Shown here piece after piece: positions 1-64,000 of a stretch of DNA of 64,000 nucleotides. The notes under the pieces were generated by a model. It was not told the origin of the DNA and searched no databases. It saw nothing but the letters and a program-made list of their open reading frames with translations. How positions within the stretch are numbered: the first letter of the stretch is position 1; each line of letters begins with the position of its first letter. The stretch is from Rhodospirillales bacterium (lineage in GTDB: Bacteria; Pseudomonadota; Alphaproteobacteria; ATCC43930; CGMCC-115725), in the NCBI GenBank assembly GCA_947473305.1, contig CANJCB010000003.1, forward strand, positions 1 through 64,000. Direction: 5' to 3'. A program made the translations under genes and the position numbers.

Positions 1-234
1 ACCACGGGTCTCTTCAAGGGTCCCTCGGGCAATACCGACACCCTGGCCTATAGCGTCACCTACAACGGCGTCGCCAAGACCTTCACCTCGGGCTCCGTCA
101 ACGCGACGACCGCCACCGCCCGCACCGCCCCCGGCGGCGTCGTCAAGGCCCTTGCCATCGCTTTCACCGGCACCTCGACCCTGAATGCCGACACCTACAC
201 AGACACCCTGACCCTCACGATGACGGCCAACTAA
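1..234 (+). CDS. C-terminal end of a secreted spore-coat-U / fimbrial-like protein (5' truncated by the window edge)
   Basis: The first 78 codons are open in frame 1 and end at TAA (232-234). The translated tail is rich in Thr, Ala, Gly and Asn and finishes with an alternating beta pattern, LNADTYTDTLTLTMTAN. That ending is characteristic of the SCPU (spore coat protein U) domain found in secreted proteins of chaperone-usher pili-like systems. The signal peptide and N-terminal half lie outside the window, so a DUF4402-type or other fimbrial-like beta-sandwich is also possible. A strong intrinsic terminator follows about 70 bases later, which makes this the last gene of its transcript. Confidence 0.6.
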   Translation, partial: TTGLFKGPSGNTDTLAYSVTYNGVAKTFTSGSVNATTATARTAPGGVVKALAIAFTGTSTLNADTYTDTLTLTMTAN

Positions 235-302
235 CAGACGGTCAGCGCCAACCAAGGTTTCCCCTGCGGGACTCTCCCTCCCCGGAGACCCGCCCAAACT
301 AA

Positions 303-330
303 AAGCCCCGCTCCAAAGCGGGGCTTCTTT
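303..330 (+). terminator. Rho-independent terminator
   Basis: A perfect 9-bp stem, AGCCCCGCT (304-312) pairing with AGCGGGGCT (317-325), encloses the loop CCAA and is followed by a T-rich run (TCTTTTGCTTTT). It ends the coat-U-like gene and insulates purE downstream. Confidence 0.9.
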
Positions 331-431
331 TGCTTTTGAGGCATGCCGATGCCCGGTCTCACCACTCCCCTTGCCGCCGCGTCCCCCTTCCTTATAATGC
401 GCGCTCCTTGAATCCGGGGGTTGGACAGGGC

Positions 432-947
432 ATGGCGGATTTGGGCGGAGCGGGGCAAGCGCCCCTGGTCGGGATCATCATGGGCAGCCAGTCGGACTGG
501 GCGACGATGCAGCATGCCGCCCTGACGCTCGACAAGCTCGGCGTCGCTTACGAGAAACGCATCGTCTCGGCCCATAGGACGCCCCAAAGGCTCGTGAAAT
601 ACGCCAGCGAGGCGCGCGGCCGGGGCTTGAAGGTCATCATCGCGGGCGCGGGCGGGGCGGCTCACCTGCCCGGCATGTGCGCGGCCATGACGCCGCTGCC
701 GGTGCTGGGCGTGCCGGTGGAAAGCGCCGCCCTGAAGGGCATGGACAGCCTTCTCTCCATCGTGCAGATGCCGGGCGGCGTGCCGGTCGGGACCCTGGCC
801 ATCGGCAAGGCCGGGGCGATCAACGCGGGATTGCTCGCGGGCTCGATCCTGGCGCTCAACGATCCGAAAGTGGCCAAGGCCCTGGACGACTGGCGCGACG
901 CCCAGACCGACGGCGTGGCCGAAATCCCGCAAGACGCCTCCCCATGA
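432..947 (+). CDS. purE: N5-carboxyaminoimidazole ribonucleotide mutase, PurE class I
   Basis: This 171-residue protein converts N5-CAIR to CAIR in de novo purine synthesis. The signature [14 protein letters not shown] lies near residues 15-28, SAHRTPQRL near 50-58 and the glycine-rich [12 protein letters not shown] near 74-85, all typical of PurE. The frame stays open back to about 330, but the ATG at 432 gives the usual PurE N-terminus and follows GGACAGGG. The upstream extension is Arg/His/Pro-rich and looks untranslated. The stop overlaps the purK start as ATGA (944-947), so the two genes are translationally coupled. Confidence 0.95.
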
Positions 948-2011
948 TCGAGCCCGGTTCAACCATCGGCATCCTGGGCGGGGGCCAGCTCGGCCGCATG
1001 ATCGCGCTGGCGGCGGCGACGCTCGGCTACAAGACCCATATCTTCTGCCCCGACGCGGGCAGCCCGGCGATGCTGGTGACGCCCTTCGCCACGGTCGCCG
1101 CCTATGAGGACGAGGCGGCGCTGGCGAGCTTCGCGGCGGCGGTCGATGTGGTCACCTTCGAATTCGAGAATGTGCCCGCCGCCACCGCGACCTTCCTGGC
1201 GAACCTGAAGCCGACGCGCCCCGGCCCCCATGTGCTGGCGACCGCCCAGGACCGGCTGAAGGAAAAGGATTTCCTGCGCTCCATCGGCATCGCCACCACC
1301 GAATACCAGGAGATCACCAGCCTCGCGTCCTTGGCCCGCATGGTGCGCGACCGGGGAAGGGAATGCATCCTGAAGACCGTGCGCTTAGGGTACGACGGCA
1401 AGGGCCAGGTGGCCTTGACGCCGGAGTCGGACCTCGCGGCCGCCTGGAACGGCATCGGCGGCGAGACCGGCATCCTGGAGGATTTCGTCGATTTCACCTG
1501 CGAGGTCTCGGTGATCGTGGCGCGGACCGAGGCCGGCGCCTGCGCGACCTATGTCCCGGTCGAAAACCAGCACAGCCACCACATCCTGGACACCACCATC
1601 GCCCCGGCCCGGATCACCCCGGAACTCGCCATGCGCGCCGAGGCCATCGCCCGGCATATCGCCGAAAAGCTCGACGTGGTGGGATTGATCGCGGTCGAGA
1701 TGTTCGTCACGCAAAGCGGCGAGGTCCTGGTCAACGAACTCGCGCCCCGCCCCCATAATTCGGGGCATTGGACCCTGGACGCCTGCATGACGAGCCAGTT
1801 CGAGCAGCTTGTCCGGGCGGTCTGCGGCCTGCCGCTGGGCTCGCCCGACCGGCATTCCGACGCGGTGATGAAGAACCTGATCGGCGACGACATCCAGAAA
1901 TGGCGCGACGCGGTCGCCGAGCCGTCGGCCAAGGTCCATCTCTACGGCAAGAACGAAGCCCGCCCCGGCCGCAAGATGGGCCATGTGACGAGGCTTTTGC
2001 CGAAGCGGTAG
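944..2011 (+). CDS. purK: N5-carboxyaminoimidazole ribonucleotide synthase, PurK
   Basis: This 355-residue ATP-grasp enzyme makes N5-CAIR from AIR, bicarbonate and ATP and hands it to PurE. The N-terminus [17 protein letters not shown] is the PurK pre-ATP-grasp signature. The sequence [13 protein letters not shown] near residues 140-152 forms the ATP-binding loop, and [14 protein letters not shown] near 263-276 is the C-terminal PurK hallmark. The start ATG overlaps the purE stop by four bases. Length is normal for the family. No terminator follows directly; the next 290 bases hold a repeat element. Confidence 0.96.
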
Positions 2012-2039
2012 CTTTAAACGTCCCTCTCCGGCCATCCCT

Positions 2040-2286
2040 TTCTTGTCCTTCTCCGGCCCTTTAGGGAGGGAGAGGGAAGGAGCCCGTCGCGTGGGCGACG
2101 GGAAGGGTGAGGTAGGGTCTCACCGCTCGCGAAATCTGGTAAAAATTTACACGCGGCCAGATGCTCCGGCGCCTCAGCGCCCTCGCCCCACCTCATCCTA
2201 AATCCTTCTCCCCCCAGCCTTTCGCACAAGCAAGCTTGTGCTGGCGGCGCGCGAAGCTCTGCTTCGCTTTGGGCGGAGAAGGACTC
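2040..2286 (-). repeat. Intergenic mosaic repeat, family A copy 1, with an internal insertion
   Basis: Read on the minus strand, this copy begins GTCCTTCTCCGCCC and continues GGAGAAGGATTTAGGATG, GAGGTGGGGCGAG and CTGAGGCGCCGGAGCAT. It ends with a CTACCTCACCCTTCCCG arm. It matches the copies at 20041-20193 and 62110-62238. Unlike them it carries about 55 extra bases (around 2216-2270) between the two arms of the first stem, and these contain two further palindromes, CACAAGCTTGCTTGTG and GCGAAGCAGAGCTTCGC. The element fills the purK-COQ9 gap, between convergent genes. No ORF is credible here. Confidence 0.75.
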
Positions 2287-2298
2287 TTCATGGATGCG

Positions 2299-2988
2299 CT
2301 AGCGCAGCGTCCGCGCCAGCCGGAAAGGGTTCGGCAGGCGGTTCAGCATGCTCTTCGCCCGGCCGCCGACCTTGGGCAGGGACATCACATTGGCGAGGCG
2401 GCGGTCCAGGAACCCCAGGGTATCCGCCGCCCCCTCCGACCGGTCATCGAGCCAATAGAGCGTGGTCGCCGCCAGCACCGCGCCCAGGAGCGCGCGCTTG
2501 GTATAGAAGTTGAAATCGGTGGCCGTATCCCCCGCCGCGTACCAGGCCGCATCCACCGTCCGATAGACGAGCGTCAGTCCCAGGGCCGCGTTCTGGGGTG
2601 CTGCCAGAGTGGCGAGCGCCCGCCGCACCGCCTCGCGATGAGGCTCCAGCGCCCGGAGCCGCGCCGTCACCGCCGCCGCGATCCGGCCCCGCACCTTGAG
2701 CGCCGACAGGTCCTGCGCGTCCAATTCCTCCAGCATCCGGCGATCCGCCCAGGTGCTGAACCAGCGCAGCGCATCCCGCGCGCCGCCGGGAAAGAGCGCC
2801 CGGAGATCCTCGTCCGACATCCCCTCGCGGCGGGCCGCGTCCTTCACCGCCGATTCGGTCCAGCCGTCGAAAGGCACGCCCGGCAGCAGGGTCAGCAGGA
2901 GGCGGTCCTTGGCCTCCACGTCGATCAAGGCTTCTTCGCTCAAGGCTTCTTCGCTCAAGGCCTCTTCGCTCATGGCTTCGTCGCTCAT
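2299..2988 (-). CDS. COQ9 family protein (rpsU-divergently-transcribed type)
   Basis: The predicted protein has 229 residues and is related to COQ9, a lipid-binding protein that assists ubiquinone synthesis at the membrane. The C-terminal half contains the TetR-like helical fold with [20 protein letters not shown], the most conserved COQ9 stretch, followed by a YWLDD segment. The bacterial family is named for lying divergent to rpsU, and rpsU is 0.7 kb away in that orientation. The N-terminus consists of five-residue repeats (SEEAL type) encoded by a 15-bp tandem repeat. I chose the ATG at 2988 because it overlaps the def stop as ATGA. A second ATG one repeat unit downstream (2973) is an alternative. 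Confidence 0.85.
2926..2985. repeat. 15-bp tandem repeat at the COQ9 N-terminus
   Basis: There are four head-to-tail units of 15 bp (2926-2940, 2941-2955, 2956-2970, 2971-2985; consensus CAAGGCTTCTTCGCT). They encode five-residue units, so gain or loss of a unit keeps the frame. The unit nearest def carries CATGG, so the repeat also generates candidate start codons. Confidence 0.9.
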
Positions 2989-3551
2989 GGGGCGGTTTCC
3001 TCGGTCAGGGGCATGGGATAGCGCTGCCATTCCTCGGAGAAGGAGAAAAGCCGCATGTCCTCCATGCGCTGGGGATAGAGGACGCCGTCGAGATGGTCGC
3101 ATTCATGCTGGACGACCCGGGCGTGGAAGCCCTCGACGCTGCGGTCGACGACCCCGCCCTCGTGATCGAGGCCCCGGTAGCGGATCCGGGCGAAGCGCGG
3201 CACCGCCCCTCGGAGGCCCGGCACGGAAAGACAGCCCTCCCAGCCCAATTCCTTCTCAGGTCCCAGGGGCTCGATCACCGGATTGATCAGCACCTGGAGC
3301 GCCTGGCTCTGGTCGAGCGGCTGGCCCGTCACCCGCGCCTCGGGCACCGTGAAGATCACGAGGCGCAGCGGCACATGGACCTGGGGGGCGGCGAGCCCCG
3401 CCCCGCCGATGTCTTCCAGGGTTTCCACCATATCGGCGACGAGCTGGCGGATTTCGGGCGCGGCCGGGTCGGCGACGGGCTCCGCGACGCCGCGCAGGAC
3501 AGGATGGCCCATGCGGGCTATCTTCAGGATCGAGGGCTTCAGAATCGACAT
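2985..3551 (-). CDS. def: Peptide deformylase
   Basis: This 188-residue Zn/Fe enzyme removes the N-formyl group from nascent proteins. All three deformylase motifs are present in order: [15 protein letters not shown] (motif 1, near 49-63), EGCLSVPG (motif 2, with the metal-ligand Cys) and [15 protein letters not shown] (motif 3, HExxH). The ATG at 3551 gives the usual start and lies in the 120-base divergent promoter gap shared with rpsU. The stop overlaps the COQ9 start by four bases, so def and COQ9 form an operon. The gene is not beside fmt, unlike many def genes, so it may be one of two deformylases. Confidence 0.94.
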
Positions 3552-3671
3552 GTCGCGGACCCTATAAGCTGCGACTTCACAAGTCGATATGCTTGTGCTA
3601 TCAACCCGCCTCCCATGAGGCTGCCACCGCGGCCCGGTTGGTTTTTGCCTATTGGAAGGACAGGAGCGCTC

Positions 3672-3875
3672 GTGCAAGTCATCGTTCGCGACAATAACGT
3701 CGATCAAGCGCTCCGAGCGCTCAAGAAGAAGATGCAACGCGAAGGCATCTTCCGCGAGATGAAGCTCCGCCGCAATTACGAGAAGCCCTCAGAGCGCCGC
3801 GCCCGCGAGGAAGCGGAAGCCGTGCGGCGCTATCGCAAGCTTCTCAGGAAGCGCATGGACCGCGAGGGCTATTGA
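3672..3875 (+). CDS. rpsU: 30S ribosomal protein S21
   Basis: This is a 67-residue basic ribosomal protein of the small subunit. It has the canonical N-terminus [20 protein letters not shown] and the Arg/Lys-rich tail [16 protein letters not shown]. The start is GTG at 3672, preceded by AAGGACAGGAG at good spacing; no ATG start fits the family. It is divergent from def-COQ9, matching the conserved rpsU/COQ9 arrangement in alphaproteobacteria, and is followed by a strong terminator. Confidence 0.96.
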
Positions 3876-3898
3876 GCCTCTGAAGGTTCCGGAATAGG

Positions 3899-3934
3899 AA
3901 AGCCGCCCGGCGCAAGCCCGAGGCGGCTTTTTTG
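3899..3934 (+). terminator. Rho-independent terminator of rpsU
   Basis: The 9-bp stem AAAGCCGCC (3899-3907) / GGCGGCTTT (3922-3930) closes a 14-base loop and runs into TTTTTTG. It lies 24 bases after the rpsU stop. Confidence 0.9.
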
Positions 3935-3983
3935 TTGGATGGCTTCCCCGGAGAGGCCGGAGCCTCCCCAGGGGGCAGCCGGA

Positions 3984-4277
3984 TCAGCGGCGCTGCCAGT
4001 AGCGGTCGTCGTCGCGCCAGCCTTCGTTGCGCTCCTCCGCGTGCTTGCGGTCGAAGTAGTGCTCGCGGTTGCCTTCGCGCCAACGCGAGGCTTCCTGTTC
4101 GTTTCGCCAATTGTGCCAGGCGTGGTCGCGATCCCAATAGCCGTCGCTATAGCCGAAGGCGATGCTGCCGGAATTGACGCCGACGGTCACATCGGCCGCC
4201 GTGGCCGTGCCGTTCGGCAGAAGGGCCGCGCCGGTGAGGGCGAAAGCGACCAGGGCGATTTTCACCGCATGTCTCAT
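3984..4277 (-). CDS. Small secreted protein rich in Trp, Arg and acidic residues, unknown function
   Basis: The 97-residue product starts with a clear Sec signal peptide (MRHAVKIALVAFALTGAALL, cleavage likely after TATAA), giving a mature domain of about 70 residues. The mature part begins with a short Gly/Val beta-like segment (VTVGVNSGSIAFGYSDGYWD). It ends in a highly charged tail with repeated Trp, Arg, Asp and Glu, and it lacks Cys. AGGAGATAAGC upstream gives a strong ribosome binding site at the ATG at 4277. Short periplasmic proteins of this composition are common in alphaproteobacteria, but I do not recognise a named family. Confidence 0.75.
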   Translation of the reverse strand: MRHAVKIALVAFALTGAALLPNGTATAADVTVGVNSGSIAFGYSDGYWDRDHAWHNWRNEQEASRWREGNREHYFDRKHAEERNEGWRDDDRYWQRR

Positions 4278-4378
4278 GCTTATCTCCTATGGGGAACGGC
4301 AAAAAGATTTGCCTCCCATGAGAGAAAGCCCTGGGGCTGCAATGGAGTTCCGGGAAGTTTTAGGTGACTTGATAAAGT

Positions 4379-4405
4379 CCCTCTCCGCCCCTTAGGCGGA
4401 GAGGG
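4379..4405. repeat. Perfect 11-bp inverted repeat downstream of pntB
   Basis: CCCTCTCCGCC (4379-4389) and GGCGGAGAGGG (4395-4405) flank the loop CCTTA. No T run follows on either strand, so Rho-independent termination is uncertain. It could be a transcript-end stabiliser for pntB or a relic of the CTTCTCCGCCC arm of repeat family A. Confidence 0.6.
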
Positions 4406-4429
4406 TGAAGAAAGGTCAGGCAGCTGGAC

Positions 4430-5827
4430 CTAAGCCAGCGCCTTCACGATCTCCTCGACCATCTTCTTGGCGTCGCCGAAGAGCATCATCGTGTTGTCGC
4501 GGTAGAAAAGCTCGTTCTCGACACCCGCGTAGCCCGACGCCATGGACCGCTTGATGAAGAGCACGGTCTTGGCCTTTTCCACGTCCAGGATCGGCATACC
4601 GTAGATCGCCGAGGTCGGATCGGTCTTGGCGGCCGGATTGGTCACGTCGTTGGCGCCGATCACGAAGGCCACGTCCGTCGTCGGGAAATCGCGGTTGATC
4701 TCGTCGAGCTCCAGCACCTCGTCATAGGGCACGTTGGCTTCGGCCAGCAGCACGTTCATATGGCCCGGCATGCGGCCCGCGACGGGATGGATCGCATAGC
4801 GGACCTGGACGCCTTCCTTCTTCAGGATGTCGCACATTTCGCGCAAGGCATGCTGCGCCTGGGCCACGGCCATGCCGTAGCCGGGGACGATGATCATCGA
4901 GGCTGCGTTCTTCAGGATGAAGGCCGCATCCTCGGCGCTGCCGGATTTCACCGACTTGTCGCCCGAGCCGCCGCCCACGGGGGCGACGCCCCCCTCGGTC
5001 CCGAAACCGCCCAGGATCACGTTGAAGATGGAGCGGTTCATCCCCTTGCACATGATGTAGCTGAGGATCGCGCCGGACGATCCCACCAGCGCGCCGGTGA
5101 TGATGAGGAGGCTGTTCGCCAGGGTGAAGCCGATGCCGCAGGCCGCCCAGCCCGAATAGCTGTTGAGCATCGAAATCACGACCGGCATGTCCGCCCCGCC
5201 GATCGGCAGGATCAGCAGCAGGCCCAAGGCCAGCGAGATGACGACGATCAGCCAGAAGGCCCAGGGCTCGCCCCCGCCGATGACGAAGAGGACGCCGACG
5301 CCCAGCAGCACGAGACCCAGCGCCGCATTGAGGTAATGCTGGCCCGGAAACACCAGCGGAGCCCCGGTGATGAGCCCCTGCAATTTCCCGAAGGCGATGA
5401 TCGAGCCCGTGAAGGTGATGGCGCCGATAGCCGTGCCGAGCCCCATCTCCACGAGGCTGCCCGCATGGATATTGCCGGGGACGCCGATCCCATAGGCCGC
5501 CGGCGAATAGAAGGCCGCCGCCGCCACGCAGACCGCCGCCAGGCCCACAAGGCTGTGGAAAGCCGCGACCAGCTGCGGCAGCGCCGTCATCTCGATCTTC
5601 AAGGCGATGACCGCGCCGATCGACCCGCCGATCACGATGCCGAGGATGATGAGCCAATAGCTCTGTACCGAGGGCGTCAGCAGGGTCGTGGCGATGGCGA
5701 TCACCATGCCGATGATGCCGTAGAGGTTGCCGCCCCGCGAGGTCACGGGCGACGAGAGCCCGCGCAGCGCCATGATGAAGCAGAAGGAAGCAATCAAGTA
5801 GAAGAAGGCGGAAAGGTTCGCGCTCAT
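4430..5827 (-). CDS. pntB: NAD(P) transhydrogenase subunit beta
   Basis: This 465-residue integral membrane subunit of the proton-translocating transhydrogenase couples hydride transfer from NADH to NADP+ with proton entry. The N-terminal 270 residues hold about nine membrane helices. The C-terminal NADP(H)-binding domain III contains VPGYGMAVAQAQHAL and the conserved VIGANDVTNPAA loop. The ATG at 5827 follows the pntAB stop by 15 bases. It is the last gene of pntAA-pntAB-pntB, the split-alpha arrangement known from Rhodospirillum and relatives. Confidence 0.96.
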   Translation of the reverse strand: MSANLSAFFYLIASFCFIMALRGLSSPVTSRGGNLYGIIGMVIAIATTLLTPSVQSYWLIILGIVIGGSIGAVIALKIEMTALPQLVAAFHSLVGLAAVCVAAAAFYSPAAYGIGVPGNIHAGSLVEMGLGTAIGAITFTGSIIAFGKLQGLITGAPLVFPGQHYLNAALGLVLLGVGVLFVIGGGEPWAFWLIVVISLALGLLLILPIGGADMPVVISMLNSYSGWAACGIGFTLANSLLIITGALVGSSGAILSYIMCKGMNRSIFNVILGGFGTEGGVAPVGGGSGDKSVKSGSAEDAAFILKNAASMIIVPGYGMAVAQAQHALREMCDILKKEGVQVRYAIHPVAGRMPGHMNVLLAEANVPYDEVLELDEINRDFPTTDVAFVIGANDVTNPAAKTDPTSAIYGMPILDVEKAKTVLFIKRSMASGYAGVENELFYRDNTMMLFGDAKKMVEEIVKALA

Positions 5828-5842
5828 GCTGTCGGGCCCTTC

Positions 5843-6262
5843 CTACTTCTGCTTTTTCTTGAACATCTGCAGCATCCTCTGGGTGACGATGAAGCCCCCG
5901 AAGATGTTGACCGACGCCAGGATCACCGCGATGAAGCCCATCGCCTTGGAGAAGTCGAACATCGCCGGCCCCGCCGCGATCAGCGCGCCGACGATGATGA
6001 CGCTGGAAACCGCGTTGGTGACGCTCATCAAGGGCGAATGGAGCGCCGGTGTCACCCGCCAGACGACGTAGTAGCCGACGAAACAGGCCAGCATGAAGAC
6101 GGTCAGGAAGAAGACGAAGAGATCGCCATGCTCCCCCGCCGCCTGGGCCACCTGGGCCGAGAGCAGCGCCACCTGGGCGGAGAGCTGATCGAGTTTACCC
6201 GCGAGGTCATGGGCATTGCCCGCAAGCTCGCTCGCGCGCGCCGCGACTTGTCCGCTTTCCAT
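5843..6262 (-). CDS. pntAB: NAD(P) transhydrogenase subunit alpha part 2 (membrane domain)
   Basis: The 139-residue product supplies the membrane helices that are fused to the alpha subunit in E. coli. The C-terminal 90 residues hold three or four helices ([20 protein letters not shown], then [17 protein letters not shown], then [20 protein letters not shown]) that match the family. The first 45 residues form an Ala/Leu/Gln heptad-like helix (repeated LSAQVA), an amphipathic coiled-coil extension not needed by the core domain. The ATG at 6262 lies two bases after the pntAA stop, so the genes are tightly coupled. Confidence 0.94.
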
Positions 6263-6264
6263 TT

Positions 6265-7422
6265 TCAGGCTCCTGTGGCGGCGAGCTGGGGATTGACGAC
6301 CGCGCCACCTTGGGTCAGCAGCGTCGCCTTGATGATCTCGTCGGCGGTGTCGATTTTGAAATTCTTCTCTTTGTCGAAAAGGAGGCCCAGGAAGGCGACG
6401 AGGTTGCGGCCATAGAGCTGGCTCGCATCCACCGCGATCCGGCCCGGCACATTGGCATGGCCGACGATCTTCACCCCGCCGGAGGTGGTGACGACCTTGG
6501 CGAGCTTGGAGCCCTCGCAATTGCCGCCCTGCTCGACCGCGAGATCCACCACCACCGAGCCGGGCTTCAGCGCCGCCAGCATGTCCTTGGTAATGAGGAT
6601 CGGGGCTTTCCGGCCGGGGATGAGCGCGGTGCAGATCACGATGTCGATCTTCTTCAGCGCCTCGGTCACATGCTCGCGCTGGCGCTTGGCGAAGTCCTCG
6701 CCCATTTCCTTGGCATAGCCGCCCTTGGTTTCCATGGCCTTCATGGCCTCGAGATCGACAGCCAGGAAACTGGCGCCCAGGCTTTCGACCTGCTCCTTGG
6801 CCGCATAGCGCACGTCGGTCGCGGAAACGATGGCGCCCAGCCGCCGCGCCGTGGCGATGGCCTGGAGCCCCGCGACGCCGGCGCCCATGACCAGGACCCG
6901 GGCCGGCGGGATCGTGCCCGCCGCCGTCATCATCATCGGGAAGGCCCGGCCGAATTCCGCCGTGGCGTCCAGGACGGCCTTATATCCCGCGAGGTTCGAC
7001 TGGGAGGAGAGCACGTCCATGCTCTGCGCGCGGGTGATGCGGGGCACCAGTTCCATGGCGAAGGAGACGATGCCCGCCTTGGCATAGGCGGCCACATCGG
7101 TGGCGTTTTGGAGGGGTTGCAGCATCCCGACCAGCACCGCGCCGGGCTTCATCAGCGCGACCTCGTCGACCCGGTCGTCCCCGCCCAGCAGGGGACGCTG
7201 CACCTTCAGCACGATATCGGCGGCGCCCAGCGCCGCGGCCTCGTCCGGCGCGATGGTCGCCCCGGCGGCGACGAAGGCATCGTCGGGGAAGGAGGCCGCA
7301 GCACCGGCACCCGCCTCGACCACGACTTCCAGCCCCATCCCGACGAGCCGTTTCACCGTATCCGGGGTGCCCGCGATTCGCGTCTCATGAACGCGTCGTT
7401 CCTTCGGGATGGCGATTTTCAT
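6265..7422 (-). CDS. pntAA: NAD(P) transhydrogenase subunit alpha part 1 (NAD-binding domain I)
   Basis: This 385-residue soluble subunit binds NAD(H). The start [20 protein letters not shown] is the AlaDH/PNT N-terminal signature. [23 protein letters not shown] near residues 173-195 is the Rossmann nucleotide-binding motif, and [12 protein letters not shown] near 138-149 belongs to the mobile domain. It opens the pnt operon. Upstream lie 280 bases separating it from a divergently transcribed sigma factor gene. Confidence 0.96.
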
Positions 7423-7515
7423 AGGACCGGGCTTCCTTTTTCGTCGTAATTCTCAGGGCCGTATCGCATTAGAGACAACAATGCCGTGACCTCGGCGCTT
7501 TGTGAAGACTTCTAG

Positions 7516-7536
7516 GGGGTTTGACGCGCAAACCCC
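7516..7536. promoter_or_regulatory. Hairpin in the pntAA / ECF sigma divergent promoter gap
   Basis: GGGGTTTG (7516-7523) and CAAACCCC (7529-7536) form an 8-bp stem with loop ACGCG. The 283-base gap between pntAA and the sigma factor gene otherwise shows no ORF or repeat that I can support. The hairpin could be an operator or a transcript structure; its role is unknown. Confidence 0.35.
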
Positions 7537-7705
7537 TTACCATCTTTCCCCGCCGTGCTAACATTGTTCCGTGGCATTTTTGCCATCGACGATGGCGTTT
7601 GGTGCCGAGCCCCGGAATATCGTCGCGGAACAATCGACTGACTCTGGGAATAAAAGCGATCCGCACGCGTTATCACCTCGCAAGAACGTGGAAGACGGCT
7701 CCGCA

Positions 7706-8254
7706 ATGACGGAACCGGCGGCCATGAGCACGACGGCTTTCAGCGATCAATTGATCGCCTTGCTGCCGCGTCTCAGACGGTTCGCCCGCGGGCTTGCCGG
7801 CTCCGCCGTCGAGGCGGACGACCTTGTCCAGGCTGCCTGCGAAAGGGCTCTCGCCCGCTCGCATCAGTTCCAGGAGGGGACGCGCTTCGACAGTTGGATG
7901 TTCCGCATCGTGCAGACGATCTGGATCGATCTGATACGCTCGCGGAACGTGCGGCAGGAGGAGGCCGAAAGCGAAGGGGACCGCATCGGCACGGACGAGC
8001 CGGTGCGGCGGACGGAAGCGCGGATCGCACTTAAGGAAGTGATGGTCGCGATGGCCGATCTCCCGGTCGAACAGCGTACAGCCCTGCTGCTCGTGACGGT
8101 GGATGGGATGAGCTACAAGGAGGCGGCCGAGGTGGCCGATGTACCAGTGGGGACGATCATGAGCCGTCTGGCGCGGGCGCGCGTTGCGCTCCAGGCCAGA
8201 CTAGAGGCAGGTGGGCTCCGCAGGAGTAGAGACGATGCAGAAGCCAACAGATGA
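7706..8254 (+). CDS. ECF-type RNA polymerase sigma factor
   Basis: The 182-residue protein has the two sigma-70 domains of the extracytoplasmic-function class. Region 2 spans roughly residues 14-85, with AVEADDLVQAACERALAR followed by FDSWMFRIVQTIWIDLIRSR. Region 4 follows near 120-165, with LPVEQRTALLLVTVDGMSYKEAAEVADVPVGTIMSRLARAR as the helix-turn-helix. The start is uncertain: ATG at 7706 is preferred, ATG at 7724 is close, and the frame is open further upstream. The end overlaps the next gene, a membrane anti-sigma factor, by 20 bases, which is the usual layout for an ECF factor and its regulator. The signal sensed is unknown. Confidence 0.88.
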   Translation: MTEPAAMSTTAFSDQLIALLPRLRRFARGLAGSAVEADDLVQAACERALARSHQFQEGTRFDSWMFRIVQTIWIDLIRSRNVRQEEAESEGDRIGTDEPVRRTEARIALKEVMVAMADLPVEQRTALLLVTVDGMSYKEAAEVADVPVGTIMSRLARARVALQARLEAGGLRRSRDDAEANR

Positions 8255-9122
8255 ACTGCTCGTCGCCTTTTTAGACGGCGAGCTGGACGAAGCGCAGCGG
8301 ACGGAAATCGCAGCCTGGCTCGACCAGGACGCGGAGATGCGCGACCTCGCGGGCAAGCTCTCGGAGAGCGCCTCCCTGCTGCGCGCCGCCTTCGACGACG
8401 TGGAGCACGAGCCCCTGCCGGCGCGGCTGATCGCTGCGGCCCGGGGAACGACGGCTGGTGCTCTTGCGACCGAAACCTCGAACGTCGTGGCCTTTGCGCC
8501 GCGCAGCCGCTTCAAGACGATCATCACCGACAAGCGCTGGTGGATGGGCGTCGCGACGGCCGCGGCCGTCACCGGCCTCGTGATCGGCGGCGGCGTCGGC
8601 TATTTCGCCAATAACGAACCCGCGAAGATCGCCGCGGTCAAGCAGCAGCTTCAGCAGGCCCAGTCCAACGTGGCGCTTGCGAGCGGCAATTGGCTCGACA
8701 ATATCGCGGGCTATCACAAGATGTTCGTGACCGCCGGCTCCGACGATTCAGGGCTGGTGGACGTCCCCGGCGACGACGGCCAGGACACCCGCAAGGCCAC
8801 CCAGAAGCTGCCGTCGGACATTCGGCTGCCGAACCTGAAGCCCTGGGATCTTTCCTACCAGGGCGGGCGGCGGCTGATCGTCGAAGGCCGCCCGGCGATG
8901 CAGCTCTATTACACCACGGGCAACAAGCAGCTGGGACCCCTGACGCTGGTCATCGGCAGCTCCAACCGGCCGGATTCCAACGCGACGCTCGATCACCGCG
9001 ACGACGTGAACGTGATCTATTGGCGTCACCAGGGCCATTCCTTCGCGATCGTCGGGACGGCTGACATCGGCTACTTGTGGAACCTCTACAAGGACATCGC
9101 GTACCAGCTCAACAACATCTGA
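8235..9122 (+). CDS. Membrane-anchored anti-sigma factor
   Basis: This 295-residue protein is predicted to hold the upstream ECF sigma factor inactive. The N-terminal 70 residues form a small helical domain (ELLVAFLDGELDEAQRTEIA) like other anti-sigma domains but without the HxxxCxxC zinc ligands. One membrane helix follows near residues 102-122 (WWMGVATAAAVTGLVIGGGV). The remaining 170 residues are periplasmic, mostly beta, with the sequence LPDIRLPNLKPWDLSYQGGRR-like near the middle. The ATG at 8235 follows CAGGAGTAGAGACG. The large periplasmic domain is probably the sensor; no ligand can be deduced. Confidence 0.8.
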   Translation: MQKPTDELLVAFLDGELDEAQRTEIAAWLDQDAEMRDLAGKLSESASLLRAAFDDVEHEPLPARLIAAARGTTAGALATETSNVVAFAPRSRFKTIITDKRWWMGVATAAAVTGLVIGGGVGYFANNEPAKIAAVKQQLQQAQSNVALASGNWLDNIAGYHKMFVTAGSDDSGLVDVPGDDGQDTRKATQKLPSDIRLPNLKPWDLSYQGGRRLIVEGRPAMQLYYTTGNKQLGPLTLVIGSSNRPDSNATLDHRDDVNVIYWRHQGHSFAIVGTADIGYLWNLYKDIAYQLNNI

Positions 9123-9146
9123 TCGACCTTCAAGGGCGGGAACCGG

Positions 9147-10265
9147 TTGTTCTATTCACCTCTCGCCTCCCGGGCCGAAGCACGGTTCGCGGCCCTCGAC
9201 CGGCTTCGACAGCGTAAGGGCGAAGCCTTGGCGGCCCGGGGCTTCGGCCCGGTGAAAACCGGGTGGAGCCCGGTGGCCGATCTGCCCGGCCTGACGGTCC
9301 GGCGCTACGGCGATCCCGGCCTCAAGGGGCCTTCGCTCCTCATCGTGCCCGCGCCGATCAAGCAGCCCTATATCTGGGATCTCGAGCCCGCGGTCAGCGC
9401 GGTGAAGCACCTCCTCGACGGGGGCGTGCGGGTCTTCCTGGCAGCCTGGAAGAAGGTCGGCCCCCTGACCGCCGAACTCGGCCTTGCCGATTACGGCGAC
9501 CGGCTCATCGGCGAGGCTCTGGACGCCGTTCGGGCGGAGACGGGAGAAGAGCGGGTCTTTCTCGCCGGCCATTCCCTGGGCGGGACGCTTTCCGCCCTTT
9601 ACGGCTCGCTTCATCCCGAGCGGGTCCGGGGCCTGCTGATCCTGGAATCGCCCCTGAGCTTCGGCGGCAATACCGGCGCTTTCTCCAAGCTCTTCAAATG
9701 GAAGCGGGAGCCCGATCCCACGCTCCGCCCGATCCCGGTGCCTGGCTCCCTCCTCAGCATGTCGAGCCTCGCCGCCTCGCCCCGCACCTTCGGCTGGGAA
9801 CGCTACGAGGACCGGCTCGCCACCGTCGGCGACAAGGAGGCCAGGGCGACCCATCTCCGGGTCGAGCGCTGGACCCTCGACGAATTCGCCATGCCGCGCC
9901 CCTTGTTCCAGCAGGTCACGACCTGGCTCTACGGCGAGGACCGCTTCATGGCCGGAACCCTGGAGTTGAACGGGCGGATCGCCGCGCCCGCCGGCCTCAC
10001 CATGCCGCTCCTCGGGGTCGCCGATCCGCGCAGCAAGGTGGTGCCCTTTTCGTCGCTGGAGACCTGCTTCGCGGCGGCCGCCAGCGCGCAGAAGGAGATC
10101 CTGCCCTATGAGGGCGATATCGGCGTGGCGCTCCAGCATGTGGGCGTGCTCGTGGGCCGCAACGCCCATCGGCTCATCTGGCCGAAGATCCTGGAATGGA
10201 TGCTGGCCGCCCAGGGCCAGGAGACTAGAGCCCAGGAGACTAGAGGCCAGGAGACCGGCAGCTAG
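9147..10265 (+). CDS. Alpha/beta hydrolase resembling class III PHA synthase (PhaC-like)
   Basis: The 372-residue protein follows the PhaC layout. LLIVPAPIKQPYIWDLEP near 67-84 comes first, then VFLAGHSLGGTLSALYGSLHP near 138-158, then an Asp loop (LGVADPRSKVVP) near 288 and a His loop (LQHVGVLVGRNAHRLIWPKI) near 328. True polymerases have Cys in the lipase box; here it is Ser (GHSLGG), so hydrolysis or transacylation of a hydroxyacyl ester is more likely than polymerisation. The start appears to be TTG at 9147 behind AAGGGCGGG. The C-terminus carries a 15-bp tandem repeat (QETRA/QETRG/QETGS). It may be co-transcribed with the sigma pair. The last four bases overlap the convergent pentapeptide gene. 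Confidence 0.7.
   Translation: MFYSPLASRAEARFAALDRLRQRKGEALAARGFGPVKTGWSPVADLPGLTVRRYGDPGLKGPSLLIVPAPIKQPYIWDLEPAVSAVKHLLDGGVRVFLAAWKKVGPLTAELGLADYGDRLIGEALDAVRAETGEERVFLAGHSLGGTLSALYGSLHPERVRGLLILESPLSFGGNTGAFSKLFKWKREPDPTLRPIPVPGSLLSMSSLAASPRTFGWERYEDRLATVGDKEARATHLRVERWTLDEFAMPRPLFQQVTTWLYGEDRFMAGTLELNGRIAAPAGLTMPLLGVADPRSKVVPFSSLETCFAAAASAQKEILPYEGDIGVALQHVGVLVGRNAHRLIWPKILEWMLAAQGQETRAQETRGQETGS
10217..10255. repeat. 15-bp tandem repeat at the end of the PhaC-like gene
   Basis: There are 2.6 units of CCAGGAGACTAGAGS (10217-10231, 10232-10246, 10247-10255), in frame. They encode the terminal QETRA-QETRG-QETGS residues. Confidence 0.85.
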
Positions 10266-11626
10266 CCGCGGTCGGCCAGGCTGGGCGGCAGGCCCTTGAC
10301 GCCGCGGAGGTTGGCGCCATCGAGATGGGCCTCCTCGATATTCGTCCCCGTAACGATCGCCTCTTCGAGATCGGCGCCCCGCAGATTGGTGCCCGCCAGG
10401 TTCGCGCCGGTGAAATCCGCGCCCGCGAGCCGCGCCAGGGAAAGGTTCGTGCCGCGCAAGTCGGCCTTGATGAACTTGGCATGGGCGAGGTTGGCGGGCA
10501 GGTCGAGCTTTCGCCCGCCGACGATCTTCAGCGGCCCGAGATCGGCGCCCCGGAGGTCCGCCTCGTTGCAATGGGCATAACTCAGATTGGCCCCGCACAG
10601 GTCGGCATTGGCGAGATTGGCTCCGCGCAGGTCCGCCGCGTTCATCTCCGACATGGCGAGCATCGCGTCGGAGAAATTGATCCCGCCCAGCGAAGCCGCG
10701 GTGAAGACCCCCATGGCGAGATTGGCCCCGGACATGTTCCGGTTTTTGAGATCGACATCCTCCAGGATGGCGCGACCGCCCTCCCGGCTGTTGCTTTCGA
10801 GCCATTTCTTGTGATCGGTGACGATCGAAACCATCTCCGCCTCGCTGCGCGTCGCATATTGCGAGGTCACCGCGTTGCGCAGGAAGGGCGAGGCCGCCAG
10901 GCTCGGATCGATGAGCGCGCCGCGCAGGTCGGCCCCCTCGAAATTCGTGCCGCCGATCTCGACGCCGGTCAGCACCGCGCCCCGCAGGTTCGCGCCGATG
11001 AGCTTCGCCTCGACGAGATTGGCGTTCTCCAGGATCGCGCCGGTCAGGTTGGCGTTCCTGAGATCGGCTCCCCTGAGATCCGTATGGCGCATGATCGCAT
11101 CGGTGAAATCCGCCTGGATCAGCAGCGAGGAGTTGAGCCGCGCCCGGGAGAAATCCGCGCCCCGCGCCTGGATCGTGGTGAGGTCGCTGCGGAGATCGTC
11201 TTCATTGGCGTAGTGCAGCCCGCGGGAGGCATCCATCCGGGCGAGCGTCGCATCGCGGATATCGGCCTTGACCAGGATCGCCTTATTGAGATCGGCGCCC
11301 CGGAAGCAGGCCCCGCGCAGATCCGCGCCCGTGAAATCCGCCTGCCTGAGATAGGCGGTGCGGAAATCGGCGCGGAACAGGGTCGCGAGGCAGAATTTGG
11401 TGCCGACAAGACGCGCGCGCTGGAGCTTCGCGCCGGTCAGGTCCACATCGGAGAGATCGCGCCCGCTGAGATCGACTTCGGACAGATCGTGAAACGAGAG
11501 AAGTGCCCGCTTCCCCCCCGCCCGGCGTTCGAGAAACCGTTGATGCGCCTGTAGAATTTCATCCAGCTCGCTCGGTTCGAGACGAGGCGGGTTCTCTGGC
11601 GGTTTGGCCTCTTCAGACGAAGGCAT
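10262..11626 (-). CDS. Two-module pentapeptide-repeat protein
   Basis: The 454-residue protein is mostly A(D/N)LxX repeats, which fold as a right-handed quadrilateral beta-helix. Two repeat blocks (about residues 50-255 and 295-445) are each preceded by a similar helical lead-in: LQAHQRFLERRAGGKRALL near 29-47 and VTDHKKWLESNSREGGRAIL near 278-297. Each lead-in has the pattern DHxxWLES...GG-A-L, which suggests duplication of a whole module. Two non-repeat linkers break the solenoid (LHYANEDDLRSDLTTIQ near 150, and the segment before 278). There is no signal peptide, so it is probably cytoplasmic. Pentapeptide proteins can mimic DNA (Qnr, MfpA) or act as scaffolds; the function here is unknown. 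Confidence 0.88.
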   Translation of the reverse strand: MPSSEEAKPPENPPRLEPSELDEILQAHQRFLERRAGGKRALLSFHDLSEVDLSGRDLSDVDLTGAKLQRARLVGTKFCLATLFRADFRTAYLRQADFTGADLRGACFRGADLNKAILVKADIRDATLARMDASRGLHYANEDDLRSDLTTIQARGADFSRARLNSSLLIQADFTDAIMRHTDLRGADLRNANLTGAILENANLVEAKLIGANLRGAVLTGVEIGGTNFEGADLRGALIDPSLAASPFLRNAVTSQYATRSEAEMVSIVTDHKKWLESNSREGGRAILEDVDLKNRNMSGANLAMGVFTAASLGGINFSDAMLAMSEMNAADLRGANLANADLCGANLSYAHCNEADLRGADLGPLKIVGGRKLDLPANLAHAKFIKADLRGTNLSLARLAGADFTGANLAGTNLRGADLEEAIVTGTNIEEAHLDGANLRGVKGLPPSLADRG

Positions 11627-11751
11627 CGTTCGCAGATGAACTCGAAAGGGGACGGCAACGGCTATGACTGCCCAATCAATTGAACAATCGGTTAGTACCC
11701 TAACATAATTCGCCTTAACCTTGCGATTAGCAAATCACAAATACCCGGGTA

Positions 11752-13527
11752 TTATTCCGCTTCTTGGGTAAGTCCTAGAAACTTCCCATTATAGAGTTCG
11801 GCAAATATCCCGTTCTGCCTAATGAGTTCGGAGAAACTCCCTTTCTCCGCGATTACACCGTCCCGCAGCACGAGGATGATATCGGCGCTGCGCACGGTGG
11901 ACAGCCGATGCGCGATGATGAAGGTGGTCCGGCCCTCGGTCAGCCGTTCGATCCCTTCCATGACCAGGGCTTCGGTCTCCACGTCCAGGGCCGAGGTCGG
12001 CTCGTCGAGGATCAGGATGGCCGCGTCGCGCAGGATCGCCCGGGCGATGGTGAGGCGCTGCTTCTCGCCTTCCGAAAGCGTCTGGGCGGCCTCGCCCACG
12101 GGCGTGTCGTAGCCCTGGGCCATGGCCATGACGCGGTCGTGGATGCGGGCCAGCTTGGCCGCCTGGATCACTTCTTCTTCGGTCGCCTCGGGACGGCCAT
12201 AGGCGATGTTGTCGCGCACCGAGAGCGGGAAGATCATCGGCGGCTGGAGCACCATGCCGATCTGCTGGCGCAAGGACTTGATCTGGTATTCCCGGACATC
12301 CACCCCGTCGATCGACACCACCCCGGTGCTGGGATCGAAGAAGCGCGGCAGGAGGCTCAGCATGGTCGACTTGCCGGCGCCGGTCGAGCCGATGATGGCG
12401 ACCTTGGTACCGGCCGGAATCGTGAGGTCGATGCCCCGCAGCACCGACATGTCCTCGCGATAGCGGAAGGTGACGTCCTTCCATGCGACCTCGCCCTTGG
12501 CGCGGCCCTCGGGGAAGTCCTTGGTCCCGTCCTTGAGGTCGGGCTCGGTTTCCAGGATCTCGAAGCAGCGCCGCGCGCCGATCCGGGCGCCCGCGATCAG
12601 GCCCCAGCTCTGGGTGATCTGATTGATCGGGACATAGAGCTGCGCGAGATAGGAGATGAAGACGATGAGCTGGCCCACCGTCAGCGTGCCGGTCATGACA
12701 GACCGCGCGCCGACATAGACCACCAGCGCGGTGCCCGTCGCGATCACCCCGTTGACGATGGCCGAATAAAGCGTCTGCCAGCTATAGAGCCGCAGCGTCG
12801 AGCCGAGGCTCGCGCGGCTGGCGCCCATGAAGCGGCGGTATTCCTCTTCCTCCTTGGTGAAGGCCTGGACGACCTTCATGGCGCTCATGGCCCATTGGAC
12901 GAGGCTGTAGACCACGCTCTCGTTGTCGCGGACTTCCGTCGCAAGGTCGGAAATCTTGCGGTTGAAAAGCGCGATCAGCATGAAGAGCGGCGGCACCACG
13001 GTAAGGGACAGCACCGTCAGCAGGGGATCGAGCGGGATCAGGACGAAGAGCATCCCGCCCATCAGCACCAGCGCCGAGGCAATGGGGAGCAAGCCGTTCA
13101 TCACCATGGTCTGGACGGCGAAGCTGTCCGCCGTCACCCGGTACATGAGGTCGCCGACCTTCTGCCGCCCGTGGAAGGCGAGCGACAGGCGCTGGAGATG
13201 CGCATAGAGCGCGCCGCGCAGGTCGTTGACCATGCGTTGGCCGACCCCGATGGTCGTGTAGTTGTGGAGCACGGTCAAAAGCCCGCCCACGAGGCTGATG
13301 ACCACCAGCGAGACGCAGGCGAGCGACAGGAGCGCCGCCGTCGACCAACCCGCCGTCAGGGAGAAATCGAGCGGCTGGTTGCCCAGCACGTTGTCGATCA
13401 CGACCTTCAGGGGCCAGGGCTTCATAAGCTCGAAGCCCGTGATCAGGAAGACCTGGGCGACGGCCCAGGCGACCCGGCCCCAATAGGGCCGGACGAAGGG
13501 CAGGAACTTCCAGATCGATGACTTCAT
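11752..13527 (-). CDS. ABC exporter, fused permease and ATPase (MsbA/NdvA-like)
   Basis: This 591-residue half-transporter has six membrane helices in the first 320 residues and a C-terminal nucleotide-binding domain. The domain has Walker A GSTGAGKST near 376, signature LSEGEKQRLTIARA near 481 and Walker B AILILDEPTSALD near 500. The ATG at 13527 lies 17 bases after the stop of the glycosidase/GT2 fusion gene, so the two are almost certainly one operon. By analogy with NdvA, which exports cyclic beta-glucan made by a neighbouring synthase, it probably exports the glycan made by that enzyme. The stop codon sits inside the 14-bp palindrome AATACCCGGGTATT (11740-11753). Confidence 0.9.
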   Translation of the reverse strand: MKSSIWKFLPFVRPYWGRVAWAVAQVFLITGFELMKPWPLKVVIDNVLGNQPLDFSLTAGWSTAALLSLACVSLVVISLVGGLLTVLHNYTTIGVGQRMVNDLRGALYAHLQRLSLAFHGRQKVGDLMYRVTADSFAVQTMVMNGLLPIASALVLMGGMLFVLIPLDPLLTVLSLTVVPPLFMLIALFNRKISDLATEVRDNESVVYSLVQWAMSAMKVVQAFTKEEEEYRRFMGASRASLGSTLRLYSWQTLYSAIVNGVIATGTALVVYVGARSVMTGTLTVGQLIVFISYLAQLYVPINQITQSWGLIAGARIGARRCFEILETEPDLKDGTKDFPEGRAKGEVAWKDVTFRYREDMSVLRGIDLTIPAGTKVAIIGSTGAGKSTMLSLLPRFFDPSTGVVSIDGVDVREYQIKSLRQQIGMVLQPPMIFPLSVRDNIAYGRPEATEEEVIQAAKLARIHDRVMAMAQGYDTPVGEAAQTLSEGEKQRLTIARAILRDAAILILDEPTSALDVETEALVMEGIERLTEGRTTFIIAHRLSTVRSADIILVLRDGVIAEKGSFSELIRQNGIFAELYNGKFLGLTQEAE

Positions 13528-13544
13528 GGGAAGAGAGATAGGGA

Positions 13545-16103
13545 TCAATCCTTCCGGGGCGAGTTGGCGGCCGTCACCGGGATCAAGCCCGCATGCTTGG
13601 CCACCGTCTCGACGATACGGTGCATGAGCCCGCCGAAGTTCGCGACCCGGCGGATGACGAAGCCCGTGAAGGCCAGCCCGCCGACGCCCACCACCACAGC
13701 CGGGGCCAGGGCGCCGACGATCAGCAAGAGCGCCGTCGCCACCGCGAAGACCCGCAGGATGAAGACCGAGAAGCGCGAGAGCCGCATGGCGCAGCGCACC
13801 CGGAAGAGCCGCTTGCCACCCCCGTGATCCTCCGCCACCACCGTCACATAGGCGCGGCTCCAGAGGCCCCGGGCGATCTTGAGATCCCAGTCGCTCCAGC
13901 CCTGGTCGGTGACGATGAAATACTTCTGCGGCGCCAGGAAGGACATAAGGCCGCCCAGCAGCAGCTCCTTCTCCTCCCAGGTCTCGGTCCAATAGGAGAG
14001 ATGAAGCGCCCGGTTGAACCAGTCGACCCGGCCCTTTTGCAGGGTAGCCGAAAGCTCGTCCGGCTCCTTGACCCGCGATTCCTTCAAGCGCCACTTGAGC
14101 CGTTCCCAGCCCCGCAGGATCGGCCCCAGATAGATCAGATAGGCGATCAGCGCCCGGGACTTCAGGTTCCGGTAGCGGGGATCGACCTTGGCCTTCAGCG
14201 CCCCGTTGATGCACATGGTCCAGGTGACGAGCACGGGCACCAGCAGGAGCCACAGCCAGCCCTGGCCCACCAGCCCGATCAGCGCCAGCAGGATCGCCAC
14301 CACGTTCCATTCGAAGGTCAGCGGCAGGAAGGCCGCCAGCGACGAGGGCGGCTCGTACATGGTCTGGAAAAGCCCGCGCCCGAAGACGCCGGAATAGATC
14401 AAGGGCCGCCGCGACAGGAGCAGCGAGGCGGAAAGATCGCCATAGATCCGTCCCAGCCACTTCGCCTGACCGAAGAGGTTGAAGCGGAAGGGATGCTTGC
14501 CATAGACCAGCGCCTCGGCCTTGCCGTAGCCCTTCTGCTGGCCGAAATAGGCCTTCACCGTGTTGCGGCGGAAATGCCAGACCACGGCCGAAGGGCTGAA
14601 GCCGATGGTGTAGCCCGCGTCCTGGAAGCGCCAGCAGATGTCCACATCGTCGCCCGCGGCCCGATAGAGCGGATCGAAGCCGCCGAGGCCCAAGAGCACG
14701 TCCCGCTTGAAGGCCATGTTGCAGCCGGCGATGTGCTCGGCGACCTCGTCGCTGATCAGCACATGGGTCGGCCCGCCCGGCGAGACCGCGACGGCGGCCG
14801 GGACGAGGCTGTCCTCGGGCGGCGGGAAGTTGGGACCGCCGCAGGCCGAGAGATTGCCCGCCTCCATCTTGGCGACGAGATAGTTGAGCCAATCGGGATC
14901 GGCGACGCAATCGCTGTCCGTATAAGCGACGATCTCGCCGGTCGCCGCTTCCGCGCCGACGTTGCGGGCGACGCTCAAGCCTTTGTTGGGCTGGCTGATG
15001 ATCCGGCAATAGGGAAAGCGTTCGGTGATTTCGAGGGTCTTGTCGGTCGAGCCGTCGTTGACGACGATGACCTCGTAATCGGGATAGTTCAGCACTTCCA
15101 ACGACGCCAGGCAGGCTTCCTGGGTGCGCTCGGCGTTATAGGCGCAGACCACCACCGAGACTTTCGGCGTGCGGGTCAGTGCCGGCGGGATCTGGCCCTT
15201 GTAGTTCGCCTGGACGGCGGCGAAGGCGGGCTTGGGGTTGCGGTCCTTGTCCACGAGACCGAAGAGCCAGTCCTCGATCAGATGCCCGCCGGTGAACCAT
15301 TCGTCGGTCCAGGCGAAGACGAAGGTTCCCGCCACGCCCAACTCGAAGGCCATCTTGACCTGCCAGCCCAGGATATGGGCCTGCTCCTCCGGCCCCTCGC
15401 GCATGGAATCGACGCCGAATTCGGTCAGCACCAGCGGCCGGTCCACCGCCAGATTGTGCAGCCGCGCGATATAGCGGCGGAAGGCGTCTTCCTTGTGCAG
15501 GTAGACGTTGAAACAGAGGAAATCGATGAAGTCGATGGTGAGATATTCGGTCGAGGGGAAATTGGCATAGCTCACCAACCCCTCGGGATCGATGCCCCGG
15601 ACCGCGTCCACCAGTTCCTTCAAAAAGGCGCGGACCTTCTCGGCTCCATGCCAGCGCACCATGTCCGGCGGGATCTCGTTGCCCACCACATAGGCCAGGA
15701 TCGCGCGATGGCGCTGCAGGCCCCGGACGGCTTCCGTGATCGTATGGCGGATCTGGCGCTGGATCGTGCGGTCGTCGAGGAAGGTCACATGCTGCGACCA
15801 GGGGATGCCGGCCAGGACCTTCAACCCCGCCTCGGCGGCGAGATCCAGCAACCAGACCGGCGGCACGGTGAAGACGCGCAACGTGTTCGCGCCCAATTCC
15901 CGCATCAGGGCGAAGTCTTTCTTCACCGTCTCGGCGGGCGGGAATTGCGTGCCGTCCTCGCCATGGGGGAAAGGCCCGTAGGTCACGCCCTTGATGAAGA
16001 TCTTCTCCTCGCCCCGGAAGAAGAACTTGCCCTTGACCCGGATCGGATCGCGGGCGGGGGGCAGGATGGTGGGCTCGACTGACGCGATGACCTCTGTGGT
16101 CAT
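13545..16103 (-). CDS. Fusion of a clan-A glycosidase-like domain and a membrane GT2 glycosyltransferase
   Basis: This is an 852-residue two-enzyme protein. Residues 20-300 form a TIM-barrel glycosidase-like domain (FIKGVTYGPFPHGEDG, GANTLRVFTVPP). The putative acid/base Glu143 lies in VVGNEIP and the nucleophile Glu228 in VLTEFGVDS, the clan GH-A arrangement. Residues 314-560 are a GT2 domain with VSVVVCAYN, VIVVNDGSTDKT, the metal-binding TDSD near 395-398, GDDVDICWRFQDAG and a QQKGYGKAEALV acceptor-site segment. Membrane helices lie near 595-650 and 775-825. The barrel could hydrolyse, branch or cyclise the chain that GT2 builds. The ABC exporter follows and galE precedes it on the same strand. 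The glycan product cannot be deduced from sequence alone. Confidence 0.85.
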   Translation of the reverse strand: MTTEVIASVEPTILPPARDPIRVKGKFFFRGEEKIFIKGVTYGPFPHGEDGTQFPPAETVKKDFALMRELGANTLRVFTVPPVWLLDLAAEAGLKVLAGIPWSQHVTFLDDRTIQRQIRHTITEAVRGLQRHRAILAYVVGNEIPPDMVRWHGAEKVRAFLKELVDAVRGIDPEGLVSYANFPSTEYLTIDFIDFLCFNVYLHKEDAFRRYIARLHNLAVDRPLVLTEFGVDSMREGPEEQAHILGWQVKMAFELGVAGTFVFAWTDEWFTGGHLIEDWLFGLVDKDRNPKPAFAAVQANYKGQIPPALTRTPKVSVVVCAYNAERTQEACLASLEVLNYPDYEVIVVNDGSTDKTLEITERFPYCRIISQPNKGLSVARNVGAEAATGEIVAYTDSDCVADPDWLNYLVAKMEAGNLSACGGPNFPPPEDSLVPAAVAVSPGGPTHVLISDEVAEHIAGCNMAFKRDVLLGLGGFDPLYRAAGDDVDICWRFQDAGYTIGFSPSAVVWHFRRNTVKAYFGQQKGYGKAEALVYGKHPFRFNLFGQAKWLGRIYGDLSASLLLSRRPLIYSGVFGRGLFQTMYEPPSSLAAFLPLTFEWNVVAILLALIGLVGQGWLWLLLVPVLVTWTMCINGALKAKVDPRYRNLKSRALIAYLIYLGPILRGWERLKWRLKESRVKEPDELSATLQKGRVDWFNRALHLSYWTETWEEKELLLGGLMSFLAPQKYFIVTDQGWSDWDLKIARGLWSRAYVTVVAEDHGGGKRLFRVRCAMRLSRFSVFILRVFAVATALLLIVGALAPAVVVGVGGLAFTGFVIRRVANFGGLMHRIVETVAKHAGLIPVTAANSPRKD

Positions 16104-16205
16104 GATTGGGCCGAAGTCATGGTGCTACTCGTCTCCCGTATCTTACGCGCCGCTTCGCCGACCCTCGACAGAACGCGGAGGGCCAGGGCTCTATTCCCTG
16201 TTCCG

Positions 16206-17177
16206 TCACCGCTGGTGCCAAGCCCAGGCGGTCTTCAAAATCGTCTTCAGGTCCGAAACCTTCGGGGTCCACCCAAGGATTCGGTTCGCTTCCGAAGGAT
16301 CGGCCACCAATGCTGGCGGATCGCCGGCGCGGCGCGGCGATTCCTTGACCGGGATTTTCCGGCCCGTGACGGCCTCCGCTTCCGCGATCACCTGGCGCAC
16401 GGAATAGCCCTGGCCGGTGCCGAGGTTGAGCCGCAAGCTCTCCCCGCCCTTTTCCAGATGGCCGATGGCCAGCACATGGGCTTCGGCCAGATCCCGCACA
16501 TGGATATAGTCCCGCACGGCGGACCCGTCCGGCGTGTCGTAATCGGTGCCGAAAATCCCGATATCCGCGCGCTTCCCCGCCGCCGCGTCGAGCACCAGCG
16601 GAATGAGATGGGTCTCCGGATCGTGGCTTTCGCCGGTCTCGCCCTCGGGATCGGCGCCGGCTGCGTTGAAATATCGCAGGGCGGCGGAGCGGATGCCATG
16701 CGGCCCCTCATGCCAATAGAGGAGCTTCTCCACCATGAGCTTGCTCTCGCCATAGGGGTTCACCGGGCGCTGCGGCGTGGTCTCGCGGATCGGCATCTCG
16801 TCGGGGATGCCATAGGTCGCGCAGGTCGAGGAAAAGACGATCCGCCCCACCCCCGCCTCGCGCATGCAATCCAAGAGGTTGAGGCTGTTGACCACATTGT
16901 TGCGGAAATAGATCTCGGGCTTATGGACCGATTCGCCCACATAGGCGAAGGCCGCGAAATGCATGACGGCGGAGACGTCGAAGTCCGCCAAGGTCTTTAA
17001 AAGCAAGGCTTTATCGCCGATATCGCCCTGGACGAAAGGCCCCCAGCGCACCGCCTCCTTATGGCCGTAGACGAGGCTGTCGTAGGCCACCGGCCGATAG
17101 CCTGCATTGGCCAGGGCCTTGCAGGCATGGCTGCCGATATAGCCGGCCCCGCCGGTCACCAATACGGTCTTGGTCAT
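16206..17177 (-). CDS. galE: UDP-glucose 4-epimerase
   Basis: This 323-residue extended SDR enzyme interconverts UDP-glucose and UDP-galactose. The NAD-binding motif VTGGAGYIGSH is at residues 7-17. The catalytic region has SSTCATYG near 116-123 and the YxxxK pair Tyr142/Lys146 in NPYGESK. FNAAGADPEGETGESHDPETHLIPL is the GalE substrate signature. It lies 102 bases upstream of the glycosidase/GT2 gene on the same strand, so it probably supplies that glycan pathway. A 469-base gap separates it from divergent ugd. Confidence 0.94.
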   Translation of the reverse strand: MTKTVLVTGGAGYIGSHACKALANAGYRPVAYDSLVYGHKEAVRWGPFVQGDIGDKALLLKTLADFDVSAVMHFAAFAYVGESVHKPEIYFRNNVVNSLNLLDCMREAGVGRIVFSSTCATYGIPDEMPIRETTPQRPVNPYGESKLMVEKLLYWHEGPHGIRSAALRYFNAAGADPEGETGESHDPETHLIPLVLDAAAGKRADIGIFGTDYDTPDGSAVRDYIHVRDLAEAHVLAIGHLEKGGESLRLNLGTGQGYSVRQVIAEAEAVTGRKIPVKESPRRAGDPPALVADPSEANRILGWTPKVSDLKTILKTAWAWHQR

Positions 17178-17646
17178 GCCTCTACTTCGATTCCCATGAA
17201 GAGCGCCCCCGCGCGTCAGACCCGGATCGGCTGTTTACGATGGAAGGGGCAGAACAACAAGTATTCCCGCCCCTGGATTTTCCAGTCTCGTCATTGCGAG
17301 ACGCCCGAAGGGCAACGCGGCAATCCAGAAACCCTCCGCTTGGCTGGCTTTCCTGGATCGCCACGGCCTGCGGCCTCGCGATGACGGCACCAGGGACTTC
17401 TTCATTCCGCTTGTCTCGACGGCAACGGTGACTTAATCGAAATTAAATTGTAACTTATCGACGAATCGGGCCAGCGGCAAAAAACAGCGGATCCCCTAGA
17501 GATCCGGCGCGCTGGCGGCGCACTCCCGGAGGGGTTCGGGACGCGCCCATGAACGAAGTTTAACGGGAAAAGCCAGAAGAAGGAAAAAGAGAGGGGAATT
17601 TTTCCTCGACGGGAGCGTTGTCGGTCTCGTTGGCAAGGGGTTGATC
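17178..17646. other. Intergenic region between divergent galE and ugd
   Basis: These 469 bases contain one repeat family C element (17289-17386) and a leader for ugd that is unusually AT-rich around 17435-17460. No ORF is supported. Sites for both divergent promoters should lie here, but I cannot assign boxes with confidence. Confidence 0.6.
17289..17386. repeat. Repeat family C copy 1 (CGTCATTGCGAG inverted repeat)
   Basis: It begins CGTCATTGCGAGACGCCCG and contains GGCAATCCAG. The right side returns as TTCCTGGATCGCCACGG and ends CCTCGCGATGACG. The two ends are imperfect reverse complements, about 98 bp in total. Related copies lie at 26625, 28197, 41346, 49075 and 50398. Confidence 0.85.
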
Positions 17647-18990
17647 ATGCGGATTGCGGTAATCGGTACAGGTTATGTCGGTCTCGTCTCGGGGGCCTGC
17701 TTCTCGGAATTCGGCGTCTCGGTCACTTGCGTGGACAAGGACGAAGGCAAGATCGCGCGGCTGTTGAAAGGAGAAATCCCGATCTACGAGCCCGGTCTCG
17801 ACCAGCTCGTCGAAAGCAATGTGAAGGCGGGCCGCCTCTCCTTCACCACGGATCTCGCCACCGCCGTGAAAGGCGCCGACGCGGTCTTCATCGCGGTCGG
17901 CACGCCGTCCCGCCGGGGCGACGGCCATGCGGATCTCTCCTATGTCTTCGGTGCAGCCGAGGAAGTCGCACGCGCCTTGACCGGTTATACGGTCGTCGTC
18001 ACCAAGTCGACCGTGCCCGTGGGCACGGGCCGCAAGGTCGCGGAGATCGTCGCCAAGACCCGTCCCGACGCCGCCTTCGATGTCGCCTCCAATCCTGAGT
18101 TCCTGCGCGAAGGCTCGGCCATCGAGGACTTCATGCGGCCCGACCGCGTCGTCATCGGCACCGAGAGCGATAGAGCGCGCGAGATCATGCGCGAGCTTTA
18201 CCGCCCCTTGTTCCTGATCGAGACCCCCATCGTCTTCACGACCGTGGAAACGGCGGAACTCACCAAATACGCCGCCAACAGCTTCCTCGCCGCCAAGATC
18301 TCCTTCATCAACGAGATCGCCGACCTCTGCGAGGCGGTGGGTGCGGATGTGCAGGACGTGGCCCGGGGCATCGGCCTCGACGGCCGCATCGGGCGGAAGT
18401 TTCTCCATGCGGGCCCCGGCTACGGCGGCTCCTGCTTCCCCAAGGATTGCCTGGCGCTGGTCAAGACCGCCCAGGACGCGGGCGCCCCGATCACCATCAT
18501 CGAGACTGTGGTGGGCGTGAACGAGAACCGCAAGCTCCGCATGGCCGACAAGGTCATCAAGGCCTGCGGCGGCAGCGTGAAGAGCAAGACCCTCGCCATT
18601 CTGGGTCTCACCTTCAAGCCCAATACCGACGACATGCGGGACAGCCCCAGCCTCGCCATCATCCCGGCGCTGCAGGCGGCGGGGGCGACGATCCGAGCCT
18701 ATGACCCCGAAGGCATGGAAGAGGCCAAGAAGCTCCTGAAGGACGTGGTCTTCTGCGAGAACGCCTATGAGACCATGGAAGGCTCCGCCGCCCTGGTGCT
18801 CGTGACGGAATGGAACGAGTTCCGCGCGCTGGATCTGGAGCGCGTGAAGAGCCTCCTCCAGAGCCCGACGCTCATCGACCTCCGCAACGTCTACAAGCCG
18901 GAAGAGATGGCCGCACAGGGCTTCTACTACACCAGCATCGGACGGGCCGCGACCGGCCCCGCCCGCGCCCAAAAGCGTCTTACCGCCTAA
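17647..18990 (+). CDS. ugd: UDP-glucose 6-dehydrogenase
   Basis: This 447-residue enzyme oxidises UDP-glucose to UDP-glucuronate with two NAD+. The Rossmann motif [20 protein letters not shown] is at the N-terminus. The nucleophile is Cys263 in [12 protein letters not shown], and the C-terminal UDP-binding domain begins near [17 protein letters not shown]. The ATG at 17647 is preferred over the TTG six bases upstream. UDP-xylose synthase starts 29 bases after its stop, so ugd and uxs form an operon that converts UDP-glucose to UDP-glucuronate to UDP-xylose. Confidence 0.95.
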
Positions 18991-19019
18991 CGCCTTTCCG
19001 CCTAGAGGATGACAAGGTT

Positions 19020-20009
19020 ATGAGTGTCACGAAGAAGCGTATTCTCGTTACCGGCGGCGCCGGGTTCCTGGGCTCCCACCTCTGCGAGCGGCTGCTCGGC
19101 GAGGGGAACGACGTGCTCTGCGTCGACAACTACTTCACGGGGCGGAAAGACAATATCGCGCATCTCCTCCAGAACCCCAATTTCGAGGCGATGCGCCACG
19201 ATGTCTGCTTCCCGCTCTATGTGGAAGTGGACGAGATCTACAACCTCGCCTGCCCCGCCTCGCCGGTGCATTACCAGTTCGATCCCGTGCAGACCACCAA
19301 GACCAGCGTCTTGGGCGCGATCAACATGCTGGGCCTGGCCAAGCGGGTCCGCGCCAAGATCTTCCAGGCCTCGACCTCGGAAGTCTATGGCGACCCGAGC
19401 GTCCATCCCCAGCGCGAGGAATATCGCGGCAACGTCAATCCCATCGGCCCCCGCGCCTGCTACGACGAGGGCAAGCGCGTCGCCGAGACCTTGTTCTTCG
19501 ACTATCACCGCCAGCACAAGCTCCGCATCCGCGTCGCCCGGATCTTCAACACCTATGGGCCGCGCATGCATCCCAACGACGGCCGCGTGGTGTCGAACTT
19601 CATCGTCCAGGCGCTGAAGGACGAGCCGATCACGGTCTATGGCAACGGCGAACAGACCCGCGCCTTCTGCTATTGCGACGACCTCCTAGAAGGCTGGGTC
19701 CGCCTGATGGCCGCTCCCGACGATGTGACGGGACCGATCAACATCGGCAATCCGGTGGAAACCACGGTCCGCGAATTGGCCGAGAAGATCATCCAGCTCG
19801 TCGGCTCGCGCTCCAAGATCGTCACCCGTCCCTTGCCCATCGACGACCCGACCCAACGCTGCCCCGACATCAGCCGCGCGCGCAACCTGCTGGACTGGGA
19901 GCCGCGGGTGCCACTGGAAGTCGGCCTGGAAAAGACGATTGCCTATTTCGACCGGCTGCTGGTCGAGAGCGGCGAGAAGGCGGCGTCGGTGACGCGGCTC
20001 AGGGCGTAA
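19020..20009 (+). CDS. uxs: UDP-glucuronate decarboxylase (UDP-xylose synthase)
   Basis: This 329-residue extended SDR has the N-terminal motif [19 protein letters not shown]. Conserved segments include [13 protein letters not shown] and [11 protein letters not shown], and the catalytic pair is Tyr148/Lys152 in [29 protein letters not shown] and [10 protein letters not shown] are UXS-type segments. The enzyme oxidatively decarboxylates UDP-glucuronate and reduces the 4-keto intermediate to UDP-xylose. The start ATG at 19020 follows GACAAGG. The gene directly follows ugd. Pairing with the 4-epimerase at 25533 means UDP-glucuronate can branch to UDP-xylose or UDP-galacturonate. Confidence 0.92.
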
Positions 20010-20040
20010 AGCCCGGCTGTCTATCGACGCACAGATCTGA

Positions 20041-20193
20041 AGTCCTTCTCCGCCCCTTGGGGGGAGAAGGATTTAGGATGAGGTGGGGCGAGGGCGCTGA
20101 GGCGCCGGAGCATCTCGCCACCTGAGAAACCTACCTCACCCTCCCCGCTTCGCGGGTCCCCTCCCTCTCCCTCCGCAAGCGGCCGGAGAGGGA
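20041..20193 (+). repeat. Repeat family A copy 2
   Basis: The first stem is CTTCTCC / GGAGAAG around a GC-rich loop, followed by GATTTAGGATGAGGTGG. A nested structure follows: outer GGCGAG / CTCGCC encloses inner GGCGC-TGAG-GCGCC. The element ends with a CTACCTCACCCTCCCCGC arm and CTCCGCAAGCGGCCGGAG. It lies between convergent uxs and the UbiB-like gene. Confidence 0.85.
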
Positions 20194-20201
20194 CTCCCTG
20201 C

Positions 20202-21542
20202 CTACTCCGCCCCAGGCAATCCCACCGCCTTCAGCGCCTTCGCCTGGCGTTTCGCCAGCGTCTCCACGTCGAAATCCTGGATCAGTTCGTGGAAGAGGCG
20301 GTACCAGTTCACCTCCGCCTTCAGCCGGAAGAACACCGAACCTAAGCCAATCGCCGCGCGGTCCATGAAGACGAATTCCCGCGGAGGCTTCACACCGCCT
20401 AGACGCCGCACGTCGCGGTGGACGGTTTCGGCCACGTCGCGGCCATAGACGCCGGTTTCCTTTTCCTGGATGCGGCGGACCCGGTCCTCCAGCAGCGGCG
20501 CATAGACGAAATGCGCCCAGCGGTTCAAGACCTCGACCATCTCCGAACTCAGGTCCTTGAAGCCCCAGGTCTCATAGGCATGAACGGCCAGATCCCGGTC
20601 GTTCCGGTCCAGCGCGTGGTAGAGGTCGATCACCCCCCGCACGAAGGAGGGCCGGAAAACCCGGATGCAGCCGAAATCCAAGAGGTTCACCCCCTGGTCC
20701 GCCCGCACCGTGTAATTCCCCAGATGCGGGTCGCCGTGGATCGTCCCATAGCCATAGAAGGGCACGTACCAGGCGCGGAACATGTTGTGGGCGATGGCGT
20801 TGCGCTGCTCCAGCGGCGCGCTCTCCGCCTACACCATGGGCGTGCCCTCGAGCCAGCTCATGGTGAGCAACCGCTTCGTCGAGAGATCGGAGAAGGGCTC
20901 CGGCACGGAAACCCCCGCCTCGCCTTTCAAGGCGGCGCGGTAGAAGCGCATGTGCTTTGCTTCCCGCTCGTAGTCCAATTCCTCGCGCAGCCGGTCGGCG
21001 ATTTCCTTATGGATCTCGTCGGTGGTGATCGCCTTATCCATGCGCTCGTAGAGCGACATGATGAGCTTCAACTGCTTCAGGTCCGCTTCGACCGCCGAGC
21101 CCATGTCGGGATATTGGAGCTTGCAGGCGAGATCCTCTCCCTCCGGCCCCACCGCCCGGTGCACCTGGCCCAATGAGGCGGCCTTCACCGCCTCATGCTC
21201 GAAGCTCCGAAAGCGCTTCTGCCAGTCCGGCCCCAATTCCCCCTGCATCCGGCGCTTCACGAAAGGCCAGCCCATGGCGGGGGCGTTGGATTGCAGCTCC
21301 GCCAATTCGTTGGCGTATTCCTTGGGCACCGCGTCGGGGATGGTGGCGAGCAATTGCGCCACCTTCATCAAGGGTCCCTTCAGACCCCCCAGCGCAGCCT
21401 TCAAATCCGACGCATGGCGCTCCCGGTCGAGCGACATGCCCAGGTACCGCTCGCCCGCCAGCCGCGCCGCGAGGCCCCCCACCGCCGACCCAACCTGGGC
21501 GTAGCGGCGGACCCGCCCGCCCAGGGAATTGTCATCGGCCAA
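20202..21542 (-). pseudogene. ABC1/UbiB-family atypical kinase interrupted by an in-frame amber codon
   Basis: The 447-codon frame is open from the ATG at 21542 except for one TAG at 20829-20831, then continues in the same frame to the stop at 20202. The N-terminal part holds KGPLMKVAQLLATIPDAVP (the KxGQ-type ABC1 motif, near 55-73) and VKAASLGQVHRA, the Ala-rich ATP loop. After the amber come HGDPHLGNY (catalytic loop) and LLDFGCIRVF (DFG metal loop). Both catalytic halves are needed, so this is a broken or readthrough-dependent copy. The family supports ubiquinone synthesis or lipid handling. It lies 3 bases after pepF and is probably co-transcribed with it. Confidence 0.85.
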
Positions 21543-21545
21543 AGG

Positions 21546-23336
21546 CTAGCCCATCGCTTCGAGTTCGGTGATAAAGCCCGAGACGACCGAGAGCCCCTTG
21601 CGCCAGAACTGCGGGTCCGAGGCGTCGAGGCCGAAGGGGGCCAGCAACTCCTTGTGCCGCTTGGTCCCGCCCGCCCGCAGCATGTCGAGATACTTCTCGG
21701 CGAAGCCCTCCTCGGCGTCCTGGTAGACCGCATAGAGAGAGTTCACCAGGCAATCCCCGAAGGCATAGGCATAGACATAGAAGGGCGTATGGATGAAGTG
21801 GGGGATATAGGCCCAATACCACTTGTATTCGTCGTCGAAGCGGATCGCCGGCCCCAGGCTCTCGCCCTGCACGCTCATCCAGACCTCGCCGATCTTTTCC
21901 GGCGTCAATTCGCCCTGGCGGCGCGCGTCGTGGAGGCGGCGCTCGTATTCGACGAAGGCGATCTGGCGGATCACCGTGTTGAGCATATCCTCGACCTTGC
22001 CCGCCAGCATGATCTTGCGACGGACCGGATCGGTCTCGGCCGCCAGCATGGCGCGGAAAGTCAGCATCTCGCCGAAGACCGAGGCCGTCTCCGCCAGGGT
22101 CAGCGGCGTGTCGGACATCAGCGGCCCCTGGGGACCTGCCAACACCTGATGGACGCCATGGCCCAGCTCATGGGCCAGCGTCATCACGTCCCGCGTCTTG
22201 CCCTGGTAGTTGAGCAGGAGATAGGGATGGACCGAGGGTACGGTCGGATGGGCGAAGGCCCCCGGCGACTTCGCGGGTCGCGTCGGCGCGTCGATCCAGT
22301 TCTTGTCGAAGAAGATCTTGCCGATGTTCGCCATGTCTTTCGAGAAAGCGCCATAGGCTTTGAGCACCGTGGATTCGGCCTCGGCCCAGGGGATGACCCG
22401 GTCGTGGTCCTCGGGCAGCGGCGCGTTGCGGTCCCAATAGGGCATCTGCGTGACGCCCATCCACTTGGCCTTCAGCTTGTAATAGCGGTGGGAAAGATCG
22501 CCATAGGAGGAGGTGACGGCGGCGATCAGCGCCTCCACCACCTCGTCCTCGACGAAGTTGGAGAGGTTGCGGGCGGAAATGGGCTTGGCGAAATGCCGCC
22601 AGCGGTCCTCGACTTCCTTGTCCTTGGCGAGGGTATTGGTGATGAGGGCGAAGGTCTTGGCATTGCTGCCGAAAACCGCGCCGACCGACTTGGCGGCGGC
22701 TTCCCGAACCTTGGGGTCATTGTCGGAGAGGAGATGCAGCGCCTCGGCGCTCGAAAGCTCCTTGCCGAGGACCGGGAACTTCAACCCCGCCACCGTCTCC
22801 TCGAAAAGCCGCGCCCAGGCGGATTTGCCGGTGATGGATTTCTCGTGCAGAAGCTTTTCAAGCTCGTCCGGAAGCTGATGGGGACGCCAGGCGCGGGTGT
22901 CGCGCAGCCAGGGGCCGTAATGGGCGAGTTCCGGGGCCTTCAGCTTTTCGTCGAGGGCCGCGTCCTCGATCCGGTTGATTTCCAGCCCAAAGAACAGAAG
23001 CTCGGTGGAGATGTCGTTCACCCGCTCCTGCATGTTCTGATAGAAGCTGCCGATCTCGGGATCGATCATGTCGCCGGAATAGAGCAGCGAGGCAAAGCTC
23101 ATGATCCGGCCGAGCTTGTCCTGGATCGCCTCATAGTCGCGGATGGCCTGACCGAGATCCTTGCCGGAGAGCCCGTCAAGCTTGCCCTGGTATTTCTTGG
23201 CGAAAGCCGAAGCATCCTTGGCCGATTGCTCTAGGTCCCTCGTGATCTCCGGACTGTCGCGGCCGGGGTAGAGATCCGCGAGGTTCCATTCCGGGAGCTT
23301 GCCCAATTGAGCTTCGGTCGTTTCCGCTGCGGCCAT
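21546..23336 (-). CDS. pepF: Oligoendopeptidase F (M3B metallopeptidase)
   Basis: This 596-residue zinc peptidase cleaves short cytoplasmic peptides. The zinc site HELGH is in MTLAHELGHGVHQVL near residue 385. The third-ligand helix ETASVFGEM follows about 25 residues later, and the helical N-terminal M3 domain is complete. The ATG at 23336 follows AAGGAGACACAC. The UbiB-like gene starts three bases downstream of its stop. No signal peptide is present. Confidence 0.94.
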   Translation of the reverse strand: MAAAETTEAQLGKLPEWNLADLYPGRDSPEITRDLEQSAKDASAFAKKYQGKLDGLSGKDLGQAIRDYEAIQDKLGRIMSFASLLYSGDMIDPEIGSFYQNMQERVNDISTELLFFGLEINRIEDAALDEKLKAPELAHYGPWLRDTRAWRPHQLPDELEKLLHEKSITGKSAWARLFEETVAGLKFPVLGKELSSAEALHLLSDNDPKVREAAAKSVGAVFGSNAKTFALITNTLAKDKEVEDRWRHFAKPISARNLSNFVEDEVVEALIAAVTSSYGDLSHRYYKLKAKWMGVTQMPYWDRNAPLPEDHDRVIPWAEAESTVLKAYGAFSKDMANIGKIFFDKNWIDAPTRPAKSPGAFAHPTVPSVHPYLLLNYQGKTRDVMTLAHELGHGVHQVLAGPQGPLMSDTPLTLAETASVFGEMLTFRAMLAAETDPVRRKIMLAGKVEDMLNTVIRQIAFVEYERRLHDARRQGELTPEKIGEVWMSVQGESLGPAIRFDDEYKWYWAYIPHFIHTPFYVYAYAFGDCLVNSLYAVYQDAEEGFAEKYLDMLRAGGTKRHKELLAPFGLDASDPQFWRKGLSVVSGFITELEAMG

Positions 23337-23466
23337 GTGTGTCTCCTTGAGGGAGCCTTGCATATAGGCTGGCGGCGGGGTCCTGCCAAGCGACGGCGGG
23401 CAACAACCCTCACTGTCCTTCACCTCTGTCCGTCAAGACCGACCATGACGGTCTTTGAGGAAGGCC

Positions 23467-23552
23467 CGTGGGGCGGAAAAGCGATAGCGTCTTCCGCCGT
23501 CCTTCCACCGCCCCATCGTTTGGCGGAAGGCGCTGCGCTTTTCCGCCCTACG
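23467..23552. repeat. Repeat family B copy 1 (GGGCGGAAAAGC inverted repeat)
   Basis: The left arm is GGGGCGGAAAAGCGATAGCG with TCTTCCGCC. The right arm is GGCGGAAGGCGCTGCGC with TTTTCCGCCCTACG. It is an 86-bp near-palindrome in the 279-base gap between divergent pepF and the acyl-CoA synthetase. Copies 2-4 lie at 33442, 46369 and 50301. Confidence 0.9.
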
Positions 23553-23615
23553 TTGCGGTGCGGGCGCCAAACCCGTAAAACCAATCGCCAAGCACCGGGC
23601 GCAACGAGAGGCTTC

Positions 23616-25364
23616 ATGGATTACCGCAGCTGTCCCAACCTCGCCCATATGTTCTTCCAGGAAGCGGCGCGGCAGGGGGACAAGCCCTTCCTCTGGGCCA
23701 AGAAGGACGGCGTCTATCGCTCCATGAGCTGGCGCGAGGCGGCGGCTGAGGTCAGCGCCCTGTCGCGGGGCTTGCGCACCTTCGGCCTGAAGCCCGGCGA
23801 CCGGATCGGGCTTGTCTCGGAGAACCGGCCGGAATGGATGCTGGCGGATCTGGCGATCATGGCCTCGGGCGCGATCACGGTTCCCGCCTATGTCACCAAT
23901 ACGGTGGAGGACCACCGCCACGTCCTCTCCAGCAGCGGGGCCAAGGTCGTCATCGTCTCCACATCGGCGCTGGCGGAGCGGGTGATCCCGGCGGCCGATC
24001 AGGTCGAGAGCATCACCCATGTGGTGACCATCGAGGAGCCCCGGAAAGGCCAGCTCTCCCGGGCCGAGCATTTCACCTGGGAGAAGCTCCAGAAATACGG
24101 CCTGACCTTCCACGACGACGCCGCCGAGATGGCGGCCCGGGCCAAGCGCGACGATATCGCCTGCCTGATCTATACCTCCGGCACGGGCGGGGTCCCGAAG
24201 GGGGTCATGCTGACCCATGGCAACATCCTGGCCAATTGCCTCGGCGCCTATAAGCTGTTGGAGACCATCGGGCTCGGCGACGAGGTCTTCCTCTGCTTCC
24301 TACCCTTGTCGCATTCCTACGAGCATACGGCCGGGATGATGTTTCCGATCTCGCTGGGCGCGCAGATCTATTTCGCCGAGGGCGCCGATACGCTGGCCGC
24401 CAATATGGTGGAGGTGAAGCCCACCATCATGACCGCCGTGCCACGGCTTTACGAAGCGCTCCACCAGCGCATCCTGAAGGGCGTCGAACGGCAAGGCGGC
24501 GTCAAGGCCAAGCTCTTCCACCGCGCGGTCACGGTGGGGTCGAAACGCTGGACAGAGGGGCTGAAACCGAGCCTCCTCGATCTCACCTACGACTGGCTGC
24601 TCGATATCCTTGTCAGGAAGAAGGTGGCCGAGCGCTTCGGCGGACGCTTGAAGGCCATGGTCTCCGGCGGCGCGCCCTTGAACCCGGAGATCGGGCGCTT
24701 CTTCCTGTCGCTGGGGATAAGGCTGCTCCAGGGCTATGGCCAGACCGAGACCTCGCCGGTGATCAGCGCCAATCCCCCCACCCGCATCCGCATCGAAACC
24801 GTGGGTCCGCCCGTCGAGGGCGTCGAGGTCAAGATCGCCGAGGACGGCGAGATCCTGGTGCGCGGCGAGCTGGTGATGAAGGGCTATTGGAACGACCCGG
24901 AAGCCACGGCGCGGACGGTCATGGACGGCTGGCTCCATACCGGCGACATCGGGGTGATCGACCCCGACGGCTATATCCGCATCACCGACCGGAAGAAGGA
25001 CTTCATCAAGAATTCCGGCGGCGACATGGTCTCCCCCGCCAAGATCGAGGGCCAGCTGACGATGCAGCCCGAGATCCTGCAAGCCATGGTCTTCGGCGAC
25101 CGCCGACCTTTTCTGGTGGCGGTGATCGTCCCCGACGCGGAACACCTCAAGGGCAAGGACGAGGCCGCGATCAGAACGGAAATCCAGGCCGCCATGCGCC
25201 GCGCCAACGGGGACCTCGCCCCCATCGAGCGGGTGAGGCATTTCATCCTGGCGACGGAGCCTTTCTCGACCGCCAACGGCCAGATGACGCCGACCCTGAA
25301 GATCAAGCGCTTCGCGATCCGGGAGGTCTATGGGGATGCGCTGACGGCGTTGTATGAGAAGTAG
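23616..25364 (+). CDS. AMP-forming long-chain acyl-CoA synthetase
   Basis: This 582-residue ANL-superfamily enzyme activates a carboxylic acid as acyl-AMP and then acyl-CoA. The P-loop YTSGTGGVPKGVMLTHGN lies near residues 187-204, GYGQTETSPVIS near 372, and the hinge/C-terminal motif GWLHTGDIGVIDPDGYIRI near 430 with DRKKDFIKNSGG. The sequence resembles the FadD15-type AMP-binding ligases, which use long-chain fatty acids, but substrate cannot be fixed here. The ATG at 23616 follows GAGAGG; the frame is open further upstream but contains the repeat. Confidence 0.88.
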   Translation: MDYRSCPNLAHMFFQEAARQGDKPFLWAKKDGVYRSMSWREAAAEVSALSRGLRTFGLKPGDRIGLVSENRPEWMLADLAIMASGAITVPAYVTNTVEDHRHVLSSSGAKVVIVSTSALAERVIPAADQVESITHVVTIEEPRKGQLSRAEHFTWEKLQKYGLTFHDDAAEMAARAKRDDIACLIYTSGTGGVPKGVMLTHGNILANCLGAYKLLETIGLGDEVFLCFLPLSHSYEHTAGMMFPISLGAQIYFAEGADTLAANMVEVKPTIMTAVPRLYEALHQRILKGVERQGGVKAKLFHRAVTVGSKRWTEGLKPSLLDLTYDWLLDILVRKKVAERFGGRLKAMVSGGAPLNPEIGRFFLSLGIRLLQGYGQTETSPVISANPPTRIRIETVGPPVEGVEVKIAEDGEILVRGELVMKGYWNDPEATARTVMDGWLHTGDIGVIDPDGYIRITDRKKDFIKNSGGDMVSPAKIEGQLTMQPEILQAMVFGDRRPFLVAVIVPDAEHLKGKDEAAIRTEIQAAMRRANGDLAPIERVRHFILATEPFSTANGQMTPTLKIKRFAIREVYGDALTALYEK

Positions 25365-25409
25365 GGATGAGGCGCGCGGAACTCGATGCCTCCCCCCCCC
25401 CTCTCTGAA

Positions 25410-25490
25410 CGTCATCCTCGGATTTAGTCCGAGGATCCACGAAGGTGTTTGCCAGCCATCTGGATCCTAGGGCCAAGCCCTAGGATGACG
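25410..25490. repeat. Repeat family D copy 1 (CGTCATCC...GGATGACG inverted repeat)
   Basis: The outer arms ACGTCATCC and GGATGACGG enclose two inner hairpins, CCTCGGATTTAGTCCGAGG and CCTAGGGCCAAGCCCTAGG. It lies between convergent genes. Family D recurs as a cleaner copy at 54835 and as collapsed fragments at 29398 and 36407. Confidence 0.85.
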
Positions 25491-25532
25491 GATGGAGAGG
25501 TGGTGAGAGCGGGGCAAAGTCGAAAACGCGCC

Positions 25533-26510
25533 TCAAACCCCGTGATACCCCCGGTACCACTCCACGAACTTCGGCAAGCCCTCCTCGATCGAGGTCTTGG
25601 GCTCGAAGCCGAAATCCCGTGAGGTGGCGGTGATATCCGCATAGGTCGCGGCGACGTCGCCGGGTTGCATCGGGGCGAGTTGCACCACGGCCTTCTTCCC
25701 CGCCGCCTTTTCCAGCACCGCGAGGAAATGCTTCAACTCCTCGCAGCGGTTGTTGCCGATGTTGTAGATCCGATAGGGGGGCTCGCCTTTATCTTCGGGC
25801 GGCCGGTCGAGGCAGCCCAGGACCCCCGCCACCACATCGTCGATAAAAGTGAAATCCCGCCGCATCTCGCCGTTGTTGAAGAGCTGGATCGGCTTGCCCT
25901 CGAAGATCGCCTTGATGAAGATCCAGGCCGCCATGTCGGGTCGGCCCCAGGGACCATAGACCGTGAAGAACCTCAGACCCGTTATCGGCAGGCGGAAGAG
26001 ATGCGAATAGCTGTAGCTCATCAGCTCGTCCGCCTTCTTGGTGGCGGCATAGAGCGATTGCGGCGTGTCCACAGGATCCTCGACCGCGAAGGGCAGCTTG
26101 GTATTGCCGCCATAGACCGAGGAGGAACTGGCGAAGACGAGATGCTTCAACCCTTTGAGGTGCCGCCCGGCCTCCAGCACTTCCAGGTGGCCGGCGATAT
26201 TGGCGGCCACATAGGCATGGGGATCGATGAGCGAATGGCGCACGCCCGCCTGGGCCGCGAGATGAATGATCCGGTCGATGCCGGGATGGTCCTTCACCGC
26301 CGCCGCCAGGCCTCCGCGCTCGGCGAGATCGACCTTGTGGAAGCGGAATCCCTTGAGATCACGCAGGCCCACGAGCCGCGCCTCCTTCAGCGAGGGATCG
26401 TAATAGGAATTGAGATTGTCGATCCCGACGACCTCTTCCCCCCGGCGCAACAGGGCTCTTGCCGTGTGATATCCGATGAAACCGGCGGCGCCGGTGAGGA
26501 GGACTGTCAT
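25533..26510 (-). CDS. UDP-glucuronate 4-epimerase (LpsL/GAE type)
   Basis: The 325-residue extended SDR protein starts with MTVLLTGAAGFIGYHTARALL. It has GIDNLNSYYDPSLKEARL, the signature of the UDP-glucuronate 4-epimerase subgroup, and LAAQAGVRHSL. The catalytic region is SSSSVYGGN with the YAATKK lysine. FTVYGPWGRPDMA is also typical. The product is UDP-galacturonate. It is 5 kb from ugd, which makes its substrate. It could be an epimerase of another UDP-uronic acid, but the DPSLKEARL loop supports the assignment. Confidence 0.88.
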   Translation of the reverse strand: MTVLLTGAAGFIGYHTARALLRRGEEVVGIDNLNSYYDPSLKEARLVGLRDLKGFRFHKVDLAERGGLAAAVKDHPGIDRIIHLAAQAGVRHSLIDPHAYVAANIAGHLEVLEAGRHLKGLKHLVFASSSSVYGGNTKLPFAVEDPVDTPQSLYAATKKADELMSYSYSHLFRLPITGLRFFTVYGPWGRPDMAAWIFIKAIFEGKPIQLFNNGEMRRDFTFIDDVVAGVLGCLDRPPEDKGEPPYRIYNIGNNRCEELKHFLAVLEKAAGKKAVVQLAPMQPGDVAATYADITATSRDFGFEPKTSIEEGLPKFVEWYRGYHGV

Positions 26511-26624
26511 CTAGGCTCGTTTCTGCCCCATTCGTCGAGACAGCTATATAGCGACGCTTTGTGGCAAAAACACTCCAGTCTTGAACAGTCCAGACGAGGT
26601 GGTGAGAAGAGATCCCTCTCTTGT

Positions 26625-26726
26625 CGTCATCGCGAGACCGCGAAGCGGTCGTGGCGATCCAGGGAATCCTGCAAGCGGTGGGTTTCTGGATTCCCGCGCG
26701 TCCCTTCGGGCCACTCGCAATGACGG
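26625..26726. repeat. Repeat family C copy 2
   Basis: The left end is CGTCATCGCGAGACCGCG with GTGGCGATCCAGGGAATCC. The right end is TTTCTGGATTCCCGCGC with GGGCCACTCGCAATGACGG. It lies in the 238-base gap upstream of the 4-epimerase. The rest of that gap shows nothing else I can support. Confidence 0.8.
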
Positions 26727-26748
26727 TGGTGGTATTTTTCAAAGCCTC

Positions 26749-27531
26749 CTATCGCCGCAGACCGCCTGTGGCCGCAGCGATACTGTCGGCCACCAGCCCC
26801 CCGAGACAGCCGTAGCTCCGGTCGTTCATATGGAGATGGTCGGCCGCCAGGATCGATTTCAGCGGCACCCCCGCCTCCTCCGCCCAAGAGCGCATCACGG
26901 CGAAGCGGCGGAAAAGGGCCACGTTCTCGGTCCGGGCGAGATGCGCGGTGACGCGCAGCATGTCCTTGTGCCGCGGGCGGAGCATCAGCGCAGGGGCATA
27001 TTGCAGGTCCATCAGCATGAGATCCGCCCCGCTGGCCTTCAGCCGCAGCACCCCTTCGCGCATCAGGACCGCGTCGGCCCTTGTGGGATCGCCGCGCAAG
27101 ACGGCATTGGCGCCGACCTGCCAGATCACGAGGTCGGGTTTCTCACTGAGCACATCGATGTCGATGCGCTCCAGCATGGTCTTCTCGGTATCGCCGCCGA
27201 CGCCCCGGTTGAGCACCCGGAGCGATGCCGCCGGGAAGCGCTGGCGCAATTCCCCTTCGAGGCGGCTCGGATAGCTCAGCGAGGGATCGCTCGCCCCGGT
27301 CCCGAAGGTCGAGGAGGAGCCGAAGGCGACGATGGTGAGCGGCTCCCCGCTGCGCAGCAGTTTGGCTGTGCGCGGCAAGGGTGCGCCGAGGTTCAGAAGC
27401 TCGGCAGGAACCTCGCAGCGGTCGGCGGTCGGCTGGCCGAAAGCGACTGCCGGCAGGATCCTCCCCCCGGCCAGGGTCAGGGGTAGGGCCAAGGCGAGGG
27501 CCAGCGCCACGGCGAAGCGCGAGCGCCTCAC
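26749..27531 (-). CDS. Secreted SGNH/GDSL-family esterase
   Basis: The 260-residue protein has an Ala/Leu-rich signal peptide (residues 1-30). Block I is IVAFGSSSTFGTG near 67-79, with the catalytic Ser in an SSS variant of GDS. Block II is GVGGDTEKTM, block III is VGANAV in place of GxND, and block V is DHLHMND with the catalytic Asp/His pair. The start is GTG at 27531. Such secreted esterases often deacetylate polysaccharides or peptidoglycan, which would fit the sugar-nucleotide genes nearby, but the substrate is unknown. A DedA gene lies 13 bases upstream on the same strand. Confidence 0.82.
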   Translation of the reverse strand: MRRSRFAVALALALALPLTLAGGRILPAVAFGQPTADRCEVPAELLNLGAPLPRTAKLLRSGEPLTIVAFGSSSTFGTGASDPSLSYPSRLEGELRQRFPAASLRVLNRGVGGDTEKTMLERIDIDVLSEKPDLVIWQVGANAVLRGDPTRADAVLMREGVLRLKASGADLMLMDLQYAPALMLRPRHKDMLRVTAHLARTENVALFRRFAVMRSWAEEAGVPLKSILAADHLHMNDRSYGCLGGLVADSIAAATGGLRR

Positions 27532-27544
27532 CGGCCCGTCATTC

Positions 27545-28168
27545 TCAGCGCCACCGAAGCGGGATAAGCCTCGCCCGCGCGTACCAGAGAACGGCGGCCG
27601 TCGCGGCGGCGATGGCGGCGACCAGCAGCCACTGGTCGTCGTCCAATTGCCAGAGCGCCCCGATGACGCCCCCCATGATGCCGCCCCAGATCAGGACCGC
27701 CGGCGCCCAGACCAGGGCCGAAAGCGCGCTATAGAGATGGAAGCGCCCGCTGGGCATGGAGAGCATCCCCGCCACCAGCGGCACGGAACAGCGCAAGGGA
27801 CCGAAGAAGCGCGCGACCAGGATGCTCTTGCCGCCATGCTTCACGACGAAAGCGCGCGCGCGCTCCAGAATCTCGGGCCGCTTGCGGACAAGCTTCCACT
27901 GGGGGATCGAGTCCTGAAAATACGCGCCCAGAAAATAGGAGACGACATTCCCCATATAAGCGCCCGGAACCGCCCAGATCACGATCCAGGTGGGATCGAG
28001 AATGCCCTCCCACATGAGCGCGCCGACGGCGATCAGAAAGGCCGTGCCGGGCATCAGGATACCGAGGATCGGCACGGCTTCCGAGAAGGCGACGACGGCC
28101 ACCGCCGGTCCCGCCCAAAAGGCGTTCTCCCGGATGAAGGTGACGGCCGCGTCTAGGTAATTCTCCAT
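27545..28168 (-). CDS. DedA / VTT-domain membrane protein (copy 1)
   Basis: This 207-residue inner-membrane protein has about five hydrophobic segments. It carries the DedA motifs FSEAVPILGILMPGTAFLIAVG near 28-49 (the F/ExxPxxPG reentrant loop), YMGNVVSYFLGAYF near 71-84, and ARFFGPLRCSVPLVAGM near 119-135. DedA proteins are proposed lipid scramblases or flippases for polyprenyl-phosphate or phosphatidylethanolamine. The start is ATG at 28168. It probably shares a transcript with the SGNH esterase. A second DedA gene lies at 39771. Confidence 0.88.
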   Translation of the reverse strand: MENYLDAAVTFIRENAFWAGPAVAVVAFSEAVPILGILMPGTAFLIAVGALMWEGILDPTWIVIWAVPGAYMGNVVSYFLGAYFQDSIPQWKLVRKRPEILERARAFVVKHGGKSILVARFFGPLRCSVPLVAGMLSMPSGRFHLYSALSALVWAPAVLIWGGIMGGVIGALWQLDDDQWLLVAAIAAATAAVLWYARARLIPLRWR

Positions 28169-28196
28169 GACCAGATCCGCTGTTTACCAGATACCC

Positions 28197-28285
28197 CGTC
28201 ATTGCGAGGCGGCGAAAGCCGCCGTGGCAATCCAGATCTTTCCCGCGGCAAGACCTGGATTGCTTCGCTCACGCTCGCAATGACA
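28197..28285. repeat. Repeat family C copy 3
   Basis: It begins CGTCATTGCGAGGCGGCG and includes GTGGCAATCCAG. The other end is CTGGATTGCTTCGC with ACGCTCGCAATGACA. It lies in the divergent gap between the DedA gene and the BMP substrate-binding gene. Confidence 0.88.
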
Positions 28286-28391
28286 ACGTGAAGCGATCCT
28301 AGCATGTTGGCGAGCCTCGCAAAACAGGCCTGCCCGAGGCACCCGGATAGGGTTACACTTCCGCGACATCCGGCAAGAGGAGAACGGCGGC

Positions 28392-29372
28392 ATGGGGAAA
28401 GCGTGGATCTTGGCGCTCGGTCTTATGACGACGCTCGCCTCCCCCGCTTCGGCCCAGACCTTCCAGCCCGCCATCGTCTATGACGTGGGCGGCAAGGCGG
28501 ATAAATCCTTCAACGAGGCGGCCTTCGCCGGGGCCGAGCGCTTCCGCAAGGAAACCGGCGTCGCCTTCCGCGAGTTCGAGATTTCCGCCGAGGCCCAGCG
28601 CGAGCAGGCCTTCGCCAATATGGCGCGGCGCGGGGCGAGCATCGTCATCGGCATCGGCTTCACCCAGAAGGTGGCGCTGGAAAAGGTCGCCAAGCAATAT
28701 CCCACCGTCAAATTCACCCTGGTCGATACGACGAGCGACCTTCCCAACGTCCAATCCGTCATCTTCCGGGAACAGGAGGGCAGCTTCCTGGTCGGCATGC
28801 TGGCGGCCATGGCGAGCAAGACCCATAAGGTGGGCTTCGTCGGCGGCATGGATATCCCGCTGATCCGGCGGTTCGCGCTGGGCTATTCCGATGGCGCGAA
28901 ACACGCGGATCCCGCGACCGAAGTCTTCCAGAACATGACCGGCTCCACCCCCGCCGCCTGGACCGATCCGGCACGCGGCGCGGAACTGGCGAGGAGCCAG
29001 ATCGACCGGGGCGCCGATGTGATCTTCGCGGCGGCGGGCACCACGGGCCTGGGCGTGCTCCAGGCGACGGCGGACGGCGGCAAGCTCGGCATCGGGGTCG
29101 ATGCGAACCAGGACCATCTCCATCCCGGCCGCATGCTGACCTCCATGGTGAAACGGGTGGATCTGGTGGTCTACCGCGCCTTCATGGCGGCCAAGAACGG
29201 CGACTGGAAACCGGGGATCGCGGTGCTGGGCCTCGCCGAGGACGCGGTCGGCTATACGGTGGACGAGCACAACGACAAGCTCATCACCCCGGAGATGAAG
29301 GCCAAGGTCGAGGCCGCCCGCGCCGAGATCATCGCCGGCCGGCTCAAGGTCCGCGAATACCAGGCGCCGTGA
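28392..29372 (+). CDS. BMP-family ABC transporter substrate-binding protein (nucleoside type)
   Basis: The 326-residue periplasmic binding protein has a signal peptide ending ASPASAQT. The mature start IVYDVGGKADKSFNEAAFAG is the BMP/Med signature, with DKSFN. GIGFTQKVALEKVA and GVDANQDHLHP complete the ligand-binding fold. Related proteins (RnsB/BmpA and the MED lipoproteins) bind purine and pyrimidine nucleosides. It lacks a lipobox Cys, so it is soluble. It heads an operon with an ATPase, two permeases and cytidine deaminase. Confidence 0.9.
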   Translation: MGKAWILALGLMTTLASPASAQTFQPAIVYDVGGKADKSFNEAAFAGAERFRKETGVAFREFEISAEAQREQAFANMARRGASIVIGIGFTQKVALEKVAKQYPTVKFTLVDTTSDLPNVQSVIFREQEGSFLVGMLAAMASKTHKVGFVGGMDIPLIRRFALGYSDGAKHADPATEVFQNMTGSTPAAWTDPARGAELARSQIDRGADVIFAAAGTTGLGVLQATADGGKLGIGVDANQDHLHPGRMLTSMVKRVDLVVYRAFMAAKNGDWKPGIAVLGLAEDAVGYTVDEHNDKLITPEMKAKVEAARAEIIAGRLKVREYQAP

Positions 29373-29397
29373 TGCCAGTTGCTGTCACCCACCCCCC

Positions 29398-29417
29398 GTC
29401 ATGCCTGGGCATGACGA
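29398..29417. repeat. Collapsed family D inverted repeat
   Basis: CGTCATGCC-TG-GGCATGACG is the bare outer palindrome of family D without an interior. It sits in the short gap between the binding protein and the ATPase, and it overlaps the furthest-upstream candidate ATG of the ATPase (29401). Confidence 0.65.
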
Positions 29418-29439
29418 CTTTATGGGTATGTGGGACTGC

Positions 29440-30972
29440 ATGACCCTGGAAACGCCCGCCGTCGCCTTCGTCGGCATCGACAAGCGCTTCGGGGCTGTTC
29501 ATGCCAATCGCGACATTTCCCTGACCTTGGCCAAGGGGTCGATCCACGGGCTTATCGGCGAGAACGGGGCGGGGAAATCGACGCTCGCCAATATCCTCTA
29601 CGGCTATCTCAGCCCCGACCGTGGCGAGATTCGCATCGACGGCCAGCCCCGGCGCTTCAGCAACCCCAGCGAGGCCATCGCCGCCGGGATCGGCATGGTC
29701 CATCAGCATTTCATGCTGGTCGAGACCTTCACGGTCCTGGAAAACCTGATCCTGGGCGACGGCTCCCGCTCCCTGCGCGAGGCCAAGGCTTCGGCGCTGG
29801 CGACCCTGGCGCGGCTTGCCAAGGACCACGATCTGGGCGTCGATCCCGAAGCCGTGGTCGCGACCCTGCCCGTGGGCCTGCGCCAGCGGGTCGAGATCAT
29901 CAAGGCGCTCCATCGCGGCGCCCAGATCCTGATCCTCGACGAACCCACGGCGGTCCTCACGCCCGCCGAGGCCGAGGGGCTCTTCACCCTGCTCCGCGCC
30001 TTGAAGGCGGAAGGCCGCACGGTCCTGCTGGTGACCCATAAATTGAAGGAGATCATGGCGATCACCGACCATGTGACCGTGCTCCGCCAGGGCGCGGTTG
30101 TCGGGACCGTCGAGACCAGATCGTCCAGCCCCGCCGAACTCGCGGAACTCATGATCGGCCGAAAGCCGTCCCCGCCCCGGCGCGAACTTTCGGCGCCCGG
30201 CGGGGCGGTGCTGGAAGTGCGGAACCTCCGGGTGACGGGCGGCGACGGCAGGACGCTCCTGCGCGACGCCTCGCTTTCGGTCCATGCGGGCGAGATTGTC
30301 GGGATCGCGGGGGTCGCCGGCAACGGGCAGTCGGAACTCCTGGGCGCGCTGGCCGGGCTCCTGCGCCCCGGCGGCGGCAAGGTCGCACTCCTCGGCCAGG
30401 ACATCACCCGCCTCGACGGGCGCGAGCGGCGGGGCCTCGGCATCGGCCATATCCCGGAGGATCGCCTGCGCGACGGCATGATCGCCGACATGTCCGCCAC
30501 GGAAACCGGCCTCCTCGGCCGTCAGCACGAGCCCCGCTTCAACCGGCCGCTGCTGCTGCGCCGAGGCTTCGTGCTGGAGACGGTCACGGGCTGGATGCGG
30601 GACTACGACATCCGCCCGCCCGATCCCGGTCGCGCCAGCGCCTCCTTCAGCGGCGGCAACCAGCAGAAACTCGTCTGCGCGCGGGAGATGGAGCGGAAGC
30701 CCGCCCTCCTGCTGGTCGGGCAGCCGACCCGGGGCGTCGATATCGGGGCCATCGAATTCATCCATGACCGGCTCTTGCGGCTCAGAGACGCGGGCGCGGC
30801 GATCCTGTTGGTCTCGGTGGAATTGGACGAGATCCGCGCGCTCTCCGACCGCATCCTCGTGATGGCGGGCGGCTCCATCGTCGGCGAGTTGTCGCCCCAG
30901 GAGGCGAGCGACCGCACCCTCGGCCTGCTGATGGCCGGGATGGAAGCCAAGCCAGGGACCGAGGCCGCATGA
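29440..30972 (+). CDS. Duplicated-domain ABC ATPase of the nucleoside importer
   Basis: The 510-residue protein has two nucleotide-binding domains, as in ribose/nucleoside importers (RbsA, NupO). The first domain has GENGAGKST, signature-like LPVGLRQRVEIIKALH and ILILDEPTAVLTP. The second has the degenerate Walker A GVAGNGQSELLGAL and signature FSGGNQQKLVCAREM. ATP hydrolysis is therefore probably asymmetric. The ATG at 29440 is chosen because the VAFVGIDKRFG core follows at normal distance. In-frame ATGs at 29401, 29422 and 29428 are possible, and no start has a convincing ribosome binding site. Confidence 0.88.
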   Translation: MTLETPAVAFVGIDKRFGAVHANRDISLTLAKGSIHGLIGENGAGKSTLANILYGYLSPDRGEIRIDGQPRRFSNPSEAIAAGIGMVHQHFMLVETFTVLENLILGDGSRSLREAKASALATLARLAKDHDLGVDPEAVVATLPVGLRQRVEIIKALHRGAQILILDEPTAVLTPAEAEGLFTLLRALKAEGRTVLLVTHKLKEIMAITDHVTVLRQGAVVGTVETRSSSPAELAELMIGRKPSPPRRELSAPGGAVLEVRNLRVTGGDGRTLLRDASLSVHAGEIVGIAGVAGNGQSELLGALAGLLRPGGGKVALLGQDITRLDGRERRGLGIGHIPEDRLRDGMIADMSATETGLLGRQHEPRFNRPLLLRRGFVLETVTGWMRDYDIRPPDPGRASASFSGGNQQKLVCAREMERKPALLLVGQPTRGVDIGAIEFIHDRLLRLRDAGAAILLVSVELDEIRALSDRILVMAGGSIVGELSPQEASDRTLGLLMAGMEAKPGTEAA

Positions 30973-30982
30973 CGCCGCCAAG

Positions 30983-32062
30983 ATGACAAGGGCCAAACTG
31001 CCCGCCTGGGTCGATTACGGCCTCGCGCCGCTGCTGACGCTCGCCGCCGCCCTGGGCGCCTCGTCGCTGGCGATCCTGGCCATCGGCGAGAACCCCTGGG
31101 CGGCGCTCTCGACCCTGGCCGGGGGCGCTGTCGGGGATACATCGGGCATCGGCTATACGCTCTATTACGCGACGAACTTCGTCTTCGCGGGGCTGGCGGT
31201 GGCGCTGCCTTTCCACGGCGGCTCCTTCAACATCGGCGGCGAGGGACAGGCCTATCTCGGCGGGCTGGGTGCGGCGCTGGTCTGCCTCGCCCTGCCGGCG
31301 GCCTCCTGGTGGCTGGTCCTGCCGCTGGCCTTCATCGCGGCCTTCGCCTTCGGGGCGGGCTGGGCTTTCGTGCCCGCCTGGCTCAAGGCGACGCGCGACA
31401 GCCATGTCGTCATCACCACGATCATGTTCAATTTGATCGCCTCGGCGCTGATGGCCTATCTGTTGGTGAACGTGCTGATCGCACCCGGCCAGAGCGCGCC
31501 GGAAACCGTCACCTTTGCCGAATCCGCCTGGCTGCCCCAGGTGACGCCGCTGCTCGCCTCGATGGGGATCGAGATCGGGCCTTCGCCCTTGAACCTCTCC
31601 TTCCCCGTGGCGATCCTGGCGAGCTTCGGGGTCTGGCTGCTGCTCTGGCGGACGCGTTGGGGCTACGAGATCCGCGCCGCCGGGCTCAACGAGAACGCGG
31701 CGGCCTATGGCGGGATCTCCCTGGCGCGGACCACGATCCTGTCGCTCTGCCTGGGCGGCGGATTGGCGGGCCTGGTGGCGCTCAACGAAGTGCTCGGCGC
31801 GCAGCACCGGCTGCTGCTGGGTTTCCCCGGCGGCTATGGCTTCGCAGGCATCGCCGTGGCGCTCATGGGGCGCAACCATCCCGTCGGCATCTTCCTTGCG
31901 GCGCTGCTTTTCGGCGCGCTCTACCAGGGCGGCACGGAATTGAGCTTCGACATGCCCGACGTGACCCGCGAGATCGTCGTGGTGATCGAGGGGCTGGTGA
32001 TCCTCTTCTGCGGAGCGCTGGAAAGCCTCTTCCGCAAGCGCCTCGAAGCGATCTTCGCGTGA
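30983..32062 (+). CDS. ABC transporter permease 1 (nucleoside type)
   Basis: The 359-residue membrane protein has eight to ten helices and the BPD_transp_2 fold. LPFHGGSFNIGGEGQAYLGG near 74-93 is the hallmark of the nucleoside/BMP permease family, and the coupling segment RAAGLNENAAAYGGIS near 230-245 contacts the ATPase. The ATG at 30983 lies 10 bases after the ATPase stop. It overlaps the second permease by one base (TGATG). Confidence 0.9.
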   Translation: MTRAKLPAWVDYGLAPLLTLAAALGASSLAILAIGENPWAALSTLAGGAVGDTSGIGYTLYYATNFVFAGLAVALPFHGGSFNIGGEGQAYLGGLGAALVCLALPAASWWLVLPLAFIAAFAFGAGWAFVPAWLKATRDSHVVITTIMFNLIASALMAYLLVNVLIAPGQSAPETVTFAESAWLPQVTPLLASMGIEIGPSPLNLSFPVAILASFGVWLLLWRTRWGYEIRAAGLNENAAAYGGISLARTTILSLCLGGGLAGLVALNEVLGAQHRLLLGFPGGYGFAGIAVALMGRNHPVGIFLAALLFGALYQGGTELSFDMPDVTREIVVVIEGLVILFCGALESLFRKRLEAIFA

Positions 32063-33033
32063 TGGACGAGCTTGTCCAATTCGTCTCGATCCTTTCGGCG
32101 ACGATCCGGCTCGCAGCGCCCCTGGTGCTGGCGGCCCTGGGCGGGCTCTTCGCCGAGCGGTCCGGCGTCATCGACATCGCCATCGAGGCCAAAATGCTGG
32201 CCGCCGCCTTCGCCGCCGCCTCGGCCGCCTCGGTGACGGGATCGCCCTGGATCGGCCTGCTCGCCGGGATCGCGGCGGCGGTGGCGCTCGCGCTCATCCA
32301 CGCCTATGCCTGCGTCAGCCACCAGGGCAATCAGGTCGTGTCCGGCATGGCGCTCAACATCCTGGCGGCGGGACTGCCCCCGGTGCTCGCCACGGCCTGG
32401 TTCCACCAGAGCGGCAATACCCCGGCCCTGCCTTCCGAGGCGCGGTTTCCCGCCCTCGACCTGCCGTTCTCGGCTCTGGCGGAGACCTGGCTCTGGTTGG
32501 ATCTCCTCTGGAACCGGCTGATCGGCGGACATAACCTTCTCGTCTATGTGGCCGCCGCCGCCGTCCCGCTTGCCGCCTTCGTCCTCTACCGCACCCGCTT
32601 CGGCCTCAGACTGCGCGCGGTGGGCGAGAACCCGGCGGCGGTCGATACGGCGGGGATTTCCGTGGTGCGGCTGCGCTATCAGGCGCTGATCATCGGCGGG
32701 GCCTTGAGCGGGGTGGCCGGGGCCTATCTCTCCATCGCGCAAGGGGCGGGCTTCACCCGGGACATGAGCGCGGGGCGGGGATTCCTGGCCCTGGCGGCCT
32801 TGATCTTCGGGAGATGGCGGCCGGTGCCGACCCTCCTCGCCTGCCTGCTTTTCGCCTGGGTGGATGCGATCCAGACCCGGCTCCAGGGCGTGGAAATCCC
32901 GGTGATCGGGTTCGTTCCTGTACAACTCGTCTCGGCGCTGCCCTATATCGTTACGGTGCTGCTGCTCGCGGGATGGGTCGGAAAAGCGAAACCGCCGCGC
33001 ACCATCGGCCTGCCCTATGGGAGACCTCGTTGA
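32062..33033 (+). CDS. ABC transporter permease 2 (nucleoside type)
   Basis: The 323-residue permease partners the one upstream. ALGGLFAERSGVIDIAIEAKM near 26-46 is the second-permease signature (SGVxNIGxEG type), QGNQVVSGMALNI follows, and the coupling loop RAVGENPAAVDTAGIS lies near 193-208. It starts at ATG 32062, overlapping the first permease stop. It ends in a TTGA overlap with the cytidine deaminase start. Confidence 0.9.
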   Translation: MDELVQFVSILSATIRLAAPLVLAALGGLFAERSGVIDIAIEAKMLAAAFAAASAASVTGSPWIGLLAGIAAAVALALIHAYACVSHQGNQVVSGMALNILAAGLPPVLATAWFHQSGNTPALPSEARFPALDLPFSALAETWLWLDLLWNRLIGGHNLLVYVAAAAVPLAAFVLYRTRFGLRLRAVGENPAAVDTAGISVVRLRYQALIIGGALSGVAGAYLSIAQGAGFTRDMSAGRGFLALAALIFGRWRPVPTLLACLLFAWVDAIQTRLQGVEIPVIGFVPVQLVSALPYIVTVLLLAGWVGKAKPPRTIGLPYGRPR

Positions 33034-33431
33034 GCGACCTGAAAGAGCTGATCGACGCGGCGCGCCTGGCCCGCGCCAACGCCCATTCGCCCTATTCGCG
33101 CTTTTCCGTGGGAGCTGCCTTACGCACCGACGATGGCAGGCTCTTCTCCGGCGCCAATGTGGAGAACGCCTCCTATCCCGAGGGCATCTGCGCCGAGACC
33201 GCCGCCATCGCCGCCATGGTTTCGGCGGGCGGCCGCCATATCGCGGAGATCGTCGTGCTGGCCGGCGGCAAGGCGACCTGCGTCCCCTGCGGCGGCTGCC
33301 GCCAGCGTTTGCGGGAATTCGCCACCGAGACGACCCCCATCCACCTCTGTGGCATCGAGGGGCACCGCCAGACCGTCACCCTGGGCGAATTGCTGCCCAT
33401 GGGCTTCGGCGCGGGGCATCTGCCGTCTTAG
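33030..33431 (+). CDS. cdd: Cytidine deaminase
   Basis: The 133-residue zinc enzyme converts cytidine and deoxycytidine to uridine forms. The small tetrameric type is shown by AHSPYSRFSVGAAL near 17-30, NVENASYPEGICAETAAI with the Cys ligand and catalytic Glu, and PCGGCRQ with the other two Cys ligands. The start is TTG at 33030, behind GGGAG and overlapping the permease stop by four bases; no ATG fits. Its place at the end of the importer operon suggests the importer carries pyrimidine nucleosides for salvage. Confidence 0.93.
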   Translation: MSDLKELIDAARLARANAHSPYSRFSVGAALRTDDGRLFSGANVENASYPEGICAETAAIAAMVSAGGRHIAEIVVLAGGKATCVPCGGCRQRLREFATETTPIHLCGIEGHRQTVTLGELLPMGFGAGHLPS

Positions 33432-33441
33432 CGCCGTTCCC

Positions 33442-33520
33442 CGTAGGGCGGAAAAGCGGAGCGCATTCCGCCATTCCCGGCACCATCCTTGGCGGAACGC
33501 GCTCCGCTTTTCCGCCCTTT
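33442..33520. repeat. Repeat family B copy 2
   Basis: CGTAGGGCGGAAAAGCGGAG with GCGCATTCCGCC on the left is matched by GGCGGAACGCGCTCCGC with TTTTCCGCCC on the right. It occupies nearly all of the gap between the convergent cdd and TerC genes, ending two bases before the TerC stop, and could serve as a bidirectional transcript end. Confidence 0.9.
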
Positions 33521-33522
33521 AT

Positions 33523-34137
33523 CTAGCCCGCGATCCCTGTTGCCCGGATCACCTCGTGCGAGCCTTCGTAGATCATCCTGAACGCCACGAAGGCGACGAT
33601 GACGAGGCCGACCCAGGCGACCCAATGGTGCTTCGCCAGGAGCTTCGCCACGAAGGTCGAGGCGAGCCCCATGAGGCCGACCGACAGGATCAGGCCCACC
33701 ACCAGGATCCAGAAATGGTCCTTGGCCGTGCCGGCCACCGCCAGCACGTTGTCGAGCGACATCGACACATCCGCCAGCACGATCTGGAGCAGGGCCTGGT
33801 GGAAGCGGTCGGCTTCCTTGACGGGTTTGCCCGCCTCATCCTCGGCCTTGCCCGCGGCGGGCCGAAGATCGCGATACATCTTCCAGACGACCCAGAGCAG
33901 CAAGACGCCGCCCGCGAGCGTCAGGCCGACGATGGCCAGAAGCTGCGTCGCGACGCCGGCCAGCAGGATCCGCAGCACGGTCGCCGCGACGATCCCGTAG
34001 AAAATGGCTTTCCGCCGCTGCTCGGTCGGCAGGCGCGCCGCCGCCATGCCCACGACCACCGCGTTGTCCCCCGCGAGGACCACGTCGATGATGATCACCA
34101 TGACGAGGGCGCTGAGCGCCTCTACCCCAAAATCCAA
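33523..34137 (-). CDS. TerC/YjbE-family integral membrane protein
   Basis: The 204-residue protein has about seven membrane helices. The TerC-family hallmarks are VIIIDVVLAGDNAVVVGMAA near the start and LADVSMSLDNVLAVAGTA in the middle, each with conserved Asp residues in helices. A cytoplasmic loop separates the halves. The family includes manganese exporters such as YjbE/MeeY. I chose TTG at 34137 because it follows TCTGGAGGACGGA and gives LDFGVEALSAL, the expected N-terminus. The frame is open 18 codons further, to another TTG. The MFS gene is divergent. Confidence 0.85.
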   Translation of the reverse strand: MDFGVEALSALVMVIIIDVVLAGDNAVVVGMAAARLPTEQRRKAIFYGIVAATVLRILLAGVATQLLAIVGLTLAGGVLLLWVVWKMYRDLRPAAGKAEDEAGKPVKEADRFHQALLQIVLADVSMSLDNVLAVAGTAKDHFWILVVGLILSVGLMGLASTFVAKLLAKHHWVAWVGLVIVAFVAFRMIYEGSHEVIRATGIAG

Positions 34138-34289
34138 AATCCGTCCTCCAGACGAGAAAAGCGCCCCCGCGCCTCCCAATATGAAAAACAAACCTGACCA
34201 TCGGTCGCGAAAGTTTCAAGTCACGAAACAACCTGAGCGTGACATGACGGAAGATTGCGCCGATCGGCCAAGCGCCCCACACTCCGCCC

Positions 34290-35432
34290 ATGCTCGCCTC
34301 CCCCGCCGCGCGCCTCGCGCTCTTCTATGGTGCGACCTTTCTGGCGGCCGGGGTGCAATTGCCCTTCTGGCCGGTCTGGCTCAAGTCGCGCGGCCTCGGT
34401 GCTTCGGAGATCGGGCTGCTGCTGGCGGTCGGGATCTGGATCAAGGTCGCCGCGACGCCGCTCGTCGGCATCGTCGCCGACCGGATGAACCGCCGCCGCC
34501 TCATGATCGGCTTGGCGCTCCTCAGCCTTTGCGCCTATCTCCTGCTGCTGCCCGCTCACGATTTCCTGGGCCTGCTGCTCTTGACGACCCTGGCCACCAC
34601 CTCCGCGGCGAGCCTCGGGCCCCTGGGCGAGAACGCCACCCTCTCGGCGAGCAAAGCCGGAAAACTCGACTATGGGCGGGTCAGGCTCTGGGGCTCCTTG
34701 TCCTTCATCGTCGCGGTGCTGGGCAGCGGCTATCTCCTGAGCGAAGGCGGCTCGGACCTCATCCTCCTGCTGATCGCCGGGGCCTCGGGCCTGACGGTGC
34801 TCGCCTGCTTCGCGATTCCAGGGGAGATAGCGGGGAGAAAAGGGGCGCGGCCGGGAGCCTGGCGGGCGCTTCTGGGAGCGCGGCACCTCCTTTTCCTCGG
34901 CGCGGCGCTGCTCGTCCAGGCGAGCCACAGCGTCTATTACGCCTTCGGGACGCTCTATTGGTCGGCCCAGGGGTTCTCCAGCGCCACCATCGCCTGGCTC
35001 TGGGTCGAGGGCGTGGTGGCGGAGATCGCGCTCTTCTTCTGGGGCGGCCCCCTGGTGCGGCGGATCGGGCCACTGCGCCTGCTGGCCTTGGGCGGGGCGG
35101 GCGGCGCGCTGCGCTGGGCGGCGACGGGTTTCGTGATCGACCTTCCCACCCTGGCGGTGCTCCAGCTTTTCCACGCCTTGAGCTTCGGGGCCTCGCATCT
35201 GGGTGCCATGCACCAGCTCGCCCGGACGGTCCCGGCGGAGCAATCGGCCACGGGGCAGGCGCTCTATTCGGCTTCGGTCTCGGGCTTCGGCTTCGGTTTC
35301 GCGACCCTGCTGTCGGGGCCGCTCTATGCGGCCTATGGCGGCAGGGCCTATCTCGCCATGGCCGGGATGGCGGCGGGCGGCGCGCTCCTGGCGCTTCTGC
35401 TCAACCGACGCGACAGCGCGGCGGCCAAGTGA
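34290..35432 (+). CDS. MFS transporter of the HcaT-like (MFS_1_like) family
   Basis: The 380-residue protein has 12 predicted helices. LPFWPVWLKSRGLGASEIGLLLA near 24-46 and the A-loop GIVADRMNRRRLM near 59-71 mark the family that includes 3-phenylpropionate transporter HcaT and LacY-like permeases. DYGRVRLWGSLSF near 129-141 is also typical. Substrate is unknown. The ATG at 34290 is the first good start. An orphan SRP-type GTPase starts 33 bases after its stop on the same strand. Confidence 0.85.
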   Translation: MLASPAARLALFYGATFLAAGVQLPFWPVWLKSRGLGASEIGLLLAVGIWIKVAATPLVGIVADRMNRRRLMIGLALLSLCAYLLLLPAHDFLGLLLLTTLATTSAASLGPLGENATLSASKAGKLDYGRVRLWGSLSFIVAVLGSGYLLSEGGSDLILLLIAGASGLTVLACFAIPGEIAGRKGARPGAWRALLGARHLLFLGAALLVQASHSVYYAFGTLYWSAQGFSSATIAWLWVEGVVAEIALFFWGGPLVRRIGPLRLLALGGAGGALRWAATGFVIDLPTLAVLQLFHALSFGASHLGAMHQLARTVPAEQSATGQALYSASVSGFGFGFATLLSGPLYAAYGGRAYLAMAGMAAGGALLALLLNRRDSAAAK

Positions 35433-35465
35433 TAAATCTGGAGACCTGAGAGAAGGAGACCCCCT

Positions 35466-36383
35466 TTGGCTGGTGGAAACGACGCGCGGCCGCCACCCCC
35501 GCCGGAAACATCCGCCGAGGAACTGGCCGAAGAGGAATTCGACGAGGACGAGCTTCGCTTCAACCTCATCGCCTTCGCCCATGAGCGCGAGCCGAACCCA
35601 GGGTCGAGCGAAGAGATCGAGGACGATCTCCACCAGGTGCTGAAGCATCAGCGGCTGCCCGAAGGGCTGGGCTTCCGCCTGACCCAGGCCGCGCTGGCGG
35701 AGGATGCGGGGCACGATCCCCAGTCCCGGCTCGCCGCGGCGCTCGCCGAGCATTTCATCTTCGCCACCCCCGAGGATCTCTCGGACGAGCATCCGATCTT
35801 CCTGGTCGGCCCGCCGGGCGCCGGCAAGACGACGCTGGCGGCAAAGCTCGCCGCCAAGACGGCCGAAACCTCGCGCGGCATCTTCCTGCTCGCGGGCGCC
35901 GATGCCGAGAAGGCGGGCGGCATGGCCCAGCTTCAGGAATATGCGGCGGTGCTGGGGTTGAAGGTCATGCCCGTGGCGACCCCGGCCGCGCTGAAAAAGG
36001 CGCTGAAGACCTCGGGCGCCGAAAGGGTGATCGTCGATACCACCGGGGCCAATCCCCACGACCGCAAGGCCCTGGTGAAACTGGCGAAGCTGATCGACGC
36101 GGTGGATGGCGAGCCCTCGCTGGTGCTGCCCGCGAATATCGAGGCCGAGGAAGCCATCGCCACGGCCGAGGCCTTCCGGGATCTGGGCGTGCGGAGCCTT
36201 TTCATCACCCGGCTCGACATGGTGCGGCGCCTGGGCGGCGTGTTGGCGGCGGCCGACGCCCTGGGCTTGGCGCTGGTCGGCGCGAGCGTGACCCCGCATT
36301 TCGCCTATGGCCTCCGCCCCCTGACCCCGCAGATCCTGGCGAGCCGGATGCTGGGGACAAAGCTCGACGAGCGAGGGGTTTAG
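35466..36383 (+). CDS. SRP54/FlhF-like GTPase with an acidic N-terminal domain and degenerate motifs
   Basis: The 305-residue protein has an acidic Pro/Glu-rich N-terminus (residues 1-60), a helical segment, and a G domain from about 115. G1 is LVGPPGAGKTTLAAKLA near 115-131. The SRP-specific G2 region is AGADAEKAGGMAQLQEYA, lacking the usual DTYR. G3 is DTTGANPHD in place of DTAGR, and G4 is TRLD in place of TKxD. These changes suggest altered nucleotide handling. The start is TTG at 35466 behind AAGGAGA. No flagellar genes are nearby, so a flagellar FlhF role is not supported by context. I cannot assign a process. Confidence 0.75.
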   Translation: MAGGNDARPPPPPETSAEELAEEEFDEDELRFNLIAFAHEREPNPGSSEEIEDDLHQVLKHQRLPEGLGFRLTQAALAEDAGHDPQSRLAAALAEHFIFATPEDLSDEHPIFLVGPPGAGKTTLAAKLAAKTAETSRGIFLLAGADAEKAGGMAQLQEYAAVLGLKVMPVATPAALKKALKTSGAERVIVDTTGANPHDRKALVKLAKLIDAVDGEPSLVLPANIEAEEAIATAEAFRDLGVRSLFITRLDMVRRLGGVLAAADALGLALVGASVTPHFAYGLRPLTPQILASRMLGTKLDERGV

Positions 36384-36406
36384 GCTCCCTTTTTCTCTAT
36401 TTCCAC

Positions 36407-36424
36407 GTCAAGCCCGGGCATGAT
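36407..36424. repeat. Degenerate family D fragment
   Basis: CGTCAAGCCCGGGCATGA resembles one end of family D. It lies in the 86-base gap between the convergent GTPase and permease genes. Confidence 0.4.
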
Positions 36425-36469
36425 GAATCATATTTAGAGACGAACTGTATTTGAAATGGGCGCCTGAAG

Positions 36470-37282
36470 TTACCGCCACCTCAAGAGCCATTTCTCCAGC
36501 CGCGACAGCAAGAGCCCGATCATCAGGCCCAGGACCGACAGCACGGCGACGCCGGCCAGGAGCTGGTCGGTCTGCATCAGGTTGCCGGCCGAGAGCACGA
36601 AGGACCCGATGCCGAGCTGCGCGCCGACCATCTCGGCCGAGACCACCAGCAAAAGCGCCGTAGAGGCGGAGATGCGGAAACCCGCCAGGATCCCCGGCAA
36701 GGCCCCCGGCAGCAGGATCTTGCGCACGATGCCGAACATCGGCATGCCGAAGCTCTGCCCCATGCGGATGAGGCTCCTCGGCACCCCGTCCACGCCGGTG
36801 AAGGTGGCGATCACCGTGGCGAAGAAGACGCCGAAGCCGATGGTCACGATCTTGGGCGTCTCGCCGATCCCGAACCACAGGATGAAGAGCGGCAGCAACG
36901 CGATCTTGGGGATCGGATAAAGCGCCGAGACCATGGGGATGCCGCCGGAGCGGAACGAGGTGAAAAGCCCCATCATGACGCCGACGACGATTCCCGCCAT
37001 GGTGCCCAAAGCCCAGCCGAGGCCGATGCGGCTCAAGGAAGCCGCCAGATGCCGCCAGAGTTCGCCCGAGACGATCAGGGACTTCAGCGCCAGCAGGATC
37101 GTCCAGGGACTCGGCAGGAAGATCGGGCTCACGAGCCCGCCGGAAACCGCCCCCTGCCAGGCCCCCAGCACGACCACCAGGGTCGCCCAGGAAATCCACG
37201 ACCGGCTCTGAGGCGCGAAGCCGCCGCCCCGGAAAGGCACGGTGCGCCGGGCCGGCGATGGCGGGACGCCGGGATCAGACAT
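36470..37282 (-). CDS. ABC transporter permease, SsuC/TauC-like
   Basis: The 270-residue permease has six helices. The coupling (EAA) loop appears as GVDGVPRSLIRMGQSFGMP near 169-187, after LPLFILWFGIGETPKI, a segment typical of nitrate/sulfonate/taurine-type importers. The start is ATG at 37282. It overlaps the ATPase gene upstream by 8 bases. It forms a complete importer with the two genes before it. Confidence 0.9.
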   Translation of the reverse strand: MSDPGVPPSPARRTVPFRGGGFAPQSRSWISWATLVVVLGAWQGAVSGGLVSPIFLPSPWTILLALKSLIVSGELWRHLAASLSRIGLGWALGTMAGIVVGVMMGLFTSFRSGGIPMVSALYPIPKIALLPLFILWFGIGETPKIVTIGFGVFFATVIATFTGVDGVPRSLIRMGQSFGMPMFGIVRKILLPGALPGILAGFRISASTALLLVVSAEMVGAQLGIGSFVLSAGNLMQTDQLLAGVAVLSVLGLMIGLLLSRLEKWLLRWR

Positions 37283-38048
37283 CGGTCATCTCCCGGTCGG
37301 CGACCTGGGCCTCGCGCTTGATCGATTGCCAGAGGGTATCGCTCAAGGCCGCCAGTTCCGCCTGGGCGGCGAGGGAGGTCCGCTCGCGCTGCGGTATCGG
37401 CACCCGCACCATCTCCTTGATCCGGCCGGGGCGACGCGAGAGCACCAGGATCCGGTCGGCGAGCCGCAGGGCCTCGGTGAGGTTATGGGTCACATAGACG
37501 GCCGAAACCTTGGCGTCGAGCCAGAGATCGAGGAAATCCTCCATCAGAAGCTCCCGCGTCTGGGCGTCGAGCGCCGACAAGGGTTCGTCCATCAAGAGGA
37601 TCGCGGGACGCACGACCAGCGCCCGGGCGATGCCGACGCGCTGGCGCATGCCGCCCGAAAGCTGCTTCGGATAGACGTCCTTGAATTCGGCGAGCCCGAT
37701 GGCGGCCAGCGCCGCCTCGACCCGCTCGCGCCTCTCAGGCCCCGAGAGCCGGTGATGCTCCAGCGCCAGTTCCACATTGCCGCGAACCGTCCGCCAGGGC
37801 AGCAGCGCGAAATCCTGGAAGACGAAGGTCAGGGGATTGAGGCTGTCGGCGGGCGGCGCGCCGTCGAGGGCGGCGCGACCCTTGTCCGGCTGCAAAAGCC
37901 CGCCGAGGATGCTCAGAAGCGTGGACTTGCCGCAGCCCGAAGGCCCGATCACCGCCAGGATCTCGCCGGCGGCGACCCGGAAGTCGATGCCGTCGAGAAC
38001 CTCCAGCGCGCCGAAGGAATGACCGATGCCTTCGGCCGAAAGCTCCAT
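37275..38048 (-). CDS. ABC transporter ATPase, SsuB/TauB-like
   Basis: The 257-residue ATPase has Walker A GPSGCGKSTLL near 36-46, a Q-loop in FVFQDFALLPWR, signature LSGGMRQRVGIARAL near 130-144 and Walker B ILLMDEPLSALD. It overlaps the permease gene by 8 bases. It starts 14 bases after the binding-protein stop. The family imports alkanesulfonates, taurine, nitrate or pyrimidine precursors; substrate is not fixed here. Confidence 0.92.
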   Translation of the reverse strand: MELSAEGIGHSFGALEVLDGIDFRVAAGEILAVIGPSGCGKSTLLSILGGLLQPDKGRAALDGAPPADSLNPLTFVFQDFALLPWRTVRGNVELALEHHRLSGPERRERVEAALAAIGLAEFKDVYPKQLSGGMRQRVGIARALVVRPAILLMDEPLSALDAQTRELLMEDFLDLWLDAKVSAVYVTHNLTEALRLADRILVLSRRPGRIKEMVRVPIPQRERTSLAAQAELAALSDTLWQSIKREAQVADREMTDV

Positions 38049-38062
38049 CTGCGGTTACAGGC

Positions 38063-39079
38063 TTACTTGGGGACGTTGAAATGCCCGGACACGAAGGAGA
38101 GATCGACGATCGCCTTGGCCTCCACCGCCTTATCGACGAGGCCTTGGGACTGGTACCATTCGACCTGATGGTAGATGTCGTCCACTAGGAGCCGCGCCTC
38201 CGGATCGACGAAGGGGATGCCGGGGCGGATGTTTTCCGCCGTCTGGCCGGTGAACTTCGACAGGATCGCGAGCAAGGCCCCCGCCTCCGGCCCGTTCTTG
38301 GGATTACCGTCGGGACCCATCTGGAGGAAAGCCTCGTAGAAGTCCTTGGCCGCCTTGCGATAGGCCGAGACATAGCGGGTGACGAGGGTGCGGCGCTCGG
38401 CGATGGTCTTGGGCGTGGCGAAGCTCGCGCCCAATTGCCAGGGCGTCTCGTCGCCAACCCAGCCCAGGAGCTTGGCCTCGCCGCGCTCGATCATGGGAAC
38501 CGCGATGGTCGCCGGGATCACCAGCGCCTCGACCTGGTTGCCCTTCAAGGCCGAGACCATGTTCGGGAGCGACTGGAGTGCCACCAGCCGGTTCTCGGAC
38601 AGCGGGAATTTATACTTCTCGGCGAGCAGGCCGAGGCTGTAGTGGAAGGTCGAGCCGGTCTGGGTGATGGCGACCGACTTGCCGCGGAAATCCTTGAAGC
38701 TCTTCAGCCCGGCCTCATAGGCGGCGGGCGAGGCGAGATAGGCGTTGAGGTGGTAGCCCTTTTCCTCGCGGCTCTGGGCGGCGACGATCTTCAAGGCGCC
38801 CTTGCCCGCGAGATTGTAGAAACCGGCGGTGAGGCCGGTGATCCCGACGTCGATGTCGCCCGAGACGGCGGCCACGGAGATGGGCTGCGCCGCCTCGAAA
38901 TAGACGAGTTCCGCGTCGAGACCCTCGGCCGCGAAATAGCCCTTTTCCTGGGCGATGAAGATGGGACCGGAGGAGACGAGCTTCAACACGCCGATCTTGA
39001 TCTTGTCCGCCGCCTGGGCGTGACCTGCCGCGAGCAAAGCAACGACCGCCGCACAGGCGGCCCACCAACGTGCCTTCAT
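38063..39079 (-). CDS. ABC transporter substrate-binding protein, SsuA/NMT1-like
   Basis: The 338-residue periplasmic protein has a signal peptide (cleavage after GHAQAA). The N-terminal lobe DKIKIGVLKLVSSGPIFIAQEKGYFAAEG is typical of the NMT1/SsuA group. SVAAVSGDIDVGITGLTAGFY follows, and KSVAITQTGSTFHYSL near 136-151 begins the hinge. The substrate could be a sulfonate, taurine, or a thiamin or riboflavin precursor. No TPP or FMN riboswitch is visible upstream. The leader instead has a 14-bp tandem repeat. Confidence 0.88.
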   Translation of the reverse strand: MKARWWAACAAVVALLAAGHAQAADKIKIGVLKLVSSGPIFIAQEKGYFAAEGLDAELVYFEAAQPISVAAVSGDIDVGITGLTAGFYNLAGKGALKIVAAQSREEKGYHLNAYLASPAAYEAGLKSFKDFRGKSVAITQTGSTFHYSLGLLAEKYKFPLSENRLVALQSLPNMVSALKGNQVEALVIPATIAVPMIERGEAKLLGWVGDETPWQLGASFATPKTIAERRTLVTRYVSAYRKAAKDFYEAFLQMGPDGNPKNGPEAGALLAILSKFTGQTAENIRPGIPFVDPEARLLVDDIYHQVEWYQSQGLVDKAVEAKAIVDLSFVSGHFNVPK

Positions 39080-39108
39080 CGTTCCCTCTCCGTCTTTTTA
39101 CCCGCTGT

Positions 39109-39162
39109 CCTGGGCCTGGAATCCTGGGCCCGGAATCCTGGGCCTGGAATCTGGGCCGGAAT
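39109..39162. repeat. 14-bp tandem repeat in the leader of the SsuA-like gene
   Basis: There are four units of CCTGGGCCYGGAAT (39109-39122, 39123-39136, 39137-39150, and a shortened 39151-39162). It starts 30 bases upstream of the SsuA-like start codon, so it overlaps the likely promoter or leader. Each unit contains the near-palindrome GGCCYGG. Confidence 0.85.
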
Positions 39163-39220
39163 CATGCGGGCGCGCGCGGCGCTTGGCAAGCGCCGCGGCT
39201 AAGCGCAAAGGGCTTGGCTG

Positions 39221-39679
39221 CTATTCCTTGCAGGCGCGGTAGTGGGCTTTTTCCTTGGCGGCCGTCGTGGACATCAGATGCCGGAAGCTGTCCTTGTCGA
39301 GCTTGTCCGCGGTGGTCAGGACCTCGGCCGTGGTGCCGGAGCAGACGACCGAGACGGGCTGGGAGCCCGTGGTCAGCGACGCCTCGTTGGCGAGCTTGGT
39401 CATATAGCGGTCGAAGGCCGTCTCGGGCTTGCCGCCGCCGATCCGGCGGAAATGCTCGATCATCTGGTGCTGATAGCCGATGATCGCCTCGCGGTTGCGG
39501 ACCGTGAAGCTGCGATAGCTCGCATTGCTGCAGACATCGCTCACGACCATGAGCTTGGTCTGGAAGAGGATCGCCTGTTCGGCTTCGATCTCGTTGGACT
39601 TGAAGCAAATGGGCGCGGCAGCCTCGGCTGTACTCGCGAAGCAAAGGGCCACACTTGCCATGGCGACTACTCGCCGCAT
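39221..39679 (-). CDS. Small secreted protein with three Cys in the mature region, unknown function
   Basis: The 152-residue protein has a signal peptide (MRRVVAMASVALCFASTAEAA). The mature domain is mainly helical with Cys residues in APICFK, SDVCSNASYRSF and the C-terminal YRACKE, plus VVCSGT near the middle. This suggests one or two disulfides in the periplasm. I chose ATG at 39679 because AGGGG lies at good spacing; an in-frame ATG at 39700 would add seven residues. A perfect 16-bp palindrome resembling a LuxR-type box lies 31 bases upstream of the chosen start. I do not recognise the family. Confidence 0.7.
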   Translation of the reverse strand: MRRVVAMASVALCFASTAEAAAPICFKSNEIEAEQAILFQTKLMVVSDVCSNASYRSFTVRNREAIIGYQHQMIEHFRRIGGGKPETAFDRYMTKLANEASLTTGSQPVSVVCSGTTAEVLTTADKLDKDSFRHLMSTTAAKEKAHYRACKE

Positions 39680-39709
39680 CAACCCCTGCCCCATATTCAT
39701 ATGCTGCTA

Positions 39710-39725
39710 CTACCAGTACTGGTAG
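39710..39725. promoter_or_regulatory. Perfect 16-bp palindrome resembling a LuxR-family (las/rhl) box
   Basis: CTACCAGTACTGGTAG is fully self-complementary and has the CT-N12-AG layout of quorum-sensing boxes. It lies 31 bases upstream of the 39679 start and 45 bases past the DedA stop (39771). It is a likely operator for the small secreted protein gene. Confidence 0.5.
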
Positions 39726-39770
39726 CTCTCTACCGTTTCGGAGCCTAAAGGTAAAGCGTCAAGTCATACC

Positions 39771-40376
39771 CTAGCCGGAAGGGGGGGCTGCCAGGGCCGC
39801 GGCGGCGGCGCGGCGGCGGCGTTTCCACTTCTGATAGACGAGCACCCCGGCCCCGCCGAGCAGGAAGATCGCCAGCATGCCGAGCGCGAAATCATGGGCC
39901 AGCTCGCCCATCATGCGCTCGAAGAGATGGCCGCAGAGATAGCCCACCGCGATGAAGCTGCTCGCCCAGAGGCCGGCGGCGATGAAGTTCAGGATCATGA
40001 AGCGCTTCCAGCCGATCCCGCTGATCCCCATGGCGAAGGAGGAGAAGTTGCGGATCCCGTAGATGAAGCGGAAGCTCAGGATGAAGGCGGTGTCGTATTT
40101 CTTGAGCGCGTCCAAGGCCTTGTCGACGCCGCCGCGCCACATCGGACGCTTGGCGAGGAGCCGCGTGCCATATTGCCGCCCGACCCAGAAATAGGCCTGG
40201 TCCCCGCCGAAGCTGCCGAACCAGGCGCAGAGCAGCAGGACGGGCCAGCTCAAGAGACCGTTAGCGGCTGCAAAACCGGCAAAGAGGACGAAGGTCTCGC
40301 CCTCGAAAAAGGTCCAGACGAAGGTGATGAGGTATGTCCAGGCGCCGTGGTCCGCCACCACCTGTTGGATGTTCAT
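39771..40376 (-). CDS. DedA / VTT-domain membrane protein (copy 2)
   Basis: The 201-residue protein has about five hydrophobic segments. FVWTFFEGETFVLFAGFAA near 19-37 is the family's first conserved region, GGDQAYFWVGRQYG near 57-70 the second, and SFRFIYGIRNFSSFAMGISG near 100-119 the third, with the conserved Arg-Gly pair. The C-terminus is a short Arg-rich tail (KWKRRRR) facing the cytoplasm. It is distinct in sequence from the copy at 27545. Confidence 0.9.
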   Translation of the reverse strand: MNIQQVVADHGAWTYLITFVWTFFEGETFVLFAGFAAANGLLSWPVLLLCAWFGSFGGDQAYFWVGRQYGTRLLAKRPMWRGGVDKALDALKKYDTAFILSFRFIYGIRNFSSFAMGISGIGWKRFMILNFIAAGLWASSFIAVGYLCGHLFERMMGELAHDFALGMLAIFLLGGAGVLVYQKWKRRRRAAAAALAAPPSG

Positions 40377-40536
40377 GCCTAGACGCCACCCCTAACCAAT
40401 ACGCGAACCAATTTATGCTTACCGCCTAACCCGGTCGAGGGAGATTTTTTCCTCGCCCCGATCCGCTGCCAACCCTCAATATGGGGGAAAACCAGCGGCT
40501 CGCACAAGGCCGCAGGCGGAAAGGAGCCCGTGTCTT

Positions 40537-41325
40537 TTGCTTTATATCTTCAGCAAGATCTTCTGGCTCGTGGCCTCTCCCGGCAATCTCTGCGTGATTC
40601 TGATCGTCGCCGGGGCGATCTGGCTCGCCCTCAGCCGGCGGCGGCACGGGCTCTGGCTGGTCGGGGCCGGGACGGTCGGGCTCCTGCTCTTTATCGTCTT
40701 GCCGCTGGGTCATTGGATGACCACGCCGCTGGAAATGCGGTTCCAGCGCCCGCGGCTTCCGGTCCATGTCCACGGCATCGTCGTGCTGGGCGGCAGCGTC
40801 AGGGCCGCCGTCCCCCGTCTGGAGCGCCCGGCGGAAGTGAGTTCGGCGGGCGAGCGCATGGTGGCCACGGCGGAACTCGCCCGGCGCTATCCCCAGGCCC
40901 GCATCCTCGTCACCGGCGGGGACGGCAGCCTCAATGCCAATGCGCCCCGGGAGGCCCCCGCCATGCGCGCGGTGCTGGAGCGGCTAGGCATCGATCCCGC
41001 CCGGGTCGAGATGGAGGACCGGTCGCGCAATACTCATGAAAACGCGATCTTTTCGAAGGAACTGATCAAGCCCAAGCTCGGAGAAGTCTGGGTGCTCGTC
41101 ACCTCGGCCTTCCACATGCCCCGGGCGATGGGAACCTTCCGCAACGCGGGCTGGACGGTGGTTCCCTATCCCGTCGATTTCCGCAGTTCGGACCGGGTTA
41201 TCTTCAACTCCGATTACCTGCTCTCGGGCGAACTTCGCGCGGCTGATATCGCGATCAAGGAATGGGTCGGCCTGTTGGCCTATCGCTTCATCGGCTGGAG
41301 CGACGCCTGGTTTCCGGGGCCTTAG
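40537..41325 (+). CDS. YdcF-like (DUF218) membrane protein
   Basis: The 262-residue protein has two N-terminal membrane helices (about residues 12-62). The soluble DUF218 domain follows, with GIVVLGGSVRAAVPRLERP near 80-98, ILVTGGDGS near 123, MEDRSRNTHENAIFS near 158-172 and VTSAFHMPRAMGTFRNAGW near 186-204. ElyC/SanA-type members take part in envelope metabolism. The start is TTG at 40537 with AAGGAG 10 bases upstream. A GTG seven bases earlier opens a different, unlikely frame. Confidence 0.85.
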   Translation: MLYIFSKIFWLVASPGNLCVILIVAGAIWLALSRRRHGLWLVGAGTVGLLLFIVLPLGHWMTTPLEMRFQRPRLPVHVHGIVVLGGSVRAAVPRLERPAEVSSAGERMVATAELARRYPQARILVTGGDGSLNANAPREAPAMRAVLERLGIDPARVEMEDRSRNTHENAIFSKELIKPKLGEVWVLVTSAFHMPRAMGTFRNAGWTVVPYPVDFRSSDRVIFNSDYLLSGELRAADIAIKEWVGLLAYRFIGWSDAWFPGP

Positions 41326-41345
41326 AGGACGGTTTTCACGCCTCT

Positions 41346-41440
41346 CGTCATGCCCGGGCTTGACGGTCTAAGCGCAGAAACGCGGCAGAGATCCTAGAGG
41401 TGGCAAGACCTGGATTGCTTCGCTGCGCTCGCAATGACGG
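41346..41440. repeat. Hybrid repeat: family D left end joined to family C right end
   Basis: The left side reads CGTCATGCCCGGGCTTGACG, as in family D. The right side reads GGCAAGACCTGGATTGC with TTCGCTGCGCTCGCAATGACG, as in family C copy 3. It lies between convergent ydcF-like and the oxidoreductase beta gene. Confidence 0.7.
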
Positions 41441-41460
41441 GCGGTGAGAGGGAGCAGGGC

Positions 41461-42516
41461 CTACCGCAAACTGGCGTTGAACTTTTCCAGCGCGTCGGGA
41501 CCGGGGCAGAGTTCCGCCTCGCCCAATTCGTTGAAGGGCGTCGCGGAGGTGTTGAGATAGGCATGGAGATCCCGGGGCTCTGGATCGAGGTAGAGCAGGC
41601 CGGTGACGATCTCGCCCAGGGCGTAGCGCTGCTGGAGGAAGTTCATCGCGCCGACCCGATCCTGGGGATCGTATTCCGGGGTGAGCTTATGCAGCCTGAT
41701 CATCGAGCCGTCATGCTGCGTCACGGTCTGGGTCTGGCCGGGCTCGTAATCCGTCACGATCTCCGACCGTTCCGGGATGATGTCGAGACGGTTCACCGCG
41801 TCGTTATGCTCGCGCACATAGTCGAAGCTCTTGGTCGAGCCCAGATGGTTGTTGAAGGCGACGCAGGGCGACACGCAGTCGATGAAAGCCGCCCCCTGGT
41901 GCAGCAAGGCGCCCTTGATGAGCGGGACCAATTGCGCCTTGTCGCCCGAGAAGCTGCGGCCGACGTAGGTTGCGCCCAGTTGCAGCGCCATGGAGACGAG
42001 GTCGATGGCCTCGTCGTTGTTCGGCACGCCGCGCTTGCTCTTGGAGCCCCTGTCGGAAGTCGCCGAAAACTGCCCCTTGGTGAGGCCGTAGACCCCATTA
42101 TTCTCAACGATATAGACCATGTTGACGCCGCGCCGGATGCTATGGGCGAACTGCCCGAGCCCGATGGAGGCGGAATCGCCGTCGCCCGACACGCCGAGAT
42201 AGATCAGGTCCCGGTTCGCCATATTGGCACCCGTCAGGACCGAGGGCATGCGGCCATGGACGGAGTTGAAGCCATGGGAATTGCCGAGGAAATAGGTCGG
42301 CGTCTTGGACGAGCAGCCGATCCCTGAAAGCTTGGCGATGCGATGGGGCTCGATCGCCAGCTCGAAACAGGCCTGGATGATCGCGGCGCTGATCGAATCA
42401 TGCCCGCAGCCGGCGCAGAGCGTGGAAACCGCCCCCTCGTAGTCCCGCCGCGTGAAGCCGAGATGGTTGGTCGGCAGCTTCGGATGATGGAGCTTCGGCT
42501 TCGTGATGAAGGTCAT
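41461..42516 (-). CDS. 2-oxoacid:ferredoxin oxidoreductase beta subunit (TPP-binding)
   Basis: The 351-residue subunit binds thiamin diphosphate and a [4Fe-4S] cluster. LCAGCGHDSISAAIIQACFEL near 29-49 corresponds to the CPGCGH motif and GIGCSSKTPTYF follows. The TPP/Mg motif is GVSGDGDSASIGLGQF with NNGVYGLTKGQ, and a further Cys lies in DCVSPCVAFNN. The start ATG at 42516 overlaps the alpha stop as ATGA. Substrate is probably 2-oxoglutarate or another 2-oxoacid. Confidence 0.9.
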   Translation of the reverse strand: MTFITKPKLHHPKLPTNHLGFTRRDYEGAVSTLCAGCGHDSISAAIIQACFELAIEPHRIAKLSGIGCSSKTPTYFLGNSHGFNSVHGRMPSVLTGANMANRDLIYLGVSGDGDSASIGLGQFAHSIRRGVNMVYIVENNGVYGLTKGQFSATSDRGSKSKRGVPNNDEAIDLVSMALQLGATYVGRSFSGDKAQLVPLIKGALLHQGAAFIDCVSPCVAFNNHLGSTKSFDYVREHNDAVNRLDIIPERSEIVTDYEPGQTQTVTQHDGSMIRLHKLTPEYDPQDRVGAMNFLQQRYALGEIVTGLLYLDPEPRDLHAYLNTSATPFNELGEAELCPGPDALEKFNASLR

Positions 42517-44369
42517 TGAGCCATCTTTCGCAGGGGCTTGAGGGTCAGCATCGCGTGCTTTTCCGCGATGTGCCGGGTGATGAAGCGCGCCGTGACCGGG
42601 GTGCCGTCCCAATGGAGGATCGGCATCAGCCGCGCCGGGTCGATATTGCTCTCGTTGATCAGCAGCATCCGAAGCTGCGCGTCGCGGTTCTGCTCCACGA
42701 CGAAGACCTGGTCATGGGCCATGACGAAGTTGACCACGTCCTCGTGGAAGGGAAAGCCCCTGATACGCATCATGTCGAGATGGATGCCCTGCGCTTCAAG
42801 GGCTTCCAGCGCCTCATGCATGGCGGGCGAGGTCGAGCCGTAATAGATCACGCCGTAGCGGGTCGGCTCCTTCGCCGGCTCGTTCACGGGATGGGGGACC
42901 AGCTCCTTGGCGGTTTCGAACTTCCGCAGGAGGCGCTCCATGTTGTCCTGATAGGCATCGCCCGATTCCGTGTAGCGGGCGTAGCGGTCCTTCGACGTGC
43001 CGCGCGTGAAATAGGAGCCCCGCGTCGGATGGACGCCGGGGAGCGTGCGGAAGGGGATGCCATCGCCGTCCACGTCGAGATAGCGGCCGAAATCCTTGCC
43101 GGCTTCCAGCTCGTCGTGGGTCATGATCTTGCCGCGGTCGTAGCGGCGGCTCTCGTCCCATTTCAGGGGCCGGCAGAGCCATTCGTTCATGCCGATATCC
43201 AAATCCAGCATGACGAAGATCGGGGTCTGGAGCCTCTCGGCGAGATCGAAAGCGAGCGCCCCGAACTCGAAGCTTTCCGAGGGATCTTCCGGAAACAGCA
43301 GTACATGCTTGGTGTCGCCATGGGAGGCATAGGCGCAGGAGATGATGTCGGACTGCTGGGTCCGCGTCGGCATGCCCGTCGAAGGCCCGCCGCGCTGCAC
43401 GTCGAAGATCACCGCCGGGATTTCGGCGAAATAGGCGAGCCCGATGAATTCGTTCATCAGCGAGATGCCGGGGCCTGAGGTCGAGGTGAAGGACCGCGCC
43501 CCGTTCCAGCCCGCCCCGATCACCATGCCGATGGAGGCAAGCTCGTCTTCCGCCTGGATGATGGCGAAGCGGTTCTTCCTGGTGACGGGATCGACCCGGA
43601 ACTTCATGCAATGCTTGGTGAAGGCTTCCGCGAGGCTCGACGAGGGCGTGATCGGATACCAGGCGCAGACCGTGGCCCCGCCATAGACCGCGCCCAGCGC
43701 CGCCGCGTTATTGCCGTCGATCAGGATCTTGTCGCCCACCGCCGTCGAGGTGCGGATGGTGACGCCCAAGGGGCATTTCAGATGGGCCAGCGCATAGTCC
43801 CGGCCCAGATGCAGCGCATGGACATTGGGGGCGATCAGCTTGTCCTTGCCCTTGAACTGCTCGCCGATCAGCGTCTCGATGACCGAGACATCCATGTCCA
43901 GGAGCGCCGAGAGCGCTCCCACATAGATGATGTTCTTGAAGAGCTGCCGCTGCCGCATGTCGGTATATTCGCGGTTGCAGATCTCGGTGAGCGGGATCCC
44001 GACCACATTGATGTCCGGCCGGAATTTCGACGCCGGCATCGGCTTGGTGGAATCGTAGAAGAGATAGCCGCCGGGCTCGATGCTCGCCACATCGCCGTCC
44101 CAGGTCTGGGGGTTCATGGCCACCATGAGATCGACGCCGCCGCGCCGCCCCAGATGCCCCGCCTCGCTGACCCGGACCTCGAACCAGGTGGGCAGGCCCT
44201 GGATGTTCGACGGGAAGATGTTCCGCGAGCTGATCGGCACGCCCATGCGGACGACCGACTTGGCGAAAAGCTGGTTGGCGCTGGCCGAGCCCGAACCGTT
44301 CACATTGGCGAATTTGACGACGAAATCGTTGACCGCGGTGATCGTCTCGGAAGCTAGTGACTGTTGCAT
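42513..44369 (-). CDS. 2-oxoacid:ferredoxin oxidoreductase, fused gamma-alpha subunit
   Basis: The 618-residue protein joins the gamma (catalytic) domain (residues 10-200, VKFANVNGSGSASANQLFAKS, AGHLGRRGGVDLMVAMN) to the alpha pyruvate/2-oxoglutarate-flavodoxin domain (from about 225, NNAAALGAVYGGATVCAWYPITPSSSLAEAF). The TSGPGISLMNEF and QRGGPSTGMPTRTQQSD segments of the family are present. With the beta subunit it oxidatively decarboxylates a 2-oxoacid to acyl-CoA and reduces ferredoxin, or runs in reverse. It overlaps the upstream flavoprotein gene by 16 bases. Confidence 0.92.
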   Translation of the reverse strand: MQQSLASETITAVNDFVVKFANVNGSGSASANQLFAKSVVRMGVPISSRNIFPSNIQGLPTWFEVRVSEAGHLGRRGGVDLMVAMNPQTWDGDVASIEPGGYLFYDSTKPMPASKFRPDINVVGIPLTEICNREYTDMRQRQLFKNIIYVGALSALLDMDVSVIETLIGEQFKGKDKLIAPNVHALHLGRDYALAHLKCPLGVTIRTSTAVGDKILIDGNNAAALGAVYGGATVCAWYPITPSSSLAEAFTKHCMKFRVDPVTRKNRFAIIQAEDELASIGMVIGAGWNGARSFTSTSGPGISLMNEFIGLAYFAEIPAVIFDVQRGGPSTGMPTRTQQSDIISCAYASHGDTKHVLLFPEDPSESFEFGALAFDLAERLQTPIFVMLDLDIGMNEWLCRPLKWDESRRYDRGKIMTHDELEAGKDFGRYLDVDGDGIPFRTLPGVHPTRGSYFTRGTSKDRYARYTESGDAYQDNMERLLRKFETAKELVPHPVNEPAKEPTRYGVIYYGSTSPAMHEALEALEAQGIHLDMMRIRGFPFHEDVVNFVMAHDQVFVVEQNRDAQLRMLLINESNIDPARLMPILHWDGTPVTARFITRHIAEKHAMLTLKPLRKMAQ

Positions 44370-46141
44370 GAGGCTCCCGCCTTTGCCATATCGACCAGGA
44401 ACTTCTGCATATCCCAGGCTCCGGTGGGACAGCGTTCCGCGCAAAGCCCGCAGTGCAGGCAGACATCCTCGTCCTTCGCCATGATCCGGGCGGTCTTGAG
44501 CCCATCGGCGATATAGAGGTCCTGGGTGAGGTTGAGCGCCGGGGCCATGAGGCGCATCCTGAGATCCGCCTCCTCCCCGTTCTCGGTGAAGGTGATGCAA
44601 TCCATCGGGCAGATGTCCACGCAGGCATCGCATTCGATGCAGAGCTTCGGCGTGAAGACCGTCTGGATATCGCAATTGAGGCAGCGCTCGGCTTCCTTAT
44701 AGGCAAGCCGGTCGTCGAAGCCCAATTCGACCTCGACCTTGATGTTGTTGAGCGCGATGGCCTTGTCCGCATGGGGAACCTTGAAACGCCCATCGTTGGA
44801 GATGTCGTTGTCGTAGCTCCACTCGTGGATGCCCATCTTCTGGCTGGAGATGGTGATCTGGTGGGGCGGACGCTCGGTCACGTCCTCGCCCCGGCAGAAG
44901 CGGTCGATGGAGATCGCCGCCGCATGGCCATGGGCCACCGCCCAGATGATGTTCTTCGGCCCGAAGGCCGCGTCGCCGCCGAAGAAGACGCGGGGGTTGG
45001 TCGACTGCATGGTGACTTCGTTGACCACCGGCATGTTCCAGCGGTCGAACTCCAACCCGGCATCGCGCTCGATCCAGGGGAAGGCGTTCTCCTGTCCGAC
45101 CGCCACCAGCACGTCGTCGCAGGGGATGACGACCTCGGGCTCGCCGGTCGGCACGAGGTTGCGGCGGCCCTTCTCGTCATAGACCGCCTCGACCTTGTCG
45201 AAGCTCATGCCGGTGAGGTTGCCGTTCTCGTGCAGGAAGGCCTTGGGCACCAGGAAGTTGAGGATCGGGATATCCTCGTTCATGGCGTCGTCTTTTTCCC
45301 AGGGCGAGGCCTTCATCTCGTCGAAGCCGCTGCGCACCACGACCTTGACCTCGTCGCCGCCCAACCGGCGGGAGGACCGGCAGCAATCCATGGCCGTATT
45401 GCCGCCGCCCAGCACGATGACGCGCTTGCCGATCTTGTCGATATGGCCGAAGGCGACGCTGGAGAGCCAGTCGATGCCGATATGGATATTGGCGGCGGCC
45501 TCCTGGCGGCCGGGGATGTCGAGATCGCGGCCGCGCGGCGCGCCGGAGCCGACGAAGATCGCGTCGTAATCCTCGGCCAGCAGGCCTTTGAGGCTGTCGA
45601 TCTTCTCGCCGTATCGAGGGGTGATGCCCATGTCGGCGATATAGCCGACTTCCTCGTCGATCACCGACTCGGGCAGGCGGAATTTCGGGATCTGGCTGCG
45701 GATCATGCCGCCCGCCCGCGCATCGCCGTCATAGACGACGACTTCATAGCCCAGGGGCAGCAGGTCCCGCGCCACGGTCAGCGAGGCCGGACCCGCGCCG
45801 ACGCAGGCCACCCGCTTGCCGTTCTTCGCCACATCCGCGCCCGGCAGGCGGTCGGAGATATCGCCCTTGTAGTCCGCCGCGACCCGCTTCAGCCGGCAGA
45901 TCGCGACCGGCTGCTCCTCGACTCGGCCGCGCCGGCAGGCGGGCTCGCAGGGGCGGTCGCAGGTGCGCCCGAGAACCCCCGGAAAGACATTGGATTTCCA
46001 ATTGATCATATAGGCGTCGGCATAGCGGCCGGCGGCGATCAGGCGGATATATTCCGGGACGGGCGTATGAGCGGGACAGGCCCATTGGCAATCCACGACC
46101 TTGTGGAAATAGTCCTGCTCGGCAATGTCTGTGGCCTTCAC
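44354..46141 (-). CDS. GltD-like FAD/NAD(P) oxidoreductase with N- and C-terminal iron-sulfur domains
   Basis: The 595-residue electron-transfer subunit has an N-terminal cluster domain (CQWACPAHTPVPEYI, then GRTCDRPCEPACRRG). An FAD domain follows (CVGAGPASLTVARDLLPLGY near 114-133) and then an NAD(P) domain (VIVLGGGNTAMDCCRSSRRLG). The C-terminal two-[4Fe-4S] ferredoxin domain has CIECDACVDICPMDCI and CLHCGLCAERCPTGAW. It resembles the beta subunit of glutamate synthase but has no large-subunit partner. Its operon with gamma-alpha and beta suggests that it links the 2-oxoacid oxidoreductase to NAD(P)H. I place the start at GTG 46141, six bases after GAGGAGG; a TTG at 46144 is also possible. 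Confidence 0.87.
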   Translation of the reverse strand: MKATDIAEQDYFHKVVDCQWACPAHTPVPEYIRLIAAGRYADAYMINWKSNVFPGVLGRTCDRPCEPACRRGRVEEQPVAICRLKRVAADYKGDISDRLPGADVAKNGKRVACVGAGPASLTVARDLLPLGYEVVVYDGDARAGGMIRSQIPKFRLPESVIDEEVGYIADMGITPRYGEKIDSLKGLLAEDYDAIFVGSGAPRGRDLDIPGRQEAAANIHIGIDWLSSVAFGHIDKIGKRVIVLGGGNTAMDCCRSSRRLGGDEVKVVVRSGFDEMKASPWEKDDAMNEDIPILNFLVPKAFLHENGNLTGMSFDKVEAVYDEKGRRNLVPTGEPEVVIPCDDVLVAVGQENAFPWIERDAGLEFDRWNMPVVNEVTMQSTNPRVFFGGDAAFGPKNIIWAVAHGHAAAISIDRFCRGEDVTERPPHQITISSQKMGIHEWSYDNDISNDGRFKVPHADKAIALNNIKVEVELGFDDRLAYKEAERCLNCDIQTVFTPKLCIECDACVDICPMDCITFTENGEEADLRMRLMAPALNLTQDLYIADGLKTARIMAKDEDVCLHCGLCAERCPTGAWDMQKFLVDMAKAGASCNSH

Positions 46142-46459
46142 CAAAACCCTCCTCTCGGGCGCTTAAGCTAAGGCGGAAGGAATATGCGGCTCCCTGGAGG
46201 AAGCGCAGAGTCCTGGCGCACTGGGCTGAGGCATAAAAGCTCGTCGTCTCTAGGGAAAAGCGTTGTTATTTCGTGGCGCGGGTATTTACGGCGCGGGTAC
46301 CACTTACCGCATCCAGCGGCATATTCAACATAAAACGGCTGACAGGCAACACCCTGGAACTCAGCCCTGTAGGGCGGAAAAGCGCGAGCGCATTCCGCCG
46401 AATCGGGGCGCGGCCCAAAGCACGGAAGGCGCTTAAGCTTTTCCGCCCTGCGCGGGTCG
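46142..46459. other. Intergenic region upstream of the flavoprotein gene, including repeat B
   Basis: About 320 bases hold the promoter region of the oxidoreductase operon and, from 46369, a family B repeat. No further gene is supported. The segment 46255-46320 is comparatively AT-rich and may contain the promoter, but I cannot name boxes. Confidence 0.55.
46369..46452. repeat. Repeat family B copy 3
   Basis: GTAGGGCGGAAAAGCGCGAG with GCATTCCGCCG on the left is matched by GGAAGGCGCTTAAGC and TTTTCCGCCCTGCG on the right. It is 84 bp and more diverged in its right arm than the other copies. Confidence 0.88.
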
Positions 46460-46645
46460 TTACGAGGGGGCGATCGACTCCGCTTCCCGGTCGATATCCG
46501 CGGCGATCCGGGTCAATTCCCGCGAAACCTCGGGCACGGCGGTCAGTTCCGACAGGTCTCGGCAGCGTCCCGCCAGATGGCGCAGACGGCCCGCACTTTC
46601 CCCGAGTCTCGGATTGGCTTCCTTGGCGGCTTCTTTGGCTTCCAT
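46460..46645 (-). CDS. Small hypothetical protein, 61 residues
   Basis: The predicted protein is helical, Ala/Arg/Glu-rich and without Cys or a signal peptide (MEAKEAAKEANPRLGESAGR at the start). GGGAGATGTCTT upstream of the ATG at 46645 is a plausible ribosome binding site. The stop lies next to repeat B copy 3. I do not recognise a family and it may be a random open frame in GC-rich DNA. Confidence 0.45.
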   Translation of the reverse strand: MEAKEAAKEANPRLGESAGRLRHLAGRCRDLSELTAVPEVSRELTRIAADIDREAESIAPS

Positions 46646-46733
46646 AAGACATCTCCCGCGCCGCCGTCTTGGGTGCGGCTGGCGCTAAGGCAAAAGCTTG
46701 CCCCATCCGGGACCGCACCGCCATAGTGAAGTC

Positions 46734-47927
46734 ATGAGCGAACCCCGCCCGGTCCTGCCCGCCTTCCTGACGGCCCGCCTTCTCATCTCCGCCGGCGTCC
46801 AGATGCAGGTCGTGGCGGTCGGCTGGGAGATCTACAGCCTGACCCATAGTCCGGTGCAGCTGGGCATGATCGGGCTCGTCCAGTTCCTGGCCACCGCCTG
46901 CCTCTCCTTCGTTTCGGGCCATGTGATCGACCGCTATCCCAAGCGCCTGGTGCTGCTGACCGCCATCGTCTTCGAGGCCATGGCGAGTCTTGGCATGGCT
47001 TGGCTCGCCTTTACCGACACCCAGACCACCGCGCCCTATTTCATCCTGGTGGCGATCTTCGGGGCCGCCCGCGCCTTCGACCATCCCGCCGCGACCGCCA
47101 TGCTGCCCATGCTCATCCGGGGCGAGCGCTTCCCCAAGGCGGTGGCCATGGATTCGATGGCCCGGCAGGCGGCCGTCCTCCTGGGGCCGTCGCTCGGCGG
47201 GGCGCTCATCGCGATTTCCTCCTGGGCACCCTTCGCGGGTTGCGCTCTCGCGGTGTCCTTCGCCTTCCTCATGGTCTTGGCTCTGCCCCTCCAGGGAGCG
47301 GCCGCGCGCAAGGAGCCCTTTTCCTGGACGAGCCTCGTCAGCGGCATTTCCTATATCGCCGGCAACAAGGTGCTGCTGGGCGTCATGAGCCTCGATCTTG
47401 TTTCGGTTCTCTTCGGCGGGGCCACCGCGCTGCTGCCGATCTATGCGGCGGATATCCTGGAGATCGGGCCGCAGGGCCTGGGCCTCCTCCGCAGTGCCCC
47501 GGCGGTGGGCGGGCTCGCCATGGGATTGATGATGGCCAGGATGACGCTGCCCTGGCCGCGCGGCACCATCGTGCTGGTGACGGTGGCGATCTTCGGGGCC
47601 GCCACCATCGTCTTCGGGCTGTCCCAGAGCCTGCCCTTGTCGCTGGTGGCGCTGGTCTTCATCGGCGGGTCGGACACGATCAGCATGGTCGTGCGCAACA
47701 CCATGGTCCAGCTGGAGACCCCGGACGCGCTGCGCGGACGGGTGGCGGCGGTCTATGGCCTCGTGACCGGCACCGCGAACCAATTGGGCGAATTCGAATC
47801 CGGCATCGCGGCGGCGCTCATCGGCACTGTGGGCTCGGTCGTTTTAGGCGGCGCCGTCACCGTCACCATGGCCGGGCTCTGGACCTGGCGTTTCCCGATC
47901 CTGCGGCGAGCCGTTCAACCAAGCTAG
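46734..47927 (+). CDS. MFS transporter (EntS-like efflux family)
   Basis: The 397-residue protein has 10-12 helices. VAVGWEIYSLTHSPVQLGMIGLV near 27-49 and the loop GHVIDRYPKRLVLL near 63-76 match the MFS_3/enterobactin-exporter group. DSMARQAAVLLGPSLGGAL is the middle signature and DALRGRVAAVYGL follows in the second half. Substrate unknown. The ATG at 46734 gives the family N-terminus; a TTG 36 bases upstream is in frame but less likely. Confidence 0.85.
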   Translation: MSEPRPVLPAFLTARLLISAGVQMQVVAVGWEIYSLTHSPVQLGMIGLVQFLATACLSFVSGHVIDRYPKRLVLLTAIVFEAMASLGMAWLAFTDTQTTAPYFILVAIFGAARAFDHPAATAMLPMLIRGERFPKAVAMDSMARQAAVLLGPSLGGALIAISSWAPFAGCALAVSFAFLMVLALPLQGAAARKEPFSWTSLVSGISYIAGNKVLLGVMSLDLVSVLFGGATALLPIYAADILEIGPQGLGLLRSAPAVGGLAMGLMMARMTLPWPRGTIVLVTVAIFGAATIVFGLSQSLPLSLVALVFIGGSDTISMVVRNTMVQLETPDALRGRVAAVYGLVTGTANQLGEFESGIAAALIGTVGSVVLGGAVTVTMAGLWTWRFPILRRAVQPS

Positions 47928-47940
47928 AGGAGGATGAAGC

Positions 47941-48651
47941 ATGATCCGGCGTCTTTCACTCATCGCGATCATGCTTCTGGCCACCGGAACCGCCCGCGCG
48001 GCCCAGCCGGTGGATCTCCTCCTCGTGCTGGCGGTCGACGCCTCGGGCAGCGTCAGCATGGACCGCTTCGATCTCCAGAAGCACGGCTATGCCCAGGCCT
48101 TCGCCAATCCCCGCATCATCCAGGCGATCCGCTCCGGCCCCTTCCAGGCCATCGCCGTCGCCATGGTGCAATGGACCGGCCCCCGGATGCAGAACGACGT
48201 GGTGCCCTGGACCATCGTCGATGGGACCGAGGCATCGCTTCAGCTCTCCAAACGCATCGCGGCCACGCCCCGCACCCTCTTCGGCGGCGGCACCTCGATC
48301 AGCGGGGCCATCGACCATTCCGTCAAACTCATGGCCGCGAGCGGCATCGAGGCGACCCGGCAGGTCATCGACATCTCGGGCGACGGCGCGAGCAACAACG
48401 GCCGCCCGGTGACGGCGGCAAGGGACGAGGCCCTGGCGCTCGGCATCTCGATCAACGGGCTGCCGATCCTGAGCCTCGAACCCGACCTCGACGACTATTA
48501 CCGGAACTATGTGATCGGCGGCCCTGGAGCCTTCGTCATCGCCATCGACAGCTATGACAAATTCGCGTCGGCGATCCTGGAAAAGCTCATCACCGAGATC
48601 GCCGGCTTGGAGAAATCGCCGGCTTCCACCCAATTCGCCGCGAGGGAGTGA
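47941..48651 (+). CDS. Secreted DUF1194 (von Willebrand A-like) protein
   Basis: The 236-residue protein has a signal peptide (cleavage after GTARA). LLLVLAVDASGSVSMDRFDLQ near 26-46 holds the DxSxS MIDAS metal-binding motif. QWTGPRMQNDVVPWTIV, FGGGTSISGAIDHS with the MIDAS Thr and QVIDISGDGASNNGRPV with its Asp complete the VWA fold. This domain family is common in alphaproteobacterial secretomes, but its role is unknown. It starts 13 bases after the MFS gene and is probably co-transcribed with it. Confidence 0.88.
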   Translation: MIRRLSLIAIMLLATGTARAAQPVDLLLVLAVDASGSVSMDRFDLQKHGYAQAFANPRIIQAIRSGPFQAIAVAMVQWTGPRMQNDVVPWTIVDGTEASLQLSKRIAATPRTLFGGGTSISGAIDHSVKLMAASGIEATRQVIDISGDGASNNGRPVTAARDEALALGISINGLPILSLEPDLDDYYRNYVIGGPGAFVIAIDSYDKFASAILEKLITEIAGLEKSPASTQFAARE

Positions 48652-48776
48652 GGCGACTCGGAGGACGGCTGGCCTTGCGCACATGGCAGCCTCCTGAAAT
48701 CAAACGCTAAGTTCGCTTGTGGAATGCCAAGCGAAGTGGCAAACAATCTTCATCTCTATCGGGGACGGAGCGGGAA

Positions 48777-49010
48777 ATGGCGAAGCCGCAGAATTTGCAA
48801 GCGGCGTTCCTGGACCATGTGACGGATCACCATGTCATGGTCTCGGTCTTCCTGCTGAACGGCGTCAAGCTGCAGGGCATCATCGTCGGGCACGACAATT
48901 ACACCGTGCAGGTGGTCCACCGCGGCCAGGCGCAGAGCATCTTCAAGCGCGCGATCTCGACCATCGTGCCCGATAATCCGATCAATCTCTGGGACGGCAA
49001 GGTCGAATAG
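48777..49010 (+). CDS. hfq: Divergent Hfq RNA chaperone
   Basis: The 77-residue Sm-like protein keeps the Hfq core: NLQAAFLDHV at the N-terminus, VSVFLLNGVKLQGIIVGHDNY (Sm1) and FKRAISTIVPDNP (Sm2). Compared with E. coli, the rim RRER (16-19) is TDHH, Phe39 is His, Phe42 is Tyr, and Lys56-His57 is Lys-Arg. Q8 and D40 are retained; D9 is Ala. An extra residue occurs before Sm2. The neighbours are DUF1194 and mnmA, not hflX, so it may be a second Hfq. The ATG at 48777 follows GGAGCGGGA. Confidence 0.88.
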   Translation: MAKPQNLQAAFLDHVTDHHVMVSVFLLNGVKLQGIIVGHDNYTVQVVHRGQAQSIFKRAISTIVPDNPINLWDGKVE

Positions 49011-49074
49011 GCTGGGGTTCCCGCGCGCCTCAAGGATGCGGGAGAACATTTCCGCTAGCGTCCTAATCAAAAGC

Positions 49075-49163
49075 CGTCATTGCGAGCGGAGCGAAGCAAT
49101 CCAGCCTCTTGCCGGTGGCTAAGTTCTGGATCGCCACGCTTGCTTCGCAGGCTCGCGATGACG
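49075..49163. repeat. Repeat family C copy 5
   Basis: CGTCATTGCGAGCGGAGCG and AAGCAATCCAG on the left match TTCTGGATCGCCACGCTTGC and GGCTCGCGATGACG on the right. The interior TTGCCGGTGGC is shared with copy 6. It separates convergent hfq and mnmA. Confidence 0.9.
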
Positions 49164-49176
49164 ACGAAGAATGTGG

Positions 49177-50274
49177 CTAACTCCGCGCGATCCAGCCGCC
49201 GCCCAGCACTCGGTCTTCCTGGTAAAAGACGCAAGCCTGTCCCGGCGCCACGCCCAGGGCGGGCTCGTCGAGCAGGACCTTTCCCCGGCCCTGACCATCC
49301 ATCGACAGACGCCCCGAAACGGGAGGCTGGGCCGAGCGCAGCTTGACCGCGACCTCCATGCCCTCGGCGGGCAGCGGGCCGCCCAGCCAATTGATCTCCG
49401 ACACCGGCACCTCTTGCGCGGCGAGCGCCTCGCGCGGCCCGACCACGACGCGGCGGGTCTGGGGCTCCAGGCGGATCACGAACCAGGGGCCGCCGGCCAT
49501 GCCGAGGCCCTTCCTCTGGCCCACGGTGAAATAGGCGACGCCGTCGTGGCTCCCCAGCACCTTGCCCTCAAGATCGACGATCGCGCCGGGTTCGATCGCG
49601 CCGGGCCGCAGCCGCTCCAACAGATTGGCGTAGGAGCCCGTGGGCACGAAGCAGATATCCTGGCTGTCCGGCTTCTCGGCCACGTCGAGGCCGATGCGGG
49701 CGGCCACGGCGCGGGTCTCGGCCTTGGTCATGCCACCCAAAGGAAAGCGGAGGAAATCGAGCTGGTCACGGGTCGTGGCGAAAAGGAAATAGCTCTGATC
49801 GCGGGCGATCTCCGCGCCCCGGTGAAGCTCCGGCCCTTCCGGCCCCTCGATGCGTTGGGCGTAATGGCCGGTGGCGAGCGCCACCGCCCCTAAGTCCCGC
49901 GCGGTGTCGAGAAGGTCCTTGAACTTGACCTTCTGGTTGCAGCGGACGCAGGGGATCGGCGTCTCGCCCTTCAGATAGCTATCGGCAAAATCCTCGATCA
50001 CAGCCTCGCGGAAGCGGGCCTCGTAGTCGAGCACATAGTGGGGAATGCCGAGGCGTTCGGCGACGCGGGCCGCATCCTCGATATCCTGGCCGGCGCAGCA
50101 GCTTCCGGGCTTGCCCGTGGCCCGGCCCTGGTCATAGAGCTGCAGCGTGATCCCGACCACGTCATGGCCCTGCTCCACGAGGAGCGCGGCCGTAACGGAG
50201 CTGTCGACGCCACCGGACATGGCGACGACGATGCGACCGGGCTTGGGAGTTCCGAGGCTCGACATGGCGCGCAT
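49177..50274 (-). CDS. mnmA: tRNA-specific 2-thiouridylase MnmA
   Basis: The 365-residue enzyme thiolates U34 of Lys, Glu and Gln tRNAs. The PP-loop [18 protein letters not shown] lies near 15-32, [17 protein letters not shown]-like follows, the first catalytic Cys is in [11 protein letters not shown] near 108, and [12 protein letters not shown] near 197 has the second. The start is either ATG 50274 or ATG 50265, three codons later; neither has a clear ribosome binding site. Sulfur would come from the IscS encoded at 57781. Confidence 0.94.
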
Positions 50275-50300
50275 AATAGGGATTCGCGGCGCGGGTGCAA

Positions 50301-50382
50301 CGTAGGGCGGAAAAGCGTCAGCGCATTCCGCCGAGGACGGGGCATGGAATGGCGGAATACGCTCCGCTTTTCCGCCCTACGT
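50301..50382. repeat. Repeat family B copy 4
   Basis: This is the most regular copy: CGTAGGGCGGAAAAGCG-TCA-GCGCATTCCGCC on the left and GGCGGAATACGCTCCGC-TTTTCCGCCCTACG on the right, 82 bp. It lies 26 bases upstream of mnmA and directly before family C copy 6. Confidence 0.92.
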
Positions 50383-50397
50383 CCTGTCTCTCGACGT

Positions 50398-50482
50398 CGT
50401 TGCGAGCGAAGCGAAGCAATCCAGATTTTTGCCGGTGGCGAGATCCTGGATTGCCACAGCGGCTTCGCCGCTTCGCAATGAC
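50398..50482. repeat. Repeat family C copy 6
   Basis: CGTTGCGAGCGAAGCGAAGC with AATCCAG on the left, TTGCCGGTGGCGAG in the middle, and CCTGGATTGCCAC with GCTTCGCAATGACA on the right. It is adjacent to family B copy 4, forming a tandem of two unrelated elements. Confidence 0.9.
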
Positions 50483-50493
50483 AGCGAGAGGCC

Positions 50494-52092
50494 TCAATGC
50501 CCCGCGCCGGGAGGCGGCGGGCCGCCGGCCTTGCGCATCAGCGGCACCATGACCGCCGCCAGGGCGAAGAAGCAGAAGATCAACAGATAGGCGTCGGAGA
50601 AGGTCTGCACCTGGGCCTCGCGATAGGCCAGCGACCAGAGCCGCTTCAAGGCCACCGCATGGGCCTGGAGCGGGTCGCCCAGCACCTGGGTCAGGCGCTG
50701 CGTGGTCTGGTTCACCGTATCGACCATGGCGGCATTGGCGTTGGTCAGATGCTCCGCGATCCGCTGGAAATGGAGGTTCGTGCGGTCGTTGAGGATCGTG
50801 CCGCAGGCCGCGATGCCGATGGCTCCCCCTAAGTTCCGCATAAGGTTGAAGAGCCCGCTCGCCGACCTCAAGCGTTCCGGCGGCAGCGCGCCGAGCGACA
50901 GGGTCACGATAGGCGCCACGCAGAACTGCTGGGCAAAGCCCCGGAACGCCTGGGGCAGGATCAGTTCCTCCCACCCCCAGTCATGGGTGATCGGCGTGAA
51001 AAGCCACATGGAAAGCCCGAAGCAGGTCAGGCCCCACATCAGGAGCCAGCGCAGATCGACCCGGTTGGCGAGCATCCCATAGACCGGCACCGCCAGAAGC
51101 TGGAAGCAGCCCGCCGACAAGAGCGCGGTGCCGATCTGAAAGGCGTCGAGCCCCCGGACCCGCCCCAGGAACACCGGCGTCAGGAAGACGGTCGCGAAGA
51201 TCCCGACCCCGGTTACGAAGGAGAAGAAGCTGCCGAGCGCGAAATTCCGCACCTTCAAGGCCCGAAGATCGACAATGGGATTGGCGAAGCTGAGGCTGCG
51301 GACGATGAAGCCGAGGCCCGCCGCCGCCGAGATGAGGGCCGTGACCCGGATCGTCTCGTCCTCGAACCAGTTCCAGCGCGGGCCTTCCTCCAGCGTGTAT
51401 TCCAGGGTTGCGAGCGAGACCGCCATAAGCGCGATGCCGAAGTAATCCGCGCCCTTCAACAGCTTGATGTTCGGCCGGTCGATCTTCACCAGCATCGGCA
51501 CCAGGATGGTCACGGCCAGACCCGGCACGATGTTGAGATAGAAAAGCCAGGGCCAGGACCAGGCGTCGGTGATCCAGCCGCCCACCACCGGCCCCAAGGT
51601 CGGCGCCAGCGACCCCAGCCCGCCCGCGACCGAGGCCGCGATCACTCGCTGCTTGTCCTGGAAGAACATCAGCGCCGAGGTGAAGACCACGGGGATCATC
51701 GCCCCGCCCAGGAACCCCTGGAGCGCCCGGAAGGCGATCATCGACTGGATGTCCCAGGCTTCGGCACAGAGGAGGCTCGCCAGGGTGAAGCCCGCCGCCG
51801 AAGCGGCGAAGAGCCAGCGGGTGGACATGACCCGGCTGAGCCAGCCCGTCAGCGGGATCACCACGATCTCGGCGATGAGATAGGAGGTCTGGACCCAGGC
51901 GAGCTCGTCGGGGCTGGCCGAAAGCCCGCCGCCGATCTCCTTCAGCGAGGAGGCGACGATCTGGATGTCCAGGAGCGCGATGAAGAACCCGAGGCACATG
52001 ACGCCGAAGGCGATGGAGCGCTGCCGCGTCGTCATGCCGGCGATAAGATTGACCGGTTGCGCCGAGGGCAGGGCGGCCGCGGCGGCGCTCAC
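50494..52092 (-). CDS. DHA2-family multidrug efflux MFS (EmrB-like)
   Basis: The 532-residue protein has 14 predicted helices. Motif A-like SRVMSTRWLF lies near 84-93, LDIQIVASSLKEIGGGLSAS near 41-60 is the DHA2 N-terminal motif, and PTLGPVVGGWITDAWSWPW near 166-184 is the family's motif C region. The start is GTG at 52092 and overlaps the stop of the HlyD gene by four bases (GTGA). With the HlyD subunit and an outer-membrane channel encoded elsewhere it would form a tripartite pump. Confidence 0.93.
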   Translation of the reverse strand: MSAAAAALPSAQPVNLIAGMTTRQRSIAFGVMCLGFFIALLDIQIVASSLKEIGGGLSASPDELAWVQTSYLIAEIVVIPLTGWLSRVMSTRWLFAASAAGFTLASLLCAEAWDIQSMIAFRALQGFLGGAMIPVVFTSALMFFQDKQRVIAASVAGGLGSLAPTLGPVVGGWITDAWSWPWLFYLNIVPGLAVTILVPMLVKIDRPNIKLLKGADYFGIALMAVSLATLEYTLEEGPRWNWFEDETIRVTALISAAAGLGFIVRSLSFANPIVDLRALKVRNFALGSFFSFVTGVGIFATVFLTPVFLGRVRGLDAFQIGTALLSAGCFQLLAVPVYGMLANRVDLRWLLMWGLTCFGLSMWLFTPITHDWGWEELILPQAFRGFAQQFCVAPIVTLSLGALPPERLRSASGLFNLMRNLGGAIGIAACGTILNDRTNLHFQRIAEHLTNANAAMVDTVNQTTQRLTQVLGDPLQAHAVALKRLWSLAYREAQVQTFSDAYLLIFCFFALAAVMVPLMRKAGGPPPPGAGH

Positions 52093-53177
52093 CGCCGGGG
52101 CTCCCGCTCATCGACGGACACCGTCACCGACAGGCCGGGCCGGAGCAAACCGAGGTCGCCCGCCGTCCCTTCCAGCGCCACCCGGATCGGCACGCGCTGC
52201 ACGATGCGGGTGAAATTGCCCGTCGCATTCTCCGCCGGGATCACGCTGAACTGCGCGCCCGTCGCGGGGGCGAGGCTCTCGACCTTGCCCTGGAGCTTCA
52301 CGCCGGGCAGCACGTCGGCCTTCATCGTGACGCTCTGGCCGGGATGCATCCGGCCGATCTGGCTTTCCTTGAAATTGGCGTCGATCCAGAGCCCATGGGC
52401 CGGCACCACCGACAGAAGCTGCGCCCCCACCGGGGCATAGACGCCTGTCCGCACCCCGCGGTTGCCGACGACGCCATCGACCGGCGCGCGGATCTCGGTA
52501 TAGGAGAGGTTGAGCCGCGCCATGTCCCGCTCGGCATTGGCCTGCTGGAGAGCGGCCTGGACCTGCTGGCGCTGGCTGTCGATCACATCGAGCCGGCGCT
52601 GGGCGGCGGTCAAGGCGGCCTGGGACTTGCGGTCGGCGGCCAGGGCCTTCTTGTGGTCGGCGTCGGCCAGTTGATAGCGCTGGGCCGAGGCGACCTGCTG
52701 GCTGGTCAGCTCCTTATAGCGCTCGAGGTCGAACCTGGTCCGCGCGGTCTCGGCCTGGGTCGCGCCGATATCCGCCGCCGCCTGGTCGATCATCGCCTGC
52801 TGGAGCCGCCGGTTGGCTTCGAGGTTGTCGAGCGCCGCAAGCTGCGCCGCCACCGCCGCATCCGCCCGGTCGAGCTGCGCCCGGTAGTCCCGGTCGTCGA
52901 GCTTCACCAGGAGATCGCCGGCCTTGACCCGCTGGTTGTCGGTGACGGCGACCTCGGCCACGAGACCCGGCACCTTGGGTGCCACCACCGTGACATTGCC
53001 GCCCACATAGGCGTCGTCCGTCGTCTCCATGAAACGGCCGACCGTCCACCAGGTCCAGCCATAGGAAGCCGCCGCCGCCAGGATCGCCAGACCCGCCACG
53101 CCCGCGCCGAGCTTCTTCAGCGAAAGCCGTCCGCTGTGGGAGCCCGGAACCACCATGCCGCCGTCGATCGTGCTCAT
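52089..53177 (-). CDS. HlyD/EmrA-family membrane fusion protein
   Basis: The 362-residue periplasmic adaptor has one N-terminal helix (LGAGVAGLAILAAAASYGWTW near 24-44) and a lipoyl-like half motif VVAPKVPGLVAEVAVTDNQRV near 74-94. A long alpha-helical hairpin follows (about 100-200, rich in Ala/Gln). The second half motif is YTEIRAPVDGVVGNRGVRTG near 226-245, then the beta barrel. The ATG at 53177 has AAGGA eight bases upstream; an ATG at 53183 is in frame but too close to it. It overlaps the efflux permease by four bases. Confidence 0.93.
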   Translation of the reverse strand: MSTIDGGMVVPGSHSGRLSLKKLGAGVAGLAILAAAASYGWTWWTVGRFMETTDDAYVGGNVTVVAPKVPGLVAEVAVTDNQRVKAGDLLVKLDDRDYRAQLDRADAAVAAQLAALDNLEANRRLQQAMIDQAAADIGATQAETARTRFDLERYKELTSQQVASAQRYQLADADHKKALAADRKSQAALTAAQRRLDVIDSQRQQVQAALQQANAERDMARLNLSYTEIRAPVDGVVGNRGVRTGVYAPVGAQLLSVVPAHGLWIDANFKESQIGRMHPGQSVTMKADVLPGVKLQGKVESLAPATGAQFSVIPAENATGNFTRIVQRVPIRVALEGTAGDLGLLRPGLSVTVSVDEREPRR

Positions 53178-53201
53178 CTTCATCGTCCTTCGGATAAAAG
53201 C

Positions 53202-53213
53202 GCGTATATGCGC
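53202..53213. promoter_or_regulatory. Probable MarR operator in the emrA promoter
   Basis: GCGTATATGCGC lies 24 bases upstream of the emrA ATG (53177). Its exact reverse complement, GCGCATATACGC, occurs at 53778-53789 in the promoter of the MarR gene. This is the pattern expected when one regulator controls both the pump and itself. Confidence 0.6.
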
Positions 53214-53256
53214 CTATTTGGGGAAGTGGAGGGTCCGAATAGGGCCTTTCCGGGAA

Positions 53257-53733
53257 TTAGAGGGAGGCGTCTTCCCCGATCGGGGCATCGACCACGATCC
53301 CGCCCTCGGTGAGCGAGCGCAGGAGCCGGCGCATGTCCTCGGACTTGGCCTCGCCGACGGACTCCTCGAAGCGGACCTGGGCCTCGATCCAGGCGTCCCG
53401 GCCCTCCTCGTAGCGCCGCTCGCCGGCCGGGGTGAGGTGCAGTTCCTTGCTGCGGCGGTCGGTCGGGCTCGGCTTGGCGACGATCAACCCGTCGCGCTCC
53501 AGAGGCTGGATATTCCGGCCCAATGTCGTGCGGTCCAGCACCAGTTCCGCCGCCAGGGCGTTGATGGACAAGGCTCCCTTGCGCCGCAGCATGGCGAGGA
53601 TGCCGAACTGGCCGATCCGAAGGCCCGCCTTGGCGAGATGCCCGTCGTAGAACTGCGTCACATGCCGCGCCGCCTGGCGCAGCGCGAGGCAGTTGCAATC
53701 GAGATGGGTCATCGGGCGGGGCGGGGCGGTCAT
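53257..53733 (-). CDS. MarR-family transcriptional regulator of the efflux pump
   Basis: The 158-residue protein has the winged helix of MarR. LRIGQFGILAMLRRKGALSI near residues 38-57, LVLDRTTLGRNIQPLERDGLI near 64-84 (recognition helix) and PSPTDRRSKELHLTPAGERR near 88-107 (wing with the conserved DxR) are clear. I chose ATG at 53733; ATG 53712 is possible, and ATG 53760 would lie inside the operator. The gene is upstream of emrAB on the same strand and probably represses it. Confidence 0.88.
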   Translation of the reverse strand: MTAPPRPMTHLDCNCLALRQAARHVTQFYDGHLAKAGLRIGQFGILAMLRRKGALSINALAAELVLDRTTLGRNIQPLERDGLIVAKPSPTDRRSKELHLTPAGERRYEEGRDAWIEAQVRFEESVGEAKSEDMRRLLRSLTEGGIVVDAPIGEDASL

Positions 53734-53754
53734 GGGTCTGCCCAGACTCGATAA

Positions 53755-53789
53755 GTGCATATGCGCATAAAATATGTGCGCATATACGC
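53755..53789. promoter_or_regulatory. Paired MarR operator-like sites upstream of the marR gene
   Basis: Two related sites lie here: GTGCATATGCGCATA (53755-53769) and GCGCATATACGC (53778-53789). Both contain TGCGCATAT on one strand. They sit just upstream of the marR start and in front of the divergent reductase gene, so that gene may also be regulated. Confidence 0.6.
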
Positions 53790-53858
53790 TCATGTCAAGC
53801 GCCTTGACGAATGGACGGCGGGAAGGCCTATCGGACCAGGCTTCGTTTCGGAGAGATC

Positions 53859-54812
53859 ATGGGCCAGATCGGCGTGGTGGTGAGCGGCTCGCGCGAGGTG
53901 ACGCCCCTGCTGCGCGAACTCCGCCTCGCCGCCCCGGACGGCGCGGCGCTGCCCGCCTCGGACCCCGGCGACTACATCGAAGTCGCGGTCAGGGGGGATG
54001 CGGGGTCGGAGGCGACCCGCAAATATTACCTGCTCGGCGGACCACCGGAACAGGACGACCCGCCCGGCCTCTGGCGGATCGCGGTGGAGCGGAAGGTCCA
54101 CGGCCAGGGCGGCTCGCGCTTTCTTCATAAGATCGAGCCCGGCGCGGTGCTTACCGTCTCGACGCCCTATCGGGGCTTCGAACTCGATCCCCGGCCAGCC
54201 CATCGCCTGCTCGTCGCCGAGGGCATCGGCATCGCGGCGATCTATCCGCTGGTGCGGCGGCTGGCGAAACTCGGCCAGGATTTCACGCTCTGCCACCTGG
54301 GACGCGATCCCCTGCCCTATCGGGCGGAAATCGAAGCGCTCGCAGGACCTCGCGCGCATTTTCCCACAGGCCCGGAGGCGGTCGAGCCCTTGATCGCGGC
54401 GCTCGCCTATCCCGCCCATATCCATGTCTGCGGGTCTTCCGCGCTCAACGAGCGCGTGACAGCCATCGCATTAAGCCAGGGCATCTCCCGTTTCCAGATC
54501 GAAGCCGAATGCTTCGATCCCTCGCCCATCGTCGGCCCGGAGAACTTCGCCTTCGAGGTCGAACTCCGCAAATCCGGCGAGATCCTGGAAGTCCCGCCCG
54601 ACCGCAGCCTGTTGGAAGTCCTGATGACCGGCGGCCGCCCGGTAAACTTCTACTGCGGCCGCGGCGACTGCGGCACCTGCCCCCTGCCCGTGATCGAGGC
54701 AACGGGCGAGATCGACCACCGCGACCGCTTCCTGAAACCGGAGCAGCGCGCCAGCACGATCTGCGTCTGCGTGTCCCGGCTCAAGGGCGGGCGGCTGGTG
54801 CTGGATGCGTGA
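53859..54812 (+). CDS. VanB/phthalate-dioxygenase-reductase type oxidoreductase
   Basis: The 317-residue reductase has an N-terminal FNR-like flavin domain (residues 1-100), an NAD domain (LLVAEGIGIAAIYPLVRRLA near 118-137) and a C-terminal plant-type 2Fe-2S domain. The ferredoxin cysteines are in FYCGRGDCGTCPLPV near 268-282, with the last in ICVC near 305. It normally transfers electrons from NAD(P)H to a Rieske oxygenase or P450; no partner is nearby. I chose ATG at 53859, which follows GGAGAGATC. An ATG at 53811 is in frame. It is divergent from the marR gene and shares its operator region. Confidence 0.87.
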   Translation: MGQIGVVVSGSREVTPLLRELRLAAPDGAALPASDPGDYIEVAVRGDAGSEATRKYYLLGGPPEQDDPPGLWRIAVERKVHGQGGSRFLHKIEPGAVLTVSTPYRGFELDPRPAHRLLVAEGIGIAAIYPLVRRLAKLGQDFTLCHLGRDPLPYRAEIEALAGPRAHFPTGPEAVEPLIAALAYPAHIHVCGSSALNERVTAIALSQGISRFQIEAECFDPSPIVGPENFAFEVELRKSGEILEVPPDRSLLEVLMTGGRPVNFYCGRGDCGTCPLPVIEATGEIDHRDRFLKPEQRASTICVCVSRLKGGRLVLDA

Positions 54813-54834
54813 AGCTCATTTCCCACCCAAATCC

Positions 54835-54909
54835 CGTCATGCCCCGACTTGATCCGGGCATCTTCGGCTAATCACGCACAGATGCCCGGATCAAGTCCGG
54901 GCATGACGG
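54835..54909. repeat. Repeat family D copy 2 (complete palindrome)
   Basis: CGTCATGCCCCGACTTGATC with CGGGCATCT on the left and AGATGCCCGGATCAAG with TCCGGGCATGACGG on the right are near-perfect reverse complements, 75 bp, with a central AT-rich loop. It lies between the reductase and the ParDE operon. Confidence 0.92.
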
Positions 54910-54990
54910 CCGTTTGAGAGAAAACAAAAACCCACGCGATCCGCACCGCCGCGCGAGAATAGGCTGGGTTGGATGCATAAGACAGCGGAC

Positions 54991-55020
54991 TTGGGCGGCG
55001 ATACCATTTTGTGGTATAAG
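54991..55020 (+). promoter_or_regulatory. parDE promoter with overlapping operator
   Basis: The inverted repeat ATACCA-TTTTG-TGGTAT (55001-55017) overlaps a plausible promoter, TTGGGC (54991-54996), 18 bases, TATAAG (55015-55020). Self-repression by the antitoxin at such a site is typical of ParDE operons. Confidence 0.6.
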
Positions 55021-55045
55021 TCAGTCACCTTTGGCGAGTGGGGCC

Positions 55046-55294
55046 ATGAACAAAAACACTTCCGTCATCCTGGGCGACCATTTCAGCGCCTTCATCGATG
55101 AACAGATCGCAGAGGGCCGATATGGCTCAGCGAGCGAAGTCATGCGGGCTGGATTGAGATTGCTCGAAGAGCATGAGGCTCGTCTGGCCGCGCTACGCGC
55201 CGCCCTGGTCGAAGGGGAAGTGAGCGGCCCCGCCACACCGTTCGACTTCGATGCCTTCGTTGCTGCCCAGCGGAAGGGCAGCGCCGCCGGATGA
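55046..55294 (+). CDS. parD: Type II antitoxin of the ParD/CopG family
   Basis: The 82-residue protein has a ribbon-helix-helix N-terminus (NTSVILGDHFSAFIDEQIAE, GRYGSASEVMRAGLRLLEEHE). A flexible C-terminus follows, which would wrap the toxin. The ATG at 55046 follows GAGTGGGG. It overlaps the toxin gene by four bases (ATGA). It probably represses its own operon at the inverted repeat upstream. Confidence 0.93.
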   Translation: MNKNTSVILGDHFSAFIDEQIAEGRYGSASEVMRAGLRLLEEHEARLAALRAALVEGEVSGPATPFDFDAFVAAQRKGSAAG

Positions 55295-55581
55295 CGTCCG
55301 TCCGGCTCTCGCCCCGGGCGCAAGCCGACCTCATCGAGATATGGCGCTATACCGAAACGCGATGGGGGGCGGATCTCGCCGAGAGCTATATCCAGGACAT
55401 CCGGCAGGTGATCGAGCGGGCCGCCGTCAATCCGACGCAGGGACGCGCTTGCGACGAGATTCGCGCGGGATATCGCAGGCTAACGGCGCGTTCTCATCTC
55501 GTGTTTTATCGCCCCGTGCCTGCCAGCATCGAGGTCATCCGCATCCTGCATCAACGCATGGATATCGACCGCCAACTCTAA
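55291..55581 (+). CDS. parE: Type II toxin of the ParE/RelE family
   Basis: The 96-residue protein has the RelE/ParE fold. RLSPRAQADLIEIWRYTETRWG at the N-terminus, YIQDIRQVIERAAVNPTQGR in the middle, and RRLTARSHLVFYRPVP and IRILHQRMDID at the C-terminus are typical ParE, which poisons DNA gyrase. The last four bases overlap the convergent metal transporter gene. The operon is intact, with no obvious disruption. Confidence 0.93.
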   Translation: MTSVRLSPRAQADLIEIWRYTETRWGADLAESYIQDIRQVIERAAVNPTQGRACDEIRAGYRRLTARSHLVFYRPVPASIEVIRILHQRMDIDRQL

Positions 55582-56561
55582 ACCACGTGATCCGGCACCA
55601 GAGCGCAGGGATAGGCGGGGTCGCCGGTCTCGACCTGGAGGGTCGCATGGGCGATGGCGAAGCGGTCGTGAAGGGCTTGCGAAATCTCGGCCATGAAGGC
55701 GTCGCCGGGGGCGCCTGAGGGGATCACCAGATGGCAGGTCAGCGCGGTTTCCGTCGTGCTCATCGGCCAGATGTGAAGGTCGTGGATGCGATCGACGCCG
55801 GGCAGGCTTTCCAGATAAGCCCGCACCTTGGCGGGCTCGATGGCCAGGGGCACCGCTTGCAGCGCCAGCCCGACCGCCTCGGCCAGCACCCGCCAGGTGC
55901 CGATCACGATCACGGCGGAGACGAGCAGGCTCGCCAGGGGATCGAGCCAGACCCAATTCGTCAGCAGGATCAAGCCGCCCGAGACCACCACCCCCGCCGA
56001 AACCCCGGCGTCGGCGACCATATGCCAGAAAGCCGCCCGCATATTGAGGTCGTGCTGGCTGCCGCGCATCAGGAGGAGCGCCGAGAGCCCGTTGCCCAGG
56101 ATCGCCAGGGCCGCCACGGCCATGACCGGACCGGCGGCCACGGGCTCCGGCTGCCAGAAGCGCAGGATCGCCTCCCAGGCGATGGCTCCGGTGACGAGGA
56201 GCAGCAGCAGCGCGTTGGCGAGCGCCGCCAGGATCGAGGAATGCCCCAGCCCATAGGTGAAGCGCCGGGTCGGCTGCCGCCGCGCCAGCATCGTCGCCGC
56301 CCAGGCCGCCAGCAGGCTCAAGACATCGCCTAGGTTGTGGCCGGCATCCGCCAGCAGCGCGATCGAATTGCCGAGCACGCCATAGACCGCCTCGGCCACG
56401 ACGATGACGAGGTTCAGCCCGATGGAGATCGCGAAGATACGGTCCTGGCCGGCGCGGTAGCCGTGGGAATGGCCGTGGTGGCCCTGGGCGCCGGCAGAGG
56501 AATGTTCATGACCATGCTCATGGTCATGGTGGTCGTGGCAGTCGGGATGATGCCCGCTCAT
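55578..56561 (-). CDS. Cation diffusion facilitator (CzcD/ZitB-like)
   Basis: The 327-residue exporter has a His/Asp-rich N-terminus (HHPDCHDHHDHEHGHEH) for metal capture and six membrane helices. The transport site is in helices II and V: ALLADAGHNLGDVLSLL near 68-84 and FWHMVADAGVSAGVVVSG near 177-194, each with His/Asp pairs in the zinc-exporting pattern. The C-terminal cytoplasmic domain is present. The start is ATG at 56561. It follows fdx by 16 bases on the same strand, so it may be read through from the isc operon. Confidence 0.91.
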   Translation of the reverse strand: MSGHHPDCHDHHDHEHGHEHSSAGAQGHHGHSHGYRAGQDRIFAISIGLNLVIVVAEAVYGVLGNSIALLADAGHNLGDVLSLLAAWAATMLARRQPTRRFTYGLGHSSILAALANALLLLLVTGAIAWEAILRFWQPEPVAAGPVMAVAALAILGNGLSALLLMRGSQHDLNMRAAFWHMVADAGVSAGVVVSGGLILLTNWVWLDPLASLLVSAVIVIGTWRVLAEAVGLALQAVPLAIEPAKVRAYLESLPGVDRIHDLHIWPMSTTETALTCHLVIPSGAPGDAFMAEISQALHDRFAIAHATLQVETGDPAYPCALVPDHVV

Positions 56562-56577
56562 GCCATGCCTTGGTCGA

Positions 56578-56910
56578 TCAGCCGTTCATCATGTTGCGGG
56601 AACCGGCAGGCAGCGAGACGGTCAGCCCGTCCAATTCCTCGGTGATGATGATCTGGCACCCCAGGCGCGAGGTCTTGGTGAGCCCGAAGGCGAGATCCAG
56701 CATGTCCTCCTCGTCCTCGGTCGCGTCCTTTAAGAGGTCGTACCATTCCCGGTCGATCACCACATGGCAGGTCGAGCAGGCGAGCGAGCCCTCGCAGGCG
56801 CCTTCGAGGTCGATGTTGTTCTTATGGGCGATCTCCAGCACCGAAAGGCCGAGCGGCGCGTCCACTTCGAGGCGCCCCCCCTTGAGATCGATGAAGGTCA
56901 TTTTCGGCAT
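56578..56910 (-). CDS. fdx: 2Fe-2S ferredoxin, ISC type
   Basis: The 110-residue adrenodoxin-type ferredoxin has the cluster motif [17 protein letters not shown] near 34-50 and the last ligand in [12 protein letters not shown] near 83. [21 protein letters not shown] is typical of Isc ferredoxins. The ATG at 56910 follows AGGACGCCTTCC. It lies 20 bases after the hscA remnant and would supply electrons for cluster assembly. Confidence 0.94.
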
Positions 56911-56930
56911 GGAAGGCGTCCTGGAGTAAG

Positions 56931-57362
56931 TCACGAAGCGGGTAGAAGCGGTGCGGCGTCATCCTCGGCCTGGATGGCGGCGCCCAGCAGGGCGGCGTCG
57001 GGGCCGCGGGCAAGAGCCGACGCCTCGGCCGAGGTCATGATGCGCAAGGGATCGAGGCCTGCGACCACCGCCGCCATGGCGACCTCGCGCCGCCGGGCGT
57101 CGTCGATCTCGCCGGAAACGGCGATCACCGCATGGGTCACGGGCCGCGACAGCGCGCGTTCCGCCCTGCCCCGCAGTTCCGAAAGGATTTCCTTGAGGCC
57201 CGTCACCGGCAGCCTCTCGCTGAGCGGCTCGGCATTCCCACCCACGGAGATGGCCACGGCGGCGCCCTTCGCGGAATCGAGGTCGATCCCCACGGCCGCG
57301 CCGATGGCGTCGGCGTCGTCCTGCGGGGAGCCGTCGGGCTCCTCGATCTGGAACAGCTTCAT
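56931..57362 (-). CDS. Internally deleted HscA (mini-Hsp70) in the hscA position of the isc operon
   Basis: The 143-residue protein retains three pieces of the HscA ATPase domain. The N-terminus [20 protein letters not shown] and [10 protein letters not shown] matches the HscA start, where Hsp70s have DLGTTNS. The middle [20 protein letters not shown] with [19 protein letters not shown] matches VITVPAYFDDAQR...NEPTAAALAYG. The end [14 protein letters not shown] matches the VAxGAAIQA helix. About 240 residues of the ATPase domain and the whole peptide-binding domain are gone. The phosphate-loop GTT is lost, so ATPase activity is unlikely. The gene lies between iscA and fdx. It may be decaying, or kept for binding. 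Confidence 0.75.
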
Positions 57363-57378
57363 ACTGGAGGGTATGGGA

Positions 57379-57717
57379 TCAGACGTGGAAGGATTCGCCG
57401 CAGCCGCAGCGCCCCTTCTCGTTCGGATTGTGGAAGGTGAAGCCCGATTGCAGCTTGTCGTCCACGAAATCCATTTCGGTCCCGATGATGAACATCGAGG
57501 CCTTGGGGTCGATCAGCACGGTGACGCCCTTCTGCTCCACCAGCTCGTCGAACTTGCCCTTCTCGTCGGCGTATTCGAGCGTATAGGTGAGACCGGAGCA
57601 GCCGCGCGACCGCACGCCGACGCGGATGCCCACCGAGGGCTTGCCGCGCTTGGCAAGCAGCGCCCGGATGCGGTCCGCCGCCGCGTCGGTCACTGTCATC
57701 GCCTGGGGTCGTGCCAT
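57379..57717 (-). CDS. iscA: A-type iron-sulfur carrier IscA
   Basis: The 112-residue HesB/IscA-fold protein keeps all three cysteine ligands: Cys in VGVRSRGCSGLTYTLEY near 39, and CGCGESFHV at the C-terminus. GIRVGVRSRGCSGL is the family signature. The start is ATG at 57717, 63 bases after iscS. It is the position where iscU would normally precede; iscU is absent. Confidence 0.94.
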   Translation of the reverse strand: MARPQAMTVTDAAADRIRALLAKRGKPSVGIRVGVRSRGCSGLTYTLEYADEKGKFDELVEQKGVTVLIDPKASMFIIGTEMDFVDDKLQSGFTFHNPNEKGRCGCGESFHV

Positions 57718-57780
57718 CTCTAAGCTCCTGAACTCTTCTGCGTTGATAACATTGACGCCCGGTTATGGGCAACTCCAGAG

Positions 57781-58956
57781 CTATGTGGGGGCGCGGGCCG
57801 CGCTTTTCACCCTCTGGACCGCCGCGACCAAAGCATCCGCCGCATAGTCGACTTCCGGCTCCGTGGTGAAACGGCCGAAAGCGATCCGCAGGCTCGCCCC
57901 CGCCGCCGCCTCGTCGAGGCCGAGGGCGCGCAAAACATAGGAAGACTCGACTTGCGCCGAGGTGCAGGCGGACCCCGTCGAAAGCGCCAGGGTCGGGGCG
58001 GCCTGCATCAGATCGAAAGCGGTTGTCCCGGGAAAGGTCAGATTGAGGTTGCCGGCGAGCCGATTCCCGTCATCGCCGTTAAGCCGCACGTCCGGCAGCC
58101 TTTTCCCGATTTCGGCCAGAAAACGCCGGCGGAACCCGAGCAAACGCGCCGACTCGCCCGCCATTTCCGCCTGGGCAAGCGAAGCCGCCTGCCCGAGCCC
58201 GACGCAAAGCGGCGTCGGCAGGGTGCCGGAGCGCAAGCCCCGCTCCTGCCCGCCACCATCCATCAGCGGCAGCAGCCGCGTCCGGGGACGGCGGCGGACG
58301 TAAAGCGCGCCGATGCCCTTGGGGCCGTAAATCTTGTGCCCGGATATCGACAGGAGGTCGATCTTCAGGGCCTCCACGTTGAGCGGGATCTTGCCGAAGG
58401 CCTGGGCCGCGTCGGTATGGAAGAGAACGCCGCTTTCCCGGCACAGCCGGCCGATCTCGGCCAGCGGTTGGATCACCCCGATCTCGTTATGCGCCGCCAT
58501 GATGGAGACGAGCGCCGTGCGCCCGGTGATCGCCTGGGCGAGACGGGCGAGATCCACAAGCCCATCGGCCTTTACCGGTAGATAAGTAACGGCGAAACCC
58601 TCACGCGCCAGCTGGGCCACGCTCTCCAGCACGCATTTATGCTCGGTGGCCAGCGTCACCACATGGTCCCTGCGGTCTTTCAGGAAGCGCGCGGCCCCCT
58701 TGATCGCGAGATTGTTCGATTCCGTGGCGCCGGAGGTGAAGACGATCTCGCGGGCCTCCGCGCCGATCACGCCGGCGACCTGGCCCCGCGCCTCTTCCAC
58801 GGCGGCTTCCGCCTCGCGGCCATAGGCATGGGTGGCGGAGCCGGGATTGCCGAATTTCTGCGTGAAATAGGGCAGCATGGCCTCGACCACCAGCGGATCG
58901 GTGGGCGTCGTCGCCTGATAATCGAGATAGATCGGGGACTTGTCGTTAGGGGTCAT
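57781..58956 (-). CDS. iscS: Cysteine desulfurase IscS
   Basis: The 391-residue PLP enzyme yields sulfane sulfur from cysteine. IYLDYQATTPTDPLVVEAML starts the fold. ATESNNLAIKGAA lies near 72-84, the PLP lysine is in SISGHKIYGPKGIGALYV near 203, and the catalytic Cys is in STGSACTSAQVESSYVLRAL near 320. The ATG at 58956 overlaps the upstream desulfurase stop as ATGA. It may also supply MnmA with sulfur. Confidence 0.94.
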   Translation of the reverse strand: MTPNDKSPIYLDYQATTPTDPLVVEAMLPYFTQKFGNPGSATHAYGREAEAAVEEARGQVAGVIGAEAREIVFTSGATESNNLAIKGAARFLKDRRDHVVTLATEHKCVLESVAQLAREGFAVTYLPVKADGLVDLARLAQAITGRTALVSIMAAHNEIGVIQPLAEIGRLCRESGVLFHTDAAQAFGKIPLNVEALKIDLLSISGHKIYGPKGIGALYVRRRPRTRLLPLMDGGGQERGLRSGTLPTPLCVGLGQAASLAQAEMAGESARLLGFRRRFLAEIGKRLPDVRLNGDDGNRLAGNLNLTFPGTTAFDLMQAAPTLALSTGSACTSAQVESSYVLRALGLDEAAAGASLRIAFGRFTTEPEVDYAADALVAAVQRVKSAARAPT

Positions 58957-60056
58957 GCGGCGCTGGCCCGCGTCCGGGCCTGGAGCGCGCCCCAGGCCGC
59001 AACCAGCCGGTCGATATCCGCCTCGGTGGAGGTCCAGCCGAGGCTCACCCGGATGGCGCAGCCCGCGTCGGCCGCGCCCATGGCGGTCAGCACATGGCTT
59101 GCCCTGACCTTGCCCGAGGAACAGGCGGAACCGGCGCTGACCATGACGCCCGCCAGATCGAGCGCCATGACCTGGGTCGCGGAAGGAACCCCCGGCATGG
59201 CGATGCAGCTCGTATTGGGCAGCCGTGCGACATCCCGCCCGTAAATCGTGGCCTCGGGCGCGATCTCGGTGATCCGCCGTTCCAGCTCGTCGCGCAGGGC
59301 GCTGACGGCCAACCAATCCCCGAAGCGGCCGGCGACGATCTCGGCCGCCACGCCGAAGCCGACGATGCCCGGCACATTCTCGGTCCCGGCGCGCAGGCCC
59401 CGCTCCTGCCCGCCGCCGGTCTGGAGCGCCCGGAGCGGCGCATCGCCCACCACCAGCGCCCCGATCCCCGGCGGCCCGCCGAGCTTATGCGCGGAAACCG
59501 AGACCAGATCCGCCCCGCAATCGGAGATCTTAAGAGGCAGCTTGCCGACCGCCTGGATAGCGTCACAATGGAACAACCCATCGTGCCGATGGACGATTTC
59601 CGCGACTGCCGCAAAGGGCTGGACGACCCCCGTCTCGTTATTGGCGGCCATGACCGACACCAGCGCCGGCCCGCCCGTGGCCAGCATCGCGCCGAGCCGC
59701 GCCAGATCGACGATGCCCGCCCCATCGACCGGCAGCACCTCGGCCCCGGGGATCGCGGCGAGCACGGAATCATGCTCTACGGCGGAAACGATGACCCGGC
59801 GGGCCGACATGCCCTTCAAGGCGAGCTGGTTCGCCTCGGTCCCGCCGCTGGTGAAGACGATCCGATCCGCCGCCGTGCCGATCAAAGCGGCGACCTGCGC
59901 CCTGGCCCGTTCCACGGAACGCCGCGCCGCCCGTCCCCGGCCGTGGACGGAAGAAGGATTGCCCCCGGCCTCCAGCGCCCCGCGCATGGCCTCTGCCGCC
60001 GCCGGCCAGATGGGGGCGGTGGCGTTCCAATCGAGATAGCATGTCGCTTCGGTCAT
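58953..60056 (-). CDS. NifS-like cysteine desulfurase (tandem paralogue of IscS)
   Basis: The 367-residue protein is a second class I desulfurase. LDWNATAPIWPAAAEAM begins the fold, SGGTEANQLALKGM near 71-84, the PLP lysine is in SVSAHKLGGPPGIGALVV near 190, and the catalytic Cys is in SAGSACSSGKVRASHVL near 320. It differs in sequence from the next gene, so the pair is an old duplication. The start is ATG at 60056. It lies 33 bases after the iscR stop. Confidence 0.93.
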   Translation of the reverse strand: MTEATCYLDWNATAPIWPAAAEAMRGALEAGGNPSSVHGRGRAARRSVERARAQVAALIGTAADRIVFTSGGTEANQLALKGMSARRVIVSAVEHDSVLAAIPGAEVLPVDGAGIVDLARLGAMLATGGPALVSVMAANNETGVVQPFAAVAEIVHRHDGLFHCDAIQAVGKLPLKISDCGADLVSVSAHKLGGPPGIGALVVGDAPLRALQTGGGQERGLRAGTENVPGIVGFGVAAEIVAGRFGDWLAVSALRDELERRITEIAPEATIYGRDVARLPNTSCIAMPGVPSATQVMALDLAGVMVSAGSACSSGKVRASHVLTAMGAADAGCAIRVSLGWTSTEADIDRLVAAWGALQARTRASAA

Positions 60057-60089
60057 GAACGGGTCATGCCGGCTCTCCCGGCCCCGGCT

Positions 60090-60560
60090 CTATTCGGCGG
60101 CGGCGTCGCTCGCCACCGTCTCGCGGTGGTGGGCGCCGCTGGTGCCGAGCACCCGCCGCTCGCAGACATCGGCCAGGGAGACCGAACTGAGATAAAGATG
60201 GATCTGGTTCCCCAATTCCTCCCAGAGGTCATGGGTCAGGCAGCGGGTCTTGTTGCCGCTGCAGCCGACGGGAGCCCCCGGCGCGCAGCGGGTCGCCCGG
60301 ATCGGCTCGTCGACCGCCAGGATGATATCGGAAATCCGCGTCTCGCAGGCGCCATGGGCCAGGAGATAGCCGCCGCCCGGCCCGCGCACGCTGCGCACGA
60401 GGCCGCCGATCCGGAGCTTGGCGAAAAGCTGCTCCAGGTAGGAGAGCGAGATCTGCTGGCGTTCCGCGATATCGGCGAGGCAGACCGGCGGGCCCTCGCA
60501 ATGCTTGGCGAGATCGACCATGGCCATGACCGCGTAGCGGCCCTTGGTGCTGAGCCTCAT
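60090..60560 (-). CDS. iscR: Rrf2-family regulator IscR
   Basis: The 156-residue regulator has a winged-helix N-terminus ([37 protein letters not shown]). The cluster-binding region has three cysteines in [20 protein letters not shown] near 90-109, with the His ligand. It represses isc genes when it holds a 2Fe-2S cluster. The ATG at 60560 overlaps the cysE stop by four bases, so it is co-transcribed with cysE. Confidence 0.95.
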
Positions 60561-61339
60561 CGGCTTCTCCTCGCCCCGGCCTCGGTCGCGGTGGAGGCGG
60601 GATCGGGGAAGGACATCACTTGGCCCTGGTCTTCCGTCCGCTCCAGCTCCTCGACCCGGGCGCGCAGGGTGGTGACTTCCTCCAGCAGGCCCTGGAGGGC
60701 GCGGGACACGGGATCCAGCAGCTCGTCGCAGGGGGTGCCATAGGGCAGGAAGGGATCGTGCGGCTCCTGCGCCTTGGCGCCGACCACCTTGGCGGGGATG
60801 CCGGCCATGGTGACGCCGGGCGGGACCTCGGCCAGGACCACCGCATTGGCCCCGATCCGCGCGCCCACGCCCACCGTGAAATCGCCCAGGATCTGCGCCC
60901 CGGAGCCCACGATCACGCGATCTTCCAAGGTCGGATGGCGCTTGCCCTTGTGGAGCTTGGTGCCGCCGAGCGTCACGCCCTGGTAGAGCGTCACGTCGTC
61001 GCCGATCACCGTGGTCTCGCCGATAACGACGCCCATGCCGTGGTCGATGAAGAGCCGCCGGCCGATCCGGGCGCCCGGATGGATCTCGATCCCGGTCATC
61101 ATCCGACCCATTTGGGACATAAGCCGGCCGAGCAGGAAACGATTATGCTTCCAGAGCCAATGCCCGACCCTATAGAAGAGGAGCGCGTGGAAACCCGGAT
61201 AGCACAGCACCACCTCGGCGCGCGAGCGCGCGGCCGGATCGTGCGCCAGCACCGTATCGATTTCGTCACGCAGGTTTTTGAAAACCATGAAAGAGCCTGT
61301 GATATGATCGCCGGCCGAATGAACGGTAATTTGAGCCAT
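60557..61339 (-). CDS. cysE: Serine O-acetyltransferase
   Basis: The 260-residue hexapeptide-repeat transferase makes O-acetylserine for cysteine synthesis. [23 protein letters not shown]-type N-terminal segment, [18 protein letters not shown] near 98-115 and [19 protein letters not shown] near 124-142 are the EpsC-type signatures. The ATG at 61339 follows AGGGAAAATTAT; an ATG at 61288 would be the shorter conventional start. A C-terminal extension of about 60 residues follows the hexapeptide domain. It heads the isc operon and links cysteine supply to cluster assembly. Confidence 0.93.
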
Positions 61340-61360
61340 ATAATTTTCCCTACCATTCCA

Positions 61361-61427
61361 GTCAAGTTTAGCGAGCTCGATATGAGGCGTTCCGGGTGTA
61401 AAGACCGAGTCCAGTTGTCAAGTTTAG
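61361..61427. promoter_or_regulatory. Direct repeats with TTGAC boxes in the cysE-isc leader
   Basis: CTAAACTTGAC occurs twice on the minus strand (61417-61427 and 61361-61371), 56 bases apart. Each contains a -35-like TTGAC. They could mark tandem promoters, or an operator for IscR, of the cysE-iscR operon. The region also contains the start of the divergent hydrolase gene's leader. Confidence 0.45.
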
Positions 61428-61442
61428 GAGCCGGAAGCTCTC

Positions 61443-62102
61443 ATGCCTGAAGTGATCATGAACGGGCCCGAGGGGCGGCTCGAAGGGCGTTACCACCACT
61501 CAAAGCAGCCCAATGCGCCGATCGCATTGCTGCTTCATCCGCATCCGCAGCATGGCGGGACGATGAACAACAAGGTGGTCTATACGCTCTATCACGCCTT
61601 CGTGCGGCGCGGATATTCGGCGCTCCGCTTCAATTTCCGGGGTGTGGGACGCAGCCAGGGCGTCTTCGACCGGGGCGAGGGGGAGCTGTCCGACGCGGCC
61701 TCCGCGCTCGACTGGCTCCAGACCTATAACCCAAATGCCTCGGCCTGCTGGATCGGCGGCTTTTCCTTCGGCGCCTGGATCGGGATGCAGCTTTTGATGC
61801 GGCGTCCGGAGATCGACGGATTTATTTCCATCGCGCCCCCCGCGAACCAATGCGACTTCACTTTCCTCGCCCCCTGCCCCGCCTCGGGCCTCATCGTCCA
61901 GGGCGACCAGGACCAGTTGGTGCCGCTGGAACCGGTGCAGAAGCTCATCACCAAGCTGATGCACCAGCGCGACATCAAGATCGAATACAAGATCATCCCC
62001 GGCGCGGATCACTTCTTCCAGGGCAAGCTGGTCGAGCTCAACGAGGCGATCGAGGGCTATATCAACGAGAAGCCCAGGGTTACCAAGGCAGCGTCGAGGT
62101 AG
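61443..62102 (+). CDS. Alpha/beta hydrolase of the dienelactone-hydrolase-like group
   Basis: The 219-residue protein has LLLHPHPQHGGTMNNKVVYTL near 29-49, ALRFNFRGVGRSQGVFDRG near 60-78, the nucleophile motif CWIGGFSFGAWIGM near 102-115, the acid in LIVQGDQDQLVP near 149 and the His in IPGADHFFQGKL near 188. These positions form a Ser-Asp-His triad. Short hydrolases of this type are widespread in alphaproteobacteria and poorly characterised. The gene is divergent from cysE. Confidence 0.85.
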   Translation: MPEVIMNGPEGRLEGRYHHSKQPNAPIALLLHPHPQHGGTMNNKVVYTLYHAFVRRGYSALRFNFRGVGRSQGVFDRGEGELSDAASALDWLQTYNPNASACWIGGFSFGAWIGMQLLMRRPEIDGFISIAPPANQCDFTFLAPCPASGLIVQGDQDQLVPLEPVQKLITKLMHQRDIKIEYKIIPGADHFFQGKLVELNEAIEGYINEKPRVTKAASR

Positions 62103-62109
62103 GCACAAA

Positions 62110-62238
62110 AGTCCTTCTCCGCCCTTCAGGGGGAGAAGGATTTAGGATGAGGTGGGGCGAGAGCGGGCTTTAAGCCCGAGCATCTCGCCACTGGCGAAAC
62201 CTACTTCACCCTTCCCGCTCCGCGGGTTCCTTCCCTCA
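62110..62238 (+). repeat. Repeat family A copy 3
   Basis: CCTTCTCCGCCC with GGGGGAGAAGGATTTAGGATG begins it. The outer arms GGCGAG / CTCGCC enclose an inner stem GGGCTT-TAAGCCC, different from GGCGC-GCGCC in copy 2 but in the same place. It ends in CCTACTTCACCCTTCCCG and supplies the stop codon of the convergent GMC gene (62236-62238). Confidence 0.85.
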
Positions 62239-63846
62239 CCCCGCCCGGATGAAATCCGCGCAGCGTTCGCCGATCATGATCGAGGGGGCGTTGGTGTTGC
62301 CGCCGACGATGGTCGGCATGACCGAGGCGTCCGCCACCCGCAGCCCATCGATCCCGCGCAGCCGCAACCGGCTGTCAAGCACGGCCAGCGGGTCGCCGTC
62401 CGGTCCCATCCGGCAGGTGCCGACCGGGTGGTAGAGCGTGGCCACCGTCCGCAGGACATAGTTCCGCATACCCTCGTCATCCGCCCCGGCGGCCCCCGGC
62501 ACGAGTTCCCCGCTGTTATAGGACGCCAGCGCCGGCGCCGAGGCGATCCGGCGGGAAATCTTCAGGCCCTGGACCAGAACCTCCACATCCGCCTCGTCCG
62601 CCAGGAAATCGGGCTCCAGGGCCGGGCGGTCGGCGGGATCGGCGGACGCCAGCCGCACGCGGCCCCGGCTCTTGGGCCGCAGCAGGGTCGAATAGATCGC
62701 GAAGCCGTGGCGACGGGGCACCGCCCGGTTGAGATCCTTCAGGGCGGCCATGAAGGTCAATTGCAGGTCCGGGGCTTCCACCTCCGGCCGGGTTCGGACG
62801 AAACCCGCCGCCTCCACCATATTGGAGCTGATCGGCCCGCGCCGGGCGAAGGCATAGTTCAAGGCCCCCAGGGCCATGCGCGGGAAGGACCGGGGCGTGA
62901 GCGCATAGCTCCGGGCGCTGGGGTCTTCGAGTTGCAGCACCACCGTCGGATGGTCCTGGAGGTTCTCACCGACGCCGGGGAGGTCGAGGATCGGCGCGAT
63001 CCCCAATCCGCGCAGCGTCTCCGCCGGGCCGATGCCGGAGAGCATCAGAAGCTGCGGGCTGTTGATCGCCCCGCCGCAGAGGATCACTTCCCGCGTGGCG
63101 GTGAGGTCGGCATTCTCCCCGTTCCGCCGGATCGAGAGGCCCACCGCGCGGCGGCCCTCGATGCGGATTTTCGTCACCAGCGTGTCCGGCAGGACCGTCA
63201 GATTCGGCCGGTCCAGCGCCGGATGCAGGAAGGCACGGGCGCTGCTCCAGCGCTCGCCGTTCTTCTGCGTCACCTCGACGAGGCCGAAACCGTCCTGGGT
63301 CGGGCCGTTGAAATCCTCGTTGCGCGGGAACTGCAACTCCGCCGCCGCCTCGACGAAGGCATGGGCGATGGGGTTGGGCGAGCGCACGGGGGCGACGTTG
63401 AGTTCCCCGCCCCTGCCGTGGAAGGGCGTCTCCCCCCGCTCCCGGTTCTCGTGGCGGCGAAAGACCGGCAGCACGTCCTTATAGGCCCAGCCCTCGTTGC
63501 CGAGAGCCGACCATTCGTCGAAATCACTCGCATGGCCGCGCATATAGACCATGCCGTTGACCGAGCTCGTCCCGCCGAAAAGCTTGCCGCGCGGACAGGG
63601 AATGGCATGGCCGAAGAGCCGCTCGGTCGGGGTGAAGCTGTGCTGCCAATTGTATTTGGCATGCGGCAGCAGCAGGGTGTTGCCGATGGGCAGCGTCGTC
63701 CTGACCTTGGCCGACAGCCCGCGATCCGAAGGCCCCGCCTCGACGAGGCAGACCCGGGTCTTGCCATCCGCCGTCAGGCGATTGGCGATCACGCAGCCCG
63801 CTGAGCCGGCGCCTATGACGATATAGTCGAAGGCGCCGGTTTCCAT
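62236..63846 (-). CDS. GMC-family FAD-dependent oxidoreductase (choline-dehydrogenase-like)
   Basis: The 536-residue enzyme has the ADP-binding motif YIVIGAGSAGCVIANRLTADG at the N-terminus. GMC signature 1 lies in RGKLFGGTSSVNGMVYMRGH near 86-105 and signature 2 in GAINSPQLLMLSGIGP near 260-275. The active-site His is in YHPVGTCRMG near 470, and GGNTNAPSIMIGERCADFI lies near the end. It oxidises an alcohol such as choline or a long-chain alcohol; no betaine genes are nearby, so BetA is not assigned. It is followed upstream by the purA tail on the same strand. Confidence 0.91.
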   Translation of the reverse strand: METGAFDYIVIGAGSAGCVIANRLTADGKTRVCLVEAGPSDRGLSAKVRTTLPIGNTLLLPHAKYNWQHSFTPTERLFGHAIPCPRGKLFGGTSSVNGMVYMRGHASDFDEWSALGNEGWAYKDVLPVFRRHENRERGETPFHGRGGELNVAPVRSPNPIAHAFVEAAAELQFPRNEDFNGPTQDGFGLVEVTQKNGERWSSARAFLHPALDRPNLTVLPDTLVTKIRIEGRRAVGLSIRRNGENADLTATREVILCGGAINSPQLLMLSGIGPAETLRGLGIAPILDLPGVGENLQDHPTVVLQLEDPSARSYALTPRSFPRMALGALNYAFARRGPISSNMVEAAGFVRTRPEVEAPDLQLTFMAALKDLNRAVPRRHGFAIYSTLLRPKSRGRVRLASADPADRPALEPDFLADEADVEVLVQGLKISRRIASAPALASYNSGELVPGAAGADDEGMRNYVLRTVATLYHPVGTCRMGPDGDPLAVLDSRLRLRGIDGLRVADASVMPTIVGGNTNAPSIMIGERCADFIRAG

Positions 63847-63852
63847 GGGATA

Positions 63853-64000
63853 TCAGTCCTCGAAGGGGTCTCGCACCAGGATCGTGTCGTCGCGTTCGGG
63901 ACTTGTCGAGAGGATAGCCACCGGCGTCTCGATCAATTCTTCCACACGGCGGACGTATTTGATCGCCGTCGCCGGAAGATCCGCCCAGGAGCGCGCGCCC
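63853..64000 (-). CDS. purA: Adenylosuccinate synthetase, C-terminal end (5' part outside the window)
   Basis: The last 48 codons are present. The translated tail [20 protein letters not shown] matches the PurA C-terminus (LPANAQKYVxRIEEL). It continues [20 protein letters not shown] to the stop TGA (63853-63855). PurA joins IMP and aspartate in AMP synthesis, complementing purEK at the other end of the window. The stop lies six bases before the GMC gene start, so the two may be co-transcribed. Confidence 0.9.

Follow-up and report, generated by a model that had tools for sequence, protein, structure and literature searches.

Covariation of a proposed third strand with its hairpin in BoxC/PIT-type inverted repeats of a Rhodospirillales bacterium

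What does a repeat preserve when both arms of its hairpin change together? Three copies of one repeat family lie in the 64,000-nucleotide stretch of Rhodospirillales bacterium DNA analysed here (hereafter referred to as the window), and a reading of the sequence alone had proposed that they are selected for a structure in RNA or single-stranded DNA and may act at transcript ends. The family has 51 matches in the window's own genome, and its GGRTGAGGTRGG core occurs at 74 genomic sites, compared with 0 for the reversed control. An Rfam scan returned no match above the gathering score.

The BoxC/PIT class has been recognised since the 1990s. The E. coli BoxC repeat, renamed PIT and then TM_ECO, has no known function (PMC4666352; Hoyne et al. 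2000 cited there); in vitro it adopts a purine-motif triplex (PMC4666352). Here we propose that the repeats of the window are probably BoxC/PIT-class miniature mobile elements, REPIN-like and constrained to a DNA fold of hairpin plus third strand. The repeat class and the in vitro triplex were already known, as was spacer covariation in REPINs (PMC3116915); the new part is the covariation of the third strand, for which we found no earlier report in the open-access literature, including the text of PMC4666352.

Architecture of the elements

Each half-element consists, in order, of a Y strand (CCYTCTCC), loop 1, an R1 strand (GGAGARGG), loop 2 and an R2 strand (GGRTGAGG, then T[A/G]GG). Y and R1 form a hairpin. 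The R2 strand that comes next neither base-pairs with R1 nor complements Y; instead it mirrors R1, and matches it in antiparallel orientation with the G.GC, A.AT and T.AT triads that define BoxC/PIT elements. As in that class, the units form inverted pairs and are intergenic. One hairpin (hairpin B) lies in the spacer between the two R2 strands, and some halves contain another (hairpin C) inside loop 2. In copy 2, 8 of 8 triads match in each of the two halves. The features of the three copies are as follows.

20041 to 20195, no strand assigned: copy 2, a complete element, an inverted pair of two half-elements with ends AGTCC...GGACT
20044 to 20051, plus strand: copy 2 half 1, Y strand CCTTCTCC (pattern match)
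20063 to 20070, plus strand: copy 2 half 1, R1 strand GGAGAAGG, which pairs with Y
20076 to 20083, plus strand: copy 2 half 1, R2 GGATGAGG, the mirror match of R1 and proposed third strand of a triplex
20093 to 20106, plus strand: copy 2, the covarying spacer stem GGCGC-TGAG-GCGCC (hairpin B)
20134 to 20141, minus strand: copy 2 half 2, R2 GGGTGAGG
20142 to 20162, minus strand: copy 2 half 2, loop 2, which contains hairpin C (AGGGGACCCGCGAAGCGGGGA)
20163 to 20170, minus strand: copy 2 half 2, R1 GGAGAGGG
20185 to 20192, minus strand: copy 2 half 2, Y CCCTCTCC
2022 to 2286, no strand assigned: copy 1, an element with the halves in inverted order
2069 to 2076 and 2105 to 2112, plus strand: copy 1 left half (GG), R1 and R2
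2191 to 2198 and 2204 to 2211, minus strand: copy 1 right half (AA), R2 and R1; loop 1 holds a nested palindromic insert
62110 to 62241, no strand assigned: copy 3; left half complete, with Y at 62113 to 62120, R1 at 62132 to 62139 and R2 at 62145 to 62152; right half cut short where it meets the 3' end of the GMC oxidoreductase gene
62160 to 62179, plus strand: copy 3, hairpin B variant, CGGGCT-TTA-AGCCCG and flanks

The three copies stand as the sequence-only reading had found them, with altered limits: copy 2 in fact extends to 20195, and copy 3 loses its right end to the neighbouring gene. The element ends are sharp, with flanks that look random beyond about four bases, and a test of these flanks gave no target-site duplication above that in shuffled flanks. 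Sharp ends, copy number, inverted pairs and the absent target duplication fit a REPIN-like mobile unit. A MITE of a DDE transposon would share the inverted ends, but was rejected on the duplication result.

The left half of copy 1 (window 2020-2054) carries two consecutive Y-like strands, CCCTCTCC and then CCTTCTCC; the second is mismatched to its R1, and the arrangement resembles a partial duplication. Furthermore, the nested palindromic insert GCGCAAGCnAGCTTGCGC occurs in loop 1 of several half-elements (window 2213-2275 and 5 further loci), sometimes followed by GCGAAGC...GCTTCGC, and leaves Y and R1 intact.

R2 covaries with its hairpin

If R2 lies along R1 as a third strand, R1-6 is expected to agree with R2-3', R1-3 with R2-6', R1-5 with R2-4' and R1-4 with R2-5'. 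In viral contigs, some of which may be host or prophage DNA, we searched for set Y and R1 sequences, placed no constraint on R2 at the tested positions, and counted unique sequences. A or G at R1-6 predicts A or G at R2-3' in 709 of 719 sequences (R1-6=A, A 325 and G 2; R1-6=G, A 8 and G 384; odds about 7800). At the second position, R1-3=A is accompanied by A in 378 and G in 3 sequences at R2-6', and R1-3=G by A in 130 and G in 208; among sequences with a short loop 2 only, R1-3=G goes with A in 9 and G in 151. The two middle triads follow the same code. With R1-5=A, R2-4' is T in 154, A in 26 and G in 4 of 190 sequences, in combination with G at R2-5', and with R1-5=G it is G in 59 of 72; with R1-4=A, R2-5' is T or A in 15 of 18, and with R1-4=G it is G in 186 of 190. 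These last two associations reach p about 1e-40 (R1-5 with R2-4') and about 2e-18 (R1-4 with R2-5'). All p-values for these associations overstate the evidence, because the counts are of copies and not of phylogenetically independent events. The base preferred at the two middle triads is T, in agreement with a purine motif but not with a pyrimidine motif formed by the other strand. The associated triads include G.GC, A.AT and T.AT, and come from several phyla and about 20 loop contexts.

Two non-mirror pairs served as controls. R1-3 and R2-3' show no overall association (odds 0.85, p 0.29). R1-6 and R2-6' are associated overall (odds 4.6), more weakly than the mirror pair, and this probably arises largely through a group with a mismatched R2: hairpins of the type CTTCCCC..GGGGAAGG with a long hairpin loop 2 retain GGATGAGG as R2, with one mismatch, in 135 of 175 viral-contig sequences. 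Among sequences with a short loop 2, each control pair has a weak association in the reverse sense (odds about 0.3), which stems from the way in which the four hairpin types were sampled and shared. In the GGGGAAGG hairpin group of the viral contigs, one triad is not maintained.

The same agreement is found in bacterial genomes. Among 61 related genomes, the R1/R2 states number AA 49, AG 3, GA 17 and GG 1099, and tables are significant within single genomes, such as this one (AA/AG/GA/GG 17/0/2/40, p 6e-13), in which two halves are mismatched. Named genomes from Pseudomonadota, Bacteroidota, Cyanobacteria, Chloroflexota, Bacillota and other taxa carry, where R1=A, A at R2-3' in 135 cases and G in 3. 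Moreover, G at R1-3 goes with G at R2-6' in 145 of 150 among the matches listed for 240 genomes of the class.

Amplification within a genome makes copies non-independent, and the R1–R2 match could have been inherited instead of maintained if only two or a few lineages (A/A and G/G) had spread. We consider such a founder effect unlikely, since the triplex code is followed at four separate triad positions and in several phyla. Identical loop contexts point the same way: each of 23 loop-2 sequences turns up unchanged in more than one R1/R2 state, nearly always AA and GG, and about 20 with both AA and GG and few mixed states speak against two simple founder lineages. Within this genome, the A/A state spans ATTTA, ATTA, CCG and TCG loops as well as one half with hairpin C.

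The antiparallel purine triplex is the only structure known to us that demands a mirror match. A G-quadruplex was rejected, as it would not require A-to-A matching. The joint variation of R2 and its hairpin across many bacteria points to evolutionary preservation of the triple helix itself, and base-triad covariation is comparative evidence for its maintenance.

Covariation of the spacer hairpin

Copies 2 and 3 had been described as sharing a GGCGAG...CTCGCC frame around different paired inner stems, and their sequences confirm this. Copy 2 reads GGCGAG GGCGC TGAG GCGCC GGAGCAT CTCGCC (window 20088-20120), and copy 3 reads GGCGAG AGC GGGCT TTA AGCCC GAGCAT CTCGCC (window 62156-62189); the inner stem of copy 1 is that of copy 2, inverted. 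Across the genome we collected 17 different inner stems, with a mean hairpin energy of -4.5 kcal/mol within copies versus -2.8 +/- 0.4 kcal/mol when the inner-stem halves were re-dealt between copies. None of 500 re-deals was as good, and the proposed covariation thus extends to the larger set. Changes on both sides of the spacer hairpin have already been described in REPINs (PMC3116915). An exact search for the inner cassettes gave 0 matches in the genome contigs outside the window's own genome, and the spacer cassette therefore seems to be confined to this species. Other genera of the family have conserved half-elements, with a spacer between the R2 strands that differs in sequence from genus to genus.

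Perfect hairpins might be rebuilt without selection, by template switching, quasipalindrome correction or recombination between copies, and the inner stems do recur as discrete cassettes, as recombination predicts. Such processes can account for the Y–R1 pairing and for hairpin B, but not for R2: copying a complementary strand cannot yield a mirror match, which leaves R2 unexplained by template switching or gene conversion. As an account of the covariation as a whole, rebuilding without selection is therefore quite improbable.

Genomic location

In the window, each of the three copies sits between convergent genes, as the sequence-only reading had it. The neighbours are ordinary genes (purK and COQ9; an NAD-dependent epimerase and an ABC1/UbiB-like gene; an alpha/beta hydrolase and a GMC oxidoreductase), one of which has its closest plasmid-borne relative in Tistrella mobilis, at 71% identity, which accords with an alphaproteobacterial genome. 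The ABC1/UbiB-like gene adjoining copy 2 (window 20202-21542, minus strand) reads as two ORFs that match the ABC1 profile at 2-154 and 184-238; the two are separated by an in-frame TAG near 20829, which would mean a pseudogene, readthrough or an assembly error.

Genome-wide, a codon-usage gene caller allowed 39 copies to be placed, 20 in convergent, 15 in tandem and 4 in divergent gaps. The window's own gaps of at least 100 bp (9 convergent, 9 tandem and 7 divergent) served as reference. Against the window's share of such gaps, convergent enrichment gives a binomial p of about 0.065, and avoidance of divergent gaps, the clearer signal, gives p of about 0.012. Divergent-gap avoidance is also reported for other REPs (PMC3733652).

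Hairpins that terminate or stabilise the transcripts of converging genes would suit the convergent setting in the window and the tendency to avoid divergent gaps, and as RNA each of the two strands is predicted to fold stably (z about -3.7 and -4.0). Nonetheless, only about half of the genomic copies are convergent, 15 of 39 being tandem and 4 of 39 divergent, no T-run was noticed behind the hairpins, and we know of no RNA explanation for the R1–R2 mirror covariation. PIT elements are reported to lack terminator activity, the E. coli elements having neither promoter nor terminator activity (PMC4666352, citing Hoyne and Maher), and purine-motif triplexes are reported not to form in RNA (PMC4666352). 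The suggested action at transcript ends is accordingly not upheld, and we give an RNA-level element little credence.

A proposed fold in single-stranded DNA

Selection for a structure, and for one in single-stranded DNA, is the part of the sequence-only reading that is supported, and it is extended by the third-strand covariation; its RNA option is not supported. Given that purine-motif triplexes reportedly fail to form in RNA, single-stranded DNA is the probable target of the constraint. We envisage a non-autonomous element in which two inverted BoxC/PIT-type half-elements flank a variable spacer hairpin. Within a single DNA strand, each half would form its Y/R1 hairpin, and R2 would fold back antiparallel along R1 through the G.GC, A.AT and T.AT triads, with hairpins in loop 2 or the spacer bringing the arms together. 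Selection may retain this hairpin-plus-third-strand fold as the sequence drifts. The fold most likely lets the element spread or persist while the DNA is single-stranded, as during replication or in a transposition or recombination intermediate; a trans-acting enzyme would presumably move it, and copies would settle or survive mainly away from divergent promoters.

Oligonucleotides closely similar to these halves form a triplex in vitro by NMR (PMC4666352). In E. coli, the triplex was not seen in vivo by DMS footprinting (PMC4666352); that paper reports one attempt at cellular detection, which failed, and comparative evidence bears on the same question. The triplex may nevertheless form in cells and be the selected trait. 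The covariation makes clear predictions, with AA and GG good and AG and GA bad, and offers a route to other DNA-triplex elements from sequence alone. More tentatively, the BoxC/PIT repeats of many bacterial phyla might form a class of miniature mobile elements for which a triple helix of single-stranded DNA, recognised by some factor, is the unit of selection, with a third strand that evolves with the duplex much as stems covary in structured RNA.

Comparison with known repeat classes

A classical REPIN moved by a RAYT/TnpA-REP transposase would share the inverted pairs, the changes on both sides of the spacer hairpin and the lack of target duplication (PMC3116915), but is highly improbable here: a Y1 transposase was found neither in this genome nor in most high-copy relatives (those with 99, 93 and 80 copies lack one), and no GTAG or CGTC tag was seen at the stem foot. 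Y1/RAYT was likewise rejected as the mobiliser, because it is absent here and its presence in relatives does not follow copy number.

The elements resemble the GTAG/CGTC REP families (PMC3733652) as short palindromes that form dimers, lie mostly in unidirectional or convergent gaps and vary on both sides of the stem. CGTC-type REPs are, moreover, frequent in Alphaproteobacteria and lack a transposase (PMC3733652). Unlike those families, the present repeats have the extra purine strand R2, and neither tag was seen.

The likeness to REPINs (PMC3116915) lies in the inverted doublet around a variable, hairpin-forming spacer with changes on both sides, in a sharp unit without target duplication. 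The repeats differ from REPINs in the absence of an associated RAYT gene in this genome and of a REP tag, and in their third-strand constraint.

The closest parallel is with BoxC/PIT/TM_ECO. The strict 9-nt TM_ECO consensus CCCTCNCCCN3-6GGGNGAGGGN3GGGNGAGGG occurs 0 times in the window and 2 times in the genome. Unlike TM_ECO, the halves described here have Y/R1/R2 in A/A as well as G/G states, may hold a hairpin in loop 2, and are joined by a spacer hairpin cassette not found in the other species searched. Common to both are the Y-R1-R2 order and the purine-motif triad code (PMC4666352), together with the loop-2 types TTA and CCG/TCG, inverted pairs, intergenic location and high copy number.
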